Shown here: piece after piece, positions 1 to 64,000 of the stretch | How the letters are laid out: every line of letters starts with the position of its first letter | Numbering within the stretch: the first letter of the stretch is position 1 | Assembly: GCA_030426765.1 (NCBI GenBank) | Contig: JAUHXV010000002.1 | Location: 1 to 64,000 of the forward strand | Direction of reading: 5' to 3' | Source of the DNA: Bacteroidia bacterium | GTDB taxonomy: Bacteria; Bacteroidota; Bacteroidia; Chitinophagales; Saprospiraceae | Length of the DNA: 64,000 bases | Program-made: the position numbers and the translations under genes | The notes under the pieces: generated by a model | Databases searched by the model: none | What the model was told of the DNA's origin: nothing | The model's input: only the letters and a program-made list of their open reading frames with translations

Positions 1-2865
1 ACCTGATATGCCGGCCGGTATTGTAATGATATCTCCTTCGCAAGCTAAAATATCAGGACCCAGGTTAACCATTGGACCCTGGTTGTTTTCAATTATTTCG
101 AGTGTATCTGTATTTGTCCCGCACGCATTAGAAATCGTCAGGATGATCGTCTCCTGCTGAGTGGTACTATAGGTCGCAAGGGTGGATCCGTCATGCCAGA
201 GATAGTCTACGCCTGCAATTCCGGGGTCTATGGTCACGACTTCCCCCGGACAGAGCGATTGGTCAGGGCCCAGGTTGAGTGGTGGAATGTCCGGCAGGAA
301 AGTGACTTCCATTGTATCAAAGGAGGTACCGCAACTATTGCTGATCGATGCGTAAAACAATCCTTCTCCGCTGGTCATAAATGTATTGTTGTCCGTACCG
401 TCCTGCCAGAGGATATCAACATCCGGTGTGTTAATGGTGAGCAAAATAGATTCACCGGGACACACAGAGGAGTCCACGCCGAGATCAAGTGGTGGTACGG
501 GAGGAAGGAGTGAGGCATTCAGTGTATCGTACGTAGTACCACATCCGTTACTGACCTGAACGGTAACTTGTCCGGGAGTGGTGATATTGAAGTTGGGCAT
601 TGTGGAACCATCGCCCCACAGCCATGTATCTACATTGGCATTGTCAGGTGTCAGGGAAACGATCGCGCCTGCACAAAAACTGGTATCGTTGCCGAGCTCT
701 ACCAATGGAGCGAGTCCGCCATCCAGGACGATCACCGTATCGCGATCTGTCCCGCAGGGGTTGGTCACTGTGAGACTGTATGTTCCGGCAGCGGTAACCA
801 CCAGTTGCGGAGCGGTAGAACCGTCGTTCCACAGGTAGGAGACGCCACCAATCCCTGCATTGATCGTGGTGGTGGCGCCTTGACACAGCGTAAGCTGGTC
901 CGGTAAGTCAACTATGGGAGGAGAGTCATTGACCGTCACATTGATCGTATCGGTGATAATACCACAGTCGTTAAATATCTGAACGGTGTATTGTCCGGAG
1001 GTGGTGACAAGAAAAGAATCCGCAGTGGAAAAGTCCTGCCACAGGTATTCGGCTCCGGGGTTACCGGCATATAAAATAAGCTCTTCTCCCGGGCAGAGCG
1101 AAACATCAGGTCCAAAAGCAGGATCGGTCAGTGCGACATCATAGTCAACGATTACGCTATCGATAACTGAGCCACAGAAATTGGATACAATAAGGTAATA
1201 GATTCCCGCGGCGTCTACGACATATTCCTCCTGATCAGAGCCATCCTGCCATTGGTAATCGGCATCTACAGGCGTGGTAGTGAGCAGTAAAATTTCGCCG
1301 GGGCAGAGTATGGTGTCAGGGCCCAGATCAACGGTCGGATTATCAACCACAAACACGGTGATTACATCTGATCCTGTTCCGCATTCATTGGTGACGAACA
1401 CCTGGTATACACCTGGGTCTGAAATTATATAAATGGGCTCTGTACTTCCATCCTGCCAAACGATATCGCCCAGATCAGGGTCGATATCCATTTCAATAAA
1501 TTCTCCGGAGCACAGCGTTAATTCATCCGGACCCAGATCAATCTCAGGCACTTCAAGATCGGTAATGATAAGTTCGTCGCTTTCTTCACCGCACATATTG
1601 CTGATCGTAAGTGCATACGTGCCTCCGCTGGTAATGGTAAAGCCTGAATTGGTACTTCCGTCCTGCCACATAAAATCACCCAGCGATGGATCAAAATCCA
1701 ATACGATCTCATCTCCCAAACAGAGAATCATATCATCCCCAAGTGAAAATGGTGCAGGTGGATCCATAACCGTGATATCTATTTCATCGGAGGTCACAGA
1801 ACACCCGTCGTCAAGCGTCACGGAATAGGTGCCTGTCGTGGTGATGATGTATTCGGAATCATTACTTCCGTCCTGCCAGGTGTAGGTACTGATGTCCGGA
1901 TCCAGCGTAATGACATATTCTTCGCCGGCGCAAATTGTAAATTCATCCGGCCCGATATCAACAGGGTCGTTGTTTCCAAGGATAAATACTTCAATAGAAT
2001 CCACACCAAAATTACATCCATCCGTCAGGGTAAGGCTGTACCATCCGGATTCTGTAACCGTCAGTGTAGGTTCGTGGCTTCCATCCTCCCAGATATAGGT
2101 GTAACCATCAATACCAGGATCAATGGTATATTCAAAACATTCATAAATAGGACCACCCAGGTCAAAATCTATATTTTCGGGAACGGCTCCTTCAACGATA
2201 CTAATGTCTTCGATGTAGTAATAGGAAAAAGACCCATTGCAGTCCGGGTCAGTTGGAGTCTCCGCATCACTATTGAAGTTGCCAACTGTGATATAGCTTT
2301 CGCCCCCTGCGGCGAGGAAGCACCCGGAGATCAGCGTCCAGTTTTCTGTATCTGATAAAAAGCCCTGGTTGGATTCAATCTGTGGGGTAACGTTTAAAGG
2401 TCCTGTCCCGCCGCTGGTCGGTGGCGTGACAGAAAGATGCGCGCCTATGTATGGACTTCCGCACCCGTTTTCGCCCAGGCTCACCCAAAAACTAACATAA
2501 TACCAGGTCCCTGCATCGAGTGGATTCAACAAAGGAGCCTGTAAGTATTCGCGATATTCAAAACCATCAATTTTGCAGTAAAACCCACCGTATCCATCAC
2601 CGGTCATGGGGTCTTGTGTGCCAAAGAAATTGCTTGGCACATCAACATTCCCACTGGTTGCACACACATTAAATATGTCCGGAGTGCCAATTGTAGGTGC
2701 TTCCCAGGGGGGTGCTACTGTAGGTCCGGGTCCACCAAATTGTGCGGGACACATACTGAGGGTTTCAAAACTGAAATTAGGAACTTCATTTTGCCCAGCC
2801 ACAGCAATAGCCATACCTGCAAAGCACAGGACTAGCATGCATTTATGTATCCAGCTTTTCGCCAT
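1..2865 (-). CDS. Large secreted W-x-D-G repeat protein (5' part; runs off the left edge)
   Basis: This frame is open without a stop from the ATG at 2865 to the left edge, about 955 codons, so the C-terminus is missing. The protein starts with a clear signal peptide (MAKSWIHKCMLVLCFAGMAI, then a small-residue cleavage region). Residues of about 25-230 form an N-terminal domain opening with 'NEVPNFSFE', a carbohydrate-binding-like fold common in secreted Saprospiria proteins and also seen in the gene at 35731-36690. Then come ten complete units of about 65 residues, each with 'LGPD..LCPGE', a W-[QEHNG]-D-G-[ST] core (one is WQDFS), a hydrophobic strand and a 'N.CG...D' closing motif, plus a partial eleventh. 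These resemble PKD/SprB-type Ig-like repeats of gliding and adhesion proteins. A T9SS or gliding-motility C-terminal domain is expected beyond the edge but not seen. An upstream in-frame stop at 2938-2940 fixes the start. Confidence 0.85.
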   Translation of the reverse strand, partial: MAKSWIHKCMLVLCFAGMAIAVAGQNEVPNFSFETLSMCPAQFGGPGPTVAPPWEAPTIGTPDIFNVCATSGNVDVPSNFFGTQDPMTGDGYGGFYCKIDGFEYREYLQAPLLNPLDAGTWYYVSFWVSLGENGCGSPYIGAHLSVTPPTSGGTGPLNVTPQIESNQGFLSDTENWTLISGCFLAAGGESYITVGNFNSDAETPTDPDCNGSFSYYYIEDISIVEGAVPENIDFDLGGPIYECFEYTIDPGIDGYTYIWEDGSHEPTLTVTESGWYSLTLTDGCNFGVDSIEVFILGNNDPVDIGPDEFTICAGEEYVITLDPDISTYTWQDGSNDSEYIITTTGTYSVTLDDGCSVTSDEIDITVMDPPAPFSLGDDMILCLGDEIVLDFDPSLGDFMWQDGSTNSGFTITSGGTYALTISNMCGEESDELIITDLEVPEIDLGPDELTLCSGEFIEMDIDPDLGDIVWQDGSTEPIYIISDPGVYQVFVTNECGTGSDVITVFVVDNPTVDLGPDTILCPGEILLLTTTPVDADYQWQDGSDQEEYVVDAAGIYYLIVSNFCGSVIDSVIVDYDVALTDPAFGPDVSLCPGEELILYAGNPGAEYLWQDFSTADSFLVTTSGQYTVQIFNDCGIITDTINVTVNDSPPIVDLPDQLTLCQGATTTINAGIGGVSYLWNDGSTAPQLVVTAAGTYSLTVTNPCGTDRDTVIVLDGGLAPLVELGNDTSFCAGAIVSLTPDNANVDTWLWGDGSTMPNFNITTPGQVTVQVSNGCGTTYDTLNASLLPPVPPLDLGVDSSVCPGESILLTINTPDVDILWQDGTDNNTFMTSGEGLFYASISNSCGTSFDTMEVTFLPDIPPLNLGPDQSLCPGEVVTIDPGIAGVDYLWHDGSTLATYSTTQQETIILTISNACGTNTDTLEIIENNQGPMVNLGPDILACEGDIITIPAGISG

Positions 2866-3031
2866 GTCAAACGGGGTGTTTGCTATTTTGCGGTTAGTGT
2901 CCGCATATTCTAAGATACTGAATACAAGCAAAAGGCTTCATGAGCCCCAATGAAATCAGGCAATTCCCTAATAATCACGTAAAATCGAATAAAGAAAATT
3001 CCCAATAAGATCCTGAAAATGCATCAGAGCC

Positions 3032-3967
3032 TCAGAAAATCAATTGTTCAATGAGTGCTTTTGTTTTTCTGATGCCATCTGCTTCGGAGAGCTGGCCACC
3101 TTCGTATTCGATACCGATATAGCCTTCGTAATCTGACTGTCGAATGATGTCAAACATGCGTTTATAATCTGTACCTGTCTCAAGTCCGTGGTCATCAAAC
3201 GCATGTGATTTTGCACTTACGGCTTTTGCATAAGGGATGAGTTCTTCCACGCCTTTGTATCGATCATATTCCCGGGTACATCCGTTGTCGTCATACGCAA
3301 CACAAAAATTTCCGAAGTCGGGGAGCGTACCGCAATTCGGTAAATTGATTTCATCTATCACTGAAGAGAGCCACTGTCCATCAGAACTAAATCCACCGTG
3401 GTTTTCCACAATGATGTTGATGTCCAGTGAAGTGGCATATACACATAAGGCACCCAGACCATCTACCGCCGCAGATCGTATAGCAGATCGATCCGAGGAG
3501 GAGCCGTAGGCATTCACACGGATGGAATGGCAGCCGAGCACTTTCGCAGCGTCTACCCATTTGTAATGATTTTCCACTGCTTGTTTTCGCTCCGCATCAT
3601 CGGGCTCGCCGAGACCGCCTTCTCCATCAATCATTATCAGGAGTTGCTTCACGCCATGATCCTCTGCCCGAAGATTCATTTCCTTCAGGTATGACGCATC
3701 GGTGGCTTTATCCGGAAAAAACTGATTGACATATTCAATGGCATCGATGCCAAAATCTTCTATTGCTGCTTTTGCGAAATCGAGATGATTTAATTCTCCT
3801 TTTCGGATGGTTCTGTGGAGACTCCATTGTGCTAAAGATATTTTCAATCGTAGCGATCTTTCTGTAGGAGCGTTTCCGAATACAGAAGAAAGGGTGGGCA
3901 AAGAGGCAGCCGAAATCAATCCAAGCGTGCTTTGCGTGATAAACTTCCTTCTGTTCCAGTCCTTCAT
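3032..3967 (-). CDS. Sugar phosphate isomerase/epimerase-like TIM-barrel protein with Tat-like signal
   Basis: The product resembles the xylose isomerase-like TIM-barrel family (AP endonuclease 2 superfamily), whose members isomerise or epimerise sugars or keto-sugars with a divalent metal. The preferred start at 3967 gives 'MKDWNRRKFITQSTLGLISA', a twin-arginine-like signal (NRRKF followed by a hydrophobic stretch), so the protein is probably exported; an upstream ATG at 4000 would only add 11 residues before it. Barrel features include 'IEDFGIDAIEYVN' near the N-terminus, 'HSIRVNAYG', 'NIIVENHGGFSSD' (Glu metal-ligand candidate) and 'YIGIEYEGG' near the end. The gene stands alone, so the substrate cannot be inferred. 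Confidence 0.8.
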   Translation of the reverse strand: MKDWNRRKFITQSTLGLISAASLPTLSSVFGNAPTERSLRLKISLAQWSLHRTIRKGELNHLDFAKAAIEDFGIDAIEYVNQFFPDKATDASYLKEMNLRAEDHGVKQLLIMIDGEGGLGEPDDAERKQAVENHYKWVDAAKVLGCHSIRVNAYGSSSDRSAIRSAAVDGLGALCVYATSLDINIIVENHGGFSSDGQWLSSVIDEINLPNCGTLPDFGNFCVAYDDNGCTREYDRYKGVEELIPYAKAVSAKSHAFDDHGLETGTDYKRMFDIIRQSDYEGYIGIEYEGGQLSEADGIRKTKALIEQLIF

Positions 3968-4222
3968 GTCAGGTAGGGTTTGTTTTGTAAAACTACACAT
4001 TGCCTCCGGAAAACTAATGGATTGACAAGCGAGTGAGCGCAGTATAAAAAGTGCTGTTAGAGAAGGATTTACACCGGCTCAGGGTAAAAAGATCCCTTTC
4101 CCGGTAACTTATGTCCGGGTAAGTTGTTCATTTGTAGTTTATGAGCTCCTTATCGTCTGTTTCAGGCTTCGGGTTCTGATTTACCTTGTATTTTTATTAA
4201 TCCGTAACACAAAAGATTCACT

Positions 4223-5287
4223 TTGTTAAAAATACCTGTTTACCTGCGCGTGTTGATTCTCTTCTCTTTTTCGGGACTTATGTTTTGCAAAAGTGATTCG
4301 GACAAAACGGATGCCGCTCCCACGCGAGCCGGAAGTCAAAAGTTAGCCGTGGAAACCATGGTGATATCCCCCAGCGGACTTGTTGCCGACCTTGAGGTGC
4401 CCGGTACAATTCTGGCAAATGAGTCTACCGAAATTCATGCTGAATCTTCCGGCAGAATCGTGGAGCTGCACATTCAGGAAGGCGCGTATGTAAAGCAAGG
4501 TGCGCTCCTGGCCAAATTGTACGACGGAGATCTGCAGGCACGGATGCGCAAACTGGAAGTGCAGTTACAAATCGCGGAACAAACTGAAAAGAGACAAGCT
4601 GAACTCGTTAAAATCCAGGGGATCAGTCAGCAGGAATACGATCTGAGTTTGCTTGAAGTGCTCAACCTGAAAGCCGATATGGAGATCATCCGGGAAGACA
4701 TTCGGAAAACGGAAGTCAGGGCGCCTTTTTCGGGCAATCTGGGACTTCGGAATGTTAGCCCCGGTGCTTACATTACGCCAAGCGAAGTTTTGACTACGAT
4801 CAGTCAGGTCAATTCGCTCAAGTTGCAGTTTAACGTACCCGAGCGCTATGGAGCCAGTCTGACCAAAGGGCTGACGGTTTCCTTTGTGGTGGATGGATCT
4901 GACCTGCGTTTTTCAGCGAGAGTCCTGGCTTCTGAAACATCGATCGATGAGTCGACCAGAAGTCTTGCGATTCGAGCGCTCGTCAATGAAAGAGACCCGG
5001 CGCTGATTCCCGGCGTTTTCGCCAAAGTAAGAATCGTATTAGAGGAAAACGCAGAGGCGATCATGGTGCCTAATAGCGCTGTAACACTGCTAGGCCGCGC
5101 GAAGCAAGTGTATCTGTATAGTCAGGGCAAAGCCATACCTAAAGAAATCGTAACGGGAGCGCGGGACAGCACGAATATCCAGGTGTTGTCCGGAATCGCA
5201 GCTGGTGATACGCTTATAACTTCAGCGATATTGTTTTTGCGACCTGGTCTGGAAGTAGATCTGGCGACTAACCAGGACAAACATTAA
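4223..5287 (+). CDS. RND efflux periplasmic adaptor (membrane fusion protein), TTG start
   Basis: This is the HlyD/AcrA-type adaptor bridging an RND pump and an outer-membrane channel. The order is signal sequence with a Cys at a lipobox-like site (GLMFC-K), a barrel-sandwich half 'TEIHAESSGRIVELHIQEG', a short coiled-coil hairpin ('LQARMRKLEVQLQIAEQTEKR' region), the second lipoyl half 'VRAPFSGNLGLRNVSPGAYI', a beta-barrel and a membrane-proximal domain. The only start giving a full signal peptide is TTG at 4223, because a stop lies in frame at 4205-4207 and the first ATG (4280) would remove most of the hydrophobic segment. It is the first gene of a three-gene operon, 42 bp ahead of the pump. 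Confidence 0.9.
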   Translation: MLKIPVYLRVLILFSFSGLMFCKSDSDKTDAAPTRAGSQKLAVETMVISPSGLVADLEVPGTILANESTEIHAESSGRIVELHIQEGAYVKQGALLAKLYDGDLQARMRKLEVQLQIAEQTEKRQAELVKIQGISQQEYDLSLLEVLNLKADMEIIREDIRKTEVRAPFSGNLGLRNVSPGAYITPSEVLTTISQVNSLKLQFNVPERYGASLTKGLTVSFVVDGSDLRFSARVLASETSIDESTRSLAIRALVNERDPALIPGVFAKVRIVLEENAEAIMVPNSAVTLLGRAKQVYLYSQGKAIPKEIVTGARDSTNIQVLSGIAAGDTLITSAILFLRPGLEVDLATNQDKH

Positions 5288-5329
5288 AATTTCCACATCT
5301 CCCTATTTAATAAATTGACCACCTGATCC

Positions 5330-8300
5330 ATGAATTTATCTGAACTAAGCCTTCGTCGTCCTGTCCTTGCGATGGTGTGTTCGATTCTCATCATCATCTT
5401 TGGTGTGATCGGCCAGCGGTATCTCAGTGTTCGTGAGTATCCGGCCATTGACCCCGCGGTGATCAATGTGCAAACATCGTATGTCGGGGCCAATGCAGAC
5501 ATCATCGAGCAGCAAATCACAGAGCCGCTGGAAAAGGTGATCAACGGCATCCAGGGAGTCGTCAATATCAGTAGTACGAGTTCGCAAGGGAGAAGTACGA
5601 TCGTGGTGGAATTCAGTCTGGGCGTAGATTTGGAGCGTGCCGCCAACGATGTACGGGATAAGGTATCCATGGCGCTGGGAAACCTGCCCCAGGACATTGA
5701 CTCTCCTCCTATTGTCACCAAGTCGGATTCAGATGCGGGGGCTATTATGTATCTGCAGATACAAAGTCAGCACAAAGATCTTATGGAGCTGACGGACTAT
5801 GCCGAGAACGTTGTACAGGAGCAGTTGCAAACCATTGATGGCGTCAGCTCTATTTCCGTGTACGGACAGCGATACGCGATGCGCCTTTGGATCGATCCGG
5901 ACAAGCTGACTGCCTACCAAATGACCATCAATGATATCAAGGATGCGATGGATCGGGAAAATATTGAATTGCCCGGCGGGAAAATCCGAGGCAATGAGAC
6001 GCAGCTTGTCATTAAGACGTTTGGCAAACTATCCACGGCAAAAGATTTTAATGATCTTATTATTCGCGAGGACAATAATGGTGTCGTTCGATTTAAGGAT
6101 GTTGGCTATGCAGAACTGGGCATAGAAAATGAAGAAAGGGCAACGCGAAAGAACAATATACCCTCGATCAGTATGGGTGTGGTCGCTCAACCCGGTAGTA
6201 ATCACATCGAGATAGCAGATGAGATTGACAGAAGGCTGATCAGCATCCGAAAGGACATGCCTGAGGATATCATCCTGGAGGTTGGATATGACAGAACCAT
6301 TTTCGTGCGCAATGCATTGACGGAGGTGAAAGAAACGCTGGTCATCGCGATCTGTCTTGTCGTGATCATTATCTTTTTATTTTTCAGAGAATGGTCTATC
6401 TCGTTGCGGCCGCTTATCGATATTCCTGTTTCCCTGCTGGGTGCCATTTTTGTGATGTACCTGATGGGTTTTACCATCAATATTCTCACCTTGCTGGCGA
6501 TCGTACTGGCGACCGGACTTGTGGTGGATGATGGAATTGTGGTGACGGAAAACATTTTCAAAAAAATGGAGTCCGGGATGAATAAGTACAGGGCTGCATT
6601 GGAAGGATCAAAGGAAATTTACTTTGCGGTCATTGCCACCTCGCTGACTTTGGCGATCGTGTTTCTGCCGATCATTTTTCTGGAGGGGTTTGTGGGGAAG
6701 CTTTTCCGGGAGTTTGGCATTGTGCTGGCGAGTGCCGTGTTGATTTCTGCTTTTGTCTCGTTGACCCTGACACCGGTTTTAAATATTTACCTGACTCGGA
6801 AAAACGGGCCTAAGCATTCCTGGTTTTATAATAAGACCGAGCCGTTTTTTGTTTGGTTGGAAAACACCTATCGAAAGACGCTGGAGGCGTTTATGAAGGT
6901 GCGCTGGATGGGTTTGCTCATCGTTGCCTTGTGTGGGAGTATCATTTACTTTATTGGAAAAGGGTTGCCACAGGAACTGGCACCTCTGGAGGATCGTAAC
7001 CGCATTCGGGCAAGTGTGACAGGGCCGGAGGGGATGGATTTTGATGTGACCGATGCGGTGACCTATCAGATAACGGAAATGCTGATGGCGAGTTTTCCGG
7101 AAAACACCATTCTGCTTTCGTTTGCACCCGGCTTCTCTGCAGGTGTGGGCAGCAACTCTTCGATTATCGTCATGGGTCTGGTGGATTCTGATGAGCGAGA
7201 GCGATCTCAGGATGACATTGCCAAGGAGATGACCCGGATGTTTCGCGAGCTTACGGATGTTCGCGTTTTCCCCATTCAGGAGCAGACCATCAGCGTTGGT
7301 TTTTCAGGGCGGATGTCATTTCCTGTGCAGTATGTCCTTCAGCATCTCAACTTTGAACGGCTGAAAGAAGTTATTCCGCTTTTTATGGATGAGGTGCGAA
7401 AGAGCCCGGTGTTTGAACGAGCGGATGTGGATTTGAAATTCAATCAGCCCGAGCTACAGATCACTGTGGATCGCCTGCGGGCAAATGAAATGGGTGTTTC
7501 CGTACTGGATGTCAATAACACGCTGCAGCTTGCTTTGAGTGGAAGGCGCTTTGGATATTTTCTGAAAGACGGAAAGCAGTATCAGGTGATCGCTCAGGTC
7601 GAGCGCGTGGACAGAGATTCGCCACTTGACCTCAAGGCGTATTTTGTCAGAAACAATCGCGGGGAATTAATACAGTTGGACAACCTGGTGCAGATGGAAG
7701 AGTTGGCCAACCCGCCTACGATCTATCACTTCAATAGATTTAAAAGTGCGATTGTGCAGGCCAGTCTGGCACCCGGCAAAACGATTGGGGATGGTATCGC
7801 GGAAATGGATCGAATCAAATCGGTTGTGTTGGATGATACCTTCAGAACCAGTCTGAGTGGTTCATCGCGTGACTTTGCGGAAAGCTCATCGGATATTTCG
7901 TTTGCTTTTATTTTCGCTCTGGTGCTGGTCTTTCTGGTTTTGTCAGCGCAGTTTGAAAGTTTTCTGGATCCGATTATTATTATGATCACCGTACCGCTGG
8001 CTCTGGCAGGAGCAGTGTTAAGTATGTGGGCATTTGGTCTGACGATCAATATTTTTTCCCAGATCGGAATTATCCTGCTGATAGGGCTTGTGACGAAAAA
8101 CGGAATTTTAATTGTGGAATTTGCCAATCAGAAAAGGCGACGTGGTGAAGGAAAAAGGGAGTCGGTAATTGAAGCATCTGTTGGTCGTCTGCGACCGATT
8201 ATGATGACGACATTGGCCACTTCTCTGGGTGCGTTACCGATTGCTTTATCGATCGGATCTGCCGGAACGAGTCGTGTTCCGCTTGGGATAGTGATCATCG

Positions 8301-8434
8301 GCGGGATGATCTTTGCGCTGATCCTGACGCTTTATGTTGTGCCGTCATTGTACACCTATCTTTCTTCAAAGAAAAGCGTAAGCACATTTGAGGCTGCGAT
8401 TGCTGAACCCGTAAGTACCCATGATCATGAATAG
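5330..8434 (+). CDS. RND efflux pump, inner-membrane transporter (AcrB/MexB family)
   Basis: At 1034 residues this has the usual length of hydrophobe/amphiphile efflux RND pumps, which export drugs or other amphiphiles using the proton gradient. It begins with 'LSELSLRRPVLAMVCSILIII' type TM1 and has two large periplasmic loops. The proton-relay pair in TM4 is visible as 'GLVVDDGIVVTEN' (Asp400, Asp401), matching the AcrB Asp pair. The second half carries the matching 'LIGLVTKNGILIVEFAN' motif and 'RLRPIMMTTLATSLGALP'. The 3' end overlaps the TolC-like gene by 14 nt, so the two are probably translationally coupled. The substrate is unknown and no adjacent regulator is seen. Confidence 0.95.
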   Translation: MNLSELSLRRPVLAMVCSILIIIFGVIGQRYLSVREYPAIDPAVINVQTSYVGANADIIEQQITEPLEKVINGIQGVVNISSTSSQGRSTIVVEFSLGVDLERAANDVRDKVSMALGNLPQDIDSPPIVTKSDSDAGAIMYLQIQSQHKDLMELTDYAENVVQEQLQTIDGVSSISVYGQRYAMRLWIDPDKLTAYQMTINDIKDAMDRENIELPGGKIRGNETQLVIKTFGKLSTAKDFNDLIIREDNNGVVRFKDVGYAELGIENEERATRKNNIPSISMGVVAQPGSNHIEIADEIDRRLISIRKDMPEDIILEVGYDRTIFVRNALTEVKETLVIAICLVVIIIFLFFREWSISLRPLIDIPVSLLGAIFVMYLMGFTINILTLLAIVLATGLVVDDGIVVTENIFKKMESGMNKYRAALEGSKEIYFAVIATSLTLAIVFLPIIFLEGFVGKLFREFGIVLASAVLISAFVSLTLTPVLNIYLTRKNGPKHSWFYNKTEPFFVWLENTYRKTLEAFMKVRWMGLLIVALCGSIIYFIGKGLPQELAPLEDRNRIRASVTGPEGMDFDVTDAVTYQITEMLMASFPENTILLSFAPGFSAGVGSNSSIIVMGLVDSDERERSQDDIAKEMTRMFRELTDVRVFPIQEQTISVGFSGRMSFPVQYVLQHLNFERLKEVIPLFMDEVRKSPVFERADVDLKFNQPELQITVDRLRANEMGVSVLDVNNTLQLALSGRRFGYFLKDGKQYQVIAQVERVDRDSPLDLKAYFVRNNRGELIQLDNLVQMEELANPPTIYHFNRFKSAIVQASLAPGKTIGDGIAEMDRIKSVVLDDTFRTSLSGSSRDFAESSSDISFAFIFALVLVFLVLSAQFESFLDPIIIMITVPLALAGAVLSMWAFGLTINIFSQIGIILLIGLVTKNGILIVEFANQKRRRGEGKRESVIEASVGRLRPIMMTTLATSLGALPIALSIGSAGTSRVPLGIVIIGGMIFALILTLYVVPSLYTYLSSKKSVSTFEAAIAEPVSTHDHE

Positions 8435-9794
8435 AGTGTCTCCAAGCAGAATGTATGCGGTATGGGTCAAAGCGATGTTCTTTGTCCTGCTCGTATTGGT
8501 TTCAAAGGCGGGTGTTGCACAGCCTTTACTGACGGTGGAAGATGCCGTGGCTGCCGCGCTTGAAAACAACTATGATATACGATTGGCAAAAACGGATTCT
8601 ATTCGACTAGGCTTAGATTACACCTATCGAAATGCAGTCTTTCTACCTAGGATCAATGCTGTACTGGGCAACAACTGGACGAATAATAATCAGAATCAGG
8701 AATTCTCCGATGGCACCGACAGGGAAGGCGATGTCAAAACAGGTTCGGTCAATGCTGCCGTTACGCTCGACTGGACGCTCTTTGACGGGTTGAGAATGTT
8801 TACGCTCAAGCAGAAAGCAGAAGAGTATGCCAGGCTTGGAGCGTTAGAATTAAAAAATCAGGTGGTCAACACCGTCGCGGAGGTGATTGAAATGTATTAT
8901 ATCATCGTGCGTCAGAAGCAACTACTCATTGCGATTGAAGAGCAAATGAGTATTAGTCAGACGCGGGTGGATCTATCGAAAAGAAGGCTTGAAGTGGGCA
9001 TGGGTTCGAAACCGGATTATCTGCAAAGCCAGATCGACCTGAATGCACAGAAGTCGGCAAAACTCCATCAGGAAACCTATATCCGTGAGCTGAAGTTGCG
9101 CCTCAATCAGTTGATTAATCCTTTGCCGGAGGCACAGGAGAATCAGATATCGACTAACTATGTCGTGAGTGATACCATACCGATCAATACTTCCATCACA
9201 CTGGAGGAGATACAGGATGATCTTGAAAATACGAATCCCGGTTTGCAACTGACCAGGAAAAATCTGGACATCGCGGGTCTCTCTTTGAAGGAGATGAAGG
9301 CTGAACAATATCCGGTCATTGAGTTTAACTCGGCCTATACGTTCAGGCGCACCAATAATGATATTGCGTTGAATCCCTTTCTGCCTATTTCCAGTCAGAA
9401 TCAGGGACTGACGTATGGGTTTACGGCTACGATTCCGATCCTGAATTACAGAAATACACACAGACAGATTCAACATGCAAAACTCGACCTGGAGTATCAA
9501 TCACTTGCATATGCCAGTGAGCGCTCCAGATTGAATGTCAATGTGATCAATGCATTTAATCTTTTCCAATTGCAACTCGAGTCACTGGCCCTGGAGGAGG
9601 AAAATATTCTTCTGGCCAGAGAAAATGTGGAGATCACGCTCGAAACGTATCGGCTGGGATCGTCTACGTTTCTTCAGTTGAGGGAGGCAGAGAAAAGCTT
9701 AAACGATGCGCAGGATCGCCTGATTAATGCCCGATATAACGCCAAGCTGGCCGAAACAGAGTTGCTCAAGCTGAAAGGAGCGCTTGTTCAGTAA
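8421..9794 (+). CDS. TolC-family outer-membrane efflux channel
   Basis: The 457-residue product has a signal peptide (through 'VSKAGVAQPL') and two repeats of the OEP/TolC fold: 'LTVEDAVAAALENNYDIRLAK' at the start and long alpha-helical stretches such as 'ARENVEITLETYRLGSSTFLQL' with 'EAEKSLNDAQDRLINARYNAKLAE' at the end. This is the outer-membrane exit duct of the tripartite RND system. The start ATG at 8421 overlaps the pump gene; ATG at 8427 is an alternative. The 3' end overlaps the convergent DJ-1/GNAT gene by 7 nt. Confidence 0.93.
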   Translation: MIMNRVSPSRMYAVWVKAMFFVLLVLVSKAGVAQPLLTVEDAVAAALENNYDIRLAKTDSIRLGLDYTYRNAVFLPRINAVLGNNWTNNNQNQEFSDGTDREGDVKTGSVNAAVTLDWTLFDGLRMFTLKQKAEEYARLGALELKNQVVNTVAEVIEMYYIIVRQKQLLIAIEEQMSISQTRVDLSKRRLEVGMGSKPDYLQSQIDLNAQKSAKLHQETYIRELKLRLNQLINPLPEAQENQISTNYVVSDTIPINTSITLEEIQDDLENTNPGLQLTRKNLDIAGLSLKEMKAEQYPVIEFNSAYTFRRTNNDIALNPFLPISSQNQGLTYGFTATIPILNYRNTHRQIQHAKLDLEYQSLAYASERSRLNVNVINAFNLFQLQLESLALEEENILLARENVEITLETYRLGSSTFLQLREAEKSLNDAQDRLINARYNAKLAETELLKLKGALVQ

Positions 9795-11074
9795 TTCTGA
9801 GGATTGGTTTCGGCTGAAAGCACTTTTTCCATTTTATAGTTGATCAGCTCAACCCCCCTTACCTTATTCTTTTGCTCCCGTAGTGTTGTAAATCCTCTTG
9901 ATTCAAAAAAGGGTTTTGCGGTGATGCTGACGTCGGAGGAAATTGATTTGGCGTTGCGCTCATTTGCTTCTTTTTCAATAGCCTCATAAAGTTGTTTGGC
10001 AACGCCCTGACCCTGATAGTCTTTGTGTACGTAGAAAAAATCGAGATAATCTTTATCCCGAAGAGAAGCGAAGCCAACGAGCGTATTATTTTTTTCGGCT
10101 ACCAGTACGTATTGATCCTGCAAGAGGTCATGCCAGCGATTTGTGTTTTCGACGGATGCAGACCAGGCTTCGATTTGCTCCGGGGAATAGTCTTTCCGGC
10201 AGACGGATTGAATAGTTTCGGTGAAGAGGGTTTGGAGGTGTATAAGATCTTCCATTGAGGCATTTCGAAGGATAACTGAGGTTTTGATTTTCTTTTTTGC
10301 TGTCAACATCTCCATCGCTTTCTGCGCCACCTCGACACCTGCCTTTTGGTTTTGCCCGGAAACGATACGGTGCGTTTGATCGACGACAACATGGTTTTTA
10401 AACATGTCGATCATACCGGAGTTGCAGGAGTATATCGCTCCGGATTCCCGAAGGGAGGACTCAGGGTGTTTTGGGGTATGGGAAATACCCAGCTGTCTGA
10501 TTTGTTTGTTTGTTACGCCGGTGACTTCAACACCTTCTACCAGGGATGAGCCATTGGGCTTTTTTGCACCGATGAAACCAAGCGAACCATGGCAAACAGC
10601 GCAAAGTATTTTTTGGGCGGCATACGCTTCGCTTATTTTTTGCGCCAGTGTGGATGACTGTGCGAAATCATAGGCAGCGCCCCAGCCACCCGAAAGAAAA
10701 ATAATATCATACGCAGAAATGTCTATATCCTTCAGGGGAATTGAATGATGTACTTTTTCTTTCAGGACGGAATCCTTTTGAAAGCGAACATCATATGTTG
10801 TGCGAACAAGCGGCTTCAGGGATAGTGGTTCAATTGGGATTTCACCGCCTGAAATACTGGCAACATCTACCTCCATTTGCGCTTCGAGAAACGTGTAGTA
10901 GGGTTCAGTCATTTCCGCTGCGTAGACACCTGTGGGTTTACCCTTTTTCAAAACGGAACCGGTTTTATCATCTATTACATCGAGTGTGGTCTGGCTGGTC
11001 GTAATGATTAAAGCTTTGTGGCCTGCCAGGCGATAGCTTTTTTTCGATGTATGGGATTGATGTGGCAGCAGCAT
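9788..11074 (-). CDS. DJ-1/PfpI domain fused to a GNAT acetyltransferase domain
   Basis: One uninterrupted 428-residue frame carries two enzymes. Residues of about 18-260 are a DJ-1/PfpI domain of the Hsp31/glyoxalase III type: Glu54 in 'GVYAAEMTEPYYTF', the 'GGEIPIEP' turn, 'FLSGGWGAAYDF' and the nucleophile elbow 'AVCHGSLG' with Cys161 and His162. Family members detoxify methylglyoxal or act as chaperones or deglycases. Residues of about 268-418 are a GNAT N-acetyltransferase with the acetyl-CoA loop 'YQGQGVAKQLY' and a typical 'FFESRGFTTL' end. The pair could act together on glycated or damaged amines, but that is inference. It is transcribed opposite the RND operon. Confidence 0.85.
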   Translation of the reverse strand: MLLPHQSHTSKKSYRLAGHKALIITTSQTTLDVIDDKTGSVLKKGKPTGVYAAEMTEPYYTFLEAQMEVDVASISGGEIPIEPLSLKPLVRTTYDVRFQKDSVLKEKVHHSIPLKDIDISAYDIIFLSGGWGAAYDFAQSSTLAQKISEAYAAQKILCAVCHGSLGFIGAKKPNGSSLVEGVEVTGVTNKQIRQLGISHTPKHPESSLRESGAIYSCNSGMIDMFKNHVVVDQTHRIVSGQNQKAGVEVAQKAMEMLTAKKKIKTSVILRNASMEDLIHLQTLFTETIQSVCRKDYSPEQIEAWSASVENTNRWHDLLQDQYVLVAEKNNTLVGFASLRDKDYLDFFYVHKDYQGQGVAKQLYEAIEKEANERNAKSISSDVSITAKPFFESRGFTTLREQKNKVRGVELINYKMEKVLSAETNPQNY

Positions 11075-11134
11075 TGTGCAAAGTAATGAATGCTTCTCAG
11101 TATGAATAGAGAACGAATGTATTCTGATGACATG

Positions 11135-11476
11135 TTAGTTGAACCAAACAGCATAGCCACGTCTTCTCAAATCCAAAGCCAGTGTTTTTTCTGCTTCCAG
11201 TGCTTCTGCTCTTTTCATGGGATCGAGGTGAGCATACAGGCTGGGTCTCAGGTAACGACCGTATTGTTGCACAAAGAGGGAAGATAAATTATGTCCTTTC
11301 TTATTTCTGTATTCTGATTTGTGTTGTTCGAATCGCTCTTCCGGTGATTTGCTGCTCATGCCTACGTAGAGACATTCCAGCACGCCGTTAAATTGTGGGT
11401 TGGCGTCGCGGAACCTTTTTCTTTCTGAAAATATCTTCTTAGAAAGTTCGATGACATATACACGGTATAATGCCAT
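11135..11476 (-). CDS. Small GIY-YIG-like protein
   Basis: This is a 113-residue protein with the layout of a divergent GIY-YIG nuclease domain: 'YRVYVIELS' in place of GIY, 'LYVGMSSKSPEERFEQH' in place of YIG with its following helix, and a helix with a candidate metal-binding Glu ('RAEALEAEKTLALDLRRRGY'). Small free-standing members of this fold are often DNA repair or restriction-like nucleases, but many are uncharacterised. The insertion between the two motifs (about 20 residues, 'ERKRFRDANPQFNG') is longer than usual. Activity is not assured. Confidence 0.6.
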   Translation of the reverse strand: MALYRVYVIELSKKIFSERKRFRDANPQFNGVLECLYVGMSSKSPEERFEQHKSEYRNKKGHNLSSLFVQQYGRYLRPSLYAHLDPMKRAEALEAEKTLALDLRRRGYAVWFN

Positions 11477-11510
11477 GGCAACATTTACAAAACAGAGTTA
11501 TGTGATTTGA

Positions 11511-12200
11511 TTAACAGCCTGGATGTCCGACAACCAGTAAAAATTTCTGAGGCACGTTGACGCCATCTGCATTTTTTGCCGGAATCCATTTTGGCATGTT
11601 GTTGATCGTATGGAGCAACAGGGCGTCCGTGTCCGGACTTCCACAGGACTTTTCGACCATGGCTTGTTCGACACGGCCATCTTCGCTGATTACAAACGCA
11701 ATAACGGCCTGTTCAGCATTCGAAAACTGCGCATCCGGAATTTTCTGAACTGCCTTTTTATCCAGAAACGTATGCAATCCATCCACTCCGTCCGGATAAG
11801 TAGCTTCAATTTCAGGTATTACGGTATAGGAGAACTGAACATTCCTTGTTTCCAGCACACCCGTGACCGGGTTGCTGTAATAGTGCGTCACATCAACTGA
11901 AATGTCCGTGCCAATCTCCGCCGAAACGAGCATTTGTTTTTGTTCGTCAGTGAGTACCTCGCTCCTGCTAAGCGCTGTTGTGGTGTCTCCCATTGTCACT
12001 GATTGAACTTTCACCACACCATAATTCGTAATCCAGGATGCCGGGTAAGCATCATTAATATCCGATAATGTTTCCACCTGATTCAGGCGTTCCTGGGTGA
12101 TGGATTTTCCATATGCGCCACGGACACTAAAGGCGGGTACCTGAGAGAATCCTGAAGTCAGAAGGAGTAGAGAAAAAACCAGAAGCAGAATATTTTTCAT
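11511..12200 (-). CDS. Secreted protein with TonB C-terminal-like domain
   Basis: The 229-residue product has an N-terminal signal peptide (MKNILLLVFSLLLLTSGFSQ). The middle part ('DINDAYPASWITNYGVVKVQ ... LTDEQKQMLVSAEIGTDISV') is a module that I associate with Bacteroidota TonB-like or GldM-like envelope proteins. The last 75 residues resemble a TonB C-terminal fold: 'AVIAFVISEDGRVEQAMVEK', then 'LLHTINNMPKWIPAKNADGV' and 'VPQKFLLVV'. Unlike true TonB it has no long proline-rich linker and no obvious retained membrane anchor, so it may be a periplasmic protein that uses the fold for binding. No partner transporter is adjacent. Confidence 0.65.
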   Translation of the reverse strand: MKNILLLVFSLLLLTSGFSQVPAFSVRGAYGKSITQERLNQVETLSDINDAYPASWITNYGVVKVQSVTMGDTTTALSRSEVLTDEQKQMLVSAEIGTDISVDVTHYYSNPVTGVLETRNVQFSYTVIPEIEATYPDGVDGLHTFLDKKAVQKIPDAQFSNAEQAVIAFVISEDGRVEQAMVEKSCGSPDTDALLLHTINNMPKWIPAKNADGVNVPQKFLLVVGHPGC

Positions 12201-12297
12201 ACGATTCGTTTATATAAATGTACAGCGCAAGCTTCAAAAACGGTGCCTCAAATTCCTGGAACAGGGATACTTAATACTTTTTTAACAAAGAAGAAGA

Positions 12298-12993
12298 CTA
12301 TTCATAAAACCGGCTGACTTCCTCCAATGGCTTTCGATGGATATTAGGTACATAGACTTCATCGGCTGCATAGCCCACCGGAAACAGGATAAAGGCCTTT
12401 TCATAAGCAGGCCGATTGAGGAGTTCGCCAAGAAAATTCATCGGGCTGGGTGTGTGCGTCAGGGTGACCAGGCCGGCATGATGGATAGCGGAAATCAGAA
12501 ATCCGCAGGCGATTCCTACAGACTCATTGACATAATAGTTGTTGTGTTTTTGTCCGGCCTCATCTATCTCATACACCTTTTTGAATGCAACGATCAGCCA
12601 TGGGGCTGTTTCCAAAAAGGGTTTGTGCATATCAGTGCCTAACGGTTCGAGATCTTTTTTCCAGCGCTCGCTCATGCGGTGTTCATAACTTTCTTTTTCT
12701 TCTGCTTCTGCAGCGACGCGTATTTTTGATTTCATTTCGGGATCGGAGATCGCACAGAATGTCCAGGGTTGTTTATGTGCTCCGGAAGGCGCTGTGGAAG
12801 CAGCGCGAATCAGGTTTTCAATGACAGCTTTTGGAACGGGTTTGTCAGAAAACATCCGTATGGATCGCCGACGATCCAGCCATTCAAAATATGCTTTGCT
12901 GCGTTCGGTCATTTTCTCACCACTATACACAGCATCCTGGTGGAAAGAAATGTGTTCGTATCCGTTTATCAGAATTATGTTTGAATCATGCAT
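12298..12993 (-). CDS. Iodotyrosine deiodinase-like nitroreductase-family flavoprotein
   Basis: The product belongs to the FMN-dependent nitroreductase superfamily and within it resembles iodotyrosine deiodinase (IYD), which reductively dehalogenates halotyrosines. Using the ATG at 12993, the phosphate-binding 'RRRSIRMFS' starts at residue 41 and 'SGAHKQPW' lies at 70-77. The three residues that chelate the halotyrosine zwitterion in IYD are present with the family spacing: Glu99, Tyr103 and Lys124 (as in 'EKESYEHR' and 'DMHKPFLE'). The tail 'THTPSPMNFLGELLNRP' is also family-like. It overlaps the upstream AhpD-like gene by 8 nt; the upstream ATGs at 13014 and 13017 would give larger overlaps. 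The true substrate in this organism is not known. Confidence 0.85.
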   Translation of the reverse strand: MHDSNIILINGYEHISFHQDAVYSGEKMTERSKAYFEWLDRRRSIRMFSDKPVPKAVIENLIRAASTAPSGAHKQPWTFCAISDPEMKSKIRVAAEAEEKESYEHRMSERWKKDLEPLGTDMHKPFLETAPWLIVAFKKVYEIDEAGQKHNNYYVNESVGIACGFLISAIHHAGLVTLTHTPSPMNFLGELLNRPAYEKAFILFPVGYAADEVYVPNIHRKPLEEVSRFYE

Positions 12994-13594
12994 GGTGCCA
13001 GTTGTTTGGATCATCATTTACTCCGGGCGATAGACCTGGTATGTCACCGTCGAGATTTACTCCCAGTCCATTAACCGTTCGATTGACATAATTGAAATAA
13101 CTGATGACCTGATTGAGTTCTAAGATTTCGCCATCGGAAAATCCGGCATCCCGTAAGGACAGAAAGTCGGTATGCCCGATATGTTGATTGCCTAAGGTAA
13201 GAGATCGTGCGTATTGCGCACCCGGGCAGAATTTTGAATCGAAAAATTGACTGAGTGCGTCAGATTCGATGGCCTTCATGAGTTTTGCCGAGCCGTTTTT
13301 TTCTGTATATAATCGTTCGAAACCTGCCAGGTGATGGTTGATACAATACGCACATTGATTGAGATAGCTTACGTAGACACCGATTGCTTCGAGGTACCAT
13401 TTCGGTAACTGATTATCCGCGTGGTGGAGAACATTTTTATACAAGGCCATGTGGCCGAAAAGCGTATGCGGGCGCAGGCTGTGCACTTTCAGCACATTGT
13501 CTATGTAGTTGTCTGCTCCTTTGACCCGATCATATACCATCCTAAGGGCAGGTCCGGCTGAAGCATAGTCAATTGTTTGTATCCAACTCATCAA
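12986..13594 (-). CDS. AhpD/carboxymuconolactone decarboxylase-family peroxidase-related protein
   Basis: The 202-residue all-helical protein carries the AhpD-type redox motif C-x-x-C-x-x-x-H ('CAYCINHH', Cys81, Cys84, His88) in the usual 'YLNQC.YC...H' context. Members reduce peroxides or peroxiredoxins through the cysteine pair. The next gene, an IYD-like flavoprotein, overlaps its 3' end, so the two are probably co-translated. A joint role in reducing aromatic or halogenated compounds, or in protection during that chemistry, is an inference from the overlap only. Confidence 0.85.
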   Translation of the reverse strand: MMSWIQTIDYASAGPALRMVYDRVKGADNYIDNVLKVHSLRPHTLFGHMALYKNVLHHADNQLPKWYLEAIGVYVSYLNQCAYCINHHLAGFERLYTEKNGSAKLMKAIESDALSQFFDSKFCPGAQYARSLTLGNQHIGHTDFLSLRDAGFSDGEILELNQVISYFNYVNRTVNGLGVNLDGDIPGLSPGVNDDPNNWHHA

Positions 13595-13629
13595 AAGGTG
13601 TTTTTTTAAAAAAGAATGCTCAGTGAAAA

Positions 13630-14298
13630 TCAGGCTTTTGGCAACTTTTCCAATAATTTATAAATGCGGATGCGATGGTGTCTTTGCAAGATGACCGGGT
13701 AGAGATTACAGATAAAATTCAGAACGGTCAGCATGCATCCGATGAGGAAGTATTGGCGTACGAACAGGAAAACGGAAACCAGACTGATCATGATCCATGC
13801 GCCAAGATGTCCGAACTCTGATTGTCGTGTTTGATATAGAAAGTGTTGCAGTCCTTCGCGGGTGCCGTCATAATATCGCTTGCGATGCTTCCGCTTGCCC
13901 CAGAATAGAATCACGAGTATGGACTTAAACGTTTCCACGCTCAGGAGATCAAAAAAGTAGTTTAGCCGCTTTGGGTTGACGGCTCTCCAATATCGTTCCG
14001 GCATCACACGGCTGGTTGGGAAGACGAAGCCGGGCATAGCGAAAATACCTGTGATAAAAAGGCAGAGCAAAAAGGCTACGAGGAGCGATTCTCCGAAATT
14101 GAAATCTACCGGACGTGTATATGATAGGTGACGGAGAAGCTCTGCTGTTCGAAACACCAGAAAAACGGCGAAAAGTGTAAATATGATTTTTTTGGCCAGT
14201 TGCACGGGAGTCGGATGCGAAGTGATATATAGAAAAATAAAGTTGGTATGGCTTTCTATTTTAAAAAGAAAGAAAACGTATCCTAAACAGTGTGCCAA
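13630..14298 (-). CDS. Membrane protein, possibly CrtO-like acyltransferase
   Basis: The protein has about four or five hydrophobic segments ('KKIIFTLFAVFLVF', 'SLLVAFLLCLFITGIFAMPG', 'LGAWIMISLVSVFLFVRQYF', 'MLTVLNFICNLYPVILQ'). The C-terminal pattern 'EFGHLGAW ... NFICNLYPVILQRHHRIRIY' resembles the glycosyl-4,4'-diaponeurosporenoate acyltransferase (CrtO) family, small integral membrane acyltransferases. No carotenoid gene is nearby, so the assignment rests on this motif alone. The start is uncertain: TTG at 14298 gives the longest frame, while GTG at 14205 sits directly before the first membrane segment and would also be plausible. Confidence 0.55.
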   Translation of the reverse strand: MAHCLGYVFFLFKIESHTNFIFLYITSHPTPVQLAKKIIFTLFAVFLVFRTAELLRHLSYTRPVDFNFGESLLVAFLLCLFITGIFAMPGFVFPTSRVMPERYWRAVNPKRLNYFFDLLSVETFKSILVILFWGKRKHRKRYYDGTREGLQHFLYQTRQSEFGHLGAWIMISLVSVFLFVRQYFLIGCMLTVLNFICNLYPVILQRHHRIRIYKLLEKLPKA

Positions 14299-14438
14299 GA
14301 TACCAAAATTGCACGCTGCATGCTTCGGCGTAACAAAATAGTTTGAGACCAGCAGGATGCACTTGCCAGATGTTGGGTTTTTTAAGAAACGGTATCAGAA
14401 GGTTGGCATAAACGTGATATTGTGATTAATTTGGAGTA

Positions 14439-15908
14439 GTGAAGCGCAGCAAAATTTTTGGATTACTCCTTGGGCCGGTGTTGTTTGCATCGGTATTATT
14501 GTTTTACCACCCGGCCGGTTTGAGTGACCAAGCCAATGCTGTGCTGGCCTGTACTGTATGGATAGCTGTTTGGTGGATCCTGGAGACTATACCGATCGCC
14601 ATTACCTCGTTACTTCCGGTCATTCTCTTTCCGCTGACGGGTGCTCTTTCTATTGAAGCGACTACGGCTTCTTTTGGGCACAGGTATATTTTTTTATACA
14701 TCGGGGGCTTTATACTGGCTATTGCCATTGAGCGATGGAATCTGCATAAGCGGATTGCCCTGAATATTATCAACCTCATTGGCACTAACATCAAACGCAT
14801 CATTCTGGGCTTTATGGTGGCTACGGCGTTTTTGTCTATGTGGATCACGAATACGGCAACGGCAGTGATGATGCTTCCTGTGGGAATGGCCATCGTCGCT
14901 CAGCTTTCAGACAATCCGCAAACGGACCAAAACGAAAACCTGTTGTTTGGTAAGGCGCTGATGCTAGCCATTGCCTACAGTGCTTCCATTGGCGGAATTG
15001 CAACGCTTATAGGCACACCCCCAAATCTGATTCTGGCGGGTATCGTGCATGAATTATATGGTATCGAAATTACCTTTTTGCAGTGGTTCGTTTTTGGTTT
15101 ACCCCTGTCTGTTTTTCTGCTGTTGGTTTGCTGGCGCTACCTGACCAAATATGCCTTTGCATTTCATCAGAAAGAGTTTCCCGGTGGCAGGGCTGAAATT
15201 AAAAGACAGCTGGTGAGCATAGGAAAAATTACCTATGAAGAGAAGGTATTATTAGTTGTTTTTCTGGGTACGGCTTTTGCCTGGATTTCGCGTTCGTTTT
15301 TAATCAATCGCCTTTTTCCTGTTGTTGACGACACGATGATAGCGATGATTGCCGGTGTGATCTTGTTTTTGATTCCTGCCGGCAAAAGTAAAAAGCGTGC
15401 CCTCATCAATTGGAAGGAAGCGGTGAAATTGCCCTGGGGAGTTATCCTGCTTTTTGGGGGCGGGCTGGCGCTTGCAGAAGGGTTTACCTCAAGTGGGTTG
15501 GCCGAGTGGATTGGGCAACAGCTTTCGCTGATGGAAGGGTTTTCTCTTTTGGTATTGTTACTACTGCTGACCGCAATGGTGAACTTCCTGACAGAAATCA
15601 CTTCCAATCTGGCGACTACTGCCATGTTGCTACCTGTACTGGCGCCTATGGCTTTGGCGATTGGAGTGCATCCGTATATCCTCATGGCGGCTGCCACAAT
15701 AGCGGCCTCTTGTGCGTTTATGTTGCCGGTGGCGACCCCTCCTAATGCTGTTGTGTTTGGTTCCGGATATTTAAAGATCCCGGACATGGCCCGTGCTGGT
15801 GTATGGATGAATATCTTTTCGATTTTCGTGATCACGATAATGGTGTATTATCTCTTGCCGCTTCTTTGGGATTTTGATCCATTTGTATTTCCGGCAGACT
15901 TCAGGTAA
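14439..15908 (+). CDS. DASS/SLC13-family sodium:anion symporter, GTG start
   Basis: A 489-residue integral membrane protein of the divalent anion:Na+ symporter family, which imports dicarboxylates, citrate, sulfate or similar anions. Family marks are 'WWILETIPIAITSLLPVILFP' near the N-terminus, the first hairpin with 'WITNTATAVMMLPVG' (position of the SNT sodium motif), 'SIGGIATLIGTPPNLI', and the second hairpin with 'LTEITSNLATTAMLLPVL'. The end has 'FMLPVATPPNAVVFGSG'. It begins with GTG at 14439. The downstream gene starts 53 bp later with its own promoter-like sequence, so a shared transcript is possible but not required. Confidence 0.92.
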   Translation: MKRSKIFGLLLGPVLFASVLLFYHPAGLSDQANAVLACTVWIAVWWILETIPIAITSLLPVILFPLTGALSIEATTASFGHRYIFLYIGGFILAIAIERWNLHKRIALNIINLIGTNIKRIILGFMVATAFLSMWITNTATAVMMLPVGMAIVAQLSDNPQTDQNENLLFGKALMLAIAYSASIGGIATLIGTPPNLILAGIVHELYGIEITFLQWFVFGLPLSVFLLLVCWRYLTKYAFAFHQKEFPGGRAEIKRQLVSIGKITYEEKVLLVVFLGTAFAWISRSFLINRLFPVVDDTMIAMIAGVILFLIPAGKSKKRALINWKEAVKLPWGVILLFGGGLALAEGFTSSGLAEWIGQQLSLMEGFSLLVLLLLLTAMVNFLTEITSNLATTAMLLPVLAPMALAIGVHPYILMAAATIAASCAFMLPVATPPNAVVFGSGYLKIPDMARAGVWMNIFSIFVITIMVYYLLPLLWDFDPFVFPADFR

Positions 15909-15941
15909 TTGCTGATACGAAACGAAAGCAAACTACTTTTG
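15909..15941 (+). promoter_or_regulatory. Bacteroidota-type promoter ahead of the GH106-like gene
   Basis: A TTG at 15909-15911 is followed after 22 nt by TACTTTTG at 15934-15941, matching the Bacteroidota -33/-7 consensus (TTG, about 19-23 nt, TAnnTTTG). The start codon at 15962 lies 20 bp further on, giving a short leader. This would let the carbohydrate genes be transcribed separately from the transporter. Confidence 0.45.
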
Positions 15942-15961
15942 AATTCTGTACCTTTCGACGT

Positions 15962-17971
15962 ATGAAAGATTTTTTGTGTTTTATCATCACAGGATTTGCG
16001 ACACTGATTATGTTGAGTGGTTGCCAGCCAACTGTGTATGAAACTAAAATCGAAGAAAATGTCGCCTTTTATCCTTCTTCCAAGCCCTGTACACGATGGT
16101 GGTGGTTTGCTACAGAAATCAAAGAGCAGGACATCCGTCATCAATTGAACTGGGCGAAGGAAAACAATTTTGGCGGTGTGGAGATTGCCTGGGTATATCC
16201 ACTCTACCGGTATCAGAGCATGTATGCGCGAAACTATAACCGACATTATCCAAAAGACACCACCGCACAAGAATGGTTGAGTGAGGAATGGTCAGCTATG
16301 GTCACGTATACGAAACAATATGCCGATTCGATCGGTCTGGCGTGTGATTTTACTTTTGGGAGTGCCTGGCCTGTGGCTGGAAGTAATATTGAAAAAAAAC
16401 ACAGAACAAAAATATATGGCGATACGTCATTTCAACAGTTACTCACTTTTGCCTGGACGTATCCGGATACGCAATGGGTCATCAATCACCTCGACAGCCA
16501 GGCTTTTTTGCAGTTTGCGCAACCGGTAGGGGAAGCATTACAGGAAGCGTTAAAAGGTACAACGTCAGCACTCTTTACGGACTCATGGGAAATAAAACTT
16601 AATAGTACAAATAAGATCTGGACAGATGGATTTGACATAACCTTCAAAGAGAAATTTGGGTATGACATCACTCCATTTATGGAGGCGGGTATTGATTCGT
16701 TTCCCGATGTGCGGTATGATTACATGCTCCACCTGGATGAGTACGTAACGAACGGTTTTTACAAACCGTATGTGCAAAAATGCAGGGAACTGGGTGCCTG
16801 GTCCAGAGTACAATGTCTGGCGGCGCCAACGGATGTCATGACCACGTATTCTTTGGTGGATATTCCGGAGACGGAGGCTATGCTCAACAATCCCAATTAC
16901 AGTCTGATCGTCAGTTCGGCCGCATGCCTTTCGTCAAAGAAGATGGTTTCCAGTGAGACCTTTACGTGTATGTATGGCTTCCCGGCCACTTTTCTTCGGA
17001 AGGAACAGACAGCTGATCTTAAGCTGGTGGCCGATGCGTTATTTGCAGAAGGGGTTAACCAGCACTTCTATCACGGCATGCCTTACAACCCCGTAGGTTC
17101 TGATTCAATAGACTTTTTTGCCACCACTTATTTTGGTCCGGGGGGAAATTTGTCACCAGAGCTACCCGCATTTAATGCATATGTCGAGAAAGTGTCTGAG
17201 ATTATGTTGAAGGGAAAAACGTATTCGGATGTTGCAATGTATATCCCTTATGAAGACGGTGTGATGAAAGGGCCGTATCCTCCGGAGCGACAACGCGTTT
17301 GGGTGTGGGGAGAATATGAGATGCGGTATATTTTTCCACGGAGCGAACTTGAAGGGTATCATCCATTGTGGATCAATCGACATTTTCTGGAACAAGCCAC
17401 GTATGAAAATAGTCGGCTAGTGGTAGGTGATGCAAGCTTTTCTTCTTTGTATGTTGATGTGGAGTATATGGATATTCGTGCGTTGAAGCGAATTCTTTCG
17501 CTTGCTCAAGAAGGTTTGCCGGTGTGTTTGAAAAGAACGTTCCTTGAACCGGGAAAAATTAAATCAGAGCATTATCAATCCAAGCTTAATGAATTGACGG
17601 CACTGCCTAACGTATCTGCTCAATTGGCAGACGTTGTGAAACATCCGCCGTTCATCCGCGGTGACAGTCTTCCTGAGTATTGGTGTCGGGTGGAACCGGA
17701 TGGCACGCATTATATATTTCTGGCGCAGTGGGGTTCTAAGGATTTGAAATATCCCGTGTATGGCGGACAGTCGTTTATGGAGAAGGGAAGCAAACACGAC
17801 TTTACTTTTTTCATCAACGGAAAAGAGATAAAGACGAGTATTCATTTTGCACCGTATCAATCGGTTATGTTGCGTATTTCACCGGAGGGTGAGGTGTCGA
17901 TGCCGGATATCACTTTTGTTCCGAAAGAGCCGATCGTGTATCCTCGGGAAAAACAAAGAATGTATTTTTAA
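15962..17971 (+). CDS. Lipoprotein glycoside hydrolase, GH106 (alpha-L-rhamnosidase)-like
   Basis: The product starts with a lipoprotein signal (LSGC-Q), placing it in the envelope. The catalytic part opens with 'RWWWFATEIKEQDIRHQLNW' and 'NNFGGVEIAWVYPL', the pattern seen at the start of GH106-like TIM barrels, followed by 'DFTFGSAWPVAGSNI' and a putative acidic pair in 'SALFTDSWEIK'. At 669 residues it is shorter than typical GH106 rhamnosidases (about 1000), because the usual C-terminal beta-sandwich region looks reduced. With the GH28 gene 51 bp downstream, the natural reading is cleavage of rhamnogalacturonan-type pectin. The exact specificity is not proven. Confidence 0.7.
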   Translation: MKDFLCFIITGFATLIMLSGCQPTVYETKIEENVAFYPSSKPCTRWWWFATEIKEQDIRHQLNWAKENNFGGVEIAWVYPLYRYQSMYARNYNRHYPKDTTAQEWLSEEWSAMVTYTKQYADSIGLACDFTFGSAWPVAGSNIEKKHRTKIYGDTSFQQLLTFAWTYPDTQWVINHLDSQAFLQFAQPVGEALQEALKGTTSALFTDSWEIKLNSTNKIWTDGFDITFKEKFGYDITPFMEAGIDSFPDVRYDYMLHLDEYVTNGFYKPYVQKCRELGAWSRVQCLAAPTDVMTTYSLVDIPETEAMLNNPNYSLIVSSAACLSSKKMVSSETFTCMYGFPATFLRKEQTADLKLVADALFAEGVNQHFYHGMPYNPVGSDSIDFFATTYFGPGGNLSPELPAFNAYVEKVSEIMLKGKTYSDVAMYIPYEDGVMKGPYPPERQRVWVWGEYEMRYIFPRSELEGYHPLWINRHFLEQATYENSRLVVGDASFSSLYVDVEYMDIRALKRILSLAQEGLPVCLKRTFLEPGKIKSEHYQSKLNELTALPNVSAQLADVVKHPPFIRGDSLPEYWCRVEPDGTHYIFLAQWGSKDLKYPVYGGQSFMEKGSKHDFTFFINGKEIKTSIHFAPYQSVMLRISPEGEVSMPDITFVPKEPIVYPREKQRMYF

Positions 17972-18022
17972 TTTTATCTATAAGGAGATACAAGACGCTG
18001 GACGCTAGATAAAAGACACAGT

Positions 18023-19519
18023 ATGCGGTTATTACTTTTTACAGCATGTTTTTTTGCGGGTTATCTGATGGCCCGTGGTCAGGAATTTAACATTCTTGAT
18101 TATGGTGCGAATCCGGATGGGGCTACATTGTGTACTCAGAAAATTCAACTGGCCATTGATGAAGCGCATGCAAAAGGTGGTGGTCGGGTGGTGTTTCCCG
18201 AAGGGCGTTTTTTATCCGGAAGTGTGGTACTCAAATCAAACGTGGAACTTCATCTGCAGAAGGGTGCGGTTTTGCTAGGAAGTACAGATCCTGCTCACTA
18301 CATCAAGCTCAGTCGCTGGAAAGCCCTGATCATGGCAGAAGGGGAGTCACACCTCGCGATTACCGGAGAAGGAGAGATTGACGGGCAGGGCCGTGCATTG
18401 GCGCTTCACATAGACAGTCTTTTTTATGCGGGAAAAATCGATAGTGTCGATTACAACTTTGTGGAGATGCGACCTAAATATTATTTGCGTCCGCAGCTTA
18501 TTGAATTTGTAGGCTGTCAACAGATAGACGTAAAAGATGTGACGTTACGCAATGCAGCGTGTTGGGTAGCGACGTATGACCAATGCAGGGATATTCGCAT
18601 AGACAATGTGCTTACCATCAGTGATGCGTACTGGAACAATGATGGGATTGATATTTCAGATTGTCGTAACGTGCGCATTACAAATTGTTTTGTCAACAGT
18701 GCAGATGATGGCATTTGTCTGAAGTCGCATTCGAAGGATTTCATTTGTGACAGCATTTATATTTCGGATTGTATTGTCCGCTCCAGTGCCAGTGCGGTTA
18801 AGTTCGGAACGGTTTCACATGGTGGGTTTACCAATGTGATTATAAAGAATATCAAAGTATATGATACGTTCCGGTCGGCGATCGCTTTGGAAAGTGTCGA
18901 TGGGGGCGTTTTAGAGAGTGTGGTGATCGACAGTGTATATGCGATCAATACCGGGAACGCCATTTTCATACGTTTGGGTAAGCGGAATAAAGTTGGTGAG
19001 GTGGGTAAGTTGAAAAATGTGGTCTTGAAAAATATATATGTCGAGGTGGCTTACGAACGTCCGGATTACGCGTATGAAATTCGGGGTCCGGAGTTGCCGT
19101 TTTTTCACAATGTTTTTCCATCTTCCATCACCGGTTTGCCGGGACATCCTGTGCAGAATGTACTTCTGGAGAATATTGAAATTGTCTTTCCGGGCCGTGG
19201 CAATAAAGGGCTTGCATATAGTCCGTTGTCCCGGCTTGATGATGTACCTGAAAAGGCTTCGGCCTATCCGGAATTTTCGATGTTTGGCGAACTACCTGCC
19301 TGGGGTTTTTATGTGAGGCATGTGGAGGGGCTTTTGATGAAAAATGTGCGATTGTCTATCAAAGCTCCTGATTACCGTCCGGCCTTTGTGTTTAGTGATG
19401 TGGCGGGGCTGGCTCTTCAGTCTGTTTTTGTGGAAGGCGATGATAAGCCGGAGCAGGTGGTGTTGCACAAAACGGGTGATGTAGAGATTGATTCCGGATT
19501 GAAGGTTATGGAAAAATAA
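18023..19519 (+). CDS. Secreted GH28-family polygalacturonase-like enzyme
   Basis: The 498-residue protein has a signal peptide (to 'LMARGQE') and a right-handed parallel beta-helix typical of GH28: 'FNILDYGANPDG' start, 'GGGRVVFPEGRFLSGSVVLK', and the active-site region 'YWNNDGIDISDCRNVRI' followed by 'NSADDGICLKS', which supply the conserved Asp residues. 'AVKFGTVSHGGFTNV' matches the position of the GHG motif. GH28 enzymes cleave polygalacturonan or rhamnogalacturonan. It lies 51 bp behind the GH106-like gene and directly ahead of a lipoprotein gene, so the three probably form one transcript. Confidence 0.88.
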   Translation: MRLLLFTACFFAGYLMARGQEFNILDYGANPDGATLCTQKIQLAIDEAHAKGGGRVVFPEGRFLSGSVVLKSNVELHLQKGAVLLGSTDPAHYIKLSRWKALIMAEGESHLAITGEGEIDGQGRALALHIDSLFYAGKIDSVDYNFVEMRPKYYLRPQLIEFVGCQQIDVKDVTLRNAACWVATYDQCRDIRIDNVLTISDAYWNNDGIDISDCRNVRITNCFVNSADDGICLKSHSKDFICDSIYISDCIVRSSASAVKFGTVSHGGFTNVIIKNIKVYDTFRSAIALESVDGGVLESVVIDSVYAINTGNAIFIRLGKRNKVGEVGKLKNVVLKNIYVEVAYERPDYAYEIRGPELPFFHNVFPSSITGLPGHPVQNVLLENIEIVFPGRGNKGLAYSPLSRLDDVPEKASAYPEFSMFGELPAWGFYVRHVEGLLMKNVRLSIKAPDYRPAFVFSDVAGLALQSVFVEGDDKPEQVVLHKTGDVEIDSGLKVMEK

Positions 19520-20464
19520 GTGTTTGGGATGTTTAGGGTAGCTTTAGCATTTGTGTTGGTGTCATGTCTAATTTCTTCCTGTAAAAAAGACAATAGTGAA
19601 CATGACTTTCAAAGCAAAAATGTTGCAGGTAAAAGCGTGCCTCTGAAAGGAGCGTTAGTTTTATCCAGGTTCAATAGCCTCCAGGATTTTAAGGAAGTTG
19701 TGAGTGTGGAGTATGGAAAGTCCAGCGTATATCTTACCCATAAAGATGGTGGCAATGAAGTTGTGAGTGAACTGAGGACTGGTGTTGCGGAGAATGACTT
19801 TGTCAAGGCAAGAGACGGGAGTATATGGGATAAAATAAGGCTTGGGGTCCGATCTCCCTATGTGGTTTTCAACCGCGCAGATTTAATACGTGTAGAAATA
19901 CTTGGGAGGAGAAGGCATATGATGTTTGGTGAAGGCGATGTTGCTTTTTACGATCTGGCTGAGCAAACGGTTTCAAACATACGATATGAGGATCGGAGGT
20001 TACTTACGGAACAGGATCTTTCTGAAAAAGGATACCTCAATACATTTAACCATATCACAGCACAGGCTCTGATTACAAGTTTGTACTCAGAACGGGTGGC
20101 TGATTTTATTTCAGATGTACATGAGCGCCAGACCATGCCCGAATTAATTACGGGAGATTTTACGCATGAGCAGCTTGCAGATTTTGATAATGGACCGGTT
20201 GATAATTATTTGGACATGGTCAACAATGAATGGGGTCAGGAGTTGGGGAAAGAATTAAAAAGAAAATTTAATATTCGCTCAACCACCGTTTGGACTCCAC
20301 TCTTATTATCTGATTACCTGAACGAGGTTCAGAATTATTATGCATTCACACTGGGCATCAGCTTCCTGCCTTTTGATCCTTCAAGTGAACTTCTGATTCG
20401 ATTTTCAGAAAAAATTAATCTACTTAATTCAAACGTAAATGACCTTGTGGCTGAATATTATTGA
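19520..20464 (+). CDS. Lipoprotein of unknown function
   Basis: I do not recognise this protein. It starts with a lipoprotein signal ending 'CLISSC-KK'. GTG at 19520, immediately after the stop of the GH28 gene, and ATG at 19529 are both usable starts. The first half is beta-rich; the second half is helical and carries 'FDNGPVDNYLDMVNNEWGQELGK', a D..NN..G.xxG pattern loosely like some uncharacterised DUF domains. Its base composition is more AT-rich than the two glycosidase genes before it. The 3' end overlaps the convergent pentapeptide-repeat gene by 7 nt. Position suggests co-transcription with the glycosidases, but no functional link is visible. Confidence 0.6.
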   Translation: MFGMFRVALAFVLVSCLISSCKKDNSEHDFQSKNVAGKSVPLKGALVLSRFNSLQDFKEVVSVEYGKSSVYLTHKDGGNEVVSELRTGVAENDFVKARDGSIWDKIRLGVRSPYVVFNRADLIRVEILGRRRHMMFGEGDVAFYDLAEQTVSNIRYEDRRLLTEQDLSEKGYLNTFNHITAQALITSLYSERVADFISDVHERQTMPELITGDFTHEQLADFDNGPVDNYLDMVNNEWGQELGKELKRKFNIRSTTVWTPLLLSDYLNEVQNYYAFTLGISFLPFDPSSELLIRFSEKINLLNSNVNDLVAEYY

Positions 20465-21507
20465 TCCACTACAGGTTTTTTATTGATAATGCGGAATTCT
20501 GTTTGAGTACCTTTCACAATGTTCTCAACAGCATACTTCTCTTTCACTTTGTCCAGGTCATCGACATTCCAATCAATTAAATTCGTATACCAGTGATCAT
20601 TTTTAACTATTGCAGAATCAAGTATTGTTTCTGACAAAGTCGTTTCCCGAAACGTTGCAAAAACGATATACGCATTTTGAAAATTAGTGTGATGCAAATG
20701 GGCTTTATCAAACTCAGCTTCTATCAAATCAGCATAACGAAAGTCAGCACGATCTAAAAATGAATTATGGAATATTGTTCTTTGTGCGGAAACATCGTAT
20801 AAATCAGCATTTCTGATATTGGCGGAACTTACGATGGAACCATTTAATGTGGCTTCTTTTAAGCTGGCGTTATTCAGATCAGCCCAACTTAAATCCGAAC
20901 TTGTTAGGTCACAAAAGTTTAAATCGGTGTAAGAAAGATTAGCTCCTTTCAGGTTGGAATTTCGAATTTGAGCTGCGCTTAAATTTGCCCCTTGCAAATT
21001 GGCGTTTTGAAGGTTTGCATAATTCAGCTTAACATTTTTTAGCATGGCCTTATTTAAATCAGCACCGTTTAAATCAGCGTGATTAAAAGATATCTTATCC
21101 AGGATTTTCTGTTTTGAAACTAAATCCATATTCATTCTGGTCAGCATAAGAATCAAGTGTCCTCTCTCGGGGCTCAGATAATAGTTTTGATGTGCATTGG
21201 GGTTAATAATGGCATACGGCCTAAACCCCTCACTTAATGCGCGCAGCTGAGAGATGGTTTCGTCACTAAGAGAGCGATCTATGCTTTCATCCAGTTCTTT
21301 TTCCACTTTTTCCAACAATGGCCCCATGAGATTCATCAGTCCACTTTGTCTAACGGAGTCGATAAGGTTGGCACGTTCAACAGCGAAGGAATGCTCAAGC
21401 AGTCGCGAGTTAGTTGCGAATCGCTGCTTCATTACTGCAAATACGAGAGCACCGGAAAGGAATGCACCCACCAGAAGACCGACCAGAAATACTCTGCTTA
21501 CTTTCAT
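20458..21507 (-). CDS. Membrane-anchored pentapeptide-repeat protein
   Basis: The N-terminus has one membrane segment ('RVFLVGLLVGAFLSGALVFA'), followed by a helical linker of about 110 residues. Roughly residues 140-310 consist of pentapeptide repeats of the A(D/N)LXX type ('NHADLNGADLNKAMLKNVKL', 'NANLQGANLSAAQ', 'LTSSDLSWADLNNASLKEAT'), which fold as a right-handed quadrilateral helix. Such proteins can mimic DNA or serve as scaffolds; membrane-anchored forms are mostly uncharacterised. The short tail after the repeats is not repetitive. No partner gene is evident. Confidence 0.85.
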   Translation of the reverse strand: MKVSRVFLVGLLVGAFLSGALVFAVMKQRFATNSRLLEHSFAVERANLIDSVRQSGLMNLMGPLLEKVEKELDESIDRSLSDETISQLRALSEGFRPYAIINPNAHQNYYLSPERGHLILMLTRMNMDLVSKQKILDKISFNHADLNGADLNKAMLKNVKLNYANLQNANLQGANLSAAQIRNSNLKGANLSYTDLNFCDLTSSDLSWADLNNASLKEATLNGSIVSSANIRNADLYDVSAQRTIFHNSFLDRADFRYADLIEAEFDKAHLHHTNFQNAYIVFATFRETTLSETILDSAIVKNDHWYTNLIDWNVDDLDKVKEKYAVENIVKGTQTEFRIINKKPVVDQ

Positions 21508-21586
21508 AAAATGAAGGTAGGTAATTAAGTCCTGAATCGAAGAAATGAGGCAACACGATTAAGCAAAACACCCAATCGTTACAAGT

Positions 21587-21618
21587 AAAATGGGCAGTGG
21601 TTACACACTGCCCATTTT
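21587..21618 (-). terminator. Strong hairpin terminator after the sulfatase gene
   Basis: A perfect 13-bp stem (21587-21599 with 21606-21618) around a 6-nt loop sits 9 bp beyond the sulfatase stop codon. On the minus strand the stem ends in a TTTT run; on the plus strand T-rich sequence also follows, so it may work both ways. It separates the sulfatase from the pentapeptide-repeat gene. Confidence 0.75.
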
Positions 21619-21626
21619 CAAGTTTT

Positions 21627-23957
21627 TTAGTCCAGTAAATTTATATGCACGCGATCCAATGTGCCTGTAAAGGCGAAAGGACCTCCGGCATAATCCGGAT
21701 CAACCTGTGTGCCTGTGTCACGTCCTACATCAAAAGTTTCGGCTAGTGAATACGTGCTGATGTGCATTTTTGGCATATCGGTTTCACCTACTTTTTCACC
21801 ATTGATATACAGCTCTCCGGTTCCGCCGAATTCAGCCGTTTTGATAAAATTAAATTTCAACTCTGTTTCACCTTTTGGTAAAACGGGCGAGGTAATATGA
21901 TAGTGCACGCCATCCAGGTAGTTATAATCCCAGTGCAATTTGTGATCCTTAATATATAAAGAGTATCCACCCGTCATGCCTCCACAGGAAACAATTACCC
22001 CTTCCTCACTTCCGTCGAGGTCAACAGTGGTAACAATTTCATGGGGACGATTTTTCACCGGGGCCGAAGCCTTTTCAGCAATACGGAAAGCCCCGGGAGC
22101 AAAGTATGTGAATTGCTTCTGATCCCCGAAAAGAATATTGCTCACGCCTGCCAATCGCTTGATCATATCATCATAGAGTGGATACACATTATTGGCGAGT
22201 GCTTCTTCATGGAAAGCCTGTTTTAGCTCTGCCAGTTTTTCGGGATACTCAGCGGCCAGGTCTGTACTCTCGGAGAAATCCTCGTTGAGGTTGTACAACT
22301 CCCAAATGTCATCATCAAAATCGGTTACAGAATTTGTATTCCAGGGCATTCTTTGACCGTGTAGTGTTACAGCTTTCCAGCCGTCTTCCCATATTCCTCT
22401 GTTGCCAAACATTTCATAGTACTGCCGTTTTTTTGCATTAGGCGCGTCAGGGTTATTGAAAGAATAGTTCATAGCTACGCCTGTAAAATCCATCTGAGGA
22501 ATTCCATGATACACATCAGGTTTTTCAATATCGGCAGCTTCCAGAATCGTAGGTGCAATATCACTGATATGATGGTATTGCGGACGTATTTCTCCTTTGG
22601 CTTGTATGCCATTTGGCCAGTGAATCACAAGTGCATCTGATTGGCCTCCCCGATGTTCGCTTTGCTTAAAATAACGGAATGGCGTGTTGCCGGCCATAGC
22701 CCATCCTGCGTGATAATGTGGGTAGGTGTTTTCTCTGCCCCAGTCATCGATATTTCGAAGACTGGCTTCAAATGGCGTTTGCAGGCCGTTCAACACATAG
22801 GTTTCATTAAAGGTACCTGCCAGTCCGCCTTCACCACTGGCACCATTATCAGAAGTAACAAAAATCAGCGTGTTGTCCAACTCACCAATACGCTCAAGCG
22901 CTTCCACAACTCTCCCTATCTGGTGATCTACATATTCCAGCTGTGCGGCAAACACTTCCATTTGTTTGGCATACAATCTTTTTTCGTCTGCATTCAGTGA
23001 ATCCCATGCAGGTATTTCTTTGATGCGTTCTGTGAGTTTAGTGCCCTGCGGAATGATACCAAGTGCCAGTTGATTGGCATGAATTTCATCCCGAACGGCA
23101 TCCCATCCCTTGTCAAACTGACCTTTGTATTTGTGTAAATACTCGTCTGGTGCATGATGGGGCGAGTGCATCGAACCGGATGCCCACAACATCATAAAAG
23201 GAAGATCTTTGTCCAGCGATTTGTGACCGGTGATCCATTCAATGGCACGATCCGCCAGATCTTTATCGAGATGTTCTGACTTGCGATAAGGCTCCGGTGT
23301 GTGATCATTCCACATCACGGGAATAAACTGATGCACATCAGCCGCCATAAAATTGTATCCGTGGTCGAAACCTTCATCGCTCGGCCATCGGTGGAAAGGC
23401 CCAATCTGGGAAACTTCGTATAAAGGCGTGTGATCCCACTTTCCTAATGCATAATTTACATACCCTTCCTCCTGTAGATAGTTAGCCACTGATTTTGCAG
23501 ACGGTGGTACAACGGCATTATATCCGGGAAATCCCATTGCAGTCAGGGCATGACTGCCAAGACCAATTTTATGTGGATTACGGCCAGCCATTAAAGTGGC
23601 TCTGGATGGTGAGCAAAGTGCGGTGGTATGGAAGTTATTATATCTCAATCCATTTGCCGCAAGCTTATCAATAGTTGGTGTTTTGATTAATCCCCCAAAC
23701 GAACCGATCTGTGCAAATCCTGTATCATCCAGTAAAAAGATAATAACATTCGGGGCATCCTGCGGGGGTCTTTTTTTCTTTGGCCACCACTCCTCAGAGT
23801 CTTCGTATCGCTCTGCTATTTTTCCGTCAAACTCCTGACCATACTTTTTAAAACTATCACTGACTTCAGGAACACCCGCTGCTTCCGGAGATTGACATCC
23901 TGTGAATGCCACAACCGAAAACAGGAGGACTGAAAATAACGCAATTCTGAAATTCAT
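21627..23957 (-). CDS. Lipoprotein arylsulfatase (type I, formylglycine-dependent)
   Basis: The product is a type I sulfatase. The chosen ATG at 23957 gives a clean lipoprotein signal (VAFTGC, Cys21), so the enzyme is membrane-tethered; the frame extends upstream to 24035 but those residues are unlike a signal. Metal ligands are in 'FLLDDTGFAQIG' (Asp77, Asp78), and the formylglycine site is 'LCSPSRATLMAGRNP' with Cys115, the C-x-P-S-R form. 'FVTSDNGASGEGG' supplies the second Asp/Asn metal site. The last 150 residues are a beta-sandwich ('GGMTGGYSLYIKD ... FTGTLDRVHI'). Maturation needs a formylglycine-generating or anSME enzyme, which is not in this window. Substrate unknown; sulfated marine polysaccharide or aryl sulfate are options. 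Confidence 0.93.
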   Translation of the reverse strand: MNFRIALFSVLLFSVVAFTGCQSPEAAGVPEVSDSFKKYGQEFDGKIAERYEDSEEWWPKKKRPPQDAPNVIIFLLDDTGFAQIGSFGGLIKTPTIDKLAANGLRYNNFHTTALCSPSRATLMAGRNPHKIGLGSHALTAMGFPGYNAVVPPSAKSVANYLQEEGYVNYALGKWDHTPLYEVSQIGPFHRWPSDEGFDHGYNFMAADVHQFIPVMWNDHTPEPYRKSEHLDKDLADRAIEWITGHKSLDKDLPFMMLWASGSMHSPHHAPDEYLHKYKGQFDKGWDAVRDEIHANQLALGIIPQGTKLTERIKEIPAWDSLNADEKRLYAKQMEVFAAQLEYVDHQIGRVVEALERIGELDNTLIFVTSDNGASGEGGLAGTFNETYVLNGLQTPFEASLRNIDDWGRENTYPHYHAGWAMAGNTPFRYFKQSEHRGGQSDALVIHWPNGIQAKGEIRPQYHHISDIAPTILEAADIEKPDVYHGIPQMDFTGVAMNYSFNNPDAPNAKKRQYYEMFGNRGIWEDGWKAVTLHGQRMPWNTNSVTDFDDDIWELYNLNEDFSESTDLAAEYPEKLAELKQAFHEEALANNVYPLYDDMIKRLAGVSNILFGDQKQFTYFAPGAFRIAEKASAPVKNRPHEIVTTVDLDGSEEGVIVSCGGMTGGYSLYIKDHKLHWDYNYLDGVHYHITSPVLPKGETELKFNFIKTAEFGGTGELYINGEKVGETDMPKMHISTYSLAETFDVGRDTGTQVDPDYAGGPFAFTGTLDRVHINLLD

Positions 23958-24225
23958 AATTTTGGTTTTTAGTAGTGAAATAAAGTATTCATCTATTGAG
24001 CAAGCCAACCGTATAGTTGATTTTTGTGCGCTCAAAATAACAAGCGTCTCAATTCGATGGTATGCTCAAATGTCCAACAAGAATCCATACGTAAATAGCA
24101 GGTTTACGGCTTTACAAATTCTTTTAAGTTATCGTTCGCAAACGATTAAATACCCGATGCGACACAGGTATAATTTTATATTCATTGTTTCTACCGGTAG
24201 CAGATTCAAAAACGTATGTTTTATT

Positions 24226-27027
24226 TTATTCCCGCACGATCCGCTCAGCAGTCTGTCCTGATTCAGACGTCACCACAATCGTATACTGTCCGGAAGGAAG
24301 CGATGAAAGATCTAAAGGCAACCGCTCTCCCTGAGGTATCCAGGTTTGTTCGAATACCTTCCTGCCCAAAGGATCTATAATCGAGACAACCTGCTTTTCT
24401 CCCGAGTCAACTTCCAGATAAGTTATACTGCTGGTCGGGTTTGGGTACAAAACGATGGGTGACTGATATGATTCTTCCACATCCAGTACAGACATGTTGG
24501 AGAGACGAATATTGTCCAGATATGACTGGTCTCCGGGATCACCGGGCAGGTCAAATCTTCTGACAAAATGCACGCCTTCAAAACATAGCTCAAAGTTGGT
24601 TCCTGCATACTCATCAAGGATCATGGTATGAGTGAGGTAAGGATCATCCGAATTCGTCATGGGATGAAACTGTTGTCCAACCTGTTCCCCATTTACTAAG
24701 ACACGTAAAGCAATGGCATAGGAAAAATCGATGCCCAGAATTTCTTCGTAATAGAGTGCGTACGTCTGTCGTAAATCAAAATCAAGAAGCACATGGGCCC
24801 AGTTTTCTGCTTCCACACACATGCATAGTTTGGCATGGAATTCAGGATTGAGGATAAAGTTTTCTTCTTCCGACATGGCAGGCGTTACATTGTCTGGTGA
24901 GGCATTTTTACCATTAATCTGGAACCCGCGGCTTCCTGTGTGCGCTGCAGCAAAAGTCATAGCGGCTTCGGAGTGTGAACGCGTCTCTGTAAAAAATGTG
25001 TCAGCACTGGCATTGAAGTTAAACGTCAGCACATCCTGATCTGTCATTTTATAGGTTTTCGTCACGGGATAGTCCAGAACAGCATCATTGGCAGCGTAGA
25101 TATCGCCGTTATATTTCACCCGGGCATCTACACTATAGGCGCCTGCCTCCGATAAATCCAGTGGGGTCCCAAATGTATATGTAATGGTATCGCCGCCATT
25201 TAAAATGGAAGGGATCACATATACTTCTGTGACCGCCGGATTGTTGTCTACCTGGTAGGACAACTGAAGTGTATCCCCTTTGTTCAGAAAATGACCACAT
25301 CCGGTACGGTTGTTTCGAAATGAAAATGTCACCTCTTCACTTTCTGTAATATCGCAGGAAGAAATCGGTCCCAGAATTGATAATGCCTGAAGATCGGGTG
25401 TGAAATCATTTATTCCCACACCGACGGCATACCAGGCATGCATGACGGTTTGGACTTCGTGTGAACAGGTTCCGAAAAGATCTTCTGCGGCCTGAATGGA
25501 GCCCAACCGTGCGTCTAGATATTGTGACCCCGGTGTCAGATAGTAATTTAAAGTTCGGTAAGCAACAGCTGCAGCAGCTTCCATTCCAAGCGAATCGACA
25601 TCGAAGGCATTGCCAAAGTCATTGATTCCTGCACCTCCGTTGGACAACAGGTAGAACCAATAATTTTGTACACCGCTGTTGTAGTGCACGCCGCCATTAT
25701 CTCCGGACCCCGTGTACCACATATCTCCTTTGTACGTGTCCGGCTGCCCGCGCAAATTGGGGTTTTCCATGTCTCTGAGAATAAAATTGGCTTTTCCGAT
25801 CAGCCAATCGGCTTCATCCGGCAAGGCAAAAAATTCAACTGTGGTACCGAAAATATCACTGAATGATTCGTTAAGCGCACCGGACTCATTGCGATAGATC
25901 AGGCCGGCAGAATTACCGGTGACGCCATGGGTGAGTTCATGTGAAACGACGTCAATAGATGTTAGTGGGTTGTTGCTTCCATCACCAAACAAAGCCCACC
26001 ATCCTGTCCATCGCGCATTGGACCACGCGGTATCATAATGTACATAACTGATGATGGGTGACCCATGATCGTCGTAGCTGTCACGACCGTGGTTTTGCAG
26101 AAAATAATCGTAGGTCATCTCCATCCCCCAGTGAACATCGGTGGCAGCATCATCAAAACGTTCATTCGCATTGTCCCAGAAGTTATCTTCATCATAGAAG
26201 TGAACACCCTTGGTTTCATCCTCCAGAGTATTAAGATCATAGGTAGTGATGGAACCTCCGCGCGTGGAGTCAACCAGACGGAAAGACATTGGTGAAACGG
26301 AATCTGTCACAATGGTTTGGGTGCCGTGGTATCGTGTTACTGCGGTGCCGACGACCGACTCTTCCTGGCATCCGGCAAGGTCAAATAAAACATCACCGGT
26401 GACGGCGTCGAGGTAAATAATTTTTCTGCCCAGCGGACCATCGGCTAACAGGTCCACCTTCCACGCCAGTGCATATGCACTACCATTTGACTGAAAGTCT
26501 TTATCGGCGATGACCAGTTCAGGTGTTGGGTAAAACGTAGCAGACGGATCTTGTTTAATCATTTTTATCCGTTCTTCAAGCTCAGGATTTTCCCAGGCAT
26601 ACCGACCTGCACCCATGTGTTGTTTGGCAATTTCTATCGCCTGTTGCTTGCTGATCGAGGGGCTGTCTGCCACATGGATATTGCGGACTAAGCGGCCATT
26701 GGCATGCGTAATAAAGCCTGCTTTCGTATGCAGGATATACGTGGCTCCTTCCACGGGATACTGATTGTAGTATTGCTGATATCGATGATGCGAAAACCCA
26801 TAGGCATCTTCTCGCATATCCGACAGGATCATTCGATCACTTTGGGACAAACCCAGAGAAGCGGTATAGGTTTCAAAAAACACCTCGGGGGAAAGACGCA
26901 CTTCCTGGTTCACTTTTATCCAGTCGCCGTTGTGCTGCATCTCGGTAAACGCCTGGTCAGCTGGGATCTGACCGAATAGAGGTAAAAGAAATAGCAGGGC
27001 TGAAACAGCAAGAACAATTTTTTTCAT
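24226..27027 (-). CDS. Secreted M4 (thermolysin-like) metalloprotease with T9SS sorting domain
   Basis: A zinc endopeptidase of family M4 in the full secreted layout: signal peptide from the ATG at 27027 (MKKIVLAVSALLF), an FTP/PepSY propeptide of about 200 residues ('RYQQYYNQYPVEGATYILHT', then 'ALAWKVDLL'), the catalytic domain with 'VVSHELTHGVTG' (HELTH at about 363-367) and the third zinc ligand Glu in 'GALNESFSDIFG', and the catalytic His region 'GGVHYNSGVQNYWFYLL'. After that come a CARDB-like beta domain, a jelly-roll segment, and a C-terminal T9SS domain ('LYPNPTSSITYLEV ... SGQYTIVVTSESG'). It is probably released or cell-surface bound and degrades protein for nutrition. Confidence 0.95.
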   Translation of the reverse strand: MKKIVLAVSALLFLLPLFGQIPADQAFTEMQHNGDWIKVNQEVRLSPEVFFETYTASLGLSQSDRMILSDMREDAYGFSHHRYQQYYNQYPVEGATYILHTKAGFITHANGRLVRNIHVADSPSISKQQAIEIAKQHMGAGRYAWENPELEERIKMIKQDPSATFYPTPELVIADKDFQSNGSAYALAWKVDLLADGPLGRKIIYLDAVTGDVLFDLAGCQEESVVGTAVTRYHGTQTIVTDSVSPMSFRLVDSTRGGSITTYDLNTLEDETKGVHFYDEDNFWDNANERFDDAATDVHWGMEMTYDYFLQNHGRDSYDDHGSPIISYVHYDTAWSNARWTGWWALFGDGSNNPLTSIDVVSHELTHGVTGNSAGLIYRNESGALNESFSDIFGTTVEFFALPDEADWLIGKANFILRDMENPNLRGQPDTYKGDMWYTGSGDNGGVHYNSGVQNYWFYLLSNGGAGINDFGNAFDVDSLGMEAAAAVAYRTLNYYLTPGSQYLDARLGSIQAAEDLFGTCSHEVQTVMHAWYAVGVGINDFTPDLQALSILGPISSCDITESEEVTFSFRNNRTGCGHFLNKGDTLQLSYQVDNNPAVTEVYVIPSILNGGDTITYTFGTPLDLSEAGAYSVDARVKYNGDIYAANDAVLDYPVTKTYKMTDQDVLTFNFNASADTFFTETRSHSEAAMTFAAAHTGSRGFQINGKNASPDNVTPAMSEEENFILNPEFHAKLCMCVEAENWAHVLLDFDLRQTYALYYEEILGIDFSYAIALRVLVNGEQVGQQFHPMTNSDDPYLTHTMILDEYAGTNFELCFEGVHFVRRFDLPGDPGDQSYLDNIRLSNMSVLDVEESYQSPIVLYPNPTSSITYLEVDSGEKQVVSIIDPLGRKVFEQTWIPQGERLPLDLSSLPSGQYTIVVTSESGQTAERIVRE

Positions 27028-27264
27028 TTCTACGATTTGCAGCAAGATACAACGAAATCCGGTTCAAATTCCCCCAATAGGATTGCGCTGGCGATAGATC
27101 GACGGCGGCGAGATGCGGAGATTTCACCAGAGATGGTTGTGCATAAAAAAACTGATTTATAATATGCTAAATACCAAAAGGATAGATCTGACTCTTTGGG
27201 GCCAAAATCGTTACTTTTACAAAGTGACTTTTTACCTACACCACTACCCGACCGAGATGCAGCC

Positions 27265-29319
27265 ATGAAAAAAGACATTGAATCAAACTCGCGTGCTTAC
27301 CATTTGGAATCGATTATTGACTCGATCAATGATGCTGTCATTTTAGCTGATGGTCATGGACAGATCCTGTCGTGGAATGCTGCCGCCTCGAGAATGTTCC
27401 AGTACAAATTAGATGAAGCGAAGGGCCAGCCATTATCGCTCATCGTCCCCGATCGATATAAAGAGGCCCATGATACAGGTATTCAGCGTGTGCTTGCCGG
27501 AGGAGAGCAACGGGTCATTGGTAAAACAGTAGAACTGCAAGGTCTTCGAAAAGATGGGACTGAATTTCCGATCGAACTCTCCCTTTCCCTTTCTCAAGAG
27601 GATGGTCAGTTTTTTCTGGGAGGGATTATTCGCGATTGTACTGAACGAAAAAAGTCAGAAGAAGCGCTCAGTGAAGCCGAACAACGTTTTCGTTCCATTA
27701 CCGAATCAGCTAATGATGCTATTATCTCTGCAGATGAAAAGGGTCTGATCATTTTCTGGAATCAAACTGCGCATAAACTTTTTGGATATACGGAAGAAGA
27801 AGCGTTAGGGAAGCCCTTGACCATTATTGTACCTGATCAGTATAAACAACTTCATGAGGCAGGCATACAACGTGTGAGTACCGGAGGGGATATGCATGTG
27901 ATCGGAAAAACGGTGGAGTTGGAAGGACTGCACAAGGAAGGACATGTATTTCCAATTGAGCTATCTCTTTCTACCTGGGAGAATGCCGGAAAGCGATTTT
28001 ACAGCGGCATCATCAGAGACATTACAGAAAGAAAAGCCATTGAGCACTCCATCAAAGATGCAGAAATGCGTTTTCGTTCGATTACCGAATCAGCCAATGA
28101 TGCTATTATCTCAGCGGATGAAAAAGGACTGATTATTTCATGGAATCAAACTGCTCATAAACTTTTTGGCTATGAAGAAGAAGAAGCGTTAGGGAAGCCC
28201 TTGACCATTATTGTGCCTGATCAGTATAAGCAACTTCACGAGGCAGGCATACAACGGGTGAGTACCGGAGGGGATATGCATGTGATCGGAAAAACGGTGG
28301 AGTTGGAAGGACTGCACAAGGAAGGGCACGTATTTCCAATTGAGCTATCTCTTTCTACCTGGGAGAATTCCGGCAAACGCTATTACAGCGGTATTATCAG
28401 AGATATCACTGAGCGGAAAAAATCCGAACGGGAAATTCTTGACAGCCGTTCTGAACTTGCAGAGAAAGCACTTAAACTGAAGGATGCCTTGGAAGAGATC
28501 AATGTCAAAAACGAACAACTGCAGGATTTGTCAAACAAGCTCGCCAAGTATCTCTCACAGCAGGTTTACAAGTCCATCTTCCAGGGTACTAAGGAAGTGA
28601 AAATTGAATCCTACCGGAAAAATCTCACCATCTTTTTCAGCGACATACAGGGGTTTACAGAACTCACGGATCGGGTAGAGTCAGAAGTGCTGACGAATAT
28701 ATTAAACAAGTACCTGAATGAAATGTCAAAAATTGCTGTGGAATTTGGAGGTACCATTGATAAGTTTATCGGAGATGCGATCATGATATTTTTTGGGGAT
28801 CCGGAAACAGGTGGCGAAAAACACGACGCGATTGCCTGCGTAAAAATGGCCATCAAAATGCGGGAGCGAATGTCCGAGCTTACAAAAGAATGGGATGATC
28901 TCGGAATCATCCGACCGATACAAATTCGAATCGGAATAAACTCCGGGTTTGCAACGGTGGGCAATTTTGGTTCTGAAGATCGTTTGGATTATACCATTGT
29001 AGGAGGCAATGTGAATCTGGCCAGTCGCCTTGAATCAGCTGCTGCACCTGACTCGATTTTGATTTCCCACAGCACCTTCAGCCTTGTGAAAGATGAAATC
29101 CTGTGCGTGGAACGAGAAGAAGTGACAGCCAAAGGACTAGCTTATCCGGTACGCACCTATGAGGTCATCAACGCTATTGCTGAAGCCAATGCCCTGGATA
29201 ATAGTTTGCAAACCGCGCTTGAAGGGTTTAATCTGAATATAGACTTCAACCGATTGTCCTACACAGCCCGCTTAGAAGCAAAAGATATTCTCGAAAAAGC
29301 GATTTCAAAACTGAGATAA
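27265..29319 (+). CDS. Triple-PAS class III adenylate cyclase
   Basis: The 684-residue soluble protein has three PAS sensory domains (about residues 10-130, 140-270, 270-395), a coiled-coil linker ('SELAEKALKLKDALEEINVK') and a class III nucleotide cyclase domain. Metal-binding Asp residues are in 'IFFSDIQGFTELTDR' and 'FIGDAIMIFFGDP'. The purine-selecting positions read Lys in 'TIDKFIGDAI' and Asp in 'LDYTIVGGNVNLASRLE', the combination for ATP, so cAMP is the expected product. PAS2 and PAS3 are near-copies. The start ATG at 27265 is preferred over the upstream TTG at 27196. What the PAS domains sense is not visible. Confidence 0.9.
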   Translation: MKKDIESNSRAYHLESIIDSINDAVILADGHGQILSWNAAASRMFQYKLDEAKGQPLSLIVPDRYKEAHDTGIQRVLAGGEQRVIGKTVELQGLRKDGTEFPIELSLSLSQEDGQFFLGGIIRDCTERKKSEEALSEAEQRFRSITESANDAIISADEKGLIIFWNQTAHKLFGYTEEEALGKPLTIIVPDQYKQLHEAGIQRVSTGGDMHVIGKTVELEGLHKEGHVFPIELSLSTWENAGKRFYSGIIRDITERKAIEHSIKDAEMRFRSITESANDAIISADEKGLIISWNQTAHKLFGYEEEEALGKPLTIIVPDQYKQLHEAGIQRVSTGGDMHVIGKTVELEGLHKEGHVFPIELSLSTWENSGKRYYSGIIRDITERKKSEREILDSRSELAEKALKLKDALEEINVKNEQLQDLSNKLAKYLSQQVYKSIFQGTKEVKIESYRKNLTIFFSDIQGFTELTDRVESEVLTNILNKYLNEMSKIAVEFGGTIDKFIGDAIMIFFGDPETGGEKHDAIACVKMAIKMRERMSELTKEWDDLGIIRPIQIRIGINSGFATVGNFGSEDRLDYTIVGGNVNLASRLESAAAPDSILISHSTFSLVKDEILCVEREEVTAKGLAYPVRTYEVINAIAEANALDNSLQTALEGFNLNIDFNRLSYTARLEAKDILEKAISKLR
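27687..28419 (+). repeat. Tandem 384-bp duplication encoding PAS2 and PAS3
   Basis: Two in-frame copies with a period of 384 bp (128 codons), the first starting at 27687 and the second at 28071, differ at only scattered, mostly third-codon positions. The stretch from about 27801 (copy 1) and 28185 (copy 2) is almost identical for over 200 bp. This looks like a recent duplication or ongoing gene conversion inside the gene. Confidence 0.85.
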
Positions 29320-29339
29320 GTCAGTACTAAAGAAAATAA

Positions 29340-30659
29340 TCAGCTTACCTGGTAAGAAAATTTCTTTCCGTTGACGCTTTCCTCTTCAAAGAAAAAGGAG
29401 TCACCGAATGCCGGTTCGAGATCATCCAGCCAAACGGCATTCGGATCATATTTGGCATAAAAAGGCCGACCTACCCAATTCGGATCTCTACCCTGGAGGA
29501 AACGCAATACAAATACTTTTTGGAAATTGATCTCACTCACACCGACTACCTGCACTTTTCCAGGAAAGCACGACATGCTCGGGCCACGTACAGTACGGCA
29601 GATACCACTCACCTGCTTGTAGGCAGTTCGGAATATGTGTAATGCCTCGATAAGCGGAACAGAAAAATAGTCCTGTGCGCCGGTATCTCTCGGGATAAAC
29701 ATGTAATACGGAATCAGATTGTGATTGACTTGGGTGCGCAGCATTTCCGCCCAGATGTCTGCTTTGTTGTTGATGTGATTCAACACAGGTGATTGTGTTC
29801 TGATCTGTGCACCGGTTTTTCGTATGCGTTTGATGGCGGTTTTTACTACTTCAGTTTGCAGTTCTCGCGGGTGACTGAAGTGGGCCATGATGGCGAGATT
29901 GATGCCGCGCTCCTGAAGGCGTTCAAACAAACGAAGGAAGTCATCTGCATCTTTATCGGTTACAAATTTATACGGCCAGAATCCAAGCGCCTTCGTTCCG
30001 ATGCGAATCGTCTGAATATTGGTTTTGTTGTCGTCCGAAAGAAAAGGTTCGATAAATTTTTCAAAGACTTTAAAAGACATGATCATAGGGTCACCACCGG
30101 TAAACAGCAGGTCGGTAACTTCGTGGTGATTCTCAAGATACTTGACGAGTAATTCAGTTTCTTTGGTAGCAAACTTTAGTTCGTTCATGCCGACAAACTG
30201 TGGCCAGCGAAAACAAAAGGTGCAGTAACTGTGGCACGTTTGTCCGGCACTTGGAAAAAACAACAGGGTTTCTCTGTACTTATGTTGAACACCACTGAGT
30301 TTTACACCGTCGATTTCAGGAACATTATAATCTTGTTGTCCGGCCGGATGCGGATTGAGTTGTAAGCGAATGCCGTTGCTGACTTTTTTCTGATAGATCT
30401 TATCTGTGTTTTCAGAAAGGGAAGCTTCCATTTCTTTGTAATGGGCTTCGTCAAGCATTCCTCGCTGTGGAAAGGTGAGTTTAAAAATCGGATCATCTTC
30501 AAAATTATCCCAATCAATCAATTCATCAATCACGTAGTTGTTGACTTTAAACGGAAGAACGGAACCGACAACATTTATGTCTTGTATGAATTGTTTATCG
30601 AGCTTATCAATTTGAGGAATCGTCAGATAGTTATGGAGGGAATATGCTTTATATTTCAT
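29340..30659 (-). CDS. KamA-family radical SAM protein (lysine 2,3-aminomutase-like)
   Basis: The 439-residue protein carries the radical SAM cluster motif C-x3-C-x2-C at Cys142, Cys146 and Cys149 in 'TCHSYCTFCFRWPQFVG', followed by 'DLLFTGGDPMIMS', the typical SAM-binding GGD segment. The overall order resembles lysine 2,3-aminomutase and its KamA relatives, PLP-dependent enzymes that shift amino groups. The residues after the cluster ('FRWPQ') differ from the 'CRHCFRR' of classical aminomutases, so a different substrate is likely. It stands alone, with an inverted repeat upstream that may be an operator. Confidence 0.8.
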   Translation of the reverse strand: MKYKAYSLHNYLTIPQIDKLDKQFIQDINVVGSVLPFKVNNYVIDELIDWDNFEDDPIFKLTFPQRGMLDEAHYKEMEASLSENTDKIYQKKVSNGIRLQLNPHPAGQQDYNVPEIDGVKLSGVQHKYRETLLFFPSAGQTCHSYCTFCFRWPQFVGMNELKFATKETELLVKYLENHHEVTDLLFTGGDPMIMSFKVFEKFIEPFLSDDNKTNIQTIRIGTKALGFWPYKFVTDKDADDFLRLFERLQERGINLAIMAHFSHPRELQTEVVKTAIKRIRKTGAQIRTQSPVLNHINNKADIWAEMLRTQVNHNLIPYYMFIPRDTGAQDYFSVPLIEALHIFRTAYKQVSGICRTVRGPSMSCFPGKVQVVGVSEINFQKVFVLRFLQGRDPNWVGRPFYAKYDPNAVWLDDLEPAFGDSFFFEEESVNGKKFSYQVS

Positions 30660-30693
30660 CTTAGATATTTACTTTTCCGAATAAAAATGGTGT

Positions 30694-30717
30694 CAACGTT
30701 TGAGAGCTAAAACGTTG
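30694..30717. promoter_or_regulatory. Inverted repeat upstream of the KamA-like gene
   Basis: CAACGTTT at 30694-30701 and its complement AAACGTTG at 30710-30717 flank an 8-nt spacer, 35 bp ahead of the KamA-like start codon. Each arm also contains the small palindrome AACGTT. The position suits an operator for a dimeric regulator, but no regulator is known. Confidence 0.35.
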
Positions 30718-30875
30718 TGTGTGGCGAGGGGAGCCGTGTTGCTAAGTTACAACAATGATTTGGGCTTCCCTTTATGTTTTCGAGTACACATATACCTCAT
30801 GCCTTATATGATAAGCTTGAATCAATGTAATTGTCCTTAAAAAAGGAAATTGTTTTATACAAAAAACGCTGAAAT

Positions 30876-30929
30876 TTTTTCTCACACAATAGCAATGAAG
30901 CAACGACCAGGTGCTTCAAATGAGAAAAA
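30876..30929. other. Nested stem-loop in the 430-bp gap between the KamA-like gene and the SDR
   Basis: The gap 30660-31090 holds no convincing gene. It contains an outer 9-bp stem (30876-30884 with 30921-30929) and an inner 7-bp stem (30896-30902 with 30912-30918) closed by a 9-nt loop. It lies 160 bp beyond the end of the SDR operon on the minus strand. It may be a transcription end or a leader structure for the KamA-like gene; there is no strong U-tract. Confidence 0.4.
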
Positions 30930-31090
30930 GTTATATAAGAAATAAAACAATACTTCAATAAAGACAGGGTATTCGGAAGATGTGACCTATTTGATCAAAG
31001 AATACCACGACTTCTGCTCACAAACAACAAACGCAGTTTTGTGCAACAGAGTTCCGGTAATAAATTTTTTGTGCAAAAAAATTTTTCTGT

Positions 31091-32080
31091 TTACAACAAA
31101 GGATAACCTAACTTTTCTGCTAATTGCTTTGAAAGCGTCCAAAGTTTACTTCCATTCGCAGTATCCAATGCTTTTTCGTCGATCGATTTTTCTTCCATTA
31201 GAAACAAGTACATAAAACTCTTTTTATTAAGAGATCGGGAAGTCGCCAGGTAGACTACCGGTTCGCAAGCCTGCTCAGGTGATCGGAAAAAGAGACGAAA
31301 CACGAGTTTCAATATTGGTTGAAAAAAGGCAGGTGCTTCGCGGGCGATATTGGAGTTGACAGGTCCTGGACACAAAGCAAAAACACTGTGTGTAATTTGT
31401 TTTTGATTGAGTCGTCTGGAAAGTTCAAATGCGAAGGTCACCAGCAATAACTTATAGTAGCCATATAAGGCTACAGTTTTTCCAACAGCGTGTGCCTGAA
31501 ATTGACCAAACGCATCCCAGTCAAATTCAGCCGGATCGCGATGGCTTTCTGAGCCTACAATGATAATCCTGGCGGGTTGATCAGGATCTGTGGCAATCAA
31601 ATTCTGCCTAAGCAGTGATCGAATGAGGTAATAGGCGGAAAAATAATTGACCATAAACATTTCTTCCAATCCGGCTTTTGTCATACGCGCTTTTGCTGCA
31701 ACCACTGCCGCATTACTGATCACGATATCAACAGTTCCGATTTCCTCTTTAATGCGTGAAACAAGGGTGTCAATCGAATTAAAATCAGATAAATCTACCG
31801 GCAACATAATGATATCTTCTGATCCTGAGGCACGACGGACCTCGTTCCCTTTCTCCGGTATCCCGCTTCGCACAACCATTACTACGCGGGCTCCTAGTCG
31901 AGCCACCTGTTTAGCTGTCGCGAGACCAAGACCGGAGCTTGCCCCGGTAATCATTACGGTCTTTCCTTTTAGATGTTCGTCGGGATGTAAAGCGCCAATC
32001 CTTCCTCTTTTTTTAAACAGATCGCGTATCCCTTTGAGTGTTGCTTTTACCGGATTGTTATACTGATGATTGCTTTTCAT
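31091..32080 (-). CDS. Short-chain dehydrogenase/reductase (retinol dehydrogenase-like)
   Basis: A 329-residue SDR with the NAD(P)-binding 'GKTVMITGASSGLGLATAKQ', the 'IVISNAAVVA' strand, the catalytic Ser region 'RIIIVGSESHRDP' and the catalytic pair as Y-x-x-x-K in 'VALYGYYKLLLVTFAFELSR'. 'FALCPGPVNSNIAREAP' follows. The length and form resemble retinol dehydrogenase/WW-domain oxidoreductase-like SDRs that act on hydrophobic alcohols or steroids. It starts 3 nt after the sulfotransferase stop and is the last gene of the operon that begins near 35571. Confidence 0.88.
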   Translation of the reverse strand: MKSNHQYNNPVKATLKGIRDLFKKRGRIGALHPDEHLKGKTVMITGASSGLGLATAKQVARLGARVVMVVRSGIPEKGNEVRRASGSEDIIMLPVDLSDFNSIDTLVSRIKEEIGTVDIVISNAAVVAAKARMTKAGLEEMFMVNYFSAYYLIRSLLRQNLIATDPDQPARIIIVGSESHRDPAEFDWDAFGQFQAHAVGKTVALYGYYKLLLVTFAFELSRRLNQKQITHSVFALCPGPVNSNIAREAPAFFQPILKLVFRLFFRSPEQACEPVVYLATSRSLNKKSFMYLFLMEEKSIDEKALDTANGSKLWTLSKQLAEKLGYPLL

Positions 32081-32083
32081 GAT

Positions 32084-33328
32084 TTATAATAAGTGTCGAT
32101 ACGCATTCTGATACGCTGCTGTGTGTTCGTGTAGGAGATTTTCGCTCACCCCAAAATCGGAAAGTTGATACGCATGCTTTCCGTATTTCCCACGTGGATT
32201 ATTTTTTTCATTTGTGCGAAAGACGTTTTGCAATGAATCATTAATCTGTTCACCCCGATGTGAGTAGATGTTTGCTAGTACATCTTCAGTATGATTCAGC
32301 AGATCATAGAATCCCACATCCACAAAAAGTTGGTTATGATCTTCTGTATTTCGAAACGCCAGTGCTTTTTTCAGCATGAAACCTGTTTTTCTAATCCAAT
32401 GTTTGGACACTTCATACAAATCCACAGTGTCACTGAATAAGCTGCGTGCGTATGCCACCATACTCAGGAAGCTTGGAATGGATTCCTCGATCTTTCGATG
32501 CGTCCAGATAAACTGTACATCTTCATATTGCTTGTGAAGTTCATTTGCGAATTCAAGATGGTGCGGTGATTTTAGTATCCATCGCTGACCCGGACGCTGC
32601 CATTGTAAGAGCCGGAGAAGTTTTGCACTATACGTATACGCGGGTGATTGATCAATAGACTCAAGCCATGATGCATAAGCGGGCACATGCATGGTAGCTT
32701 CGGCAGTTGTACTTAGGAAGGATACGTCCAGCAGAAGTATGTCTTCTTCCGGAGCGAGATGTTCAACAGGGTGAATAGCAAAAAACCCCGGAGACATATA
32801 CTTTAATGCACGCTCGCTCATTTTGGCGATTTTTTTACGCTCTGATCCTGAATGGGCGTCACCTTTTATTGGGGCGGGGTTTAGCGCTTCCCAACTATAC
32901 AGTGGTCGCACCGCAGGATCGGAAGAAAGCAATCGCTGTAGCTTTGTTGTGCCGGTGCGCTGTAATCCAATGATAACCGTGACAGGGTATAAAGACTGCT
33001 CAAGAATTTCGGGGTGTTTTTTAAAACAATCTTCCGCCCGTAATCGAACACAAAGTAAATTTTCCAGTCGTTTGCGAGTGATAAATCGCCCGATTGGATG
33101 AAGATTGGCCTCTTCATTAACCGACTCAATCAAGCGATCCAAAGGTTCATCCCAGAAGTCGTTCCCTAAATCAAAAAGACCACATTGACGACGGGCGGAT
33201 CGGATGATAACATCTTTGCTGATTTTTATTTCTGTTCCCAATCCGTAGGAGTTCTTCCAGAATCGATTGATCGCAGAAAACCAAATGGGTTTTTTCCGGA
33301 ATTCGGATGAATGAATTGTTTTATTCAT
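32084..33328 (-). CDS. Sulfotransferase-family protein (PAPS-dependent)
   Basis: The 414-residue protein has the PAPS-binding P-loop 'VIIGLQRTGTTKLQRLLSSD' and the later 3'-phosphate region 'VQFIWTHRKIEESIPSFLSM', both typical of the Sulfotransfer_3 family found in marine bacteria, mycobacteria and eukaryotic tyrosylprotein sulfotransferases. These enzymes move sulfate from PAPS to a hydroxyl of a lipid, sterol, glycan or tyrosine. Its start overlaps the end of the DUF1214 gene by 8 nt, so the two are co-translated. The neighbouring SDR and EthD-like genes suggest a small hydrophobic acceptor, which is inference. Confidence 0.85.
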   Translation of the reverse strand: MNKTIHSSEFRKKPIWFSAINRFWKNSYGLGTEIKISKDVIIRSARRQCGLFDLGNDFWDEPLDRLIESVNEEANLHPIGRFITRKRLENLLCVRLRAEDCFKKHPEILEQSLYPVTVIIGLQRTGTTKLQRLLSSDPAVRPLYSWEALNPAPIKGDAHSGSERKKIAKMSERALKYMSPGFFAIHPVEHLAPEEDILLLDVSFLSTTAEATMHVPAYASWLESIDQSPAYTYSAKLLRLLQWQRPGQRWILKSPHHLEFANELHKQYEDVQFIWTHRKIEESIPSFLSMVAYARSLFSDTVDLYEVSKHWIRKTGFMLKKALAFRNTEDHNQLFVDVGFYDLLNHTEDVLANIYSHRGEQINDSLQNVFRTNEKNNPRGKYGKHAYQLSDFGVSENLLHEHTAAYQNAYRHLL

Positions 33329-34511
33329 CCTTTACACTTTCAAATGTGACGACTTCGCAAGAGGGTTCTATTGCTTTTGAACCTTCAGCTAATCTGTACC
33401 AGCGCCAGCACATGGTACCTTCATAATGTCCGCAGGTGTCAATCCAATTTGGATGACCCGGATCCTGATGAGCGACGTACACGACCACTAGGCCATCCGG
33501 TTCGAAAGCAGCACTATGCTTATTGACGCATACCGTATAATATCGATAGTCCAGCGACTCCATCCAGTAGTTGTTGAGTTGGAAATTCCACGTATCGCAT
33601 GCCGGTGGTCGAACGGAAATGCGGAGAGCTTCATTGCTCTTAAGCTTCCAGTAGCTGTGATAGTATATGATATCTGCATCGCCTCCTGCTGCGTTTGAAA
33701 CTTCAGGATCAAACTGTGGAAGCGCGTTAGTATGTTTTTGAAAACCTTTAGCCCATCGTGCAAAAAGAAGAGGCGCGCCTGCGACGAACATAGAAGCCAT
33801 TTTTAAACCCTCTGCCAGGCGCTGTGCGGACAAGGGCTCCGGTGTGGAAGGTCCGGAGAGGTTTTCAATGTGCAATTCACATGGTACTTCTTTGTTTCGA
33901 TCAAGAAATGTTTGTCGAACAATCACGAGCGATGTACCATCCTCTGTTTTCAGCCAATTCTCGCCTTTTGGTTTATGGCTAAGGGTTATTTCAAAAGAAC
34001 CATCGGCACTTATTTTCAAATCTTTGCCTTGCAGAACACCGCAGGGAGCAAGACCGCCCGTTGTACCGTAAGAACCATTCTGTGTAAAAAATCCAACGTA
34101 ATCGATGGTGTTTCTTTTTCCTGTGATTCGATATTCACAGTTGCCATCGATTTGCGCATTCAGATAATAGTTATCCGGATTGTCCGCCCCGAGTTTTACC
34201 GTTTCGTGTACCATCCTTCGAAATTCCGGAAACTGTGCGTCACCATATTCCACGTAAGCTTCAAGTCCAGCACGGGTGAGGCGCGTTAAATAGCGAATAC
34301 CTTCTGCCTGGTTAAATGCATCGCGCGGTGTGCCGGAATATTTGAGAACGGATCCTGCGAGTTTTAGCTGGTCGCAGAAATCTTCCCAGGCTTTACCGGA
34401 CACAACGCGTTCGTCGTCATAATTGGCTGCTTTTCGTCCTGTCAACCACAGACGGAACTTTTGCATTCTGGATAGCAGAGACAGGTAAAAGAAAAGAATT
34501 CGTTGCATCAA
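33321..34511 (-). CDS. DUF1214-domain protein
   Basis: The 396-residue protein matches the DUF1214 pattern in its last third: 'RISVRPPACDTWNFQLNNYW', 'LDYRYYTVCVNKHSA', and 'GLVVVYVAHQDPGHPNWIDT'. No signal peptide is evident. Such proteins occur next to sulfotransferases and oxidoreductases in several bacterial groups, but their biochemical role is unknown to me. It overlaps the downstream sulfotransferase by 8 nt. Confidence 0.75.
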   Translation of the reverse strand: MMQRILFFYLSLLSRMQKFRLWLTGRKAANYDDERVVSGKAWEDFCDQLKLAGSVLKYSGTPRDAFNQAEGIRYLTRLTRAGLEAYVEYGDAQFPEFRRMVHETVKLGADNPDNYYLNAQIDGNCEYRITGKRNTIDYVGFFTQNGSYGTTGGLAPCGVLQGKDLKISADGSFEITLSHKPKGENWLKTEDGTSLVIVRQTFLDRNKEVPCELHIENLSGPSTPEPLSAQRLAEGLKMASMFVAGAPLLFARWAKGFQKHTNALPQFDPEVSNAAGGDADIIYYHSYWKLKSNEALRISVRPPACDTWNFQLNNYWMESLDYRYYTVCVNKHSAAFEPDGLVVVYVAHQDPGHPNWIDTCGHYEGTMCWRWYRLAEGSKAIEPSCEVVTFESVKDE

Positions 34512-34595
34512 TGAAGTCGACTGACAAGCAAAAAGGTGGAAAATGAAAGCAGGGTAATATTACTATAATTTCCATAAAAATCCCATTCACATATC

Positions 34596-35276
34596 TCAAC
34601 CTGAGTGGCTTTTGATCCATAACTCTGTTGCGAAATATGGTTGGATCGAACCGTAGTCAATAAATCTGCGTGTATCAGAATAGACCTGCCACATCCGGTA
34701 CGGCATAATGAGCGGATGTCCGAAAAACCTGATTGGATTGAGCAGGTCAGATTTGGATTTAAACTGTTCTTCCACGATACCATCCCACGATGTCGGATTT
34801 TCATTTGAGGTGACTCTGACTACATTTCGATTGTAGTTCCAGAGCGGATGTATTTTTAGTGATAAGGGTGTGTGACTATTGTGCCATCGGTCTAGAAAAG
34901 TATCGTAGTGTATGTCGATTCTTTTTTTGAACAAGGTCAGCAGGCAAATGCCGGGTGTGGGTGTCAGATCTTTCCAGGATTTGGAATAGCCGACAGGGAT
35001 CGCTTCTTCTGCTTCGTAAGCACCTGCAAAGCCGGGATAAGCGGATGGTGTTTTGATCAAACCTGAATCTGAAGCGTACACGGATATGACTGCCACTTTC
35101 TTCTTTTTAAATGGAATAATGGAGATTGAAGGTGGAGAAGAAGCAGTATATGTTACTTTGCATTTCGCTACATAGGGAAATGTTGCCTGTTCTTTTGCCA
35201 GTGAAATGATACGGTCGGAAAAATGAGCATAGGATTCACTTTTCTGTCCGACAAACAAAAAGATTTTCTTCTGCAT
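34596..35276 (-). CDS. EthD-like ferredoxin-fold (dimeric alpha-beta barrel) protein
   Basis: The 226-residue protein looks like two dimeric alpha-beta barrel halves. The second half contains the EthD-like pattern 'GICLLTLFKKRIDIHYDTFL' followed by 'DRWHNSHTPLSLKIHPLWNY'. EthD-type proteins assist in ether, polyketide or aromatic metabolism or act as small cyclases and monooxygenase-like enzymes. It is separated from the DUF1214 gene by 84 bp and from the preceding small membrane protein gene by 16 bp. Confidence 0.65.
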   Translation of the reverse strand: MQKKIFLFVGQKSESYAHFSDRIISLAKEQATFPYVAKCKVTYTASSPPSISIIPFKKKKVAVISVYASDSGLIKTPSAYPGFAGAYEAEEAIPVGYSKSWKDLTPTPGICLLTLFKKRIDIHYDTFLDRWHNSHTPLSLKIHPLWNYNRNVVRVTSNENPTSWDGIVEEQFKSKSDLLNPIRFFGHPLIMPYRMWQVYSDTRRFIDYGSIQPYFATELWIKSHSG

Positions 35277-35292
35277 ATTTGGTGATCACAAT

Positions 35293-35571
35293 TTATGGCA
35301 GAACCTCAGGGGCAGACTCATCTGCACGTCCAACGATCCGTAACGCAAGGTAGGGAATCAGGTTGAACACCAGAACCAGAATTTTCCATATACCAATGAC
35401 CAGAAACCACAGTGTGTTGTAATCCTCCTGAGGGACATTCAGGAATAGAGATTGAATTTCATAGATCGGATCCAGTGCAAATAGAAAGAATAGTGTCATG
35501 ACCAGAATCAACCCATAGTTGATCACACAGCACCACCCCAGCACACGCTTCAGGAGTAACAGATTCATCAT
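35293..35571 (-). CDS. Small two- to three-span membrane protein
   Basis: I do not recognise the family with certainty; it resembles small DUF6868-type proteins. The 92-residue product has hydrophobic segments 'VLGWCCVINYGLILVMTLFFLF' and 'WFLVIGIWKILVLVFNLIPYLAL', separated by 'DPIYEIQSLFLNVPQEDYNT'. It is the first gene of the EthD/DUF1214/sulfotransferase/SDR operon, with the inverted-repeat element at 35582-35706 directly upstream. Confidence 0.65.
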   Translation of the reverse strand: MMNLLLLKRVLGWCCVINYGLILVMTLFFLFALDPIYEIQSLFLNVPQEDYNTLWFLVIGIWKILVLVFNLIPYLALRIVGRADESAPEVLP

Positions 35572-35581
35572 TGTTTGTAAA

Positions 35582-35706
35582 ATTTAAAAAAGAAAGTCGA
35601 AATGTCATTTTATTGGCACAAGCCATATTGTGAATTGGTAAAGTAATCAATCAATACCAGATCACATCAAACCAATTGATGACAATTTCGACTTTCTTTT
35701 CTAAAT
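35582..35706. repeat. 125-bp element with long terminal inverted repeats
   Basis: Two arms of 27-28 nt (35582-35608 and 35679-35706) are complementary except for one mismatch and one bulged base; the core 16 bp (35588-35603 with 35685-35700, containing GAAAGTCGAAAT) is perfect. A further ATTGG/CCAAT pair continues the stem inward. The element fills the gap between a T9SS gene (stop 25 bp away) and the small membrane protein gene. It may act as a terminator, a structured leader, or be a short mobile (MITE-like) element. Confidence 0.7.
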
Positions 35707-35730
35707 ACTATCTCAGAAGTACAACGAGAC

Positions 35731-36690
35731 TTATTGTTGTATGAATACAGATACTGCACTCTCGCCGACAGTGCCTGCAAGACGTACCGTGTACGCACCC
35801 GGAGCAAGGTCAGGGGATAGTTCAAACAGATTCTGGCCAGACGCTCCTTTTTCATAGTGGATGAGCTCACCCTGCATGGTGTAGAGATAAATTGCGCTTA
35901 CCGGAAACGCATCGAATGAAATGGAAAGGTTGTTGATTACAGGGTTAGGAAAAATATGAACTTCTTTGTTATACGCGGATAGCTCTGCCATGCCGGTGGT
36001 GGATTCCAGGTTGATGTTATCGATATAGTAGTTGACACCGCCGGATAGTAATGGTTTGTCAAACTGTTGTATTTGTTGGACGTCATCGCCAACAAAACTT
36101 CCAAATGTAATGTATTGATACGCGGAGTCGGCAACAAACTCATAGGTGATTTTCTGCCACTCGTGCGTGTAAAGGGTTCCCGGATAGGTGTACTGCGGGG
36201 AAAAGTCAATGACCCATTCGTTTTCGGCATAGGGTTGGTAAAGTGGGATAGTGGAAAATGCCACACTAAATTGATCACATCCGTAGCCGCCATAATTGTA
36301 GGGTCCGGTACCATTTGTGACATAAAAGGTCAGCTGGTATCGCTGTCCTACAACTAAGGGTTCTTGCAGTTTCTGATCAATATACTCTCGGAAATTTGTA
36401 ACAGAGGAATCGGATTCATACAGAAACAAGCCCATAGCTGCATTTCCTTCGTAGGGCATCATAGTGGACACATAGTTGACAGGCAGGCCGGGATCTCCTA
36501 GGGCTTCAGTGTGGAAATAATCCGGCGAACCAAAACCGGAGCAGTTGCCCCAGTCATCCACGAGGTAATGCTGTCCGGCCCAGAAGGGAATCCAATAACT
36601 GCTTTCAAAACCTCCGTTCAGGATCAGGTTTTGTGCATTTCCTGTGCCAAGTGTTGAAAGCAGACAAAGGAATACTAAAAGTCGTTTCAT
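35731..36690 (-). CDS. Secreted protein with N-terminal CBM-like domain and T9SS sorting domain
   Basis: The 319-residue product has a signal peptide (to 'GTGNAQN'), then 'LILNGGFESSYWIPF', the opening of a carbohydrate-binding-like jelly-roll domain shared with the large repeat protein at the left end of the window, extending to about residue 230. The last 80 residues are a T9SS C-terminal domain ('VHIFPNPVINNLSISFD ... GAYTVRLAGTVGE'). It is therefore exported to the cell surface or medium. No catalytic motif is seen; a binding or structural role is likely. Confidence 0.85.
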   Translation of the reverse strand: MKRLLVFLCLLSTLGTGNAQNLILNGGFESSYWIPFWAGQHYLVDDWGNCSGFGSPDYFHTEALGDPGLPVNYVSTMMPYEGNAAMGLFLYESDSSVTNFREYIDQKLQEPLVVGQRYQLTFYVTNGTGPYNYGGYGCDQFSVAFSTIPLYQPYAENEWVIDFSPQYTYPGTLYTHEWQKITYEFVADSAYQYITFGSFVGDDVQQIQQFDKPLLSGGVNYYIDNINLESTTGMAELSAYNKEVHIFPNPVINNLSISFDAFPVSAIYLYTMQGELIHYEKGASGQNLFELSPDLAPGAYTVRLAGTVGESAVSVFIQQ

Positions 36691-36728
36691 GACGAAATGT
36701 TTTTATAATAGGAATCTGACCGAATGCA

Positions 36729-37463
36729 TCAGGCTCTGTTTGAAAAAGGAATGATCATCGGTACGCGTTTCTGATACAGTTCGTATTCTTTGCCGATGGT
36801 TTTGCGGAGATCTCTTTCTTCGAGGAATTTGACGGCAACCAGGATATACGCTGTTGTCATCACGGTAAAAATCAGATTTCCAAGTGTCATCATTGGGGTG
36901 GCCCAAAAGGCAATCAGGAAGCCGAGCATGATGGGATGGCGAACGATACCATAAAAGAGTCTCACCTGAAAATGTGGGCTCGGTGTTTTTCTGTTTTTCA
37001 GATTGTCAAAAATCTGCTTCAGTCCGAAAAGCTCGAAGTGGTTGATCATAAAGGTGGACAGAAAGACAATCAACCAACCGAGGGCAAAGATGCCTCGGAT
37101 GATCATGACAGCCGTTTCGTTTCCAACACTCCAAATGACATAGGGCATCGGTTGCCATTGCCAGAAGAGAAGCACCAGCGCCAGGCTGGAGAGTAGCACA
37201 TATGTGCTGCGCTCAATAGCCGGTGAGATAAATTTTGTGATCCACTTTTTAAATGCGGGGCGTGCCATGAGACTGTGCTGGATGGCAAAGACACTAAGTA
37301 ACAGCAGGTTGACAATAAATGCCGATATCAGCGTGTTTTCAGGGCCGGTATTGATGTCTTTTGGTACAATAAACTGTCCTACGAAGCCTACAGCGTATAG
37401 AAAAGCGCCCAGGAAAATAACATAGGCGAGAATGCCGTATGTGAATGCGAGAATTTTTTTCAT
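36729..37463 (-). CDS. mddA: Methanethiol S-methyltransferase-like membrane enzyme (MddA type)
   Basis: The ATG at 37463 gives a 244-residue protein of five or six membrane spans in the NnrU/ICMT superfamily. The C-terminal catalytic motif 'LFYGIVRHPIMLGFLIAFWA' with 'EERDLRKTIGKEYELYQKRV' matches the isoprenylcysteine methyltransferase-type SAM pocket, and the overall sequence looks like MddA, which methylates methanethiol to dimethylsulfide. It lies 67 bp behind a class I methyltransferase gene, which follows a DUF4395 gene. The symbol is given on resemblance; a related thiol or sulfide methyltransferase is the main alternative. Confidence 0.72.
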   Translation of the reverse strand: MKKILAFTYGILAYVIFLGAFLYAVGFVGQFIVPKDINTGPENTLISAFIVNLLLLSVFAIQHSLMARPAFKKWITKFISPAIERSTYVLLSSLALVLLFWQWQPMPYVIWSVGNETAVMIIRGIFALGWLIVFLSTFMINHFELFGLKQIFDNLKNRKTPSPHFQVRLFYGIVRHPIMLGFLIAFWATPMMTLGNLIFTVMTTAYILVAVKFLEERDLRKTIGKEYELYQKRVPMIIPFSNRA

Positions 37464-37530
37464 GATAATGAGGATTGTTGTGTTAGAAAATTTGGATTTA
37501 GGGCAATCAGATTGCCGAGACGTATATGAG

Positions 37531-38325
37531 TTAGTTTTTAATGGCAAGAATCGTCAGACTTTGAATGCCGTACTTTTCAGTAGCTCCTTTGGCGCTGGAA
37601 GAAAGAAACGTATATGGGTTTTCCAGCACTGATTTTATTTCAAATCCTGCATGACGGATGAAATCGGAATACTCATTTATTTCAGAGGCGCCACCGATAC
37701 AAGCGGCCCAAAGGTTGGCATCTGCAGTGATGCTGTCAGGAAGTTTTTCAGCGGACAGGATATCAGAAATGACCAGCTTTCCTCCGGGCTTAAGTACACG
37801 AGCAGCTTCTTTAAAGACGTTCTTTTTTCTGTCTGATAAGTTGATCACACCATTGCTGATGATGGTGTCGATGGTATTTGAGATAATCGGCAGACTTTCT
37901 ATTTCACCTTCAATGAAGTAGGTCTGATTGAAGGATCCTTTTTCTTTAAGCCTTCTGGCTTTTTCCAGCTGCGCATCCGTCATTTCGATACCAAACACTT
38001 CTCCTGTTTTACCGGCTTTCAGCGCAGCGATAAATGCATCCATACCGGATCCGCTCCCCAGGTCAAGGACGACATCCCCTTCCTGTATGTTTGCCATTGA
38101 AATCACGTTTCCTACACCCGCAAAAGATTCGACGGACTCAAACGGAACCTTGTCCAGTTCTTCTTTTTGATATCCAAGACGCTCAGCCAGATTTCTGCCT
38201 AATTCGAAATGGAATGTACCCCGAGGATCTCTGGCAACCTCCCGGTACATATGTTTCACATTGTTTCTGAGAAGCTCAGGATTTACTCCCGGAAAAGAAG
38301 TAGGGATTTCTGGTGTCGTGTACAT
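37531..38325 (-). CDS. Class I SAM methyltransferase (ArsM/UbiE-like)
   Basis: The 264-residue protein has the SAM motif 'VVLDLGSGSGMDAFIAAL', motif II 'VFGIEMTDAQLEKAR' and 'TIDTIISNGVINLSDRKKNV' plus 'ARVLKPGGKLVISDIL'. The block 'NGVINLS...K' and 'ACIGGASEINEY' is ArsM-like, but only one cysteine is visible near there and the other thiol ligands of arsenite methyltransferases are missing, so arsenite is doubtful. It sits between the DUF4395 gene and the MddA-like gene; a thiol, sulfide or other metalloid substrate would fit the company. This is inference. Confidence 0.75.
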   Translation of the reverse strand: MYTTPEIPTSFPGVNPELLRNNVKHMYREVARDPRGTFHFELGRNLAERLGYQKEELDKVPFESVESFAGVGNVISMANIQEGDVVLDLGSGSGMDAFIAALKAGKTGEVFGIEMTDAQLEKARRLKEKGSFNQTYFIEGEIESLPIISNTIDTIISNGVINLSDRKKNVFKEAARVLKPGGKLVISDILSAEKLPDSITADANLWAACIGGASEINEYSDFIRHAGFEIKSVLENPYTFLSSSAKGATEKYGIQSLTILAIKN

Positions 38326-38370
38326 GATGATTGGTTTTAAGAATTGAAAGTTTATTTGAATTAAGATGGG

Positions 38371-38868
38371 TTATTGGGTTAAGCCTTTTTTCTTGTCGAG
38401 AAAAAGTGCGTTGTAGATCACGGAGGGTATACAGAGATCTGTTGTGCTCACTGTGAATGCCACAGCCACAATGGAACCACCGGAGATATACCCCAGGGTA
38501 TTAAACCCCTGGTGGAACATATAAATGGTGGTCAGGATTCCGATCGTCGCGAGGGTGCAGGCAAACTTCAGTTGATCTGATCTTTTCGGAAGGCGCGGTT
38601 TGCCAAGGCGTCTGGCGAGCAGATAATTGTAGATATAATCAAATGGGTGATAGGGCAGAATAAAGCCGAGGGCGGCGATCACCATCATCCCGGACAAAAT
38701 GGGAATATTGGCCAGTCCAACTCCAATGCTGAGGATCGAAGTGCACAGAATAAAAGCAAAACGATTACCAAATGCGATCGCGGAGATTTGTTTGTCAGTC
38801 ATCAGAAAATATCCTTGTTGACGGACTCTGTGAATTCTGGTTGCGGATAGTTGTGTTTGTTTTTTCAT
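38371..38868 (-). CDS. DUF4395-family membrane protein
   Basis: The 165-residue protein has about four hydrophobic segments ('FAFILCTSILSIGVGLANIP', 'SGMMVIAALGFILPYHPFDY', 'FACTLATIGILTTIYMFHQG', 'SGGSIVAVAFTVSTTDLCIP'). 'HPFDYIYN' and 'DLCIPSVIYN' match the DUF4395 pattern. Function is unknown; it is the first gene of the three-gene methyltransferase cluster, 45 bp ahead of the class I enzyme. Confidence 0.72.
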   Translation of the reverse strand: MKKQTQLSATRIHRVRQQGYFLMTDKQISAIAFGNRFAFILCTSILSIGVGLANIPILSGMMVIAALGFILPYHPFDYIYNYLLARRLGKPRLPKRSDQLKFACTLATIGILTTIYMFHQGFNTLGYISGGSIVAVAFTVSTTDLCIPSVIYNALFLDKKKGLTQ

Positions 38869-38975
38869 CTGTCAATAGTGTTTGATGTTTTTGACAGGTC
38901 AAAGGTCCTGCGGATCACGTGCGCTGAAAACACCCTAATCCGTGATATTTGAAAATCATGGTTATGCGGGATTCA

Positions 38976-38995
38976 TCTCACACTATTGTGTGAGA
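38976..38995. promoter_or_regulatory. Perfect inverted repeat in the divergent DUF4395/kinase region
   Basis: TCTCACAC at 38976-38983 and GTGTGAGA at 38988-38995 form 8-bp arms around a 4-nt centre. The site lies between the divergent starts at 38868 and 39103, 107 bp from each. It looks like an operator for a dimeric regulator, though a hairpin leader is possible. Confidence 0.45.
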
Positions 38996-39102
38996 GAGTA
39001 AAATCACCTGTTTATGTGAAGCGGCTGGAAGGGGACGCGTTTATCTTTATATCTTTATGAAAACGAGCCATTTATAAAGGCACTCTGAATAACCCTGCGG
39101 TA

Positions 39103-40989
39103 ATGATGACCAGAAGGCTACTTCTTTTTCTCCTCTTGACGATATGTCCGATGCTGGCCTTTGGCTCACAGTCAAAGATTGACAGCCTTTCGCAAATACT
39201 GGAAAAGACAACGGATGATTCTACCCGGTGTGAGCTGTATATCGCTATTGCTTTATTGCAATATACCGGTGAGGAAGCGGTCAGTACGGGGCACAAAGCA
39301 CTGGATCTGGCCCGCGACATGCAAAATGAAATTCTGATCGGGAGGGCATACAATTGTCTCGCGTGGTGTTACAGCTTGCAATGGACAGATGTCAAAACAG
39401 CCTATCTGGATAGTGCGCTGGCGATTTTTACTAAACTCAATGATGCTGACGGTCTTGGGATGGTATATAACACACGTGCTATCCTTCTGCTTGACTATGG
39501 CTCTATGGAAGAGGCACTAGGCTCTTTAAAAAGTGCATACGAGTATTTTGGAGAAGCGGGCAATCAGCATCGTCAGGCTACAGTACTAAATAACTGGGCA
39601 GTCGTGCTGACCGATTTAAATCGATTGGAGGAGGCCATTCAGAAATACGATACGGCACTTATGTATCGATTGTCCGAAGACCCTCCGAATGCAGTTGAGT
39701 TGGGGAGGATTTACTTTGGTATGGGACGATGCGCGGCGATGCTTGGTCGCCCAAAGGAGGCATTAAACTATTACCTGGAATCCTATCGAAACCGAAAGCG
39801 CAGTGTGAGTAAAAGTGTGGCTGAGACCTTGATAGAGATTTCTGCTATGGTGTGTGATTGGGCGTTGGCCGGCAATGACACGACAGCACTGGTTAGGCAA
39901 ATGGCGCGATCGGGAATTCCCAACTCCATGGTGCCAATCCAAATGGCTATGGAAGTTCTGGAGGCTTCCGGCCCACATCAGTTTGGCTACAGCATCCTTG
40001 ATGTGCGCAGAAAAAAAGCACTGATCGATGGCGATTTCGAACAGGCGTATGCATTACTTGCTGAGCAGAAAAAGATGGATGAAGAAATCAAGCTGAGCGA
40101 TTCGAGTCTGGAAGCATTGGCGAATCTGAAGTCGCAGTATGCACAGGAACAACTCAAGATTCAACTGCTGGAAGAGGAGTTGGAGAACCGGAAGAATGAA
40201 ACACAGGTCAAGTTTCTGTTGATCTTTCTAGGTATTATGTTGCTCGTCCTGATCATCGGTCTGCTGGTATATCAAAATCGGTTGAAAGCAAAACATCTCG
40301 AACTGACTACCTTCAAGCAAGAGCAGCAGTTTATCGCCATGCGATCCATGCTGGAGGGACAGGAGAAGGAGAGAGCTCGCATTGCCAGAGACTTGCACGA
40401 TGGCTTGGGCAACTTATTGTCCACTGTGAAAGTGACGGTGGGAAACCTTGGGCTCAAAAGCAATGGGCAGTCGGGTACAGAGCTGTTTACTTCGGCCAAC
40501 AATCTGATTGATGAAGCATGCAGAGAAGTCAGGAAAATATCTCACGAGATGATGCCTCAGGCGTTAGAAAAACTTGGTTTGGTTAGAGCACTTGAAGACC
40601 TGGTGCAAACCGCTGATCAGGCGCATGGTTTTAATGCAGCCTTTAATGTCTATGGCCGTGAAAAATCGCTGGATGACGCTACCGAGATGATGCTCTTCAG
40701 GATTACACAGGAGTTGTTAAACAACATCATTAAATATGCGGAAGCTAAGGAAGTGAATGTGCAGCTCACCTATGGAGAGGATTGGCTTAATCTGACTGTG
40801 GAGGATGACGGTGTAGGATTTGATACGGAGAGTGTTCGTGCGAAAGAGGGTATGGGCCTTCGGAGCATCGCTTTCCGCGCTGCGCATATCGGTGGTCAGT
40901 ATGAAATAGAAAGTCGGCAGGGAAAAGGTACGATGGCCAATATCAGTGTGCCTTTGAAAACGAACCTAAAAGCAGCGGATCATGATTAG
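39103..40989 (+). CDS. TPR-containing sensor histidine kinase (HisKA_3)
   Basis: The 628-residue protein has a signal peptide, a periplasmic TPR region (about residues 25-340), one membrane span ('VKFLLIFLGIMLLVLIIGLLV') and a cytoplasmic kinase of the NarX/DesK type. The phosphoacceptor His is in 'ARIARDLHDGLGNLLSTVK', the N-box in 'ELLNNIIKYAEAKEVNV' and G-boxes in 'VEDDGVGFD' and 'GMGLRSIAFRA'. The stop overlaps the response regulator start by 8 nt, so the pair is co-translated. The signal sensed by the TPR part is unknown. Confidence 0.92.
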   Translation: MMTRRLLLFLLLTICPMLAFGSQSKIDSLSQILEKTTDDSTRCELYIAIALLQYTGEEAVSTGHKALDLARDMQNEILIGRAYNCLAWCYSLQWTDVKTAYLDSALAIFTKLNDADGLGMVYNTRAILLLDYGSMEEALGSLKSAYEYFGEAGNQHRQATVLNNWAVVLTDLNRLEEAIQKYDTALMYRLSEDPPNAVELGRIYFGMGRCAAMLGRPKEALNYYLESYRNRKRSVSKSVAETLIEISAMVCDWALAGNDTTALVRQMARSGIPNSMVPIQMAMEVLEASGPHQFGYSILDVRRKKALIDGDFEQAYALLAEQKKMDEEIKLSDSSLEALANLKSQYAQEQLKIQLLEEELENRKNETQVKFLLIFLGIMLLVLIIGLLVYQNRLKAKHLELTTFKQEQQFIAMRSMLEGQEKERARIARDLHDGLGNLLSTVKVTVGNLGLKSNGQSGTELFTSANNLIDEACREVRKISHEMMPQALEKLGLVRALEDLVQTADQAHGFNAAFNVYGREKSLDDATEMMLFRITQELLNNIIKYAEAKEVNVQLTYGEDWLNLTVEDDGVGFDTESVRAKEGMGLRSIAFRAAHIGGQYEIESRQGKGTMANISVPLKTNLKAADHD

Positions 40990-41623
40990 AGTTCTACTGG
41001 CAGATGATCATCTAATACTGCTTCAGGGCATTCGGGCTATACTGGAGAGCGATCCGGGGCTGGAAGTCGTAGGCACTGCCGGAAACGGACGTGAAGTGTT
41101 GGAGATACTGAAGACGGCACCGGCCGATGTGCTTTTGCTGGATCTCCAGATGCCGGAAATGGATGGACTGGAAACGATCACGCATGTGAAAAAAGAGTAC
41201 CCGGATGTAAAAATTTTGATGCTGACCACGAATGATGAGGGTAGCATTATTACCACCTTGTTTAAAAGCGGTGCTACAGGTTACCTCCTGAAAAATTCCT
41301 CCCAGGAAGTTTTGATACAGGGAATTAAAGATGCGTATGAAGGAAAAAAAGTGTTAAGTCCGCATTTGACCGCAAAAATGATTGAGAGCCTCAGTGAAAA
41401 ACCTAAAAGTTTGCCTGGACTAAAGCCAAGAATCACTCAGCGCGAACTGGATGTACTTCGGTTAATTGCCAGAGAGTTGACGACGCAACAAATCGCAGAT
41501 GAGTTGTTTGTCAGCACGAATACGGTGGCTACCCACAAACGCAACCTGTTTGTCAAAATGGATGTGACCAATTCGGTGGGGATGATTCGCAAGGCGATGG
41601 ACTGGGGGTTGTTGGATGATTGA
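40982..41623 (+). CDS. NarL/LuxR-family response regulator
   Basis: A 213-residue regulator with an N-terminal receiver (phosphoacceptor Asp54 in 'LLLDLQMPEMDG', acidic pair in 'LLADDH', Lys in 'GYLLKNSS') and a C-terminal LuxR-type helix-turn-helix ('TQRELDVLRLIARELTTQQI' to 'VATHKRN'). It is the partner of the overlapping TPR kinase. It ends 18 bp from the end of a second regulator transcribed in the opposite direction. Confidence 0.93.
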   Translation: MIRVLLADDHLILLQGIRAILESDPGLEVVGTAGNGREVLEILKTAPADVLLLDLQMPEMDGLETITHVKKEYPDVKILMLTTNDEGSIITTLFKSGATGYLLKNSSQEVLIQGIKDAYEGKKVLSPHLTAKMIESLSEKPKSLPGLKPRITQRELDVLRLIARELTTQQIADELFVSTNTVATHKRNLFVKMDVTNSVGMIRKAMDWGLLDD

Positions 41624-41641
41624 TGAACTGGACAATTTACC

Positions 41642-42277
41642 TCACAGCAGGCCTCGTTCTGAAGCGATCCGTATGAGTTCGGCTCCGTTGTGCACCCCAA
41701 ACTTTGATCGCAGATTTTTTCGGTGAGACTCGACAGTGTTAAAGCTGATAAATAAAGTATCAGCAATCGACTGAGTCGAGTGACCTTTCGCCATCAGTTT
41801 CAGAACCTCACTTTCGCGACGTGTGAGTCGCGGGATAAACGCTTTCCGTGCTGCTGCCTGCCCCTTCAGATTTTCCATCAGCAGTTGTGTCGCTTCAGGC
41901 CCAAGATATTGGCCTCCGGCGGCAACCGCACGGATGGCTGTGAGGACCTCCTTTTTCCCTGAGTTTTTTAATAGGAATCCGGAGGCACCGTTTTTCAACA
42001 TAAGCTGAATAAAACTGGCTTGCTCGAGCATGGTGAGCGCAATCACTCTGGTATCGGGATATAGTTCACGCACCTGTTTTGTAGTTTCTATTCCGTCCAT
42101 CACCGGCATATTGATGTCCATGAGAATGACATCTACCTGATTTGTTTTTAAGAAAGTCATCACCTCTTTGCCATTCATGGCGACGCCTGCACACGAAATA
42201 TCTTTAGCATCTTCCAGCAGGTTTTCCAGCCCCTCCAAAAGCACTTTGTGATCATCGGCCAGTAGTACGTGTATCAT
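41642..42277 (-). CDS. NarL/LuxR-family response regulator (second pair)
   Basis: With the ATG at 42277 the protein starts 'MIHVLLADDHKVLLEGLENL' and has 211 residues: a receiver with Asp54 in 'ILMDINMPVMDG' and a LuxR helix-turn-helix ('TRRESEVLKLMAKGHSTQSI' to 'VESHRKN'). The start lies 1 nt after the kinase stop, so translation is coupled. The frame is open further upstream to 42388, but that would overlap the kinase and add residues before the receiver. It is a paralogue of the regulator at 40982-41623. Confidence 0.93.
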   Translation of the reverse strand: MIHVLLADDHKVLLEGLENLLEDAKDISCAGVAMNGKEVMTFLKTNQVDVILMDINMPVMDGIETTKQVRELYPDTRVIALTMLEQASFIQLMLKNGASGFLLKNSGKKEVLTAIRAVAAGGQYLGPEATQLLMENLKGQAAARKAFIPRLTRRESEVLKLMAKGHSTQSIADTLFISFNTVESHRKNLRSKFGVHNGAELIRIASERGLL

Positions 42278-42278
42278 A

Positions 42279-44240
42279 TCAGAGCGTGATCTTTTTACTT
42301 GACGATGATATGTCAGCATTGTTGAGTGGCAGATCAATGGTGACAGTAGTTCCGGAGTCTGCAGATGAAGTATAATCCAGGCTTCCATTCAGAAACTCTA
42401 CCCTCGATTCGAGGCTTTGAATGCCTAGTCCGCGCTTGCCGGAGTTGTGGGGATCAAAACCTATTCCATCATCTTCAACCACCAGGGTGAGTATGTTATG
42501 GTGCTGCGAAAGCTGGATGATGATCGATGTCGCTTTGGCATGTTTTATGGCATTTTGAACCAGCTCCTGGATGATTCGATACAGCATGATTTCGCGCTCT
42601 TCATCGAGCCGATCGATGTCACTCAGGTTTTGAAAAGATATATCCACATCGGAACTGCTCTGGAGCAAATTAACCATATCTCCGATCGCCGCGTGCAGCC
42701 CCATCTTCATAAGTGCATGGGGCATCATGTTATGCGCTATGCGGCGAACATCCTCGCACGCCCTGTCGATAAGTTGAGATGTTTGGCGGGCCTCCCCGTT
42801 GAGATGGTGTGTGTCGACTTTTTCCATTAGTTTTTCAAACTGATGCTTTGCCGTTGACAATAGTCCGCCCAGTCCATCATGAAGATCAAAGGCAATTCTT
42901 TTCCTTTCTTCTTCCTGTCCTTTTACCATCCCTCTAAGCGCGGCGAGGTGGTGTTTTTGCTTCAGGGCTTCCATTTCCTGGTGCGCCAGCATTTTTTGTG
43001 CCTTTAATCGGGTACGCAACACTCTGATCACCAGAAAGACAGAAAGGAGTAAGAGCAGTCCGGTTACCGCCACAATGTTTCGTTCCCGAGTTTTCTGTTT
43101 TATGGCAAACTCCTGCTGTGCGATGGTTTCTTCTTTTTGCGCAGTTTCATATTGTAATTGAAGTTCGTCAAGCATTTTCGAATTTTCCTGGCTGGCGATG
43201 CTATCACGAAGCGTATAATATTTTTTTAAAAAGCGCATCGCTTCTTTATCGTTACCCAGGCTGGAGTAAGCCTCTGAAATATCTTTTAAAAAAGTAGTTC
43301 TGTATCCGGCCACATTAAAGTGAGCATTGAATTCCTGCCCAAGCTGCCAGGCTTCAATGGCTTCCTGATACTGACCTTCATCGTTGTAAACTTCGCCCAG
43401 CCTATAGTATGCATTGACCAGGGATTGCGTTGGCTTTTGTGTGGAAAGCAAGGCTATGGCGTGCTGGATATCTTTGATCTGCTCTTGTGGGTCATCCTTA
43501 GAATGATAGAAAATCGCCAGATGCGAATTGTCACCCATCAGCTTATCCGGATCCAAACTGCTTAGGTACTGATCAAGATACTTGGCATAGTCCTCTGCAT
43601 GTTCATTTTCGCTGGCCAGCGAGATCATATATTCATACATTATTGTTCTGGCGACAGGCTCATCAAACCCTTCCAGTGAGGAGAGCGCCATCTCACCATA
43701 GTGCACGGCCTTATCGTAGTCCCCTTTGACAGAGTAAAGCTGAGAGATTCCATTCAGAGGGGTCCAGACTCTGTGCATATACCCATGTTGCTGGTAGAGA
43801 TCCATGGAAGATTGAAAACAGAGCAGCGCAGAGTCGGGTTTGTCCAGATTGATATATGCAAGCCCCATCCGATCTAATGCAAACCCTTCTAATTCATGTT
43901 CTGAAATTTTATTTGCCTGGATGGCAGCGGCCTGAAAATGCGTAAGGGCTTCGCTCGAATACAAACGAAGCATATAATATTTACCCAACAGATAATTGGC
44001 CTGAAACTGGTATTGGGTCAGGTTGAAGGAATCGGCATATGTTAAAAGTGCATTGAGGAGAGGCAGACACTCGTCGTTAAACAACCCTGCCGCGATGGCT
44101 GTAGCTTCAAGTTTTTTGGCTTTGGAATCAGGATTTTCGACTTCGGCAGATACAGGATGAGCTATGCCCACCAGCCAAATAAGCAGCATTGGCCATACAT
44201 GAAGAAGCGGTGAAGTATAAAAATTAGGTTTCCGCATCAC
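42279..44240 (-). CDS. TPR-containing sensor histidine kinase (second pair)
   Basis: The 653-residue kinase has a signal peptide, TPR repeats over about 40-380, a membrane span ('RNIVAVTGLLLLLSVFLVIRV') and a HisKA_3 kinase: His in 'KRIAFDLHDGLGGLLSTAK', N-box 'ELVQNAIKHAKATSIIIQL', G-boxes 'VEDDGIGFDPHNSGKRGLGI'. It is arranged like the kinase at 39103-40989 but only distantly similar in the TPR part, so the two may sense different signals. Its upstream region is shared with the adhesin-like gene and holds palindromic sites. Confidence 0.92.
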   Translation of the reverse strand: MMRKPNFYTSPLLHVWPMLLIWLVGIAHPVSAEVENPDSKAKKLEATAIAAGLFNDECLPLLNALLTYADSFNLTQYQFQANYLLGKYYMLRLYSSEALTHFQAAAIQANKISEHELEGFALDRMGLAYINLDKPDSALLCFQSSMDLYQQHGYMHRVWTPLNGISQLYSVKGDYDKAVHYGEMALSSLEGFDEPVARTIMYEYMISLASENEHAEDYAKYLDQYLSSLDPDKLMGDNSHLAIFYHSKDDPQEQIKDIQHAIALLSTQKPTQSLVNAYYRLGEVYNDEGQYQEAIEAWQLGQEFNAHFNVAGYRTTFLKDISEAYSSLGNDKEAMRFLKKYYTLRDSIASQENSKMLDELQLQYETAQKEETIAQQEFAIKQKTRERNIVAVTGLLLLLSVFLVIRVLRTRLKAQKMLAHQEMEALKQKHHLAALRGMVKGQEEERKRIAFDLHDGLGGLLSTAKHQFEKLMEKVDTHHLNGEARQTSQLIDRACEDVRRIAHNMMPHALMKMGLHAAIGDMVNLLQSSSDVDISFQNLSDIDRLDEEREIMLYRIIQELVQNAIKHAKATSIIIQLSQHHNILTLVVEDDGIGFDPHNSGKRGLGIQSLESRVEFLNGSLDYTSSADSGTTVTIDLPLNNADISSSSKKITL

Positions 44241-44343
44241 ATCATCTAAGTTACGCTATTCAATTGTTGCATACCGCGGATATTGATCTTGAGCTGAGTT
44301 TTTTTAATGCTGTGCAAGGTGCTATATACCTTTTGGCTATACA

Positions 44344-44359
44344 TCACCGGACACGGTGA
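44344..44359. promoter_or_regulatory. Small inverted repeat TCACCG-N4-CGGTGA
   Basis: Perfect 6-bp arms around a 4-nt centre, 12 bp before the 22-nt palindrome in the same intergenic region. It could be a hairpin or a separate binding site. Confidence 0.35.
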
Positions 44360-44366
44360 AATGTGG

Positions 44367-44388
44367 ATATCCCTGAATTCAGGGATAT
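44367..44388. promoter_or_regulatory. Perfect 22-nt palindrome, probable operator
   Basis: ATATCCCTGAA at 44367-44377 is followed directly by its exact complement to 44388. The core has the form CCCT-N6-AGGG (44371-44384). A second site of the same geometry lies at 44397-44410. Both are between the divergent starts of the TPR kinase (44240) and the repeat adhesin (44458), a fitting place for a regulator controlling either gene. Confidence 0.6.
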
Positions 44389-44396
44389 TGGATTTT

Positions 44397-44410
44397 CCCT
44401 TTGAACAGGG
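44397..44410. promoter_or_regulatory. Second CCCT-N6-AGGG site
   Basis: This 14-nt site repeats the half-sites and 6-nt spacing of the palindrome 26 bp upstream, with a less symmetrical centre (TTGAAC). The 26-bp offset is about two and a half helical turns, so the two sites face roughly opposite sides of the DNA. Confidence 0.45.
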
Positions 44411-44457
44411 ATGTTCAGGTCTGATTGATAAGCGATTTTTGGAAAAACCATTTATCG

Positions 44458-47061
44458 ATGAAAACGCTGCTTTTTAATAGTTCAATGCTTGTATGTTTTT
44501 TTCTAATTACAGGGAATCTTCTTTCTCAGGGAAATGTCGCTATCAACAGCACGGGTGATTCTCCGGCGGCAAGTGCTATGCTGGATGTTCAGTCTTCCAC
44601 CAAAGGGCTTTTAGTGCCGCGGATGTCTACGGCAGATCGGAATAACATTCCTGCTCCGGCGACCGGATTGATTGTATATGATCTTGACATCAACAGTTTC
44701 TTTTTTTATGCCGGTAGTGCCTGGATAGAAGTGTTAGGCGGGTTTACTACACTTCTTGCTGACAACGATCATGATACGAAAATTGATGTGGAAGCCACCA
44801 CAGATGAAGACACCATTAAGTTTACTGTAGCAGGTACTCAAATGGCTAAAATGGATGGTAGGACATTCCACCTGGAATCACCCGGAGGAAGTGTCTTTAT
44901 AGGAAAAGATGCGGGCATCAATGATGACGGTACAGACAACACCAATACCTTTATCGGGGGCTTTGCCGGTATGTCCAACACCAGCGGATCTTCAAATGTC
45001 TTTCTTGGAATGAATGCAGGTCGGTTAAATGAAATCGGAAAGTCCAATATTTTTGTGGGTGAAAATGCCGGTTATACCAATACGTCGGGCGAGCACAATG
45101 TGTTTATCGGAGAGGGAGCAGGTGCTCTGAATGAAGATGGCACACGGAATATTTTTCAAGGTAGTTTTTCGGGATATCACAACACTTCAGGCCAGGATAA
45201 TATGGCGTTTGGCAATGAAGCGCTCTTTTCAAATGAAACAGGTAATGATAATATTGCGATCGGTACAAGCTCTATGATCACAAATGTTGATGGTAGCGAG
45301 AATATAGCCATCGGCTCATGGGCTTTGTCTCAATCATCAGGTTCAGTACAAAATATCGCTGTGGGACATAATGCTCTCACCAATACTACTTCCGGCCTGA
45401 ATAACACAGCTGTAGGCCATAGCGCTATGCAGACAAATCAAACGGGTAACAGTAATGCAGCCTTCGGGTCAGCTACGCTTGCTAACAACACAACCGGAAA
45501 GGAGAATACTGCTATCGGCACAGCTGCTTTATTGATGAATACTACAGGAAATCAAAATGCAGGCCATGGGACAGGAGCTCTTTTTCAAAATACAACAGGT
45601 AATGATAACGTAGGGGTAGGCTCTTATGCTAATGTGAATAACCGAACAGGTTCGCAAAACACTATCCTCGGGTCTCTGGCAGGCTCCTGGGGTACACTTC
45701 ACAATAAGAGCGGTAATGTTTTTATTGGCTACAAAGCCGGATATGCTGAAGTGGGTGATAACAAATTGTACATTGAAAACTCAGACTCAGCGAATCCCCT
45801 GATCTATGGAGATTTTACTGACGGATCAGAAGTAGTGGGCATTAATGGTCTTCTGGGTGTTGGTACACAGGTACCGGTGCACCCTCTGCATGTCATTGGA
45901 GATGGGGCGGATTCGGTTCAAACGGTTGTGGGTATGTTACAATCCGTTTCTTCCGGAAGACCGGTGTTGTTATTTAGCGAAAACACATCGAGCAACTTCG
46001 CGAGTGGGATGAGTATTGAATACAATGGAGCGGCGGGAACCGGTAGTAGTAATGAAATGTATATCAATTATGTTGGTGGAAGCCCTATGGTTACTTTTGA
46101 AAACTCCGGAGAAGTGGGCATCGGCACGACACAACCCGCATGTCAGCTTCATGTGGTGGATGGAACAGATTCAGCACCGGAAGCCGGAGGATTTTTAATA
46201 CTCGGCGATTCCGACGGACCGAATGTTTCATTTGATAATAATGAGATTATGGCCCGAAACAATGGCACCACGGCCAATCTGTATTTACAAGCGAATGGTG
46301 GAAGTCTTGGGATCGGAAATGTTTCTTTTGACAGCAAAGTCAATATTCGGTCAGAAACAGGAGAGAATCCTCTGCGCGCTCGCATTGAGGGTACCACAAA
46401 ATTTTTAGTGCATAGCAACGGAGGTGTCGCCATTGGTGCTAACGCCACGCCGCCCACCAATGGCCTTAAAGTGGAAGGCGATATCACCATGGATGGAGAT
46501 GATATTACTTCTACCCAGACGTTACGCCTCAATAGTTCAACGCGCATTGAATTGATCGTGGGATCCAACACGATCATCATCGATCCCGTGACTGGCATTT
46601 CGATCAATGCAGACACCGATATGATTTTTACGGCAGGGAATGATATTTATTTTGATGCGGGTGGGGATATTATTTTAGACGCCAACGAGAATATTAATCA
46701 AATAGCAGGATATGACTATAATGTCGATGTCTCGCATGATATCCTGATCGAAGGGGACTATGGTATTGACATTTTAGCGGATGACAACATTGTGCTGGAT
46801 GCCAATCTCAATATTGATATGACATCCGGTTCAGAGTTTGAAATTAACGGTGGAAATTTTGACTTGAATAGTAGTGGATGGGTAGAAATAGATGGTACAT
46901 CAACCATTGATCTTGATGGTTCGCTGGTGCGTTTGAATGCTGAAGGAAATTCATCTGCCACAGCAGCATATACCGGATCCAGTGTAAACAATCCACCTTG
47001 TAGTACCGGTTGCATCGGAACCGTCAATACTGGAAGTTCGAAAGTGTTTATTGGATACTAA
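44458..47061 (+). CDS. Secreted YadA-head-like repeat adhesin
   Basis: With the ATG at 44458 the protein has 867 residues and a signal peptide (MKTLLFNSSMLVCFFLITGN). After 'ASAMLDVQSSTKGLLVPRMS', a common Saprospiria opening, about sixteen 17-residue units follow ('NIFVGENAGYTNTSGEH', 'NTAIGTAALLMNTTGNQ'), with the N-x-x-x-G-x-x-A pattern of trimeric-adhesin head repeats. A beta-rich middle with 'GEVGIGTTQPACQLHV' and a final D-I-x-[FL]-[DN] strand repeat ('DMIFTAGNDIYFDAGGDIIL') follow. The end ('GSSKVFIGY') shows neither a T9SS domain nor a peptidase S74-type chaperone, which related proteins often carry. Export route is therefore unclear. Confidence 0.8.
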   Translation: MKTLLFNSSMLVCFFLITGNLLSQGNVAINSTGDSPAASAMLDVQSSTKGLLVPRMSTADRNNIPAPATGLIVYDLDINSFFFYAGSAWIEVLGGFTTLLADNDHDTKIDVEATTDEDTIKFTVAGTQMAKMDGRTFHLESPGGSVFIGKDAGINDDGTDNTNTFIGGFAGMSNTSGSSNVFLGMNAGRLNEIGKSNIFVGENAGYTNTSGEHNVFIGEGAGALNEDGTRNIFQGSFSGYHNTSGQDNMAFGNEALFSNETGNDNIAIGTSSMITNVDGSENIAIGSWALSQSSGSVQNIAVGHNALTNTTSGLNNTAVGHSAMQTNQTGNSNAAFGSATLANNTTGKENTAIGTAALLMNTTGNQNAGHGTGALFQNTTGNDNVGVGSYANVNNRTGSQNTILGSLAGSWGTLHNKSGNVFIGYKAGYAEVGDNKLYIENSDSANPLIYGDFTDGSEVVGINGLLGVGTQVPVHPLHVIGDGADSVQTVVGMLQSVSSGRPVLLFSENTSSNFASGMSIEYNGAAGTGSSNEMYINYVGGSPMVTFENSGEVGIGTTQPACQLHVVDGTDSAPEAGGFLILGDSDGPNVSFDNNEIMARNNGTTANLYLQANGGSLGIGNVSFDSKVNIRSETGENPLRARIEGTTKFLVHSNGGVAIGANATPPTNGLKVEGDITMDGDDITSTQTLRLNSSTRIELIVGSNTIIIDPVTGISINADTDMIFTAGNDIYFDAGGDIILDANENINQIAGYDYNVDVSHDILIEGDYGIDILADDNIVLDANLNIDMTSGSEFEINGGNFDLNSSGWVEIDGTSTIDLDGSLVRLNAEGNSSATAAYTGSSVNNPPCSTGCIGTVNTGSSKVFIGY

Positions 47062-47078
47062 AAACTACGGACGTTATA

Positions 47079-47552
47079 TTAACCGAGAAAGGAAGAGTAC
47101 ATCCACACCAATTTTTCCTGCTCGCGGATATAATCGCTCATCAGGGCATTGGTTCCCTCGTCGCAGGCATCTCCGGCGAGATCCAGGATTTCGCGCTGCA
47201 GGACGATAAGCGTTTGAAACGATTGCAGGACATTGCTGACGGCCAACAGACCATCGCTCACTTGTTCACTCTCTTTAATGGTTGATGCGCTGCGATAAGC
47301 GGAATAATTGTGCAATGGGGTATGCCCTAAAGTCAGTACACGCTCCGCCACCTCATCGATTTTGAGCAGCAGGTCATTGTACAATTCTTCAAACTTCAGA
47401 TGAAGCTCAAAGAATTTTTCCCCTTTTATGTTCCAGTGATATCCTCTGGTGTTTTGATAGAAAATGGAGTAATTGGCGAGCAGGGTGTTTAGTTTTTCTG
47501 CGAGAATCGCTGCCCTATTTTTATCGAGGCCGATGGCATTTAGATTGTTCAT
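47079..47552 (-). CDS. dps: Dps-family ferritin-like DNA-protection protein
   Basis: The 157-residue four-helix protein has the Dps ferroxidase signature: 'NTRGYHWNIKGEKFFELHLK' followed by 'FEELYNDLLLKIDEVAERV', which supply the His and acidic iron ligands at the dimer interface. Dps dodecamers oxidise and store iron with hydrogen peroxide and protect DNA during stress. A TAnnTTTG-like element lies 21 bp upstream. It is convergent with the adhesin gene. Confidence 0.93.
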   Translation of the reverse strand: MNNLNAIGLDKNRAAILAEKLNTLLANYSIFYQNTRGYHWNIKGEKFFELHLKFEELYNDLLLKIDEVAERVLTLGHTPLHNYSAYRSASTIKESEQVSDGLLAVSNVLQSFQTLIVLQREILDLAGDACDEGTNALMSDYIREQEKLVWMYSSFLG

Positions 47553-47572
47553 TGTGTCGAGTTATTTGAACG

Positions 47573-47580
47573 CAAAGTTA
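47573..47580 (-). promoter_or_regulatory. -7 element of the dps promoter
   Basis: CAAAGTTA on the plus strand reads TAACTTTG on the minus strand, an exact TAnnTTTG match 21 bp ahead of the dps start codon. A TTG-type -33 element lies somewhat far (47607-47609), so only the -7 box is claimed. Confidence 0.45.
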
Positions 47581-47724
47581 CCGTGTATCCGGATGAACTA
47601 TTGTAACAAGAGATACCTAAAAGAATACCTATTGGGACAAAAGATGTTGAATACAGATTCATATATTTCTGTTTGTAAATACTGCTTTTAAAAAAGACAA
47701 CCGATAAAGCATTTTGAATTAAAG

Positions 47725-47732
47725 TATCTTTG
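47725..47732 (+). promoter_or_regulatory. -7 element ahead of the AlaDH/PNT-like gene
   Basis: TATCTTTG matches the TAnnTTTG consensus and lies 40 bp before the start codon at 47773. No well-spaced TTG -33 box was found. Confidence 0.4.
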
Positions 47733-47772
47733 AAACTTGTCGAATTAAATTTTCTAAGCAAACCTATATTCT

Positions 47773-48915
47773 ATGCTGACCCTTGGTGTGATCGGAACTT
47801 CTAAAAAACCGGATGAGCGTCGACTGCCTATTCATCCGGATCATTTTCATCGATTGCCCGAGGAGATTCGGAAGCAACTCATTTTTGAAAAAGGTTACGG
47901 GGCTCCGTTTCGGATAAGTGATGACGCTATTGCCGAACAGACCGGAGGGCTTGCTACGCGAGAGGAATTGCTGCGAGATCTGGGAACTGTGGTGGTAGCT
48001 AAGCCATTGCATTCCGATCTGGAGGAGTTGAAAGAAGGGGGTGTGCTTTGGGGTTATCCGCATTGTGCACAGCAGTTTGATATCACGCAAACAGCGATTG
48101 ATCGCAAACAGACGCTTATTGCATTCGAGGATATGTATGTCTGGTATCCGGATGGTCATCCGGGTCGGCATACCTTTTATAAAAACAATGAACTCGCCGG
48201 CTATAGTGCGGTCATTCATGCTTTAACTCTTAAAGGAATTGACGGGCACTATGGCAATCAACGAAAGGTCATTATCCTGAGTTTTGGAGCCGTCAGCCGT
48301 GGTGCGATTTATGCCCTGGCGGCCCATGGATTCAGAGACATCACGATCTGTACGCAACGCCCGGATCACATGGTGCGGGAAGAAGTGCCCAATGTGGATT
48401 ATGTGCAGCTCAGACGGGGAGAAGGAGATGAACCCAGATATATAGTGACGGATCACGATGGCCATGACCGGCCGTTTTTAGATATGGTCAGAGAATCAGA
48501 GATCATAGTCAATGGTGTTTTTCAGAATACGGATGACCCGGACATCTTTATCAGTGAAGAGGAGAGAGACAGCCTGGTGCCCGGCACACTGATCATTGAT
48601 GTCAGCTGTGATGAGGGCATGGGTTTTTATTTTGCCCGGCCGACCTCGTTTCGCGAACCGATCATTCGGTTTGGAGACATCGATTACTATGCTGTCGATC
48701 ACACGCCCAGTTATTTTTGGGAAAGTGCGACCCGGTGCATTTCGGCGGCTATGCTGGTGCACCTGCCTTCAGTGGTGGAGGGTCGTGAGGGTTGGAAGCG
48801 AAATGAAACGATCCAGCGCGCGATCAATATTGATCAGGGCGTCATTGTGAAAGACCATATCCTTCGCTTTCAGAACAGGGCATCTGATTACCCGCATAAA
48901 ATTCTATCGTCCTGA
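47773..48915 (+). CDS. AlaDH/PNT-superfamily dehydrogenase (N5-carboxyethyl-ornithine synthase-like)
   Basis: The 380-residue enzyme has the N-terminal AlaDh/PNT substrate domain ('MLTLGVIGTSKKPDERRLPI' followed by 'HPDHF' and 'IFEKGYGAPFRISDDAI') and a Rossmann NAD(P) domain ('KVIILSFGAVSRGAIYALAA'). The form recalls N5-(carboxyethyl)ornithine synthase and saccharopine-dehydrogenase-like enzymes, which reductively couple an amino acid and pyruvate or a keto acid. 'DVSCDEGMGFYFARPTSF' and 'YAVDHTPSYFWESAT' are characteristic of this subgroup. No ornithine or lysine pathway gene is adjacent, so the substrate is open. Confidence 0.78.
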   Translation: MLTLGVIGTSKKPDERRLPIHPDHFHRLPEEIRKQLIFEKGYGAPFRISDDAIAEQTGGLATREELLRDLGTVVVAKPLHSDLEELKEGGVLWGYPHCAQQFDITQTAIDRKQTLIAFEDMYVWYPDGHPGRHTFYKNNELAGYSAVIHALTLKGIDGHYGNQRKVIILSFGAVSRGAIYALAAHGFRDITICTQRPDHMVREEVPNVDYVQLRRGEGDEPRYIVTDHDGHDRPFLDMVRESEIIVNGVFQNTDDPDIFISEEERDSLVPGTLIIDVSCDEGMGFYFARPTSFREPIIRFGDIDYYAVDHTPSYFWESATRCISAAMLVHLPSVVEGREGWKRNETIQRAINIDQGVIVKDHILRFQNRASDYPHKILSS

Positions 48916-49140
48916 CATTGCGAATTCGTTGGGTGCGCTTCTGATATTTAGCTAATTCCTTTCTAAACCGTGGTTTAAGCGGGAAAAATTCATTCCCCTT
49001 TAGGCTTTAGTTCCGGCCTTCTCAGTGCCCGGCCTGGCCCTTATTTGTCATTTTCCGGACACTTGCCTTAATGGGTGGTGAACCTTTTCATTTTTATTTT
49101 GTCTAAATAATCTAATAAATATTTAAACAAAATTTAGACT

Positions 49141-51525
49141 ATGAAACGAGGACTTTTACCACTTAAAGCGATTGGGAAGCTATTTATAATCCCATTTTTA
49201 CTGTTTACCCTGGTACTTCAGGGTCAAACCAATGTTTTTGATGATGTCATTGCGACCAGCCCGAATCATACCTCCCTGAAAGCTGCGCTTGAGCAGGAAG
49301 GACTTGATGCCGCGCTTCAGGACGTCAATGCCTCCCTTACTGTTTTTGCCCCGGACGATGCGGCTTTTGATGCTCTGGCAGTAGCCCTGGGGACGGATCT
49401 TGCCGGTCTTCTGGCATTGCCTGATCTGGACCAGATATTATTATATCATGTCCTGGGCGTAACCGTAACCTCCGATGCTGTCATGAATGGTGACATCGTA
49501 ACCCCACTGAATGCAGCTAATACGTTGAAACTCACCAAGACCTCCATGGGGGATGTTTTCGTCAATCAGGCGCAGGTGAATGCGGCTGACCTGACAACCG
49601 ACAATGGTGTGTTGCACTCTGTAAACGCAGTCGTCCTCCCCGCTGAAACGGTTGTGGACGTAGCGATCGACAATGGTTTTTCAACGCTGGCCACAGCGGT
49701 GATTACAGCGGAATTGATTCCGGCATTGTCGGATCCGTTTGCCAGCTATACTGTTTTTGCTCCGACCAACGCAGCTTTTGATGCAGCGGTAGAAAGTCTT
49801 GGAATTGATATTCCTACTTTACTGACTTTGCCTAACCTTGGAGATATTCTGACCTATCATGTACTGGGCACAGAAGTGACTTCAGATATGATCAGCAACG
49901 GTGACATCGTCATGCCGTTGAGTATGACAAATACCCTGAAACTGACTGCGACTTCGATGGGTGAAGTATTCGTCAATCAGGCCCAGGTGATGGGAGCGGA
50001 TGTGGATGCCGACAATGGCGTTGTGCATATTCTGGATGCAGTTGTACTCCCATCCGAAACGGTTGTGGACGTAGCGATCGACAATGGATTTTCAACGCTG
50101 GCCACAGCGGTGATTACAGCCGAATTGATTCCGGCATTGTCGGATCCGTTTGCGAGTTATACGGTTTTTGCTCCGACCAATGCAGCTTTTGATGCAGCGG
50201 TAGAAAGTCTTGGAATTGATATCCCTACTTTACTGACATTGCCTAACCTTGGAGACATTCTGACCTATCATGTACTGGGCACAGAAGTGACTTCAGATAT
50301 GATCAGCAATGGTGATATCGTCATGCCGTTGAGTATGACAAATACCCTGAAACTGACTGCAACTTCGATGGGTGAAGTATTCGTCAATCAGGCCCAGGTG
50401 ACCGGCGCGGATGTGGATGCCGACAATGGCGTTGTGCATATTCTGGATGCAGTTGTTCTCCCATCCGAAACGGTTGTGGACGTAGCGATTGACAATGGTT
50501 TTTCAACACTGGCCACAGCGGTGATTACAGCCGAATTGATTCCGGCATTGTCGGATCCGTTCGCCAGCTATACTGTTTTTGCTCCGACCAATGCAGCTTT
50601 TGATGCAGCGGTAGAAAGTCTTGGAATTGATATTCCTACTTTACTGACTTTGCCTAACCTTGGAGATATTCTGACCTATCATGTACTGGGCACAGAAGTG
50701 ACTTCAGATATGATCAGCAACGGTGATATCGTCATGCCGTTGAGTATGACGAATACCTTGAAACTGACTGCGACTTCGATGGGTGAAGTATTCGTCAATC
50801 AGGCCCAGGTGACCGGCGCGGATGTGGATGCCGACAATGGCGTTGTGCATATTCTGGATGCAGTCGTTCTACCATCCGAAACGGTTGTGGACGTAGCGAT
50901 CGACAATGGATTTTCAACGCTGACCACAGCAGTGATTACAGCCGAATTGATTCCGGCATTGTCGGATCCGTTTTCAGAATTCACTGTATTCGCTCCTACC
51001 AACGATGCATTCGATACGCTCGTTTCAGAACTGGGAATTGATATACCCACATTACTGGCACTTCCTAATCTGGGAAATATTCTTGCCTATCACGTAGTCT
51101 CCGGAACGGTCCTGTCTACCGATCTGATGAATGGTGATGTTGTGACATTGAGCGGAGAAAGTATTACCGTAGATCTCACTAACGGGGTCATGATTAATGA
51201 TGCTATGGTTACCACTGCTGATGTACTCGCTAACAATGGAGTTGTCCACATCATTGACAAAGTACTGATCCCGGCTACGACTGCTTCAAGAGAAGTAGAA
51301 AACGTACTTCCATTAAATTATTTCCCCAACCCAACTACAGATGTTGTCTATCTGACGGGAATCATGGAGGGGGACTTTCAGGTATTTGATATAAATGGCA
51401 AAATGGTGAACGGAGGTATCCTGACCGATAATATGGTTAGAGTAGATGACCTGGCGCGGGGAACCTATATCCTTCGTGTATTGAATGAGAATACCGTACA
51501 CCAGGCAAAACTTATTAAGCTGTAG
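49141..51525 (+). CDS. Secreted fasciclin (FAS1) repeat protein with T9SS sorting domain
   Basis: The 794-residue protein has a signal peptide and five FAS1 domains of about 137 residues, each with the H1 motif 'YTVFAPTNAAFDAAVESLGI' and the H2 motif 'ILTYHVLG'. Domains 2-4 are nearly identical, while 1 and 5 have diverged. The C-terminus is a T9SS domain ('LNYFPNPTTDVVYLTGIMEG ... GTYILRVLNENT'). FAS1 proteins mediate cell adhesion or matrix cohesion, so a role in biofilm, aggregation or gliding contacts is likely. A strong terminator follows. Confidence 0.92.
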   Translation: MKRGLLPLKAIGKLFIIPFLLFTLVLQGQTNVFDDVIATSPNHTSLKAALEQEGLDAALQDVNASLTVFAPDDAAFDALAVALGTDLAGLLALPDLDQILLYHVLGVTVTSDAVMNGDIVTPLNAANTLKLTKTSMGDVFVNQAQVNAADLTTDNGVLHSVNAVVLPAETVVDVAIDNGFSTLATAVITAELIPALSDPFASYTVFAPTNAAFDAAVESLGIDIPTLLTLPNLGDILTYHVLGTEVTSDMISNGDIVMPLSMTNTLKLTATSMGEVFVNQAQVMGADVDADNGVVHILDAVVLPSETVVDVAIDNGFSTLATAVITAELIPALSDPFASYTVFAPTNAAFDAAVESLGIDIPTLLTLPNLGDILTYHVLGTEVTSDMISNGDIVMPLSMTNTLKLTATSMGEVFVNQAQVTGADVDADNGVVHILDAVVLPSETVVDVAIDNGFSTLATAVITAELIPALSDPFASYTVFAPTNAAFDAAVESLGIDIPTLLTLPNLGDILTYHVLGTEVTSDMISNGDIVMPLSMTNTLKLTATSMGEVFVNQAQVTGADVDADNGVVHILDAVVLPSETVVDVAIDNGFSTLTTAVITAELIPALSDPFSEFTVFAPTNDAFDTLVSELGIDIPTLLALPNLGNILAYHVVSGTVLSTDLMNGDVVTLSGESITVDLTNGVMINDAMVTTADVLANNGVVHIIDKVLIPATTASREVENVLPLNYFPNPTTDVVYLTGIMEGDFQVFDINGKMVNGGILTDNMVRVDDLARGTYILRVLNENTVHQAKLIKL
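49651..50883 (+). repeat. Three near-identical 411-bp tandem units (FAS1 domains 2-4)
   Basis: The motif GTTGTGGACGTAGCGAT recurs at 49651, 50062, 50473 and 50884, an exact 411-bp period (137 codons). Units 1-3 differ at only a few scattered bases. Such arrays expand and contract by recombination, so domain number may vary between strains, and assembly errors are possible. Confidence 0.9.
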
Positions 51526-51558
51526 AAAGCTATAGCAGACTTCTCTTACTACCAGAGG

Positions 51559-51584
51559 GCCCTGAGCGATCAGGGCTTTTTTTT
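51559..51584 (+). terminator. Rho-independent terminator after the FAS1 gene
   Basis: A perfect 7-bp GC-rich stem (GCCCTGA at 51559-51565, TCAGGGC at 51570-51576) with a 4-nt loop is followed by eight T residues, 33 bp after the FAS1 stop codon. Confidence 0.85.
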
Positions 51585-51600
51585 ATGCCTATGACGAAGG

Positions 51601-52053
51601 CTATTTAATGCCATATTGTTTTTTTGCAACAGCCACCTGGTCTTCTTCTTTTGTCTCAGGAAAGAACTGATAGCTGGGTGCCAGAATGGGTTTTGCGGAC
51701 TGTATTTTGATTCGGGTAATGGTGTTAAACGGAAATTTTCCGCCGGTAAGAGAAGTTAGCTTTTCTTTCATATCCTGATATTTTACATCCTTTGAGTCTA
51801 CTATTTCCGCTTCTCCCTTGAGTTGAAACCCTTTCTGCACGAGGACATCAATAAAACTTATGCATACGTTTGGATTCTCTTGAATGTTTCGCACAGTTTG
51901 TGGCGAAGCAATATTGGCCACGATGACATAGGTATCATCAAAATGTGTGAAAACTTCTTTTGGAGAAACGTTGGGGATATTGTCAGCTGAGCTCGTGGCG
52001 AGCCAGCACAGGACACTATCGTCTATGTATTGTTTAATTTCAGGGGAAAGCAT
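51601..52053 (-). CDS. Pyridoxamine 5'-phosphate oxidase-family flavin-binding protein
   Basis: The ATG at 52053 gives 150 residues with the split-barrel flavin-binding fold: 'YIDDSVLCWLATSSADNIPN' followed by 'VSPKEVFTHFDDTYVIVANI', then 'TVRNIQENPNVCISFIDVLV' and 'GFQLKGEAEIVDS'. Such small proteins bind FMN or F420 and are often general oxidoreductases. No pathway is indicated by the neighbours. An upstream ATG at 52065 is possible. Confidence 0.82.
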   Translation of the reverse strand: MLSPEIKQYIDDSVLCWLATSSADNIPNVSPKEVFTHFDDTYVIVANIASPQTVRNIQENPNVCISFIDVLVQKGFQLKGEAEIVDSKDVKYQDMKEKLTSLTGGKFPFNTITRIKIQSAKPILAPSYQFFPETKEEDQVAVAKKQYGIK

Positions 52054-52096
52054 AACAAAAAACAAATTAACATGGGAAACTAAAATAGAAAGGATT

Positions 52097-52849
52097 CTAT
52101 TTTCTGATACCTGTTACATTATACCTCCGCGAGTAACTTTGACCAGGTGTGACATAAACCATAAAGGAAAGCGTATCCGGATGCGAAAACCCACCCATGT
52201 GGCAGTACCTGTCACCATAGGTAGTTTTCAGTTGACTTGGATAATCTACTAATGAGACCATTTTGAGGTCATCACCAAAGACAACGGTAAGTTTCGTCAT
52301 ATACTGGTCACCATTATAGTATCCGGAGAGGCCTCCACCGGACAAATCAGAAAATTCAAAATTTCGTATCTCACCGTCATAGAACAAGGTATCATAGAAG
52401 TAGCCTAATGACAATTCCCATCCTTCATAAAAGACAGTAAAATCGTAGTCATCAATCCATTCATGTCGAGGATCGATGATGATGACATTTCTTTCGGCGG
52501 TAGCCTGAACTGATTCGTTAAGATCATATAATCGGGCTTCCATGGTGTATTGGCCCGCGTCTTTATAAGCTGATTCTTCCCAGGCGTACTGATATGGTGG
52601 ATTGAAGTCATCATAAAGATGCTGGCCTCCTTCAAAGAAGCCAACCTTTTTAACAGGATCGTCCGATAAAACGGATGTGATAAAAACAGGGAAAGTGTCC
52701 TGAATGAAACTAAAATTCTCAGCTGGTTCGATAAACTCAATAGTGGGTGGATTTATCATAGGAAGTTCAATATCGTCAGGTCGGCAACCCGTAAAACTCA
52801 AAAAGAACAGAAAGACAATACAGAAATATGATAATCGCATAGCTGACAT
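52097..52849 (-). CDS. Lipoprotein with Ig-like domain, function unknown
   Basis: The 250-residue product has a lipoprotein signal (FLSFTGC-RPDD). Residues of about 30-130 resemble a bacterial Ig-like domain ('TIEFIEPAENFSFIQDTFPV', 'YTMEARLYDLNESVQATAER'). The C-terminal half is beta-rich and unrecognised ('DFTVFYEGWELSLGYFYDTL'). ATG at 52840 is a slightly shorter start. No motif suggests catalysis. Confidence 0.7.
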   Translation of the reverse strand: MSAMRLSYFCIVFLFFLSFTGCRPDDIELPMINPPTIEFIEPAENFSFIQDTFPVFITSVLSDDPVKKVGFFEGGQHLYDDFNPPYQYAWEESAYKDAGQYTMEARLYDLNESVQATAERNVIIIDPRHEWIDDYDFTVFYEGWELSLGYFYDTLFYDGEIRNFEFSDLSGGGLSGYYNGDQYMTKLTVVFGDDLKMVSLVDYPSQLKTTYGDRYCHMGGFSHPDTLSFMVYVTPGQSYSRRYNVTGIRK

Positions 52850-52979
52850 TCGATAATAAAATTACTTGACCGTTCAGTAATATAACCCCAATATTTTGAA
52901 TAGGCGTTGAAGAATTCAGCCCTTTTGTGTATTTGTTTTTAAGCCGACAAATTGATCCTGATCGAATTTTTAATGCCCT

Positions 52980-53786
52980 TTATTTTTCCCCGGTGGTGAT
53001 CATCAGTGGGGGTGAAGTCACATATGCGTTTTCAATTGAAGCATTTCTTTTCCAGTCTGTATAAAACAGATCTAATTCTTTTTGTGTGATCAAACCGGAA
53101 TCCACAAGGTTTTTGTGGTTGTGATTCGTTTGCTCCATGAGTTGCCAATAGGGCGAATTTGCTGTTCCTGATTTTTGGATCGGGATCGTTTCAATATTTC
53201 GGAACCCGATGGCTTCCATTCGATCGGCCATTTTCCCCCCAACATCCGGGTCTCCACCGGCACGTATGAGTAACTCATATACAGCTTCAAAAACGCGGTC
53301 GAAAGAAGGTGTCGGAGGTGACATGGCTATTTTATTAAAATCAAAATACTCCAGTGATACAAACTTCCCACCGGGCTTCAGCACGTCGAATATGTTTTTG
53401 ATGACTGAATCGGAAGCTCCCAGAAAAATGAATACCCATCTGCAAAAGACGTGATGTAAAGCTGCGAGATCGGTGTGCTTATTTGAAAATCCATCACGAA
53501 TATCTGCCTGGATCGGGTGGACATTCGGAATGTGCTGTTGATCGAGGAAGTGAATGAATTTTTCAGAACTATCCAACCCATATATCGCACCTTTCGGACC
53601 TACTTTATTCAACAAGTCCATGCACAGGTATCCCGGACCGCAGCCCAGGTCGAGAATGCGATCTCCGGGCAGGATGTTTGCTTTGTCGATGGCCGTTTGA
53701 GTTTCAGTCTGCCACACGTGATGCTGGAAATGAAGGCGTTTGATTTCTTCATCATCCATATCGCGCAGGACATACTTGTGAGCCAT
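52980..53786 (-). CDS. Class I SAM-dependent methyltransferase
   Basis: A 268-residue methyltransferase with SAM motif I 'ILDLGCGPGYLCMDLLNKVG', the acidic ribose-binding 'IYGLDSSEKFIHFL' and 'VLKPGGKFVSLEYFDF'. The insert 'TPSFDRVFEAVYELLIRAGG' and 'DPDVGGKMADRMEAIGF' is typical of a subgroup acting on small molecules. It starts 12 bp after the stop of the DUF4256 gene, suggesting one transcript. The substrate is unknown. Confidence 0.85.
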   Translation of the reverse strand: MAHKYVLRDMDDEEIKRLHFQHHVWQTETQTAIDKANILPGDRILDLGCGPGYLCMDLLNKVGPKGAIYGLDSSEKFIHFLDQQHIPNVHPIQADIRDGFSNKHTDLAALHHVFCRWVFIFLGASDSVIKNIFDVLKPGGKFVSLEYFDFNKIAMSPPTPSFDRVFEAVYELLIRAGGDPDVGGKMADRMEAIGFRNIETIPIQKSGTANSPYWQLMEQTNHNHKNLVDSGLITQKELDLFYTDWKRNASIENAYVTSPPLMITTGEK

Positions 53787-53798
53787 GGAAAATTTCTG

Positions 53799-54356
53799 TC
53801 AGATTCGCAACGATCCGCGAAACCCTCTTGCGGCATAATACGATTCCGCTCCGTTGTGATAGATAAAGACGTGATCAAATCGGCGATCTCCAAAGATCGC
53901 TCCGCCGAGCTCGCGAATCGCAGGCGGTGTCACCAGCCAGCTTGATGTCTTGGTGTCGAATGGACCGAGATGCTGCAAGGCCTGATATTCATCTTCATTC
54001 AGCATTTCGATACCCATGGCTTCGGCCATTTCGACAGCGCTGCCTTTTGGTTTGTTTTCTTTGCGGGATTTCAGTGCATCGCGATCGTAACACAGACTCC
54101 GACGGCCTTTTGGGCTTTCGGGCGAACAATCACAAAAGATCATGTCGCCGGTTCTTTTATTGTAGCTGATGACATCGGGTTCGCCACCGGTTTTTTCCAT
54201 TTCGAGCAGGGACCAGAGCTTCCCGGGGTTGGCTTCCAGTTTAGCTTGCACTCTGTCCCATTTTAGTTTTTCATGCCTTTGGGGATTGGCTTCAAAGCGA
54301 GTTTTCAGGGCGCTGAAAAGGTCGGTGCGTTCTTTGGCGGTCAGCTTTTTTTTCAT
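53799..54356 (-). CDS. DUF4256-family protein
   Basis: The 185-residue soluble protein matches the DUF4256 pattern throughout: 'LFSALKTRFEANPQRHEKLK', 'GGEPDVISYNKRTGDMIFCD' followed by 'CSPESPKGRRSLCYD', 'ALQHLGPFDTKTSSWLVTPP' and 'RRFDHVFIYHNGAESYYAAR'. The family is widespread and uncharacterised, with two conserved cysteines and acidic residues. It precedes the class I methyltransferase by 12 bp. Confidence 0.85.
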   Translation of the reverse strand: MKKKLTAKERTDLFSALKTRFEANPQRHEKLKWDRVQAKLEANPGKLWSLLEMEKTGGEPDVISYNKRTGDMIFCDCSPESPKGRRSLCYDRDALKSRKENKPKGSAVEMAEAMGIEMLNEDEYQALQHLGPFDTKTSSWLVTPPAIRELGGAIFGDRRFDHVFIYHNGAESYYAARGFRGSLRI

Positions 54357-54438
54357 GATCGTGGCTGTAAAAAATTGAGGGTGATGAAATGCGAATTAGA
54401 TATTTGAATCCATAATCGGTTACTACTTGAAGATAGGG

Positions 54439-55170
54439 TTAGCCTTTAATGAAGGTTTTTAAAAAAGTCTGAATTATTTCTGACCTTCCCAGTGGCTCCA
54501 AAAAACAAGTGAACAAATTTACAGCTATTGTTAGATATGTGGCGGGATGGTTGAGTTTATTGTATTTGAACGCAGCCAGCAGCACCATGAGGATAATCAA
54601 TGCCTGGGTGACATAAATCGAAGTCATGATGTTAATATCGGGCCACTGATCAATCTCTATGAGTAAGAATACATTTTGAACACCCCTGCCAAGAGCAGGC
54701 ATCATGATGATAAATACCGTGGAAATAAGCCACCAGGCGTGATCTTCCAGGCTTTTCCGATGTATGATGCTTTGCATCACAGCATACCCAAAGGCGATAA
54801 TCATGATAATCTCGACAGCCGCCACACCCAAAAAGAACCAGGGCTCAAAGGGGCCGAATTGGTCCGGAAAGTCCATCGCTCGCTGCGCTGTGACAATGTC
54901 CCGGTGCAACATACTGAACGCCGTTATACATACTCCACCGGCCAGAAACATACCGATGATCCCGTTTGTCCGATGTTTTTCAAGTTTACCATGTGTCGCG
55001 TAATAGGGCTGGATAATGAGGTACAAATACCATATGGTTCCCGTCCAGTAGTGGATATGCACGGACCATGCATTGTCTGTAAAATCACCCCAATAGTCCC
55101 GAAAAATCCCGAGTTGCATGAGCAACATAGGTATGAGCATCCATTTGTACAAACTGGTATACTTCTCCAT
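54439..55170 (-). CDS. Multi-span membrane protein (DUF2306-like)
   Basis: The 243-residue protein has about seven hydrophobic segments and histidines at membrane edges ('VHIHYWTGTIWYLYLIIQPY', 'KLEKHRTNGIIGMFLAGGVC', 'SLEDHAWWLISTVFIIMMPA'), a layout like DUF2306/cytochrome b561-like proteins. The His placements could bind haem, but this is not established. It is transcribed alone, divergent from the diheme cytochrome gene. Confidence 0.65.
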   Translation of the reverse strand: MEKYTSLYKWMLIPMLLMQLGIFRDYWGDFTDNAWSVHIHYWTGTIWYLYLIIQPYYATHGKLEKHRTNGIIGMFLAGGVCITAFSMLHRDIVTAQRAMDFPDQFGPFEPWFFLGVAAVEIIMIIAFGYAVMQSIIHRKSLEDHAWWLISTVFIIMMPALGRGVQNVFLLIEIDQWPDINIMTSIYVTQALIILMVLLAAFKYNKLNHPATYLTIAVNLFTCFLEPLGRSEIIQTFLKTFIKG

Positions 55171-55391
55171 GGTCTTTGTGGTTTTTCGTTTCCTAAAGAT
55201 ATTGAATCATCAGAAGGTGGGGTTTGATGCCAAAAAGTTCAACCGACGGATGGGTGAGTTGAACCACTATCTGTTGCATTCAAACGAAAATAGTTATATA
55301 CAAGATGTAACAAATCACTATATTTCGTAGCGGAATTCACTTAGGGAGAACACCCCGAACCAACTATCTTTCACCTTAACTGAAATCCACC

Positions 55392-56399
55392 ATGCTTAAG
55401 AAAATTCTCCTCCTTCTGGGTGCCCTGATTGTGCTCGGTATCCTCTCCTTTTACATTTTTGTTCAGACCTCCTGGAATAAAACATATGACTGGCCGGGAC
55501 CTAATCTGCAGGTGAGTCAGGACTCTGCCGTGATAGCCCACGGAGCCTATCTGGTCAATGGTCCCGCGCATTGTAACGGGTGCCATGTTTCCAACTTTGA
55601 TGATATGATGGCTGGTGATAAAGGGGGAAATGTGGATTTGAAAGGGGGAATAATGTTTCCATTGGGCCCCTTGGGAAAAATGTACACACGCAATATTACT
55701 CCGGATGAAAAAACCGGACTGGGCCGGTATTCTGACGAGCAGATCTTCAGAATGATGCGCCATGGAATCCGTCCTTCCGGTATATCGAGTATGCCGCTGC
55801 TGATGCCTTTTTGGAAAATGGCGGATGATGATTTGGTGGCCATTGTATCCTATCTGCGATCCCTCGAACCGGTAGAAAATGAAGTCCCTGAAAATGAATG
55901 GACGTTTATGGGAAAAGCTGTTCGCGCGATGTCTTCCACGTTTAAGCCGATTGAGAATCCTGACGCGCCGGCCTCTGCCCCTCCCATTGCGCCCACGATT
56001 GAAAGAGGAGATTATCTTGCCAACTATGTCACCAATTGTGTGGGCTGTCATACCAATCGAGATATGATGACATATGAAGCGATCGGGCCTGAATTTGCCG
56101 GAGGTATGGAGTTCGAACCCTGGGTCGCCTTGCACAAGTATCTGGATGTCGATACTACCTTATGGTTAAGAGCACCCAATATTACACCTGACCCCGGAGG
56201 TGTGATGGCTAAGTTTAAAACACCGGAAGAGTTTATCGCTCGTTTTCGAATGGGTCGAGCCTATCCGTTTTCGCCAATGGACTGGGGTGCATTCTCACGC
56301 ATGAAGGAAGAAGACCTGACGGCGATCTGGATGTATCTCAATTCTCTCGAACCTGTAAAAAATGATATCACGGAGATAGCTTTTACTAAGGAAAAATAG
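55392..56399 (+). CDS. Membrane-anchored diheme cytochrome c
   Basis: The 335-residue protein starts with a single membrane anchor ('ILLLLGALIVLGILSFYIFV') and contains two class I cytochrome c domains with C-x-x-C-H haem sites, 'HCNGCHVS' and 'NCVGCHTN'. Distal Met ligands are offered by 'ISSMPLLMPFWKMADDDL' and 'SPMDWGAFSRMKEEDL'. It would carry electrons in the periplasm for a dehydrogenase, but none is next to it. The divergent membrane protein gene may be linked. Confidence 0.88.
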   Translation: MLKKILLLLGALIVLGILSFYIFVQTSWNKTYDWPGPNLQVSQDSAVIAHGAYLVNGPAHCNGCHVSNFDDMMAGDKGGNVDLKGGIMFPLGPLGKMYTRNITPDEKTGLGRYSDEQIFRMMRHGIRPSGISSMPLLMPFWKMADDDLVAIVSYLRSLEPVENEVPENEWTFMGKAVRAMSSTFKPIENPDAPASAPPIAPTIERGDYLANYVTNCVGCHTNRDMMTYEAIGPEFAGGMEFEPWVALHKYLDVDTTLWLRAPNITPDPGGVMAKFKTPEEFIARFRMGRAYPFSPMDWGAFSRMKEEDLTAIWMYLNSLEPVKNDITEIAFTKEK

Positions 56400-56414
56400 C
56401 ATAAGCTCCGAAAC

Positions 56415-57140
56415 TCATTTCCTCACCCATGGTAGCGACACGGTCATCCCCGTTCCAGGAGTGAAGTGATCGACATGACCGGCTATTGTCAGGTCTGTTG
56501 TGAAGACATGCATGTGCATATTGGTCGTGTGATGAGTGAAAATCGCATGATGATGTCTGGAATAAAACCCCAGGATTTCTATCTGCTGATTGGATGTTGT
56601 GCCATGTAGTCCGGACTGGATATGTTTTTCATGTGAGTGATCAGTGTCTCCTTCCGGCCAGTTGATGACGTGCCAGTCAAAGGATTGTGCCTTGCCTTTG
56701 ATAAGGAAAGGAAATGGTTTCTCGGGATTAATTCCATAGGCTATCGCGGTTTGTTCGATAAACCCTTCAAGGTCTGTGTAAGCCTTTACGTGATCAGGGA
56801 TAGCAAACGATTGCCACTTTTTTACAGATGCATAGACCAACAAAGTGGCGCGATGATCAAACGAATGACTAAAGGAGAGTTGATCGTTTTGTACGGAAGT
56901 AATTATCGGCTTACTGTCGAGGATAAGGATTTCTCCTTTTAAGTCTTCAACAGCACCCAGTGCATAGAGGTGTTTTATGTTTTCAAAATCATTCAGGTCA
57001 GCCTTCGCGGAAATGTCACCTTCGTGCATTATGTTCCGAAGTGCGCCATTGTACGTTACCTCGAAGGGTTCGCTGGTTGATCTGAGTGTAGTGCAGGAAA
57101 TGACGAAAGGAACGAATAACAGAACAAGGAATCGCTTCAT
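56415..57140 (-). CDS. Alpha-acetolactate decarboxylase, lipoprotein form
   Basis: The ATG at 57140 gives a lipoprotein signal (VPFVISC-TTL) followed by an acetolactate decarboxylase domain, which turns 2-acetolactate into acetoin. The zinc-site histidines are in 'FTHHTTNMHMHVFTTDLTIA' followed by 'GHVDHF', and the acidic ligand region in 'ALGAVEDLKGEILILD'. Standard enzymes are cytoplasmic in fermenting bacteria; a lipid-anchored copy is unusual and could have a different substrate. It overlaps the AAC(6')-like gene by 4 nt (ATGA), indicating co-translation. Confidence 0.85.
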   Translation of the reverse strand: MKRFLVLLFVPFVISCTTLRSTSEPFEVTYNGALRNIMHEGDISAKADLNDFENIKHLYALGAVEDLKGEILILDSKPIITSVQNDQLSFSHSFDHRATLLVYASVKKWQSFAIPDHVKAYTDLEGFIEQTAIAYGINPEKPFPFLIKGKAQSFDWHVINWPEGDTDHSHEKHIQSGLHGTTSNQQIEILGFYSRHHHAIFTHHTTNMHMHVFTTDLTIAGHVDHFTPGTGMTVSLPWVRK

Positions 57141-57592
57141 GGTTGGTTTTGTTTCTTCAGATCTTTTCGAAAACACACAATCCGGTTGACCTGATCAAAA
57201 CCGATCTGTGTGTGAAAGGCGATGCTGTCAGTATTGGTTATTTCGGTATCAGACGCTATTTCACGGCAACCCATTTCTATGCCCCACTGTTCACCCGGCT
57301 CCACCAGTTTCTTACCGATTCCTTTGTGTCGGAAATCCGGATCGACGTAAAGGCCTTCGATATACGCGACAGGTGAGGAAGACGTACCTTCCACAGGATC
57401 TGACCGTAGCGCCATCTGGATAAAGCCGATAAAGGTGTTGTCTGTTTTGGCAAGGAAACAAGTTTCAGTTGGGCTATTGAAAATCCTGCGACTGTTTTCA
57501 AATTCTTCTTCATAGACACACTCCGGCCAAAGCTTCAAAAACATCTCGGTGAGTGTGGTGAAGTGGCCAGGAGAAAATTCTTCAATCGTCAT
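57137..57592 (-). CDS. GNAT acetyltransferase, aminoglycoside 6'-N-acetyltransferase-like
   Basis: The ATG at 57592 gives 151 residues; the open frame extends upstream to 57916 but lies over the photolyase gene and is not coding there. The sequence follows the AAC(6') pattern: 'LTEMFLKLWPECVYEEEFEN', 'CFLAKTDNTFIGFIQMALRS', 'YIEGLYVDPDFRHKGIGKKL', 'EIASDTEITNTDSIAFHTQI' and 'GFDQVNRIVCFRKDL'. Chromosomal AAC(6') relatives may modify aminoglycosides or other amines. Resistance is not shown. Its 3' end overlaps the acetolactate decarboxylase gene by 4 nt. Confidence 0.8.
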   Translation of the reverse strand: MTIEEFSPGHFTTLTEMFLKLWPECVYEEEFENSRRIFNSPTETCFLAKTDNTFIGFIQMALRSDPVEGTSSSPVAYIEGLYVDPDFRHKGIGKKLVEPGEQWGIEMGCREIASDTEITNTDSIAFHTQIGFDQVNRIVCFRKDLKKQNQP

Positions 57593-57647
57593 GAATAAAA
57601 ATGAATTTGTATGGTGTTCCAGTTGATAAAAATATAAAACGCATTTT

Positions 57648-58946
57648 TTATTCTGTGGCTCTTGCAATTCCTGTTTTGTAGACTTCAATGGCTCTTTCTC
57701 TGGCCATTTTATGATCCACCATCGGGGATGGATAATCGAGTGTGTCGAATTCTTTGACCCAATTTCTGACGTATTTATATTCAGGATCAAACTTTTTGAC
57801 TTGTTCGGAGGGATTAAACACTCTGAAGTAGGGTGCGGCATCGCAACCAGTTCCAGCGGCCCATTGCCAGTTACCGTTATTGGAGGAGAGTTCGTAGTCC
57901 AGGAGCTTTTTGGCAAAATAGGCTTCGCCCCACCGCCAGTCTATAAGAAGGTGCTTGCACAGGAAACTGGCTACCACCATGCGGACACGGTTGTGCATGT
58001 AGCCGGTGGCATTGAGTTCGCGCATACCGGCGTCGACCATGGGGTAACCGGTTTTTCCTTCTTTCCATCGTTCGAAATCTTTGGGATCATTTCGCCATTC
58101 GATCAGATCGTATTTGCTCCGAAAGTTAGCATCTACTACATGCGGGAAGTGCCATAGGATCTGCATAAAAAACTCGCGCCAGATCAGTTCGTTGAGAAAT
58201 GAAGTATGCGGTTTGGTTGTTGTGACCAGTTGCCGGATGCTGACTGTCCCGAATCGCAAGTGTGGGGATAAATGACTGGTTTGATTGAGAGCGGGAAAGT
58301 TTCTTACGTTTTCATATTGTTCGAGATTGTCGAGATTGTAGTCCGGCACTTCAATAGAGGATCGTTTGAATCCGATTTCCGTTATGTCCGGAAAAGAAGA
58401 ATCTGACTTCAGATAATTTGTTCCTGATTCAGAGGGGTGTGTTTTGTAATCCTCTGGTGTGAGCGTACTCAGCCATTTGTTTTTATAGGGAGTGTACACA
58501 GTGTAAGGTGTCTGGTCGCCTTTCAGGACTTCGTCTTTGGCGAAGATGACCTGGTCTTTATGCAGATGAAATGAGATATCTGATTTTGACAGAAGATTGC
58601 TAATGGCCTGATCTCTGTCGATCGCGTAAGGTTCGTAGTCTTCGTTGGCATGTACTTCCTGTATGTCGAAATCGCCTAATAATTTTTTCCAAACTTCTTC
58701 GGGTGTGCCCTTAACGCAATGAAGGCTACTCTTATGTTTCTTCAGGTGATTGTGGATGTTTTGGAGTTGATTATAAATAAAAGTCACTCGCGCATCATCT
58801 TCCGGGAGTTCGTCGAGGATATTGGCATCGAAAATAAAGATCGGCATCACCGGATGTTCGCTGCTCAGGGCTTTATGCAGGCCGTGGTTGTCCGTTGTGC
58901 GGAGATCTCTGCGAAACCAAAAGATGGTGACTTTTTGTTTGGGCAT
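57648..58946 (-). CDS. phrB: Deoxyribodipyrimidine photolyase (cryptochrome/photolyase family)
   Basis: The 432-residue enzyme starts with the antenna-domain motif 'VTIFWFRRDLRTTDNHGLHK' and has the FAD domain with 'LNELIWREFFMQILWHFPHV', 'TGYPMVDAGMRELNATGYMH' and 'NRVRMVVASFLCKHLLIDWR' plus 'YELSSNNGNWQWAAGTGCDA'. These match class I CPD photolyases, which repair UV-induced thymine dimers with light. It follows an SDR gene of a kind often found beside photolyases. The N-terminal antenna may use MTHF or another cofactor. Confidence 0.93.
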   Translation of the reverse strand: MPKQKVTIFWFRRDLRTTDNHGLHKALSSEHPVMPIFIFDANILDELPEDDARVTFIYNQLQNIHNHLKKHKSSLHCVKGTPEEVWKKLLGDFDIQEVHANEDYEPYAIDRDQAISNLLSKSDISFHLHKDQVIFAKDEVLKGDQTPYTVYTPYKNKWLSTLTPEDYKTHPSESGTNYLKSDSSFPDITEIGFKRSSIEVPDYNLDNLEQYENVRNFPALNQTSHLSPHLRFGTVSIRQLVTTTKPHTSFLNELIWREFFMQILWHFPHVVDANFRSKYDLIEWRNDPKDFERWKEGKTGYPMVDAGMRELNATGYMHNRVRMVVASFLCKHLLIDWRWGEAYFAKKLLDYELSSNNGNWQWAAGTGCDAAPYFRVFNPSEQVKKFDPEYKYVRNWVKEFDTLDYPSPMVDHKMARERAIEVYKTGIARATE

Positions 58947-59087
58947 GGAGGACCAGTTGTGTATCGGGTAAAGATAGGTAGGCTTTGGGTTTTAAAAATG
59001 AATATGAATAGTCGAGTCAGCACATGCTTCGCATCCATTCAATTATCACCAACATAAGTGGAATTCCATGGGTAAAGTGCAGTGGTA

Positions 59088-59771
59088 TCATTTTATAGCC
59101 GACATGCCTCCATCTACATTAATAATCTGACCTGTGATCCAGTTGCTTTGATCAGTCATCAGAAATTCTGCCAGATTGGCTATATCATTTGGCTGGCCTA
59201 TTCGCTTGAGCGGGTGCCTTTCGGCATTGGCTTTTATTTTTTCATCGGAGGATAGCAAGTTCCCCGCAAGCGTAGTTTGTGTAATAGAGGGAGCGATGCA
59301 ATTAACTCTGATTTTTGGAGCAAACTCCGCTGCCAGGGCTTTTGTTAATCCTTCTATGGCTCCTTTACTACTGGATACGATACTGTGAAAATTGAAACCG
59401 GTTTGAACAGCCACGGTTGAAAAGAGGACGATAGACGGATTTGCTGCTTTTTTTAATGCCGGCAGACATTGCTGAATAACCTTAATCGCACCTCCCACCT
59501 GCAACTTATAGTCGTCTATAAACTCCTGCTCTTTGAGTCGACTAAAAGGCTTTAGCGTAATTGATCCGGGGCAATAGGCCACCCCATCCAGGCTGTCAGG
59601 AATGTTTTGCAATACTTCATTATCCATCACATCATAGTACTGATAGGTTATGGACGGGTGAGACGTTTCGTGCATATAGTATGTACCCATTACAGCATGT
59701 TGTGTGGAAAGCTGCTGAGCCAGTTGTCGGCCGATGCCTGCAGAGGCACCGATGATCAGATAGTTTTTCAT
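59088..59771 (-). CDS. Divergent short-chain dehydrogenase lacking the catalytic Tyr
   Basis: The 227-residue protein has a normal SDR cofactor site ('YLIIGASAGIGRQLAQQLS') and ends 'ITGQIINVDGGMSAI'. The active-site segment reads 'FHSIVSSSKGAIEGLTKALA', so the Y-x-x-x-K tyrosine position is Val while the Lys remains. A subfamily of SDRs with such a site is known and is frequently located near photolyase genes. Its substrate is unknown; it may be a non-classical oxidoreductase or a binding protein. The gene is 141 bp upstream of the photolyase on the same strand. Confidence 0.82.
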   Translation of the reverse strand: MKNYLIIGASAGIGRQLAQQLSTQHAVMGTYYMHETSHPSITYQYYDVMDNEVLQNIPDSLDGVAYCPGSITLKPFSRLKEQEFIDDYKLQVGGAIKVIQQCLPALKKAANPSIVLFSTVAVQTGFNFHSIVSSSKGAIEGLTKALAAEFAPKIRVNCIAPSITQTTLAGNLLSSDEKIKANAERHPLKRIGQPNDIANLAEFLMTDQSNWITGQIINVDGGMSAIK

Positions 59772-60083
59772 AAAAAGTTATTCAGTGTATAGAGATTTGC
59801 GCAGGCGTAATTAAAACCCGTTCGTGGCACTCGACTTTCCGGGAGGAGAGCGTGTCTACATGTCTTTTTTACAACCTTGATAAGGTGAAAACTCCTACTT
59901 ACCAGGTGCCCGCAACCTGGTGGTATCTGGATTACGATCACTTACCAATGTAAACACCCTTCAGTGCAATATGTTTATCCGTTTTTATGGTTCCTGGCCG
60001 AGAGGAATGATTTATCCCTATATTACTTTTTATCCATTAACAGGATAGCTGATAAGACTCTTGGAGGAGTTGAAGCAAGATTA
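59772..60083. other. 312-bp gap without a gene
   Basis: No convincing coding frame was found. One hairpin is present (ACCAGGT at 59901-59907 with ACCTGGT at 59915-59921), without a T-tract, so it is not a clear terminator. It lies downstream of the toxin gene on the minus strand. Confidence 0.4.
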
Positions 60084-60355
60084 TTAATCCGGGAACTTTT
60101 TATAGATATCCTTTCTATCAGCAATTATCAGGAGTCGTAAGGTAGACTTGTTGATACGCTCAATTCCTATTCTGTGACTACCAAGTTTTACGCGATAATA
60201 TTTCCTGAAACCACTTAGTTTTTTATGTGCTTAATCTGATCAATTGATTCAGCTCCTTCCATTTGGAGGATAGCTCCTTCAATTCTTTTAAGAACTGCTT
60301 TATTGTTGATCTTTGATAACCACTGTTCAAATGACTTATCAAACTCGACGGTCAT
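60084..60355 (-). pseudogene. RelE/ParE-superfamily toxin, frame interrupted at a slippery A-run
   Basis: The ATG (60353-60355) overlaps the antitoxin stop by the ATGA arrangement. In frame, translation gives 46 residues ('MTVEFDKSFEQWLSKINNKA ... DQIKHIKN') and stops at TAA (60215-60217). The -1 frame continues without a stop to TAA at 60084-60086 and encodes the rest of a RelE-type toxin ('LSGFRKYYRVKLGSHRIGIE ... RKDIYKKFP'); joined length is 90 residues, normal for the family. The break lies exactly at A-AAA-AAC (60224-60218), in the right phase for -1 ribosomal slippage. The gene is either inactivated by loss of one A or expressed by programmed frameshifting. RelE-type toxins cleave mRNA on the ribosome. 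Confidence 0.8.
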
Positions 60356-60549
60356 CGAGAACCGAGCTTTTTGAAAATGGTTGCCCGGGAGCTTGTTTCA
60401 CCGGTTTTCTCTTTATCCATCAGAGTTCCAAGTAAAATTTCCTCATACTGTTCCTCGTCAATTTGTGTCACATTTCCTCCCAGCTTTTCTGCAAGCGCTT
60501 TGAGGAGTTTGTTGCTTTGATCGTCAGCGTTAATCAGGATTGCGCCCAT
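60352..60549 (-). CDS. Antitoxin of a type II toxin-antitoxin pair
   Basis: The 65-residue protein ('MGAILINADDQSNKLLKALA' followed by 'EKLGGNVTQIDEEQYEEILL') resembles the short acidic antitoxins that precede RelE-like toxins in Bacteroidota. The N-terminal part would bind DNA or dimerise and the C-terminal helix ('SSRATIFKKL') would wrap the toxin. The ATGA overlap with the toxin and a palindrome and -7 box upstream fit an autoregulated operon. The exact antitoxin family is not recognised. Confidence 0.75.
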   Translation of the reverse strand: MGAILINADDQSNKLLKALAEKLGGNVTQIDEEQYEEILLGTLMDKEKTGETSSRATIFKKLGSR

Positions 60550-60567
60550 GTTTTACTTTCTTTTTAC

Positions 60568-60575
60568 CAAAGATA
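60568..60575 (-). promoter_or_regulatory. -7 element of the toxin-antitoxin operon
   Basis: CAAAGATA on the plus strand reads TATCTTTG on the minus strand, an exact TAnnTTTG match 19 bp ahead of the antitoxin start codon. A CAA (60601-60603) could serve as the -33 box, with slightly long spacing. Confidence 0.45.
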
Positions 60576-60610
60576 GGGTTTGGCGGTTATAGTTCCTTTA
60601 CAATAATACA

Positions 60611-60635
60611 AACGCCAATGCTGACGGTTGGCGTT
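60611..60635. promoter_or_regulatory. Inverted repeat upstream of the toxin-antitoxin promoter
   Basis: AACGCCAA (60611-60618) and TTGGCGTT (60628-60635) are perfect 8-bp arms with a 9-nt centre, 35 bp upstream of the -7 box. This is a plausible operator for autorepression by the antitoxin or the complex. Confidence 0.45.
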
Positions 60636-60784
60636 GAAGCCTCTTTTAGGTGGGCTCAACCAGGAAGTGAACTTTATCATTTCGTTTCTTTCCAAAGGAT
60701 ATGTGAAGTTTGTGGGAATGATAGGATATGAATTGTACCTGCATGAATCAACAATACAATACATTCCATATTAGGTGTCCATGT

Positions 60785-61651
60785 TTATGATACCTTGTTT
60801 GCAGTGACGGTTACATCCGGGTCTGTAAGCGTAAGGCTTTGCACCACCTCATTTTGAATATCGAATGTGATCACTACCGAAGGTGCGCCATTATAGGTAA
60901 ACTTGTTTTCGGCGGTTTTGTACAGTGCGCCACCAAACTCACCTATCGGCCCCAGGGAGAGTAATTTTCGCATATTCACGCCAATGGTAAAACCTTCATT
61001 TTCTCCGGCTCCATATTTATAGTCACCGAGATATTTTTGTTGTTCATCGGAACTTACTTCCAGATATTGTTCACCACCGGCATTGCCTAAAGCAGTCAGG
61101 TAGTCAATGGTTAGTTCCAGGTTTTCAACTTCTGTTCTTGTCATTTGATCTTTCATGCGATTGCCGGCAAGTGCGTGGTCCAACAGGCTGATTCCGTGAG
61201 GACCCATGGTAGTCTGAATTCCGGGAGATGACTCGATAATCGACTTAATGCTTTGATAATGTCCCAGCATAGCAAACGTGAACACGGTGGGCCTTGCTCC
61301 TTTGCTCATAAGATACAGGGCGATATCTCTACGACCCACATGAGAAGCGGCACCGATCGCAGATTCGAAATCACCGAATCGCCATTCCCAAACCGATCGG
61401 GAAAGTTCAGAGCGCTTATCCACGAGTTCTTTGACGCGGTCTAAATCAAAATGAGATTTACCTACTACTTCGCTGATGATTTCCGGAGGGAGATTTGGGA
61501 AGTGAGCAGGTACATTTTCGTTTTCTGACTGTTCAAAGACTCCGTTCGCTTTTGGGTTTGTCAATGACATATCAGGAATGGCCAGACCTAAAAGAGTCAG
61601 ACCACTTAGTTTTAGGGAGGTTCTTCGGTTACAAGTAGGAATGTCTTTCAT
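60785..61651 (-). CDS. Tat-signal protein with ankyrin-like repeats
   Basis: The 288-residue protein begins 'MKDIPTCNRRTSLKLSGLTL', a twin-arginine-like signal (NRRTSLKLSG). Residues of about 95-175 look like ankyrin-type helix pairs ('SAIGAASHVGRRDIALYLMS' followed by 'KGARPTVFTFAMLGHYQSIK'). The C-terminal part is beta-rich ('TAENKFTYNGAPSVVITFDI'). It is likely a periplasmic binding or scaffold protein; no partner is identified. Confidence 0.75.
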   Translation of the reverse strand: MKDIPTCNRRTSLKLSGLTLLGLAIPDMSLTNPKANGVFEQSENENVPAHFPNLPPEIISEVVGKSHFDLDRVKELVDKRSELSRSVWEWRFGDFESAIGAASHVGRRDIALYLMSKGARPTVFTFAMLGHYQSIKSIIESSPGIQTTMGPHGISLLDHALAGNRMKDQMTRTEVENLELTIDYLTALGNAGGEQYLEVSSDEQQKYLGDYKYGAGENEGFTIGVNMRKLLSLGPIGEFGGALYKTAENKFTYNGAPSVVITFDIQNEVVQSLTLTDPDVTVTANKVS

Positions 61652-61757
61652 TATTCATTGGTATTTCCAGGTTACCAACTTTGTCATACCTGATGTGTTT
61701 TAAGAGTGTAATAAGTCATACGGTTGTTACATAGACACAGTATATTGGACGTCGCTA

Positions 61758-63209
61758 TTAACGTTTGGTAAACTTTTCACTGAAGAATTCACCCTTATCA
61801 CTTTGCACACATACTATATAAGAGCCTGTAGGTAAATCAGAAACATCAATTTGTCTTTGGTCGTGAAAGACCCCTTTCAAAACTAATCTGCCCATATTGT
61901 CGTAAATATTGAATTGAAATTCCCTATAAATCCCATTCGATGCAAAGTAAATAATGTTATTTGCCGGATTGGGATAAACAGAGAAAGGTCGGTCTTTTTT
62001 TGCCTGCACACTTCCAACAGATAAGCCGGTGGAATCCAGAAGGACAAAAATCTTTCCAGGTCCCGTTGTGCTATCCCTGTTACAGCAATTAGTATTGCCA
62101 AGTACTACAAGATTTCCTTCTGTATCAATGATTGCATCAACTGGCACTTCATCATCTTCACTTATTTCATAATATTTCGATGTTAGGGTTTCGCCACTTG
62201 GGCCCAATAATTTTACCAACACATCTAATGATCCGGATGTCATATTGTATTCACTTGTAATAAAGTAGATTGTGCCATCCGGGTTTTCAATGAGGATTGC
62301 ATTAATTACATCAGGAAAGAGTTCGCTCCAAAGTACCTCACCTTGCTGCGTAACTCGAATTATCTCAAATACCTGATCTTGACTCGAAAAACTTTTTCGC
62401 AAAACGCCCAGCAATAAATCAGAATTGTTTAAATTTTTCATTTGAACAATTCTGATTTTGTCGCTATCGGTAATGGGCATTGCTTGTGTAATCTCACCTC
62501 CTGAATCAATTAGCACCAGGTTCAAACTGTCTTTCAGTTGATTTACTTGGCTTGCAAAAGTTTTTTGAGTTTCTGTGCGAATAAGCGAATAATACTTTAC
62601 TTCGGTGCTCGGTAAAACTTTATCCACAAAAACATTGAGTTCCTGATCTAACTCCAGATAGTGGGTGTTATTATTAATGTCAAAACTATCCGGAATGGCC
62701 AGCATCTGAATATCGTTATTACTTAATCGAACAAGATCAATAAGACCTAATCCACATTCACTATTTAGAATTATAGTGTCAATCATTTCACCAAAAGAGG
62801 ACAGATGGTATCGGGATAGTCTGTAAAATCCAAAAAACCCAACCGAGATCATGCCGCAGTCGTAATTTATGGGTTGAGACGTCAAGAGCTCCAGATCTCC
62901 GTTTGGATTCTCTATCATTTTTTCAGGTGCAGAATTGTGCGATAGGAATAAATCAGAACTCCATATTACATTTCCGGAATAGTCGATTTCAAATATATGC
63001 CTTGCAATAGGACACCCTTCAATGGTTATTGAACCCGGAGTGTAGCAGTCTTTTTGTGTAGTTATAATATAGTTCCCATCATCTTTTTGCTGGATCAAGG
63101 CACTACGCAAATTACCACCGTTGAATGAATACTCATAGGTAATAAAATCCTGACCATATACCATACCCCCAGCAAAAAAACAGAGTAGAACAAAAACAGC
63201 ATTTTTCAT
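61758..63209 (-). CDS. Secreted protein with T9SS sorting domain, function unknown
   Basis: The ATG at 63209 gives 483 residues with a signal peptide (MKNAVFVLLCFFAGGMVYGQ). The body consists of beta-propeller-like segments ('DYSGNVIWSSDLFLS', 'TQQGEVLWSELFPDVI', 'DTEGNLVVLGNTN'). The last 80 residues are a T9SS domain ('FSVYPNPANNIIYFASNGIY ... GSYIVCVQSDKGE'). Base composition is AT-rich compared with most neighbours. A surface or secreted propeller protein is a reasonable guess; no catalytic motif was found. Confidence 0.8.
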   Translation of the reverse strand: MKNAVFVLLCFFAGGMVYGQDFITYEYSFNGGNLRSALIQQKDDGNYIITTQKDCYTPGSITIEGCPIARHIFEIDYSGNVIWSSDLFLSHNSAPEKMIENPNGDLELLTSQPINYDCGMISVGFFGFYRLSRYHLSSFGEMIDTIILNSECGLGLIDLVRLSNNDIQMLAIPDSFDINNNTHYLELDQELNVFVDKVLPSTEVKYYSLIRTETQKTFASQVNQLKDSLNLVLIDSGGEITQAMPITDSDKIRIVQMKNLNNSDLLLGVLRKSFSSQDQVFEIIRVTQQGEVLWSELFPDVINAILIENPDGTIYFITSEYNMTSGSLDVLVKLLGPSGETLTSKYYEISEDDEVPVDAIIDTEGNLVVLGNTNCCNRDSTTGPGKIFVLLDSTGLSVGSVQAKKDRPFSVYPNPANNIIYFASNGIYREFQFNIYDNMGRLVLKGVFHDQRQIDVSDLPTGSYIVCVQSDKGEFFSEKFTKR

Positions 63210-63503
63210 TTGAATGTACATTTAGGAGTAGGTGAACAAAGTACAAGAATCGAAACAACTATCAATTTAAGCAAAAAGAACTTGACCCAATGAATAGGCC
63301 ATCTTTTTTTTCAAAATGTCGTTTTCGTTGCAATTGGGTAGCCGGCCGTTGAAAGGGGTGGGTTAATTTCCTGACTAGCTGGTGGGTGACCCTACATGCC
63401 GAAGACGTTGTGCTTGTTAAAATGTTTAAAATCAGGCATTCCTTAATCTGGTTTGATTGCTACCAATGGAGATGTTTTGTGACTTTGCCGGAAAATGGTA
63501 TTG

Positions 63504-64000
63504 TCAGAAGACCAACCCCGCTCCCACACCCAGATCAAATGCATGTCCCTGATAAATACCATAGAACGCCTGCCCTTCTCCTTCAATCTGACTCTTCAAA
63601 GCATACCTTGAGAAAATTGAAAAATTGAGCTTATTGGACTGCCAGGGGATTTCATATCCAATTTCCAGATGAACAGCCAGATTTGGATTCCTTGAATCAT
63701 AAAAAGGCTGGTTGTCAAACTCAATTGTATGTATGCCGGATTCATATATTTTGGCCTCAAAGGAATCGCTTAGAATAATGCGATACTCTACACCCGCTGC
63801 CAGAAAAACATGCTTTGCCGATTCGCCAAACTTATATCGCAGATGTAAGGGTATATACACCTGTCCAAGCTTAACTTCATTCGAAACAAATGATTTATAA
63901 ATATCGACTTCTCCTTTGGAAGGATCATAATCACCAGGAAACGTTGGGGAGTAATCTTTGCTATACAGAGTGCTGAAGGAATAGGCACACCCTAATCTGA
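63504..64000 (-). CDS. Outer-membrane beta-barrel protein (5' end beyond the right edge)
   Basis: The frame is open from the stop at 63504 to the window edge, so the true start lies outside. At least 165 residues are visible, with alternating hydrophobic strands ('VYIPLHLRYKFGESAKHVFL', 'YRIILSDSFEAKIY', 'NLAVHLEIGYEIPWQSNKLN', 'HAFDLGVGAGLVF') ending in an aromatic residue, typical of PorT/OmpW-like Bacteroidota barrels. Its function cannot be told from the fragment. Confidence 0.75.
   Translation of the reverse strand, partial: RLGCAYSFSTLYSKDYSPTFPGDYDPSKGEVDIYKSFVSNEVKLGQVYIPLHLRYKFGESAKHVFLAAGVEYRIILSDSFEAKIYESGIHTIEFDNQPFYDSRNPNLAVHLEIGYEIPWQSNKLNFSIFSRYALKSQIEGEGQAFYGIYQGHAFDLGVGAGLVF

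Follow-up and report, generated by a model that had tools for sequence, protein, structure and literature searches.

A candidate two-site palindromic operator between a TPR histidine kinase gene and an adhesin-like gene in a Saprospiraceae bacterium

The genes for a TPR histidine kinase and an adhesin-like surface protein diverge from a gap of 223 bp (44238-44460) that contains a perfect palindrome, a near-copy of it and further dyads. What kind of element is this, and which protein, if any, reads it? We analysed the locus within its window, that is, the whole 64,000-nt stretch of DNA, together with the rest of the genome and the genomes of relatives. The genes at the locus are listed here; the start codons of HK2 and of the adhesin-like gene, ATG at 44237 on the minus strand and ATG at 44461 on the plus strand, were chosen from the sequence.

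39103-40989, plus strand: HK1, a TPR histidine kinase, paralogue of HK2
40982-41623, plus strand: RR1, a NarL-type regulator, paralogue of RR2 and 43% identical to it, recognition stretch STNTVATHKRNL
41642-42277, minus strand: RR2, a NarL-type response regulator (Response_reg and GerE), recognition stretch SFNTVESHRKNL
42279-44237, minus strand: HK2, a TPR histidine kinase (TPR_12, HisKA_3, HATPase_c), divergent from the adhesin-like gene
44461-47061, plus strand: an adhesin-like repetitive surface protein with the signal peptide MKTLLFN, the proposed target

In both RR2 and RR1, the Response_reg and GerE domains scored above the Pfam cut-offs, and the relatives of RR2 with solved structures include VraR and NarL. 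Adjoining a NarL-type system is uncommon in this genome, since it has eight GerE matches above cut-off and four HisKA_3 kinases. The initial annotation had called the divergent gene product an adhesin, a label consistent with its repeat character and its homologues, although Pfam returned nothing at E 0.001 (a sub-threshold urocanase match had E 0.022).

Palindromic sites in the gap and their expectation by chance

The features of the gap are the following.

44344-44359: TCACCG-GACA-CGGTGA, a perfect 6-N4-6 dyad with half-sites unlike those of site 1
44367-44388: site 1, the perfect 22-nt palindrome ATATCCCTGAATTCAGGGATAT, core TCCCTG-AATT-CAGGGA (6-N4-6)
44394-44413: site 2, the near-copy TTTCCCTTTGAACAGGGATG, 26 bp from site 1
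44397-44410: CCCTTTGAACAGGG, the CCCT-N6-AGGG element of site 2
44402-44417: TGAACA-GGGA-TGTTCA, a perfect 6-N4-6 dyad overlapping site 2

The elements first described here were all recovered at the positions given: the palindrome is perfect over its 22 nt (the next perfect palindrome of at least 16 nt in the window has 16 nt), the second site has the same half-sites 26 bp further on, and the TCACCG/CGGTGA repeat is present. Read on the minus strand, site 2 is TCCCTG-TTCA-AAGGGA. The pattern of inverted half-sites with a fixed spacer, TCCCTG-N4-CAGGGA, is thus matched at 12 of 12 core letters in site 1 and at 11 of 12 in site 2. The window holds two copies of CCCT-N6-AGGG (44371-44384 and 44397-44410), both inside the gap, and among its 80-bp stretches the site in the gap has the highest dyad content. 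A 38-codon open frame (ATG to TAA, 44361-44477) spans the palindromes and overlaps the adhesin start in another frame, its length being about that expected by chance. Two further candidates were dropped: a direct repeat of TTGGCYATACAT at the HK2 start with CGGTGAA in the gap, equalled in score by 48 of 500 shuffles, and an invertible promoter based on the inverted pair CGGTGAAGTATA/TATACATCACCG, whose repeats are too short to weigh.

In simulated 64-kb windows, a 22-nt palindrome arose in 2% of runs under a Markov model of order 1 and in 3.3% under order 3 (150 runs each). The earlier statement that such a palindrome is very unlikely to occur by chance in 220 bp therefore holds for the gap taken alone, but is weaker for a search across 64 kb, and a 4-Mb genome would be expected to hold one or two. 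At least two copies of CCCT-N6-AGGG fell anywhere in the window in 13 of 100 whole-window shuffles; given 28 copies in the 3.98 Mb of the genome, the probability of finding another within 100 bp of the first would be about 0.001. The tandem near-copy, not the lone palindrome, is the part that is unlikely by chance.

The window carries six dyads with arms of at least 8 in 5.6 kb of intergenic DNA, versus two in about 58 kb inside genes. Since such dyads are much denser between genes than within them, a strong intergenic dyad is not rare, which counts against reading this one as an operator of RR2. By our own sorting, from the gene list and the dyad list, two of the seven divergent gaps in the window contain a dyad of this class, both upstream of TPR kinases.

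Across the organism's own assembly (3.98 Mb in 147 contigs; G+C of the window about 45%), the search for CCCT-N6-AGGG suggested by the initial annotation uncovered no regulon: the motif occurs at 28 sites, versus 31 for the reversed control, i.e. at background level. Coding context was obtained for 15 of the 28 sites (8 coding and 7 intergenic, the two gap sites included). The longer motif TATCCCTG-N4-CAGGGATA gave 26 matches with up to three mismatches, 24 of them in open frames and two intergenic, namely the gap sites. We gave no weight to its forward excess (26 versus 6 for the control), which consists of coding matches. A genome-wide regulon was accordingly rejected, all 24 of the other near matches to the long motif being coding. 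The element is no dispersed repeat either, because the DNA of the gap matches only itself in the genome. The lack of any other intergenic copy in the genome is what a regulator dedicated to this locus would be predicted to leave. TCACCG-N4-CGGTGA has 28 other matches in the genome at up to one mismatch.

RR2 as the candidate binder

We lean, with moderate confidence, towards reading the two sites as an operator of the adjacent RR2 that would control the adhesin-like gene, HK2 or both. Under this proposal, the TPR kinase HK2 would phosphorylate RR2, an RR2 dimer would occupy the perfect site 1 (core TCCCTG-N4-CAGGGA) and then the near-copy at site 2, 26 bp away, and bound RR2 would switch the adhesin-like gene and/or its own HK2-RR2 genes; we infer RR2 binding, phosphorylation, target and sign of control alike. 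The spacing speaks against the proposal, as 26 bp places the two sites on opposite faces of the helix.

The evidence that points to RR2 comes from a second locus. In 398 genomes of the family, ATCCCTG-N4-CAGGGAT was found at 15 sites in 11 genomes; by an ORF rule, five are coding and ten intergenic (our own site included), and most are coding or form hairpins after genes, with five in one genome (G027). When the 9-bp arms ATATCCCTG/CAGGGATAT were required, one other place in the 398 genomes matched (locus L172, genome G431), between the gene for a NarL-type regulator and the next gene, 57 bp past the regulator stop. Counting against the assignment to RR2, 394 further genomes sampled from the phylum lacked the palindrome with 9-bp arms, and the remaining L172-genus genomes in the set of 398 had no ATCCCTG-N4-CAGGGAT. 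The L172 regulator is 31% identical to RR2 overall, and the two are identical over the 12-residue recognition stretch SFNTVESHRKNL.

We compared 93 distinct NarL-type (GerE) regulators, taken from the surroundings of 100 kinase matches in a longer HK2 list and from loci already in hand, leaving out duplicates and any row whose recognition stretch had over three gaps. L180, which is the same locus as L172, entered this set on account of its palindrome. The 93 proteins have 81 different recognition stretches, and SFNTVESHRKNL occurs in two of them, RR2 and the L172 regulator. These also mark the only two loci in the set with CCCTG-N4-CAGGG at up to 4 kb from the regulator; RR1 counts as near our own site by being the neighbour of RR2. 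L172 was chosen for its palindrome, and the free observation is the presence there of the same stretch, found in none of the 91 other regulators. The suggested link between RR2 and L172 has one independent locus behind it, noticed after the fact. The idea of a dimeric regulator, with the neighbouring NarL-type proteins as candidates, thus gains indirect support from the arms and the stretch SFNTVESHRKNL that L172 shares, and is narrowed to one of the two neighbours: RR2 is singled out over RR1 because SFNTVESHRKNL belongs to RR2, whereas RR1 has STNTVATHKRNL and HK1 has a different dyad upstream.

The L172 locus has ATATCCCTG-N4-CAGGGATAT and the regulator stretch SFNTVESHRKNL in common with ours, and differs in its longer arms, its single site, its other downstream genes and the absence of an adjacent TPR kinase among the ORFs listed. 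Its palindrome, near-perfect over 36 nt (L172:1492-1527; L181:2209-2244) and located after the regulator and before the downstream gene, has arms of 16-17 bp and could be an RNA hairpin. The downstream gene, which we take to encode a DUF4255 protein, is followed by sheath-like genes; DUF4255 and sheath genes mark contractile injection systems. Relatives of the L172 regulator at E 1e-25 occur in 5 of 42 genomes of its genus, itself included, and a test for the same order in that genus failed, as the loci read for the other four have no such palindrome. One of these four, L183, carries ATCCATG-N4-CATGGAT (2086-2103) in a position like that of L172. The five long hairpins CCAAGGATCCCTG-N4-CAGGGATCCTTGG of G027, on contigs C306, C333, C341, C482 and C630 (L170, L176-L179), are a dispersed palindromic repeat. 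Near a NarL-type regulator at L237 (G058:C174), two 29-bp arms form an inverted repeat around a single central nucleotide.

The paralogous system next door has dyads upstream of HK1.

38890-38903: TTTGACAGGTCAAA dyad, unchanged in the same-genus genome G001 (L208)
38976-38995: TCTCACAC-TATT-GTGTGAGA dyad, conserved in the same-genus genome

The second reads CCTCACACAATTATGTGAGG in G001 (in locus orientation), its outer pair having changed on both sides together; with one mismatch allowed its core matches nowhere else in our genome, and at two mismatches there are four matches. The HK1 system thus has its own, different and conserved dyad, which fits paralogous regulators with separate sites; this dyad could instead serve the divergent gene. 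Upstream dyads are not a rule for such kinases. Of 30 loci tried, five without a kinase ORF by the search pattern were left out, and arms of at least 8 were present in 4 of the remaining 25 (L013, L017, L027 and L029); the kinase on contig C136 of our genome has no such upstream dyad. This lack of regular dyads upstream of homologous kinases also argues against the assignment to RR2.

Alternative readings of the gap

In the main rival reading, the dyads might instead be 5' hairpins of the adhesin mRNA (about 44341-44420), either protective or switching between two pairings, a reading that we consider rather unlikely. One pairing would join 44367-375 with 44380-388 beside a hairpin in 44396-417; the other would join 44364-375 with 44406-417 and 44381-384 with 44397-400. 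The predicted fold of 44341-44420 is strong on the plus strand (z -5.28; no shuffle out of 300 reached this stability) and weaker on the minus strand (z -3.60); however, perfect dyads yield a fold signal on both strands whatever their role. The long pairing has 12 bp, with two G-U pairs that form on the plus strand only, the MFE structure of 44341-44475 adopts it, and the alternatives differ little in partial energy (-18.6 to -18.9 versus -22.2 kcal/mol), but two copies of one dyad produce alternative pairings of themselves. At 44327 there is a weak TACCTTTT box, which would place the transcript start just before the first dyad; this start is a guess, as that promoter box shows no clear enrichment in the intergenic DNA of the window. 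The Bacteroidota promoter box was uninformative in the gap, and a search around the gap returned no sigma-70 sites. The region 44150-44550 contains no intrinsic terminator (GC-rich stem with a T run), Rfam gave a single chance match (E 4.1, 16.5 bits versus a gathering score of 55), and the 32 further upstream regions listed for homologous surface-protein genes bear no resemblance to this one. A leader RNA would also leave unexplained the sequence and the recognition stretch shared with L172. The hairpin at the start codon (44421-44475) is not unusual (z -0.47).

A combined form, in which the 80-nt segment is both operator and adhesin leader RNA, with RR2 setting initiation and the transcribed arms choosing between two exclusive folds, strikes us as very improbable. 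If true, it would make a two-level switch of adhesin output in a species-specific sensor-adhesin cassette.

Somewhat less likely than a leader RNA alone is an operator of a distant regulator other than RR2, or of different regulators for different dyads. The four dyads, with three unlike types of half-site in 75 bp, would suit it, and a palindrome by itself does not name its binder; against this, distant regulators usually have more targets, and the genome has no other intergenic match to the long motif. Lower again we place the view that the palindrome and its near-copy arose by chance, or are what is left of a decayed element, and have no function. The 2-3% of windows expected to hold a 22-nt palindrome and the silence of conservation (the locus itself being private) leave this view some room, but it fits poorly with the tandem second site, with a place between divergent genes, with a dyad score higher than anywhere else in the window and with DNA that has no further copy in the genome and hence belongs to no repeat family.

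Distribution of the locus and related systems

Of 100 genomes searched with the DNA of the gap, our own was the only one to contain it, the other 99 giving no match. HK2 has a homologue in 91 of 100 relatives, the best full-length one 33% identical, and a search of contigs gave 28 relatives at up to 40% identity, mostly over the kinase end. An operator conserved across relatives was therefore rejected, and the same gene order was not found among the genomes examined. The same-genus genome G001 (L208) retains HK1 (80% identical), RR1 (87%) and the upstream neighbours; after this pair come two other genes and then a fasciclin-type gene. The adhesin-like, ferritin-like and AlaDH-like genes had no match in the stretch of G001 that was read, and the matches of RR2 and HK2 there were paralogous pairs only. 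The segment 41642-48915 (RR2, HK2, and the adhesin-like, ferritin-like and AlaDH-like genes) is thus missing at the collinear place in G001 and is lineage-specific. Since G001 is without the RR2-HK2-adhesin segment, either one lineage acquired the segment with the palindrome or the other lost it.

FimS, like HK2, carries TPRs, and HK2 matched the NCBIfam FimS model at E 1.3e-16, below its cut-off (60 bits versus 600). In the part of the report available to us, FimR of Porphyromonas gingivalis is described as binding the mfa1 promoter region and regulating fimbriae (PMC1974823). FimS/FimR is likewise a Bacteroidota kinase and regulator over surface-adhesion genes, its target being a fimbrillin whereas the proposed target of HK2/RR2 is a repeat protein; a term search of the same part gave no mention of a palindromic site (PMC1974823). 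The geometry of the site has its closest parallel in ComA, a NarL/FixJ-type regulator of Bacillus subtilis that, in the available portion of its report, binds inverted hexamers separated by 4 nt, the same 6-N4-6 arrangement as TCCCTG-N4-CAGGGA; there too, another related element lies close to the main one (PMC4797271). The ComA half-site is TTGCGG, its second element is arranged as a direct repeat across a 5-nt spacer, and ComA binding is shown (PMC4797271). Here the half-site is TCCCTG, site 2 is an inverted near-copy and the RR2 site is predicted from sequence; B. subtilis also belongs to another phylum.

Taken together, the element is real and of an ordinary kind among genetic switches; it is private to its locus and, we infer, best assigned to RR2. 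Pairs of a TPR kinase and a NarL-type regulator are widespread in the group, as the 91 relatives with an HK2 homologue indicate, and in the titles and opening lines of abstracts that we searched we found no palindrome mapped as the site of such a regulator. Linking a candidate site to a single recognition stretch would be a start on reading the recognition helices of the NarL-type family. If the assignment to RR2 is true, one private sensor would be linked to one surface protein, a local route by which the control of adhesion may evolve.

Follow-up and report, generated by a model that had tools for sequence, protein, structure and literature searches.

Does a toxin gene that stops at a slippery heptamer and continues one frame back depend on ribosomes that shift there, or has it lost a base? 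We asked this question of a toxin-antitoxin locus in a 64,000-nucleotide stretch of a Bacteroidia bacterium genome (contig JAUHXV010000002.1, positions 1 to 64,000), the whole of which is called the window here.

Layout and family identity of the split toxin gene

The operon lies on the reverse strand. An intact antitoxin open reading frame of 65 amino acids (60352 to 60549) overlaps the toxin start (60355) through ATGA at 60355-60352. The first part of the toxin, seen both as an open reading frame and in the family profile, occupies 60215 to 60355 and runs in the 0 frame for 46 codons and a TAA. At the junction, within a conserved Lys-Lys motif, six A's and a C (60224-60218) are read in the 0 frame as A-AAA-AAC, and TAA (60217-60215) comes directly after, such that the 0 frame ends AAA-AAC-TAA and the heptamer A_AAA_AAC is phased as tandem −1 slippage requires. 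The second part (60084 to 60224; about residues 45 to 90, located by read-through match and profile) follows in the −1 frame and stops at 60086-60084. The earlier note on this DNA had described the same arrangement, and comparison with the open reading frames and the sequence found its description exact.

A complete toxin is thus not encoded as a single open reading frame: the 0-frame product of 46 residues is missing the C-terminal half of the RelE fold and, with it, the HRKDIY-type end. When the 90-residue read-through, a query proposed in the earlier note, was compared with its own genome, it matched in two pieces (residues 1 to 47 and 45 to 90) at a single place; the junction residue was set as the slip envisaged there would give it. 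Both halves are well preserved and the window copy carries no second lesion, indicating that the toxin has not drifted far. We also considered whether the second half could be translated on its own and rejected this, since no start codon was seen in the interval from the last −1-frame stop before the junction up to the junction itself.

The joined halves cover the whole length of the RelE/ParE profile (read-through 1 to 88, one frame break), which argues that the split gene is not a product of chance. A family profile built from an alignment of 25 members matched RelE3 of Methanocaldococcus jannaschii (PDB 3bpq) over 1 to 88 (E = 2.3 × 10−23), with the motifs KK-x-x-G and HRK-x-IY-x-x-FP in common; unlike RelE3, the window copy has a break in its frame. 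Pfam ParE_toxin (PF05016) was matched by 24 of the 25 family members and NCBIfam RelE_StbE (TIGR02385) by 12 of 25 (E up to 0.1 in both cases), and the window read-through scored 15.9 bits against ParE_toxin, under the curated Pfam cutoff of 23 bits. Homologues of the window antitoxin lie directly upstream of an intact toxin in L003 (58% over 50 amino acids) and of a broken Mucilaginibacter toxin in L026 (46%). Toxin and small antitoxin gene share one operon in the window, as expected of RelE/ParE members. Given these family matches and the antitoxin homologues beside the toxins of relatives, the locus is by descent a predicted type II toxin-antitoxin operon, in agreement with the earlier assignment of a RelE-like toxin, and its toxin is by descent a RelE/ParE family member, which we call a putative toxin only.

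The toxin-antitoxin pair occupies part of a gap of roughly 1 kb (59771-60785), with genes for a short-chain dehydrogenase (59088-59771) and an ankyrin-like protein (60785-61651) on either side. The same gap contains a 66-amino-acid open reading frame at 60564-60764.

Frame breaks across the toxin family

Relatives of the toxin were sought in about 1,400 genomes, nearly all from Bacteroidota and some drawn repeatedly, and in one collection of genome contigs. Matches were aligned with a purpose-written, frameshift-aware profile aligner whose penalties were our own choice. Among 154 full-length copies, 105 were intact, 36 carried one or more frameshifts, and 13 were interrupted by a stop only; because fragmentary matches were fetched deliberately, the broken share, about one in three copies, is a rough figure. 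Single-base losses predominated among the 43 frame events (32, versus 5 single-base gains), although events placed by the aligner within the first dozen codons could reflect start-site artefacts. The six codons of the Lys-Lys-Leu motif (profile positions 43 to 48) held 8 of the 43 events, compared to about three expected under a uniform distribution (P = 0.008), marking this conserved motif as a recurrent deletion site. Among the 118 frameshift-free copies, the Lys-Lys stretch carried 36% of homopolymer runs of at least 6. Its share of frame events was lower than this share of long runs, suggesting that run length alone is insufficient to account for all breaks.

In a poorly resolved tree (88 columns) of these 154 copies, the broken state required 30 label changes, compared to a mean of 32.7 after shuffling. 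This scatter suggests that broken copies arose many separate times. No relatives of the toxin were found in plasmid records or in the viral-contig scan. The operon was absent from the one same-genus genome examined, where the flanking synteny was not kept; that genome does carry a homologue of the neighboring short-chain dehydrogenase.

Programmed −1 sites are expected to be conserved within their cluster (PMC3711429). The junction heptamers of copies broken at the Lys-Lys motif, taken directly from sequence, were A_AAA_AAC in the window, A_AAA_AAT in L197, C_AAA_AAC in L110, C_AAA_AAT in L111, and T_AAA_AAA followed by TGA in L202. A_AAA_AAC is therefore not conserved among them, and with 105 of 154 homologues intact, the site lacks the conservation of a programmed one. 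The earlier note had named this very outcome, intact homologues without a conserved A-AAA-AAC, among the observations that would refute its proposal. An in-phase A_AAA_AAA or A_AAA_AAG (A_AAA_AAR) is already present in 27 of the 105 intact genes because the motif itself encodes Lys-Lys. When one A was removed in silico from the motif run of 83 intact relatives, an in-phase heptamer appeared near the junction in 24 and a 0-frame stop within four codons in 47. The heptamer and stop of the window gene are thus the picture that decay is expected to yield in a sizeable share of cases, and the family base rate provides a useful control whenever A-rich heptamers in toxin genes are taken as programmed frameshifts.

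Explanations for the split gene

We consider it probable that the locus holds a RelE/ParE-type toxin inactivated by a recent one-nucleotide loss in an A-run, beside an intact antitoxin. The ancestral type II operon would have contained a complete toxin in which the A-run encoded the conserved Lys-Lys motif. One nucleotide would then have been lost recently within that run, leaving a truncated 46-residue product, an inactive toxin, and an intact antitoxin gene. This reading, which the earlier note had offered as the simple one, is supported by the frequency of frameshifts and stops in the family, the excess of losses over gains, the concentration of events in the Lys-Lys stretch, the scatter of broken copies over the tree, the variable heptamers, the rate at which in-phase heptamers occur in intact genes or would follow from one lost A, the lack of a downstream fold, and normal coding density. 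Against it stand the preserved halves without a second lesion and the intact parent state, which is not visible in the one same-genus genome. A decayed toxin with its antitoxin still intact would be ordinary.

The more unusual proposal was that the toxin is made through programmed −1 frameshifting at A_AAA_AAC, which would keep toxin levels low with the 0-frame TAA as the default end. The local pattern X_XXY_YYZ, in phase and directly before a 0-frame stop, is indeed present at 60224-60218, as it is in programmed −1 genes that use A_AAA_AAN (bacterial insertion sequences and dnaX), and in one insertion-sequence cluster, shifting at A_AAA_AAC has been proven (PMC4066793). The good preservation of both toxin halves also fits this proposal, as do two Mucilaginibacter relatives with a −1 break in a common codon and a conserved frame downstream (see below). 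Unlike those programmed genes, however, the window site is not conserved in its family, most homologues being intact, and no stimulator was found: RNA downstream of the junction folded no better than shuffled sequences (z scores of +0.9 and +1.3), and downstream folding is the measure by which stimulators were judged here. The earlier note had likewise seen neither a well-placed Shine-Dalgarno sequence nor a hairpin. In Escherichia coli, the AAC-to-AAA shift is poorly tolerated by prokaryotic ribosomes, and unstimulated motifs exceed a background of 0.055% by a factor of about ten at most (PMC4066793), making the window heptamer a weak shifter by that standard. Searches of open-access literature gave, among the papers listed, no account of programmed frameshifting in a type II toxin. 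Taken together, these data make programmed frameshifting in the window gene quite unlikely.

An error of sequencing or assembly within the A-run, with the organism's own gene intact, would produce the same one-base loss in a homopolymer; the genome is a draft of 147 contigs, and intact copies are the family majority. Nevertheless, coding density in the window is normal (86% in open reading frames of at least 100 amino acids, with the indel rate judged on the window alone) and its open reading frames are long, arguing that indel errors are not widespread. Short-read platforms usually get runs of 6 to 7 A's right, which counts against an error where such a platform was used. We regard error as unlikely and infer both that a mutation broke the frame and that the resulting toxin is inactive. 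Phase variation, in which a changing A-run length would switch the toxin on and off, draws on the status of the A-run as a local hot spot of one-base loss. Six A's are short for a phase-variable tract, however, and a switch requires gains as well as losses, the former being rare in the family (5 versus 32); the run is moreover seen as a single allele in one assembly. This explanation appears very improbable. For programmed frameshifting and phase variation alike, the heptamer itself is the one positive indication in the window gene.

Stretches of 0.8 to 0.9 kb without an ATG-start open reading frame of at least 100 amino acids occur elsewhere in the window, at 513-1433, 1828-2606, and 14037-14814.

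Broken copies in Mucilaginibacter and Pedobacter-type relatives

Compared to the window gene, a stronger candidate for recoding is a pair of diverged Mucilaginibacter RelE-type toxins, one from a Mucilaginibacter flavus isolate (L026:3001-3266) and one from a metagenome-assembled genome (MAG) (L028:3001-3266). The two are 70% identical and form a sister pair, with support (94/77) slightly below the starred level. Both have lost one base in a shared codon, a −1 break with which the DNA alignment agrees. The 39 codons that follow, taken in the −1 frame, show 22 synonymous versus 6 non-synonymous differences between the two, a bias with P of about 10−10 under neutral drift after an ancestral break. 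This bias suggests either an ancestral break with the second frame still translated or two recent breaks in the same codon. By a rough estimate, chance alone would give 0.09 to 0.16 sister pairs with coincident breaks in the tree, a number too large to settle the choice, and for this reason we do not claim the case as recoding. Both copies carry an in-phase T_TTA_AAA, a heptamer of the pyrimidine-then-AAR type, which shifts comparatively well in E. coli, but no RNA structure stood out. The pair could be a real case of recoding, judging by its pattern of substitution; if so, the toxin would be dosed through ribosome slippage. No further copies of this subgroup were found in the 150 Mucilaginibacter genomes searched.

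These copies bear on a broader reading, which we consider improbable: a Bacteroidota subgroup of RelE/ParE toxins expressed only via −1 recoding near the Lys-Lys motif, with the window gene as an outlying member. The two Mucilaginibacter copies would be its best case and two Pedobacter-type copies the next. The Mucilaginibacter lead does not carry over to the window gene: the heptamer differs, the break position differs, and where the tree is resolved, the window gene does not group with the pair. The aligner placed the window break at profile position 44, where it was forced upstream by the 0-frame stop, versus 48 in Mucilaginibacter; an unconstrained DNA alignment gave the missing column one common position across all five copies, the window's included, so the difference in break position is itself not firm. 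For the window gene, decay remains the preferred reading.

By identity (60%), the relatives of L112, which is the same copy as L026, lie near those of the Pedobacter-type copies L196 and L029. These two Pedobacter-type copies (L196 near 401-657; L029 from 2897 onward) have a common −1 break at profile position 52, and L029 carries two further frame lesions.
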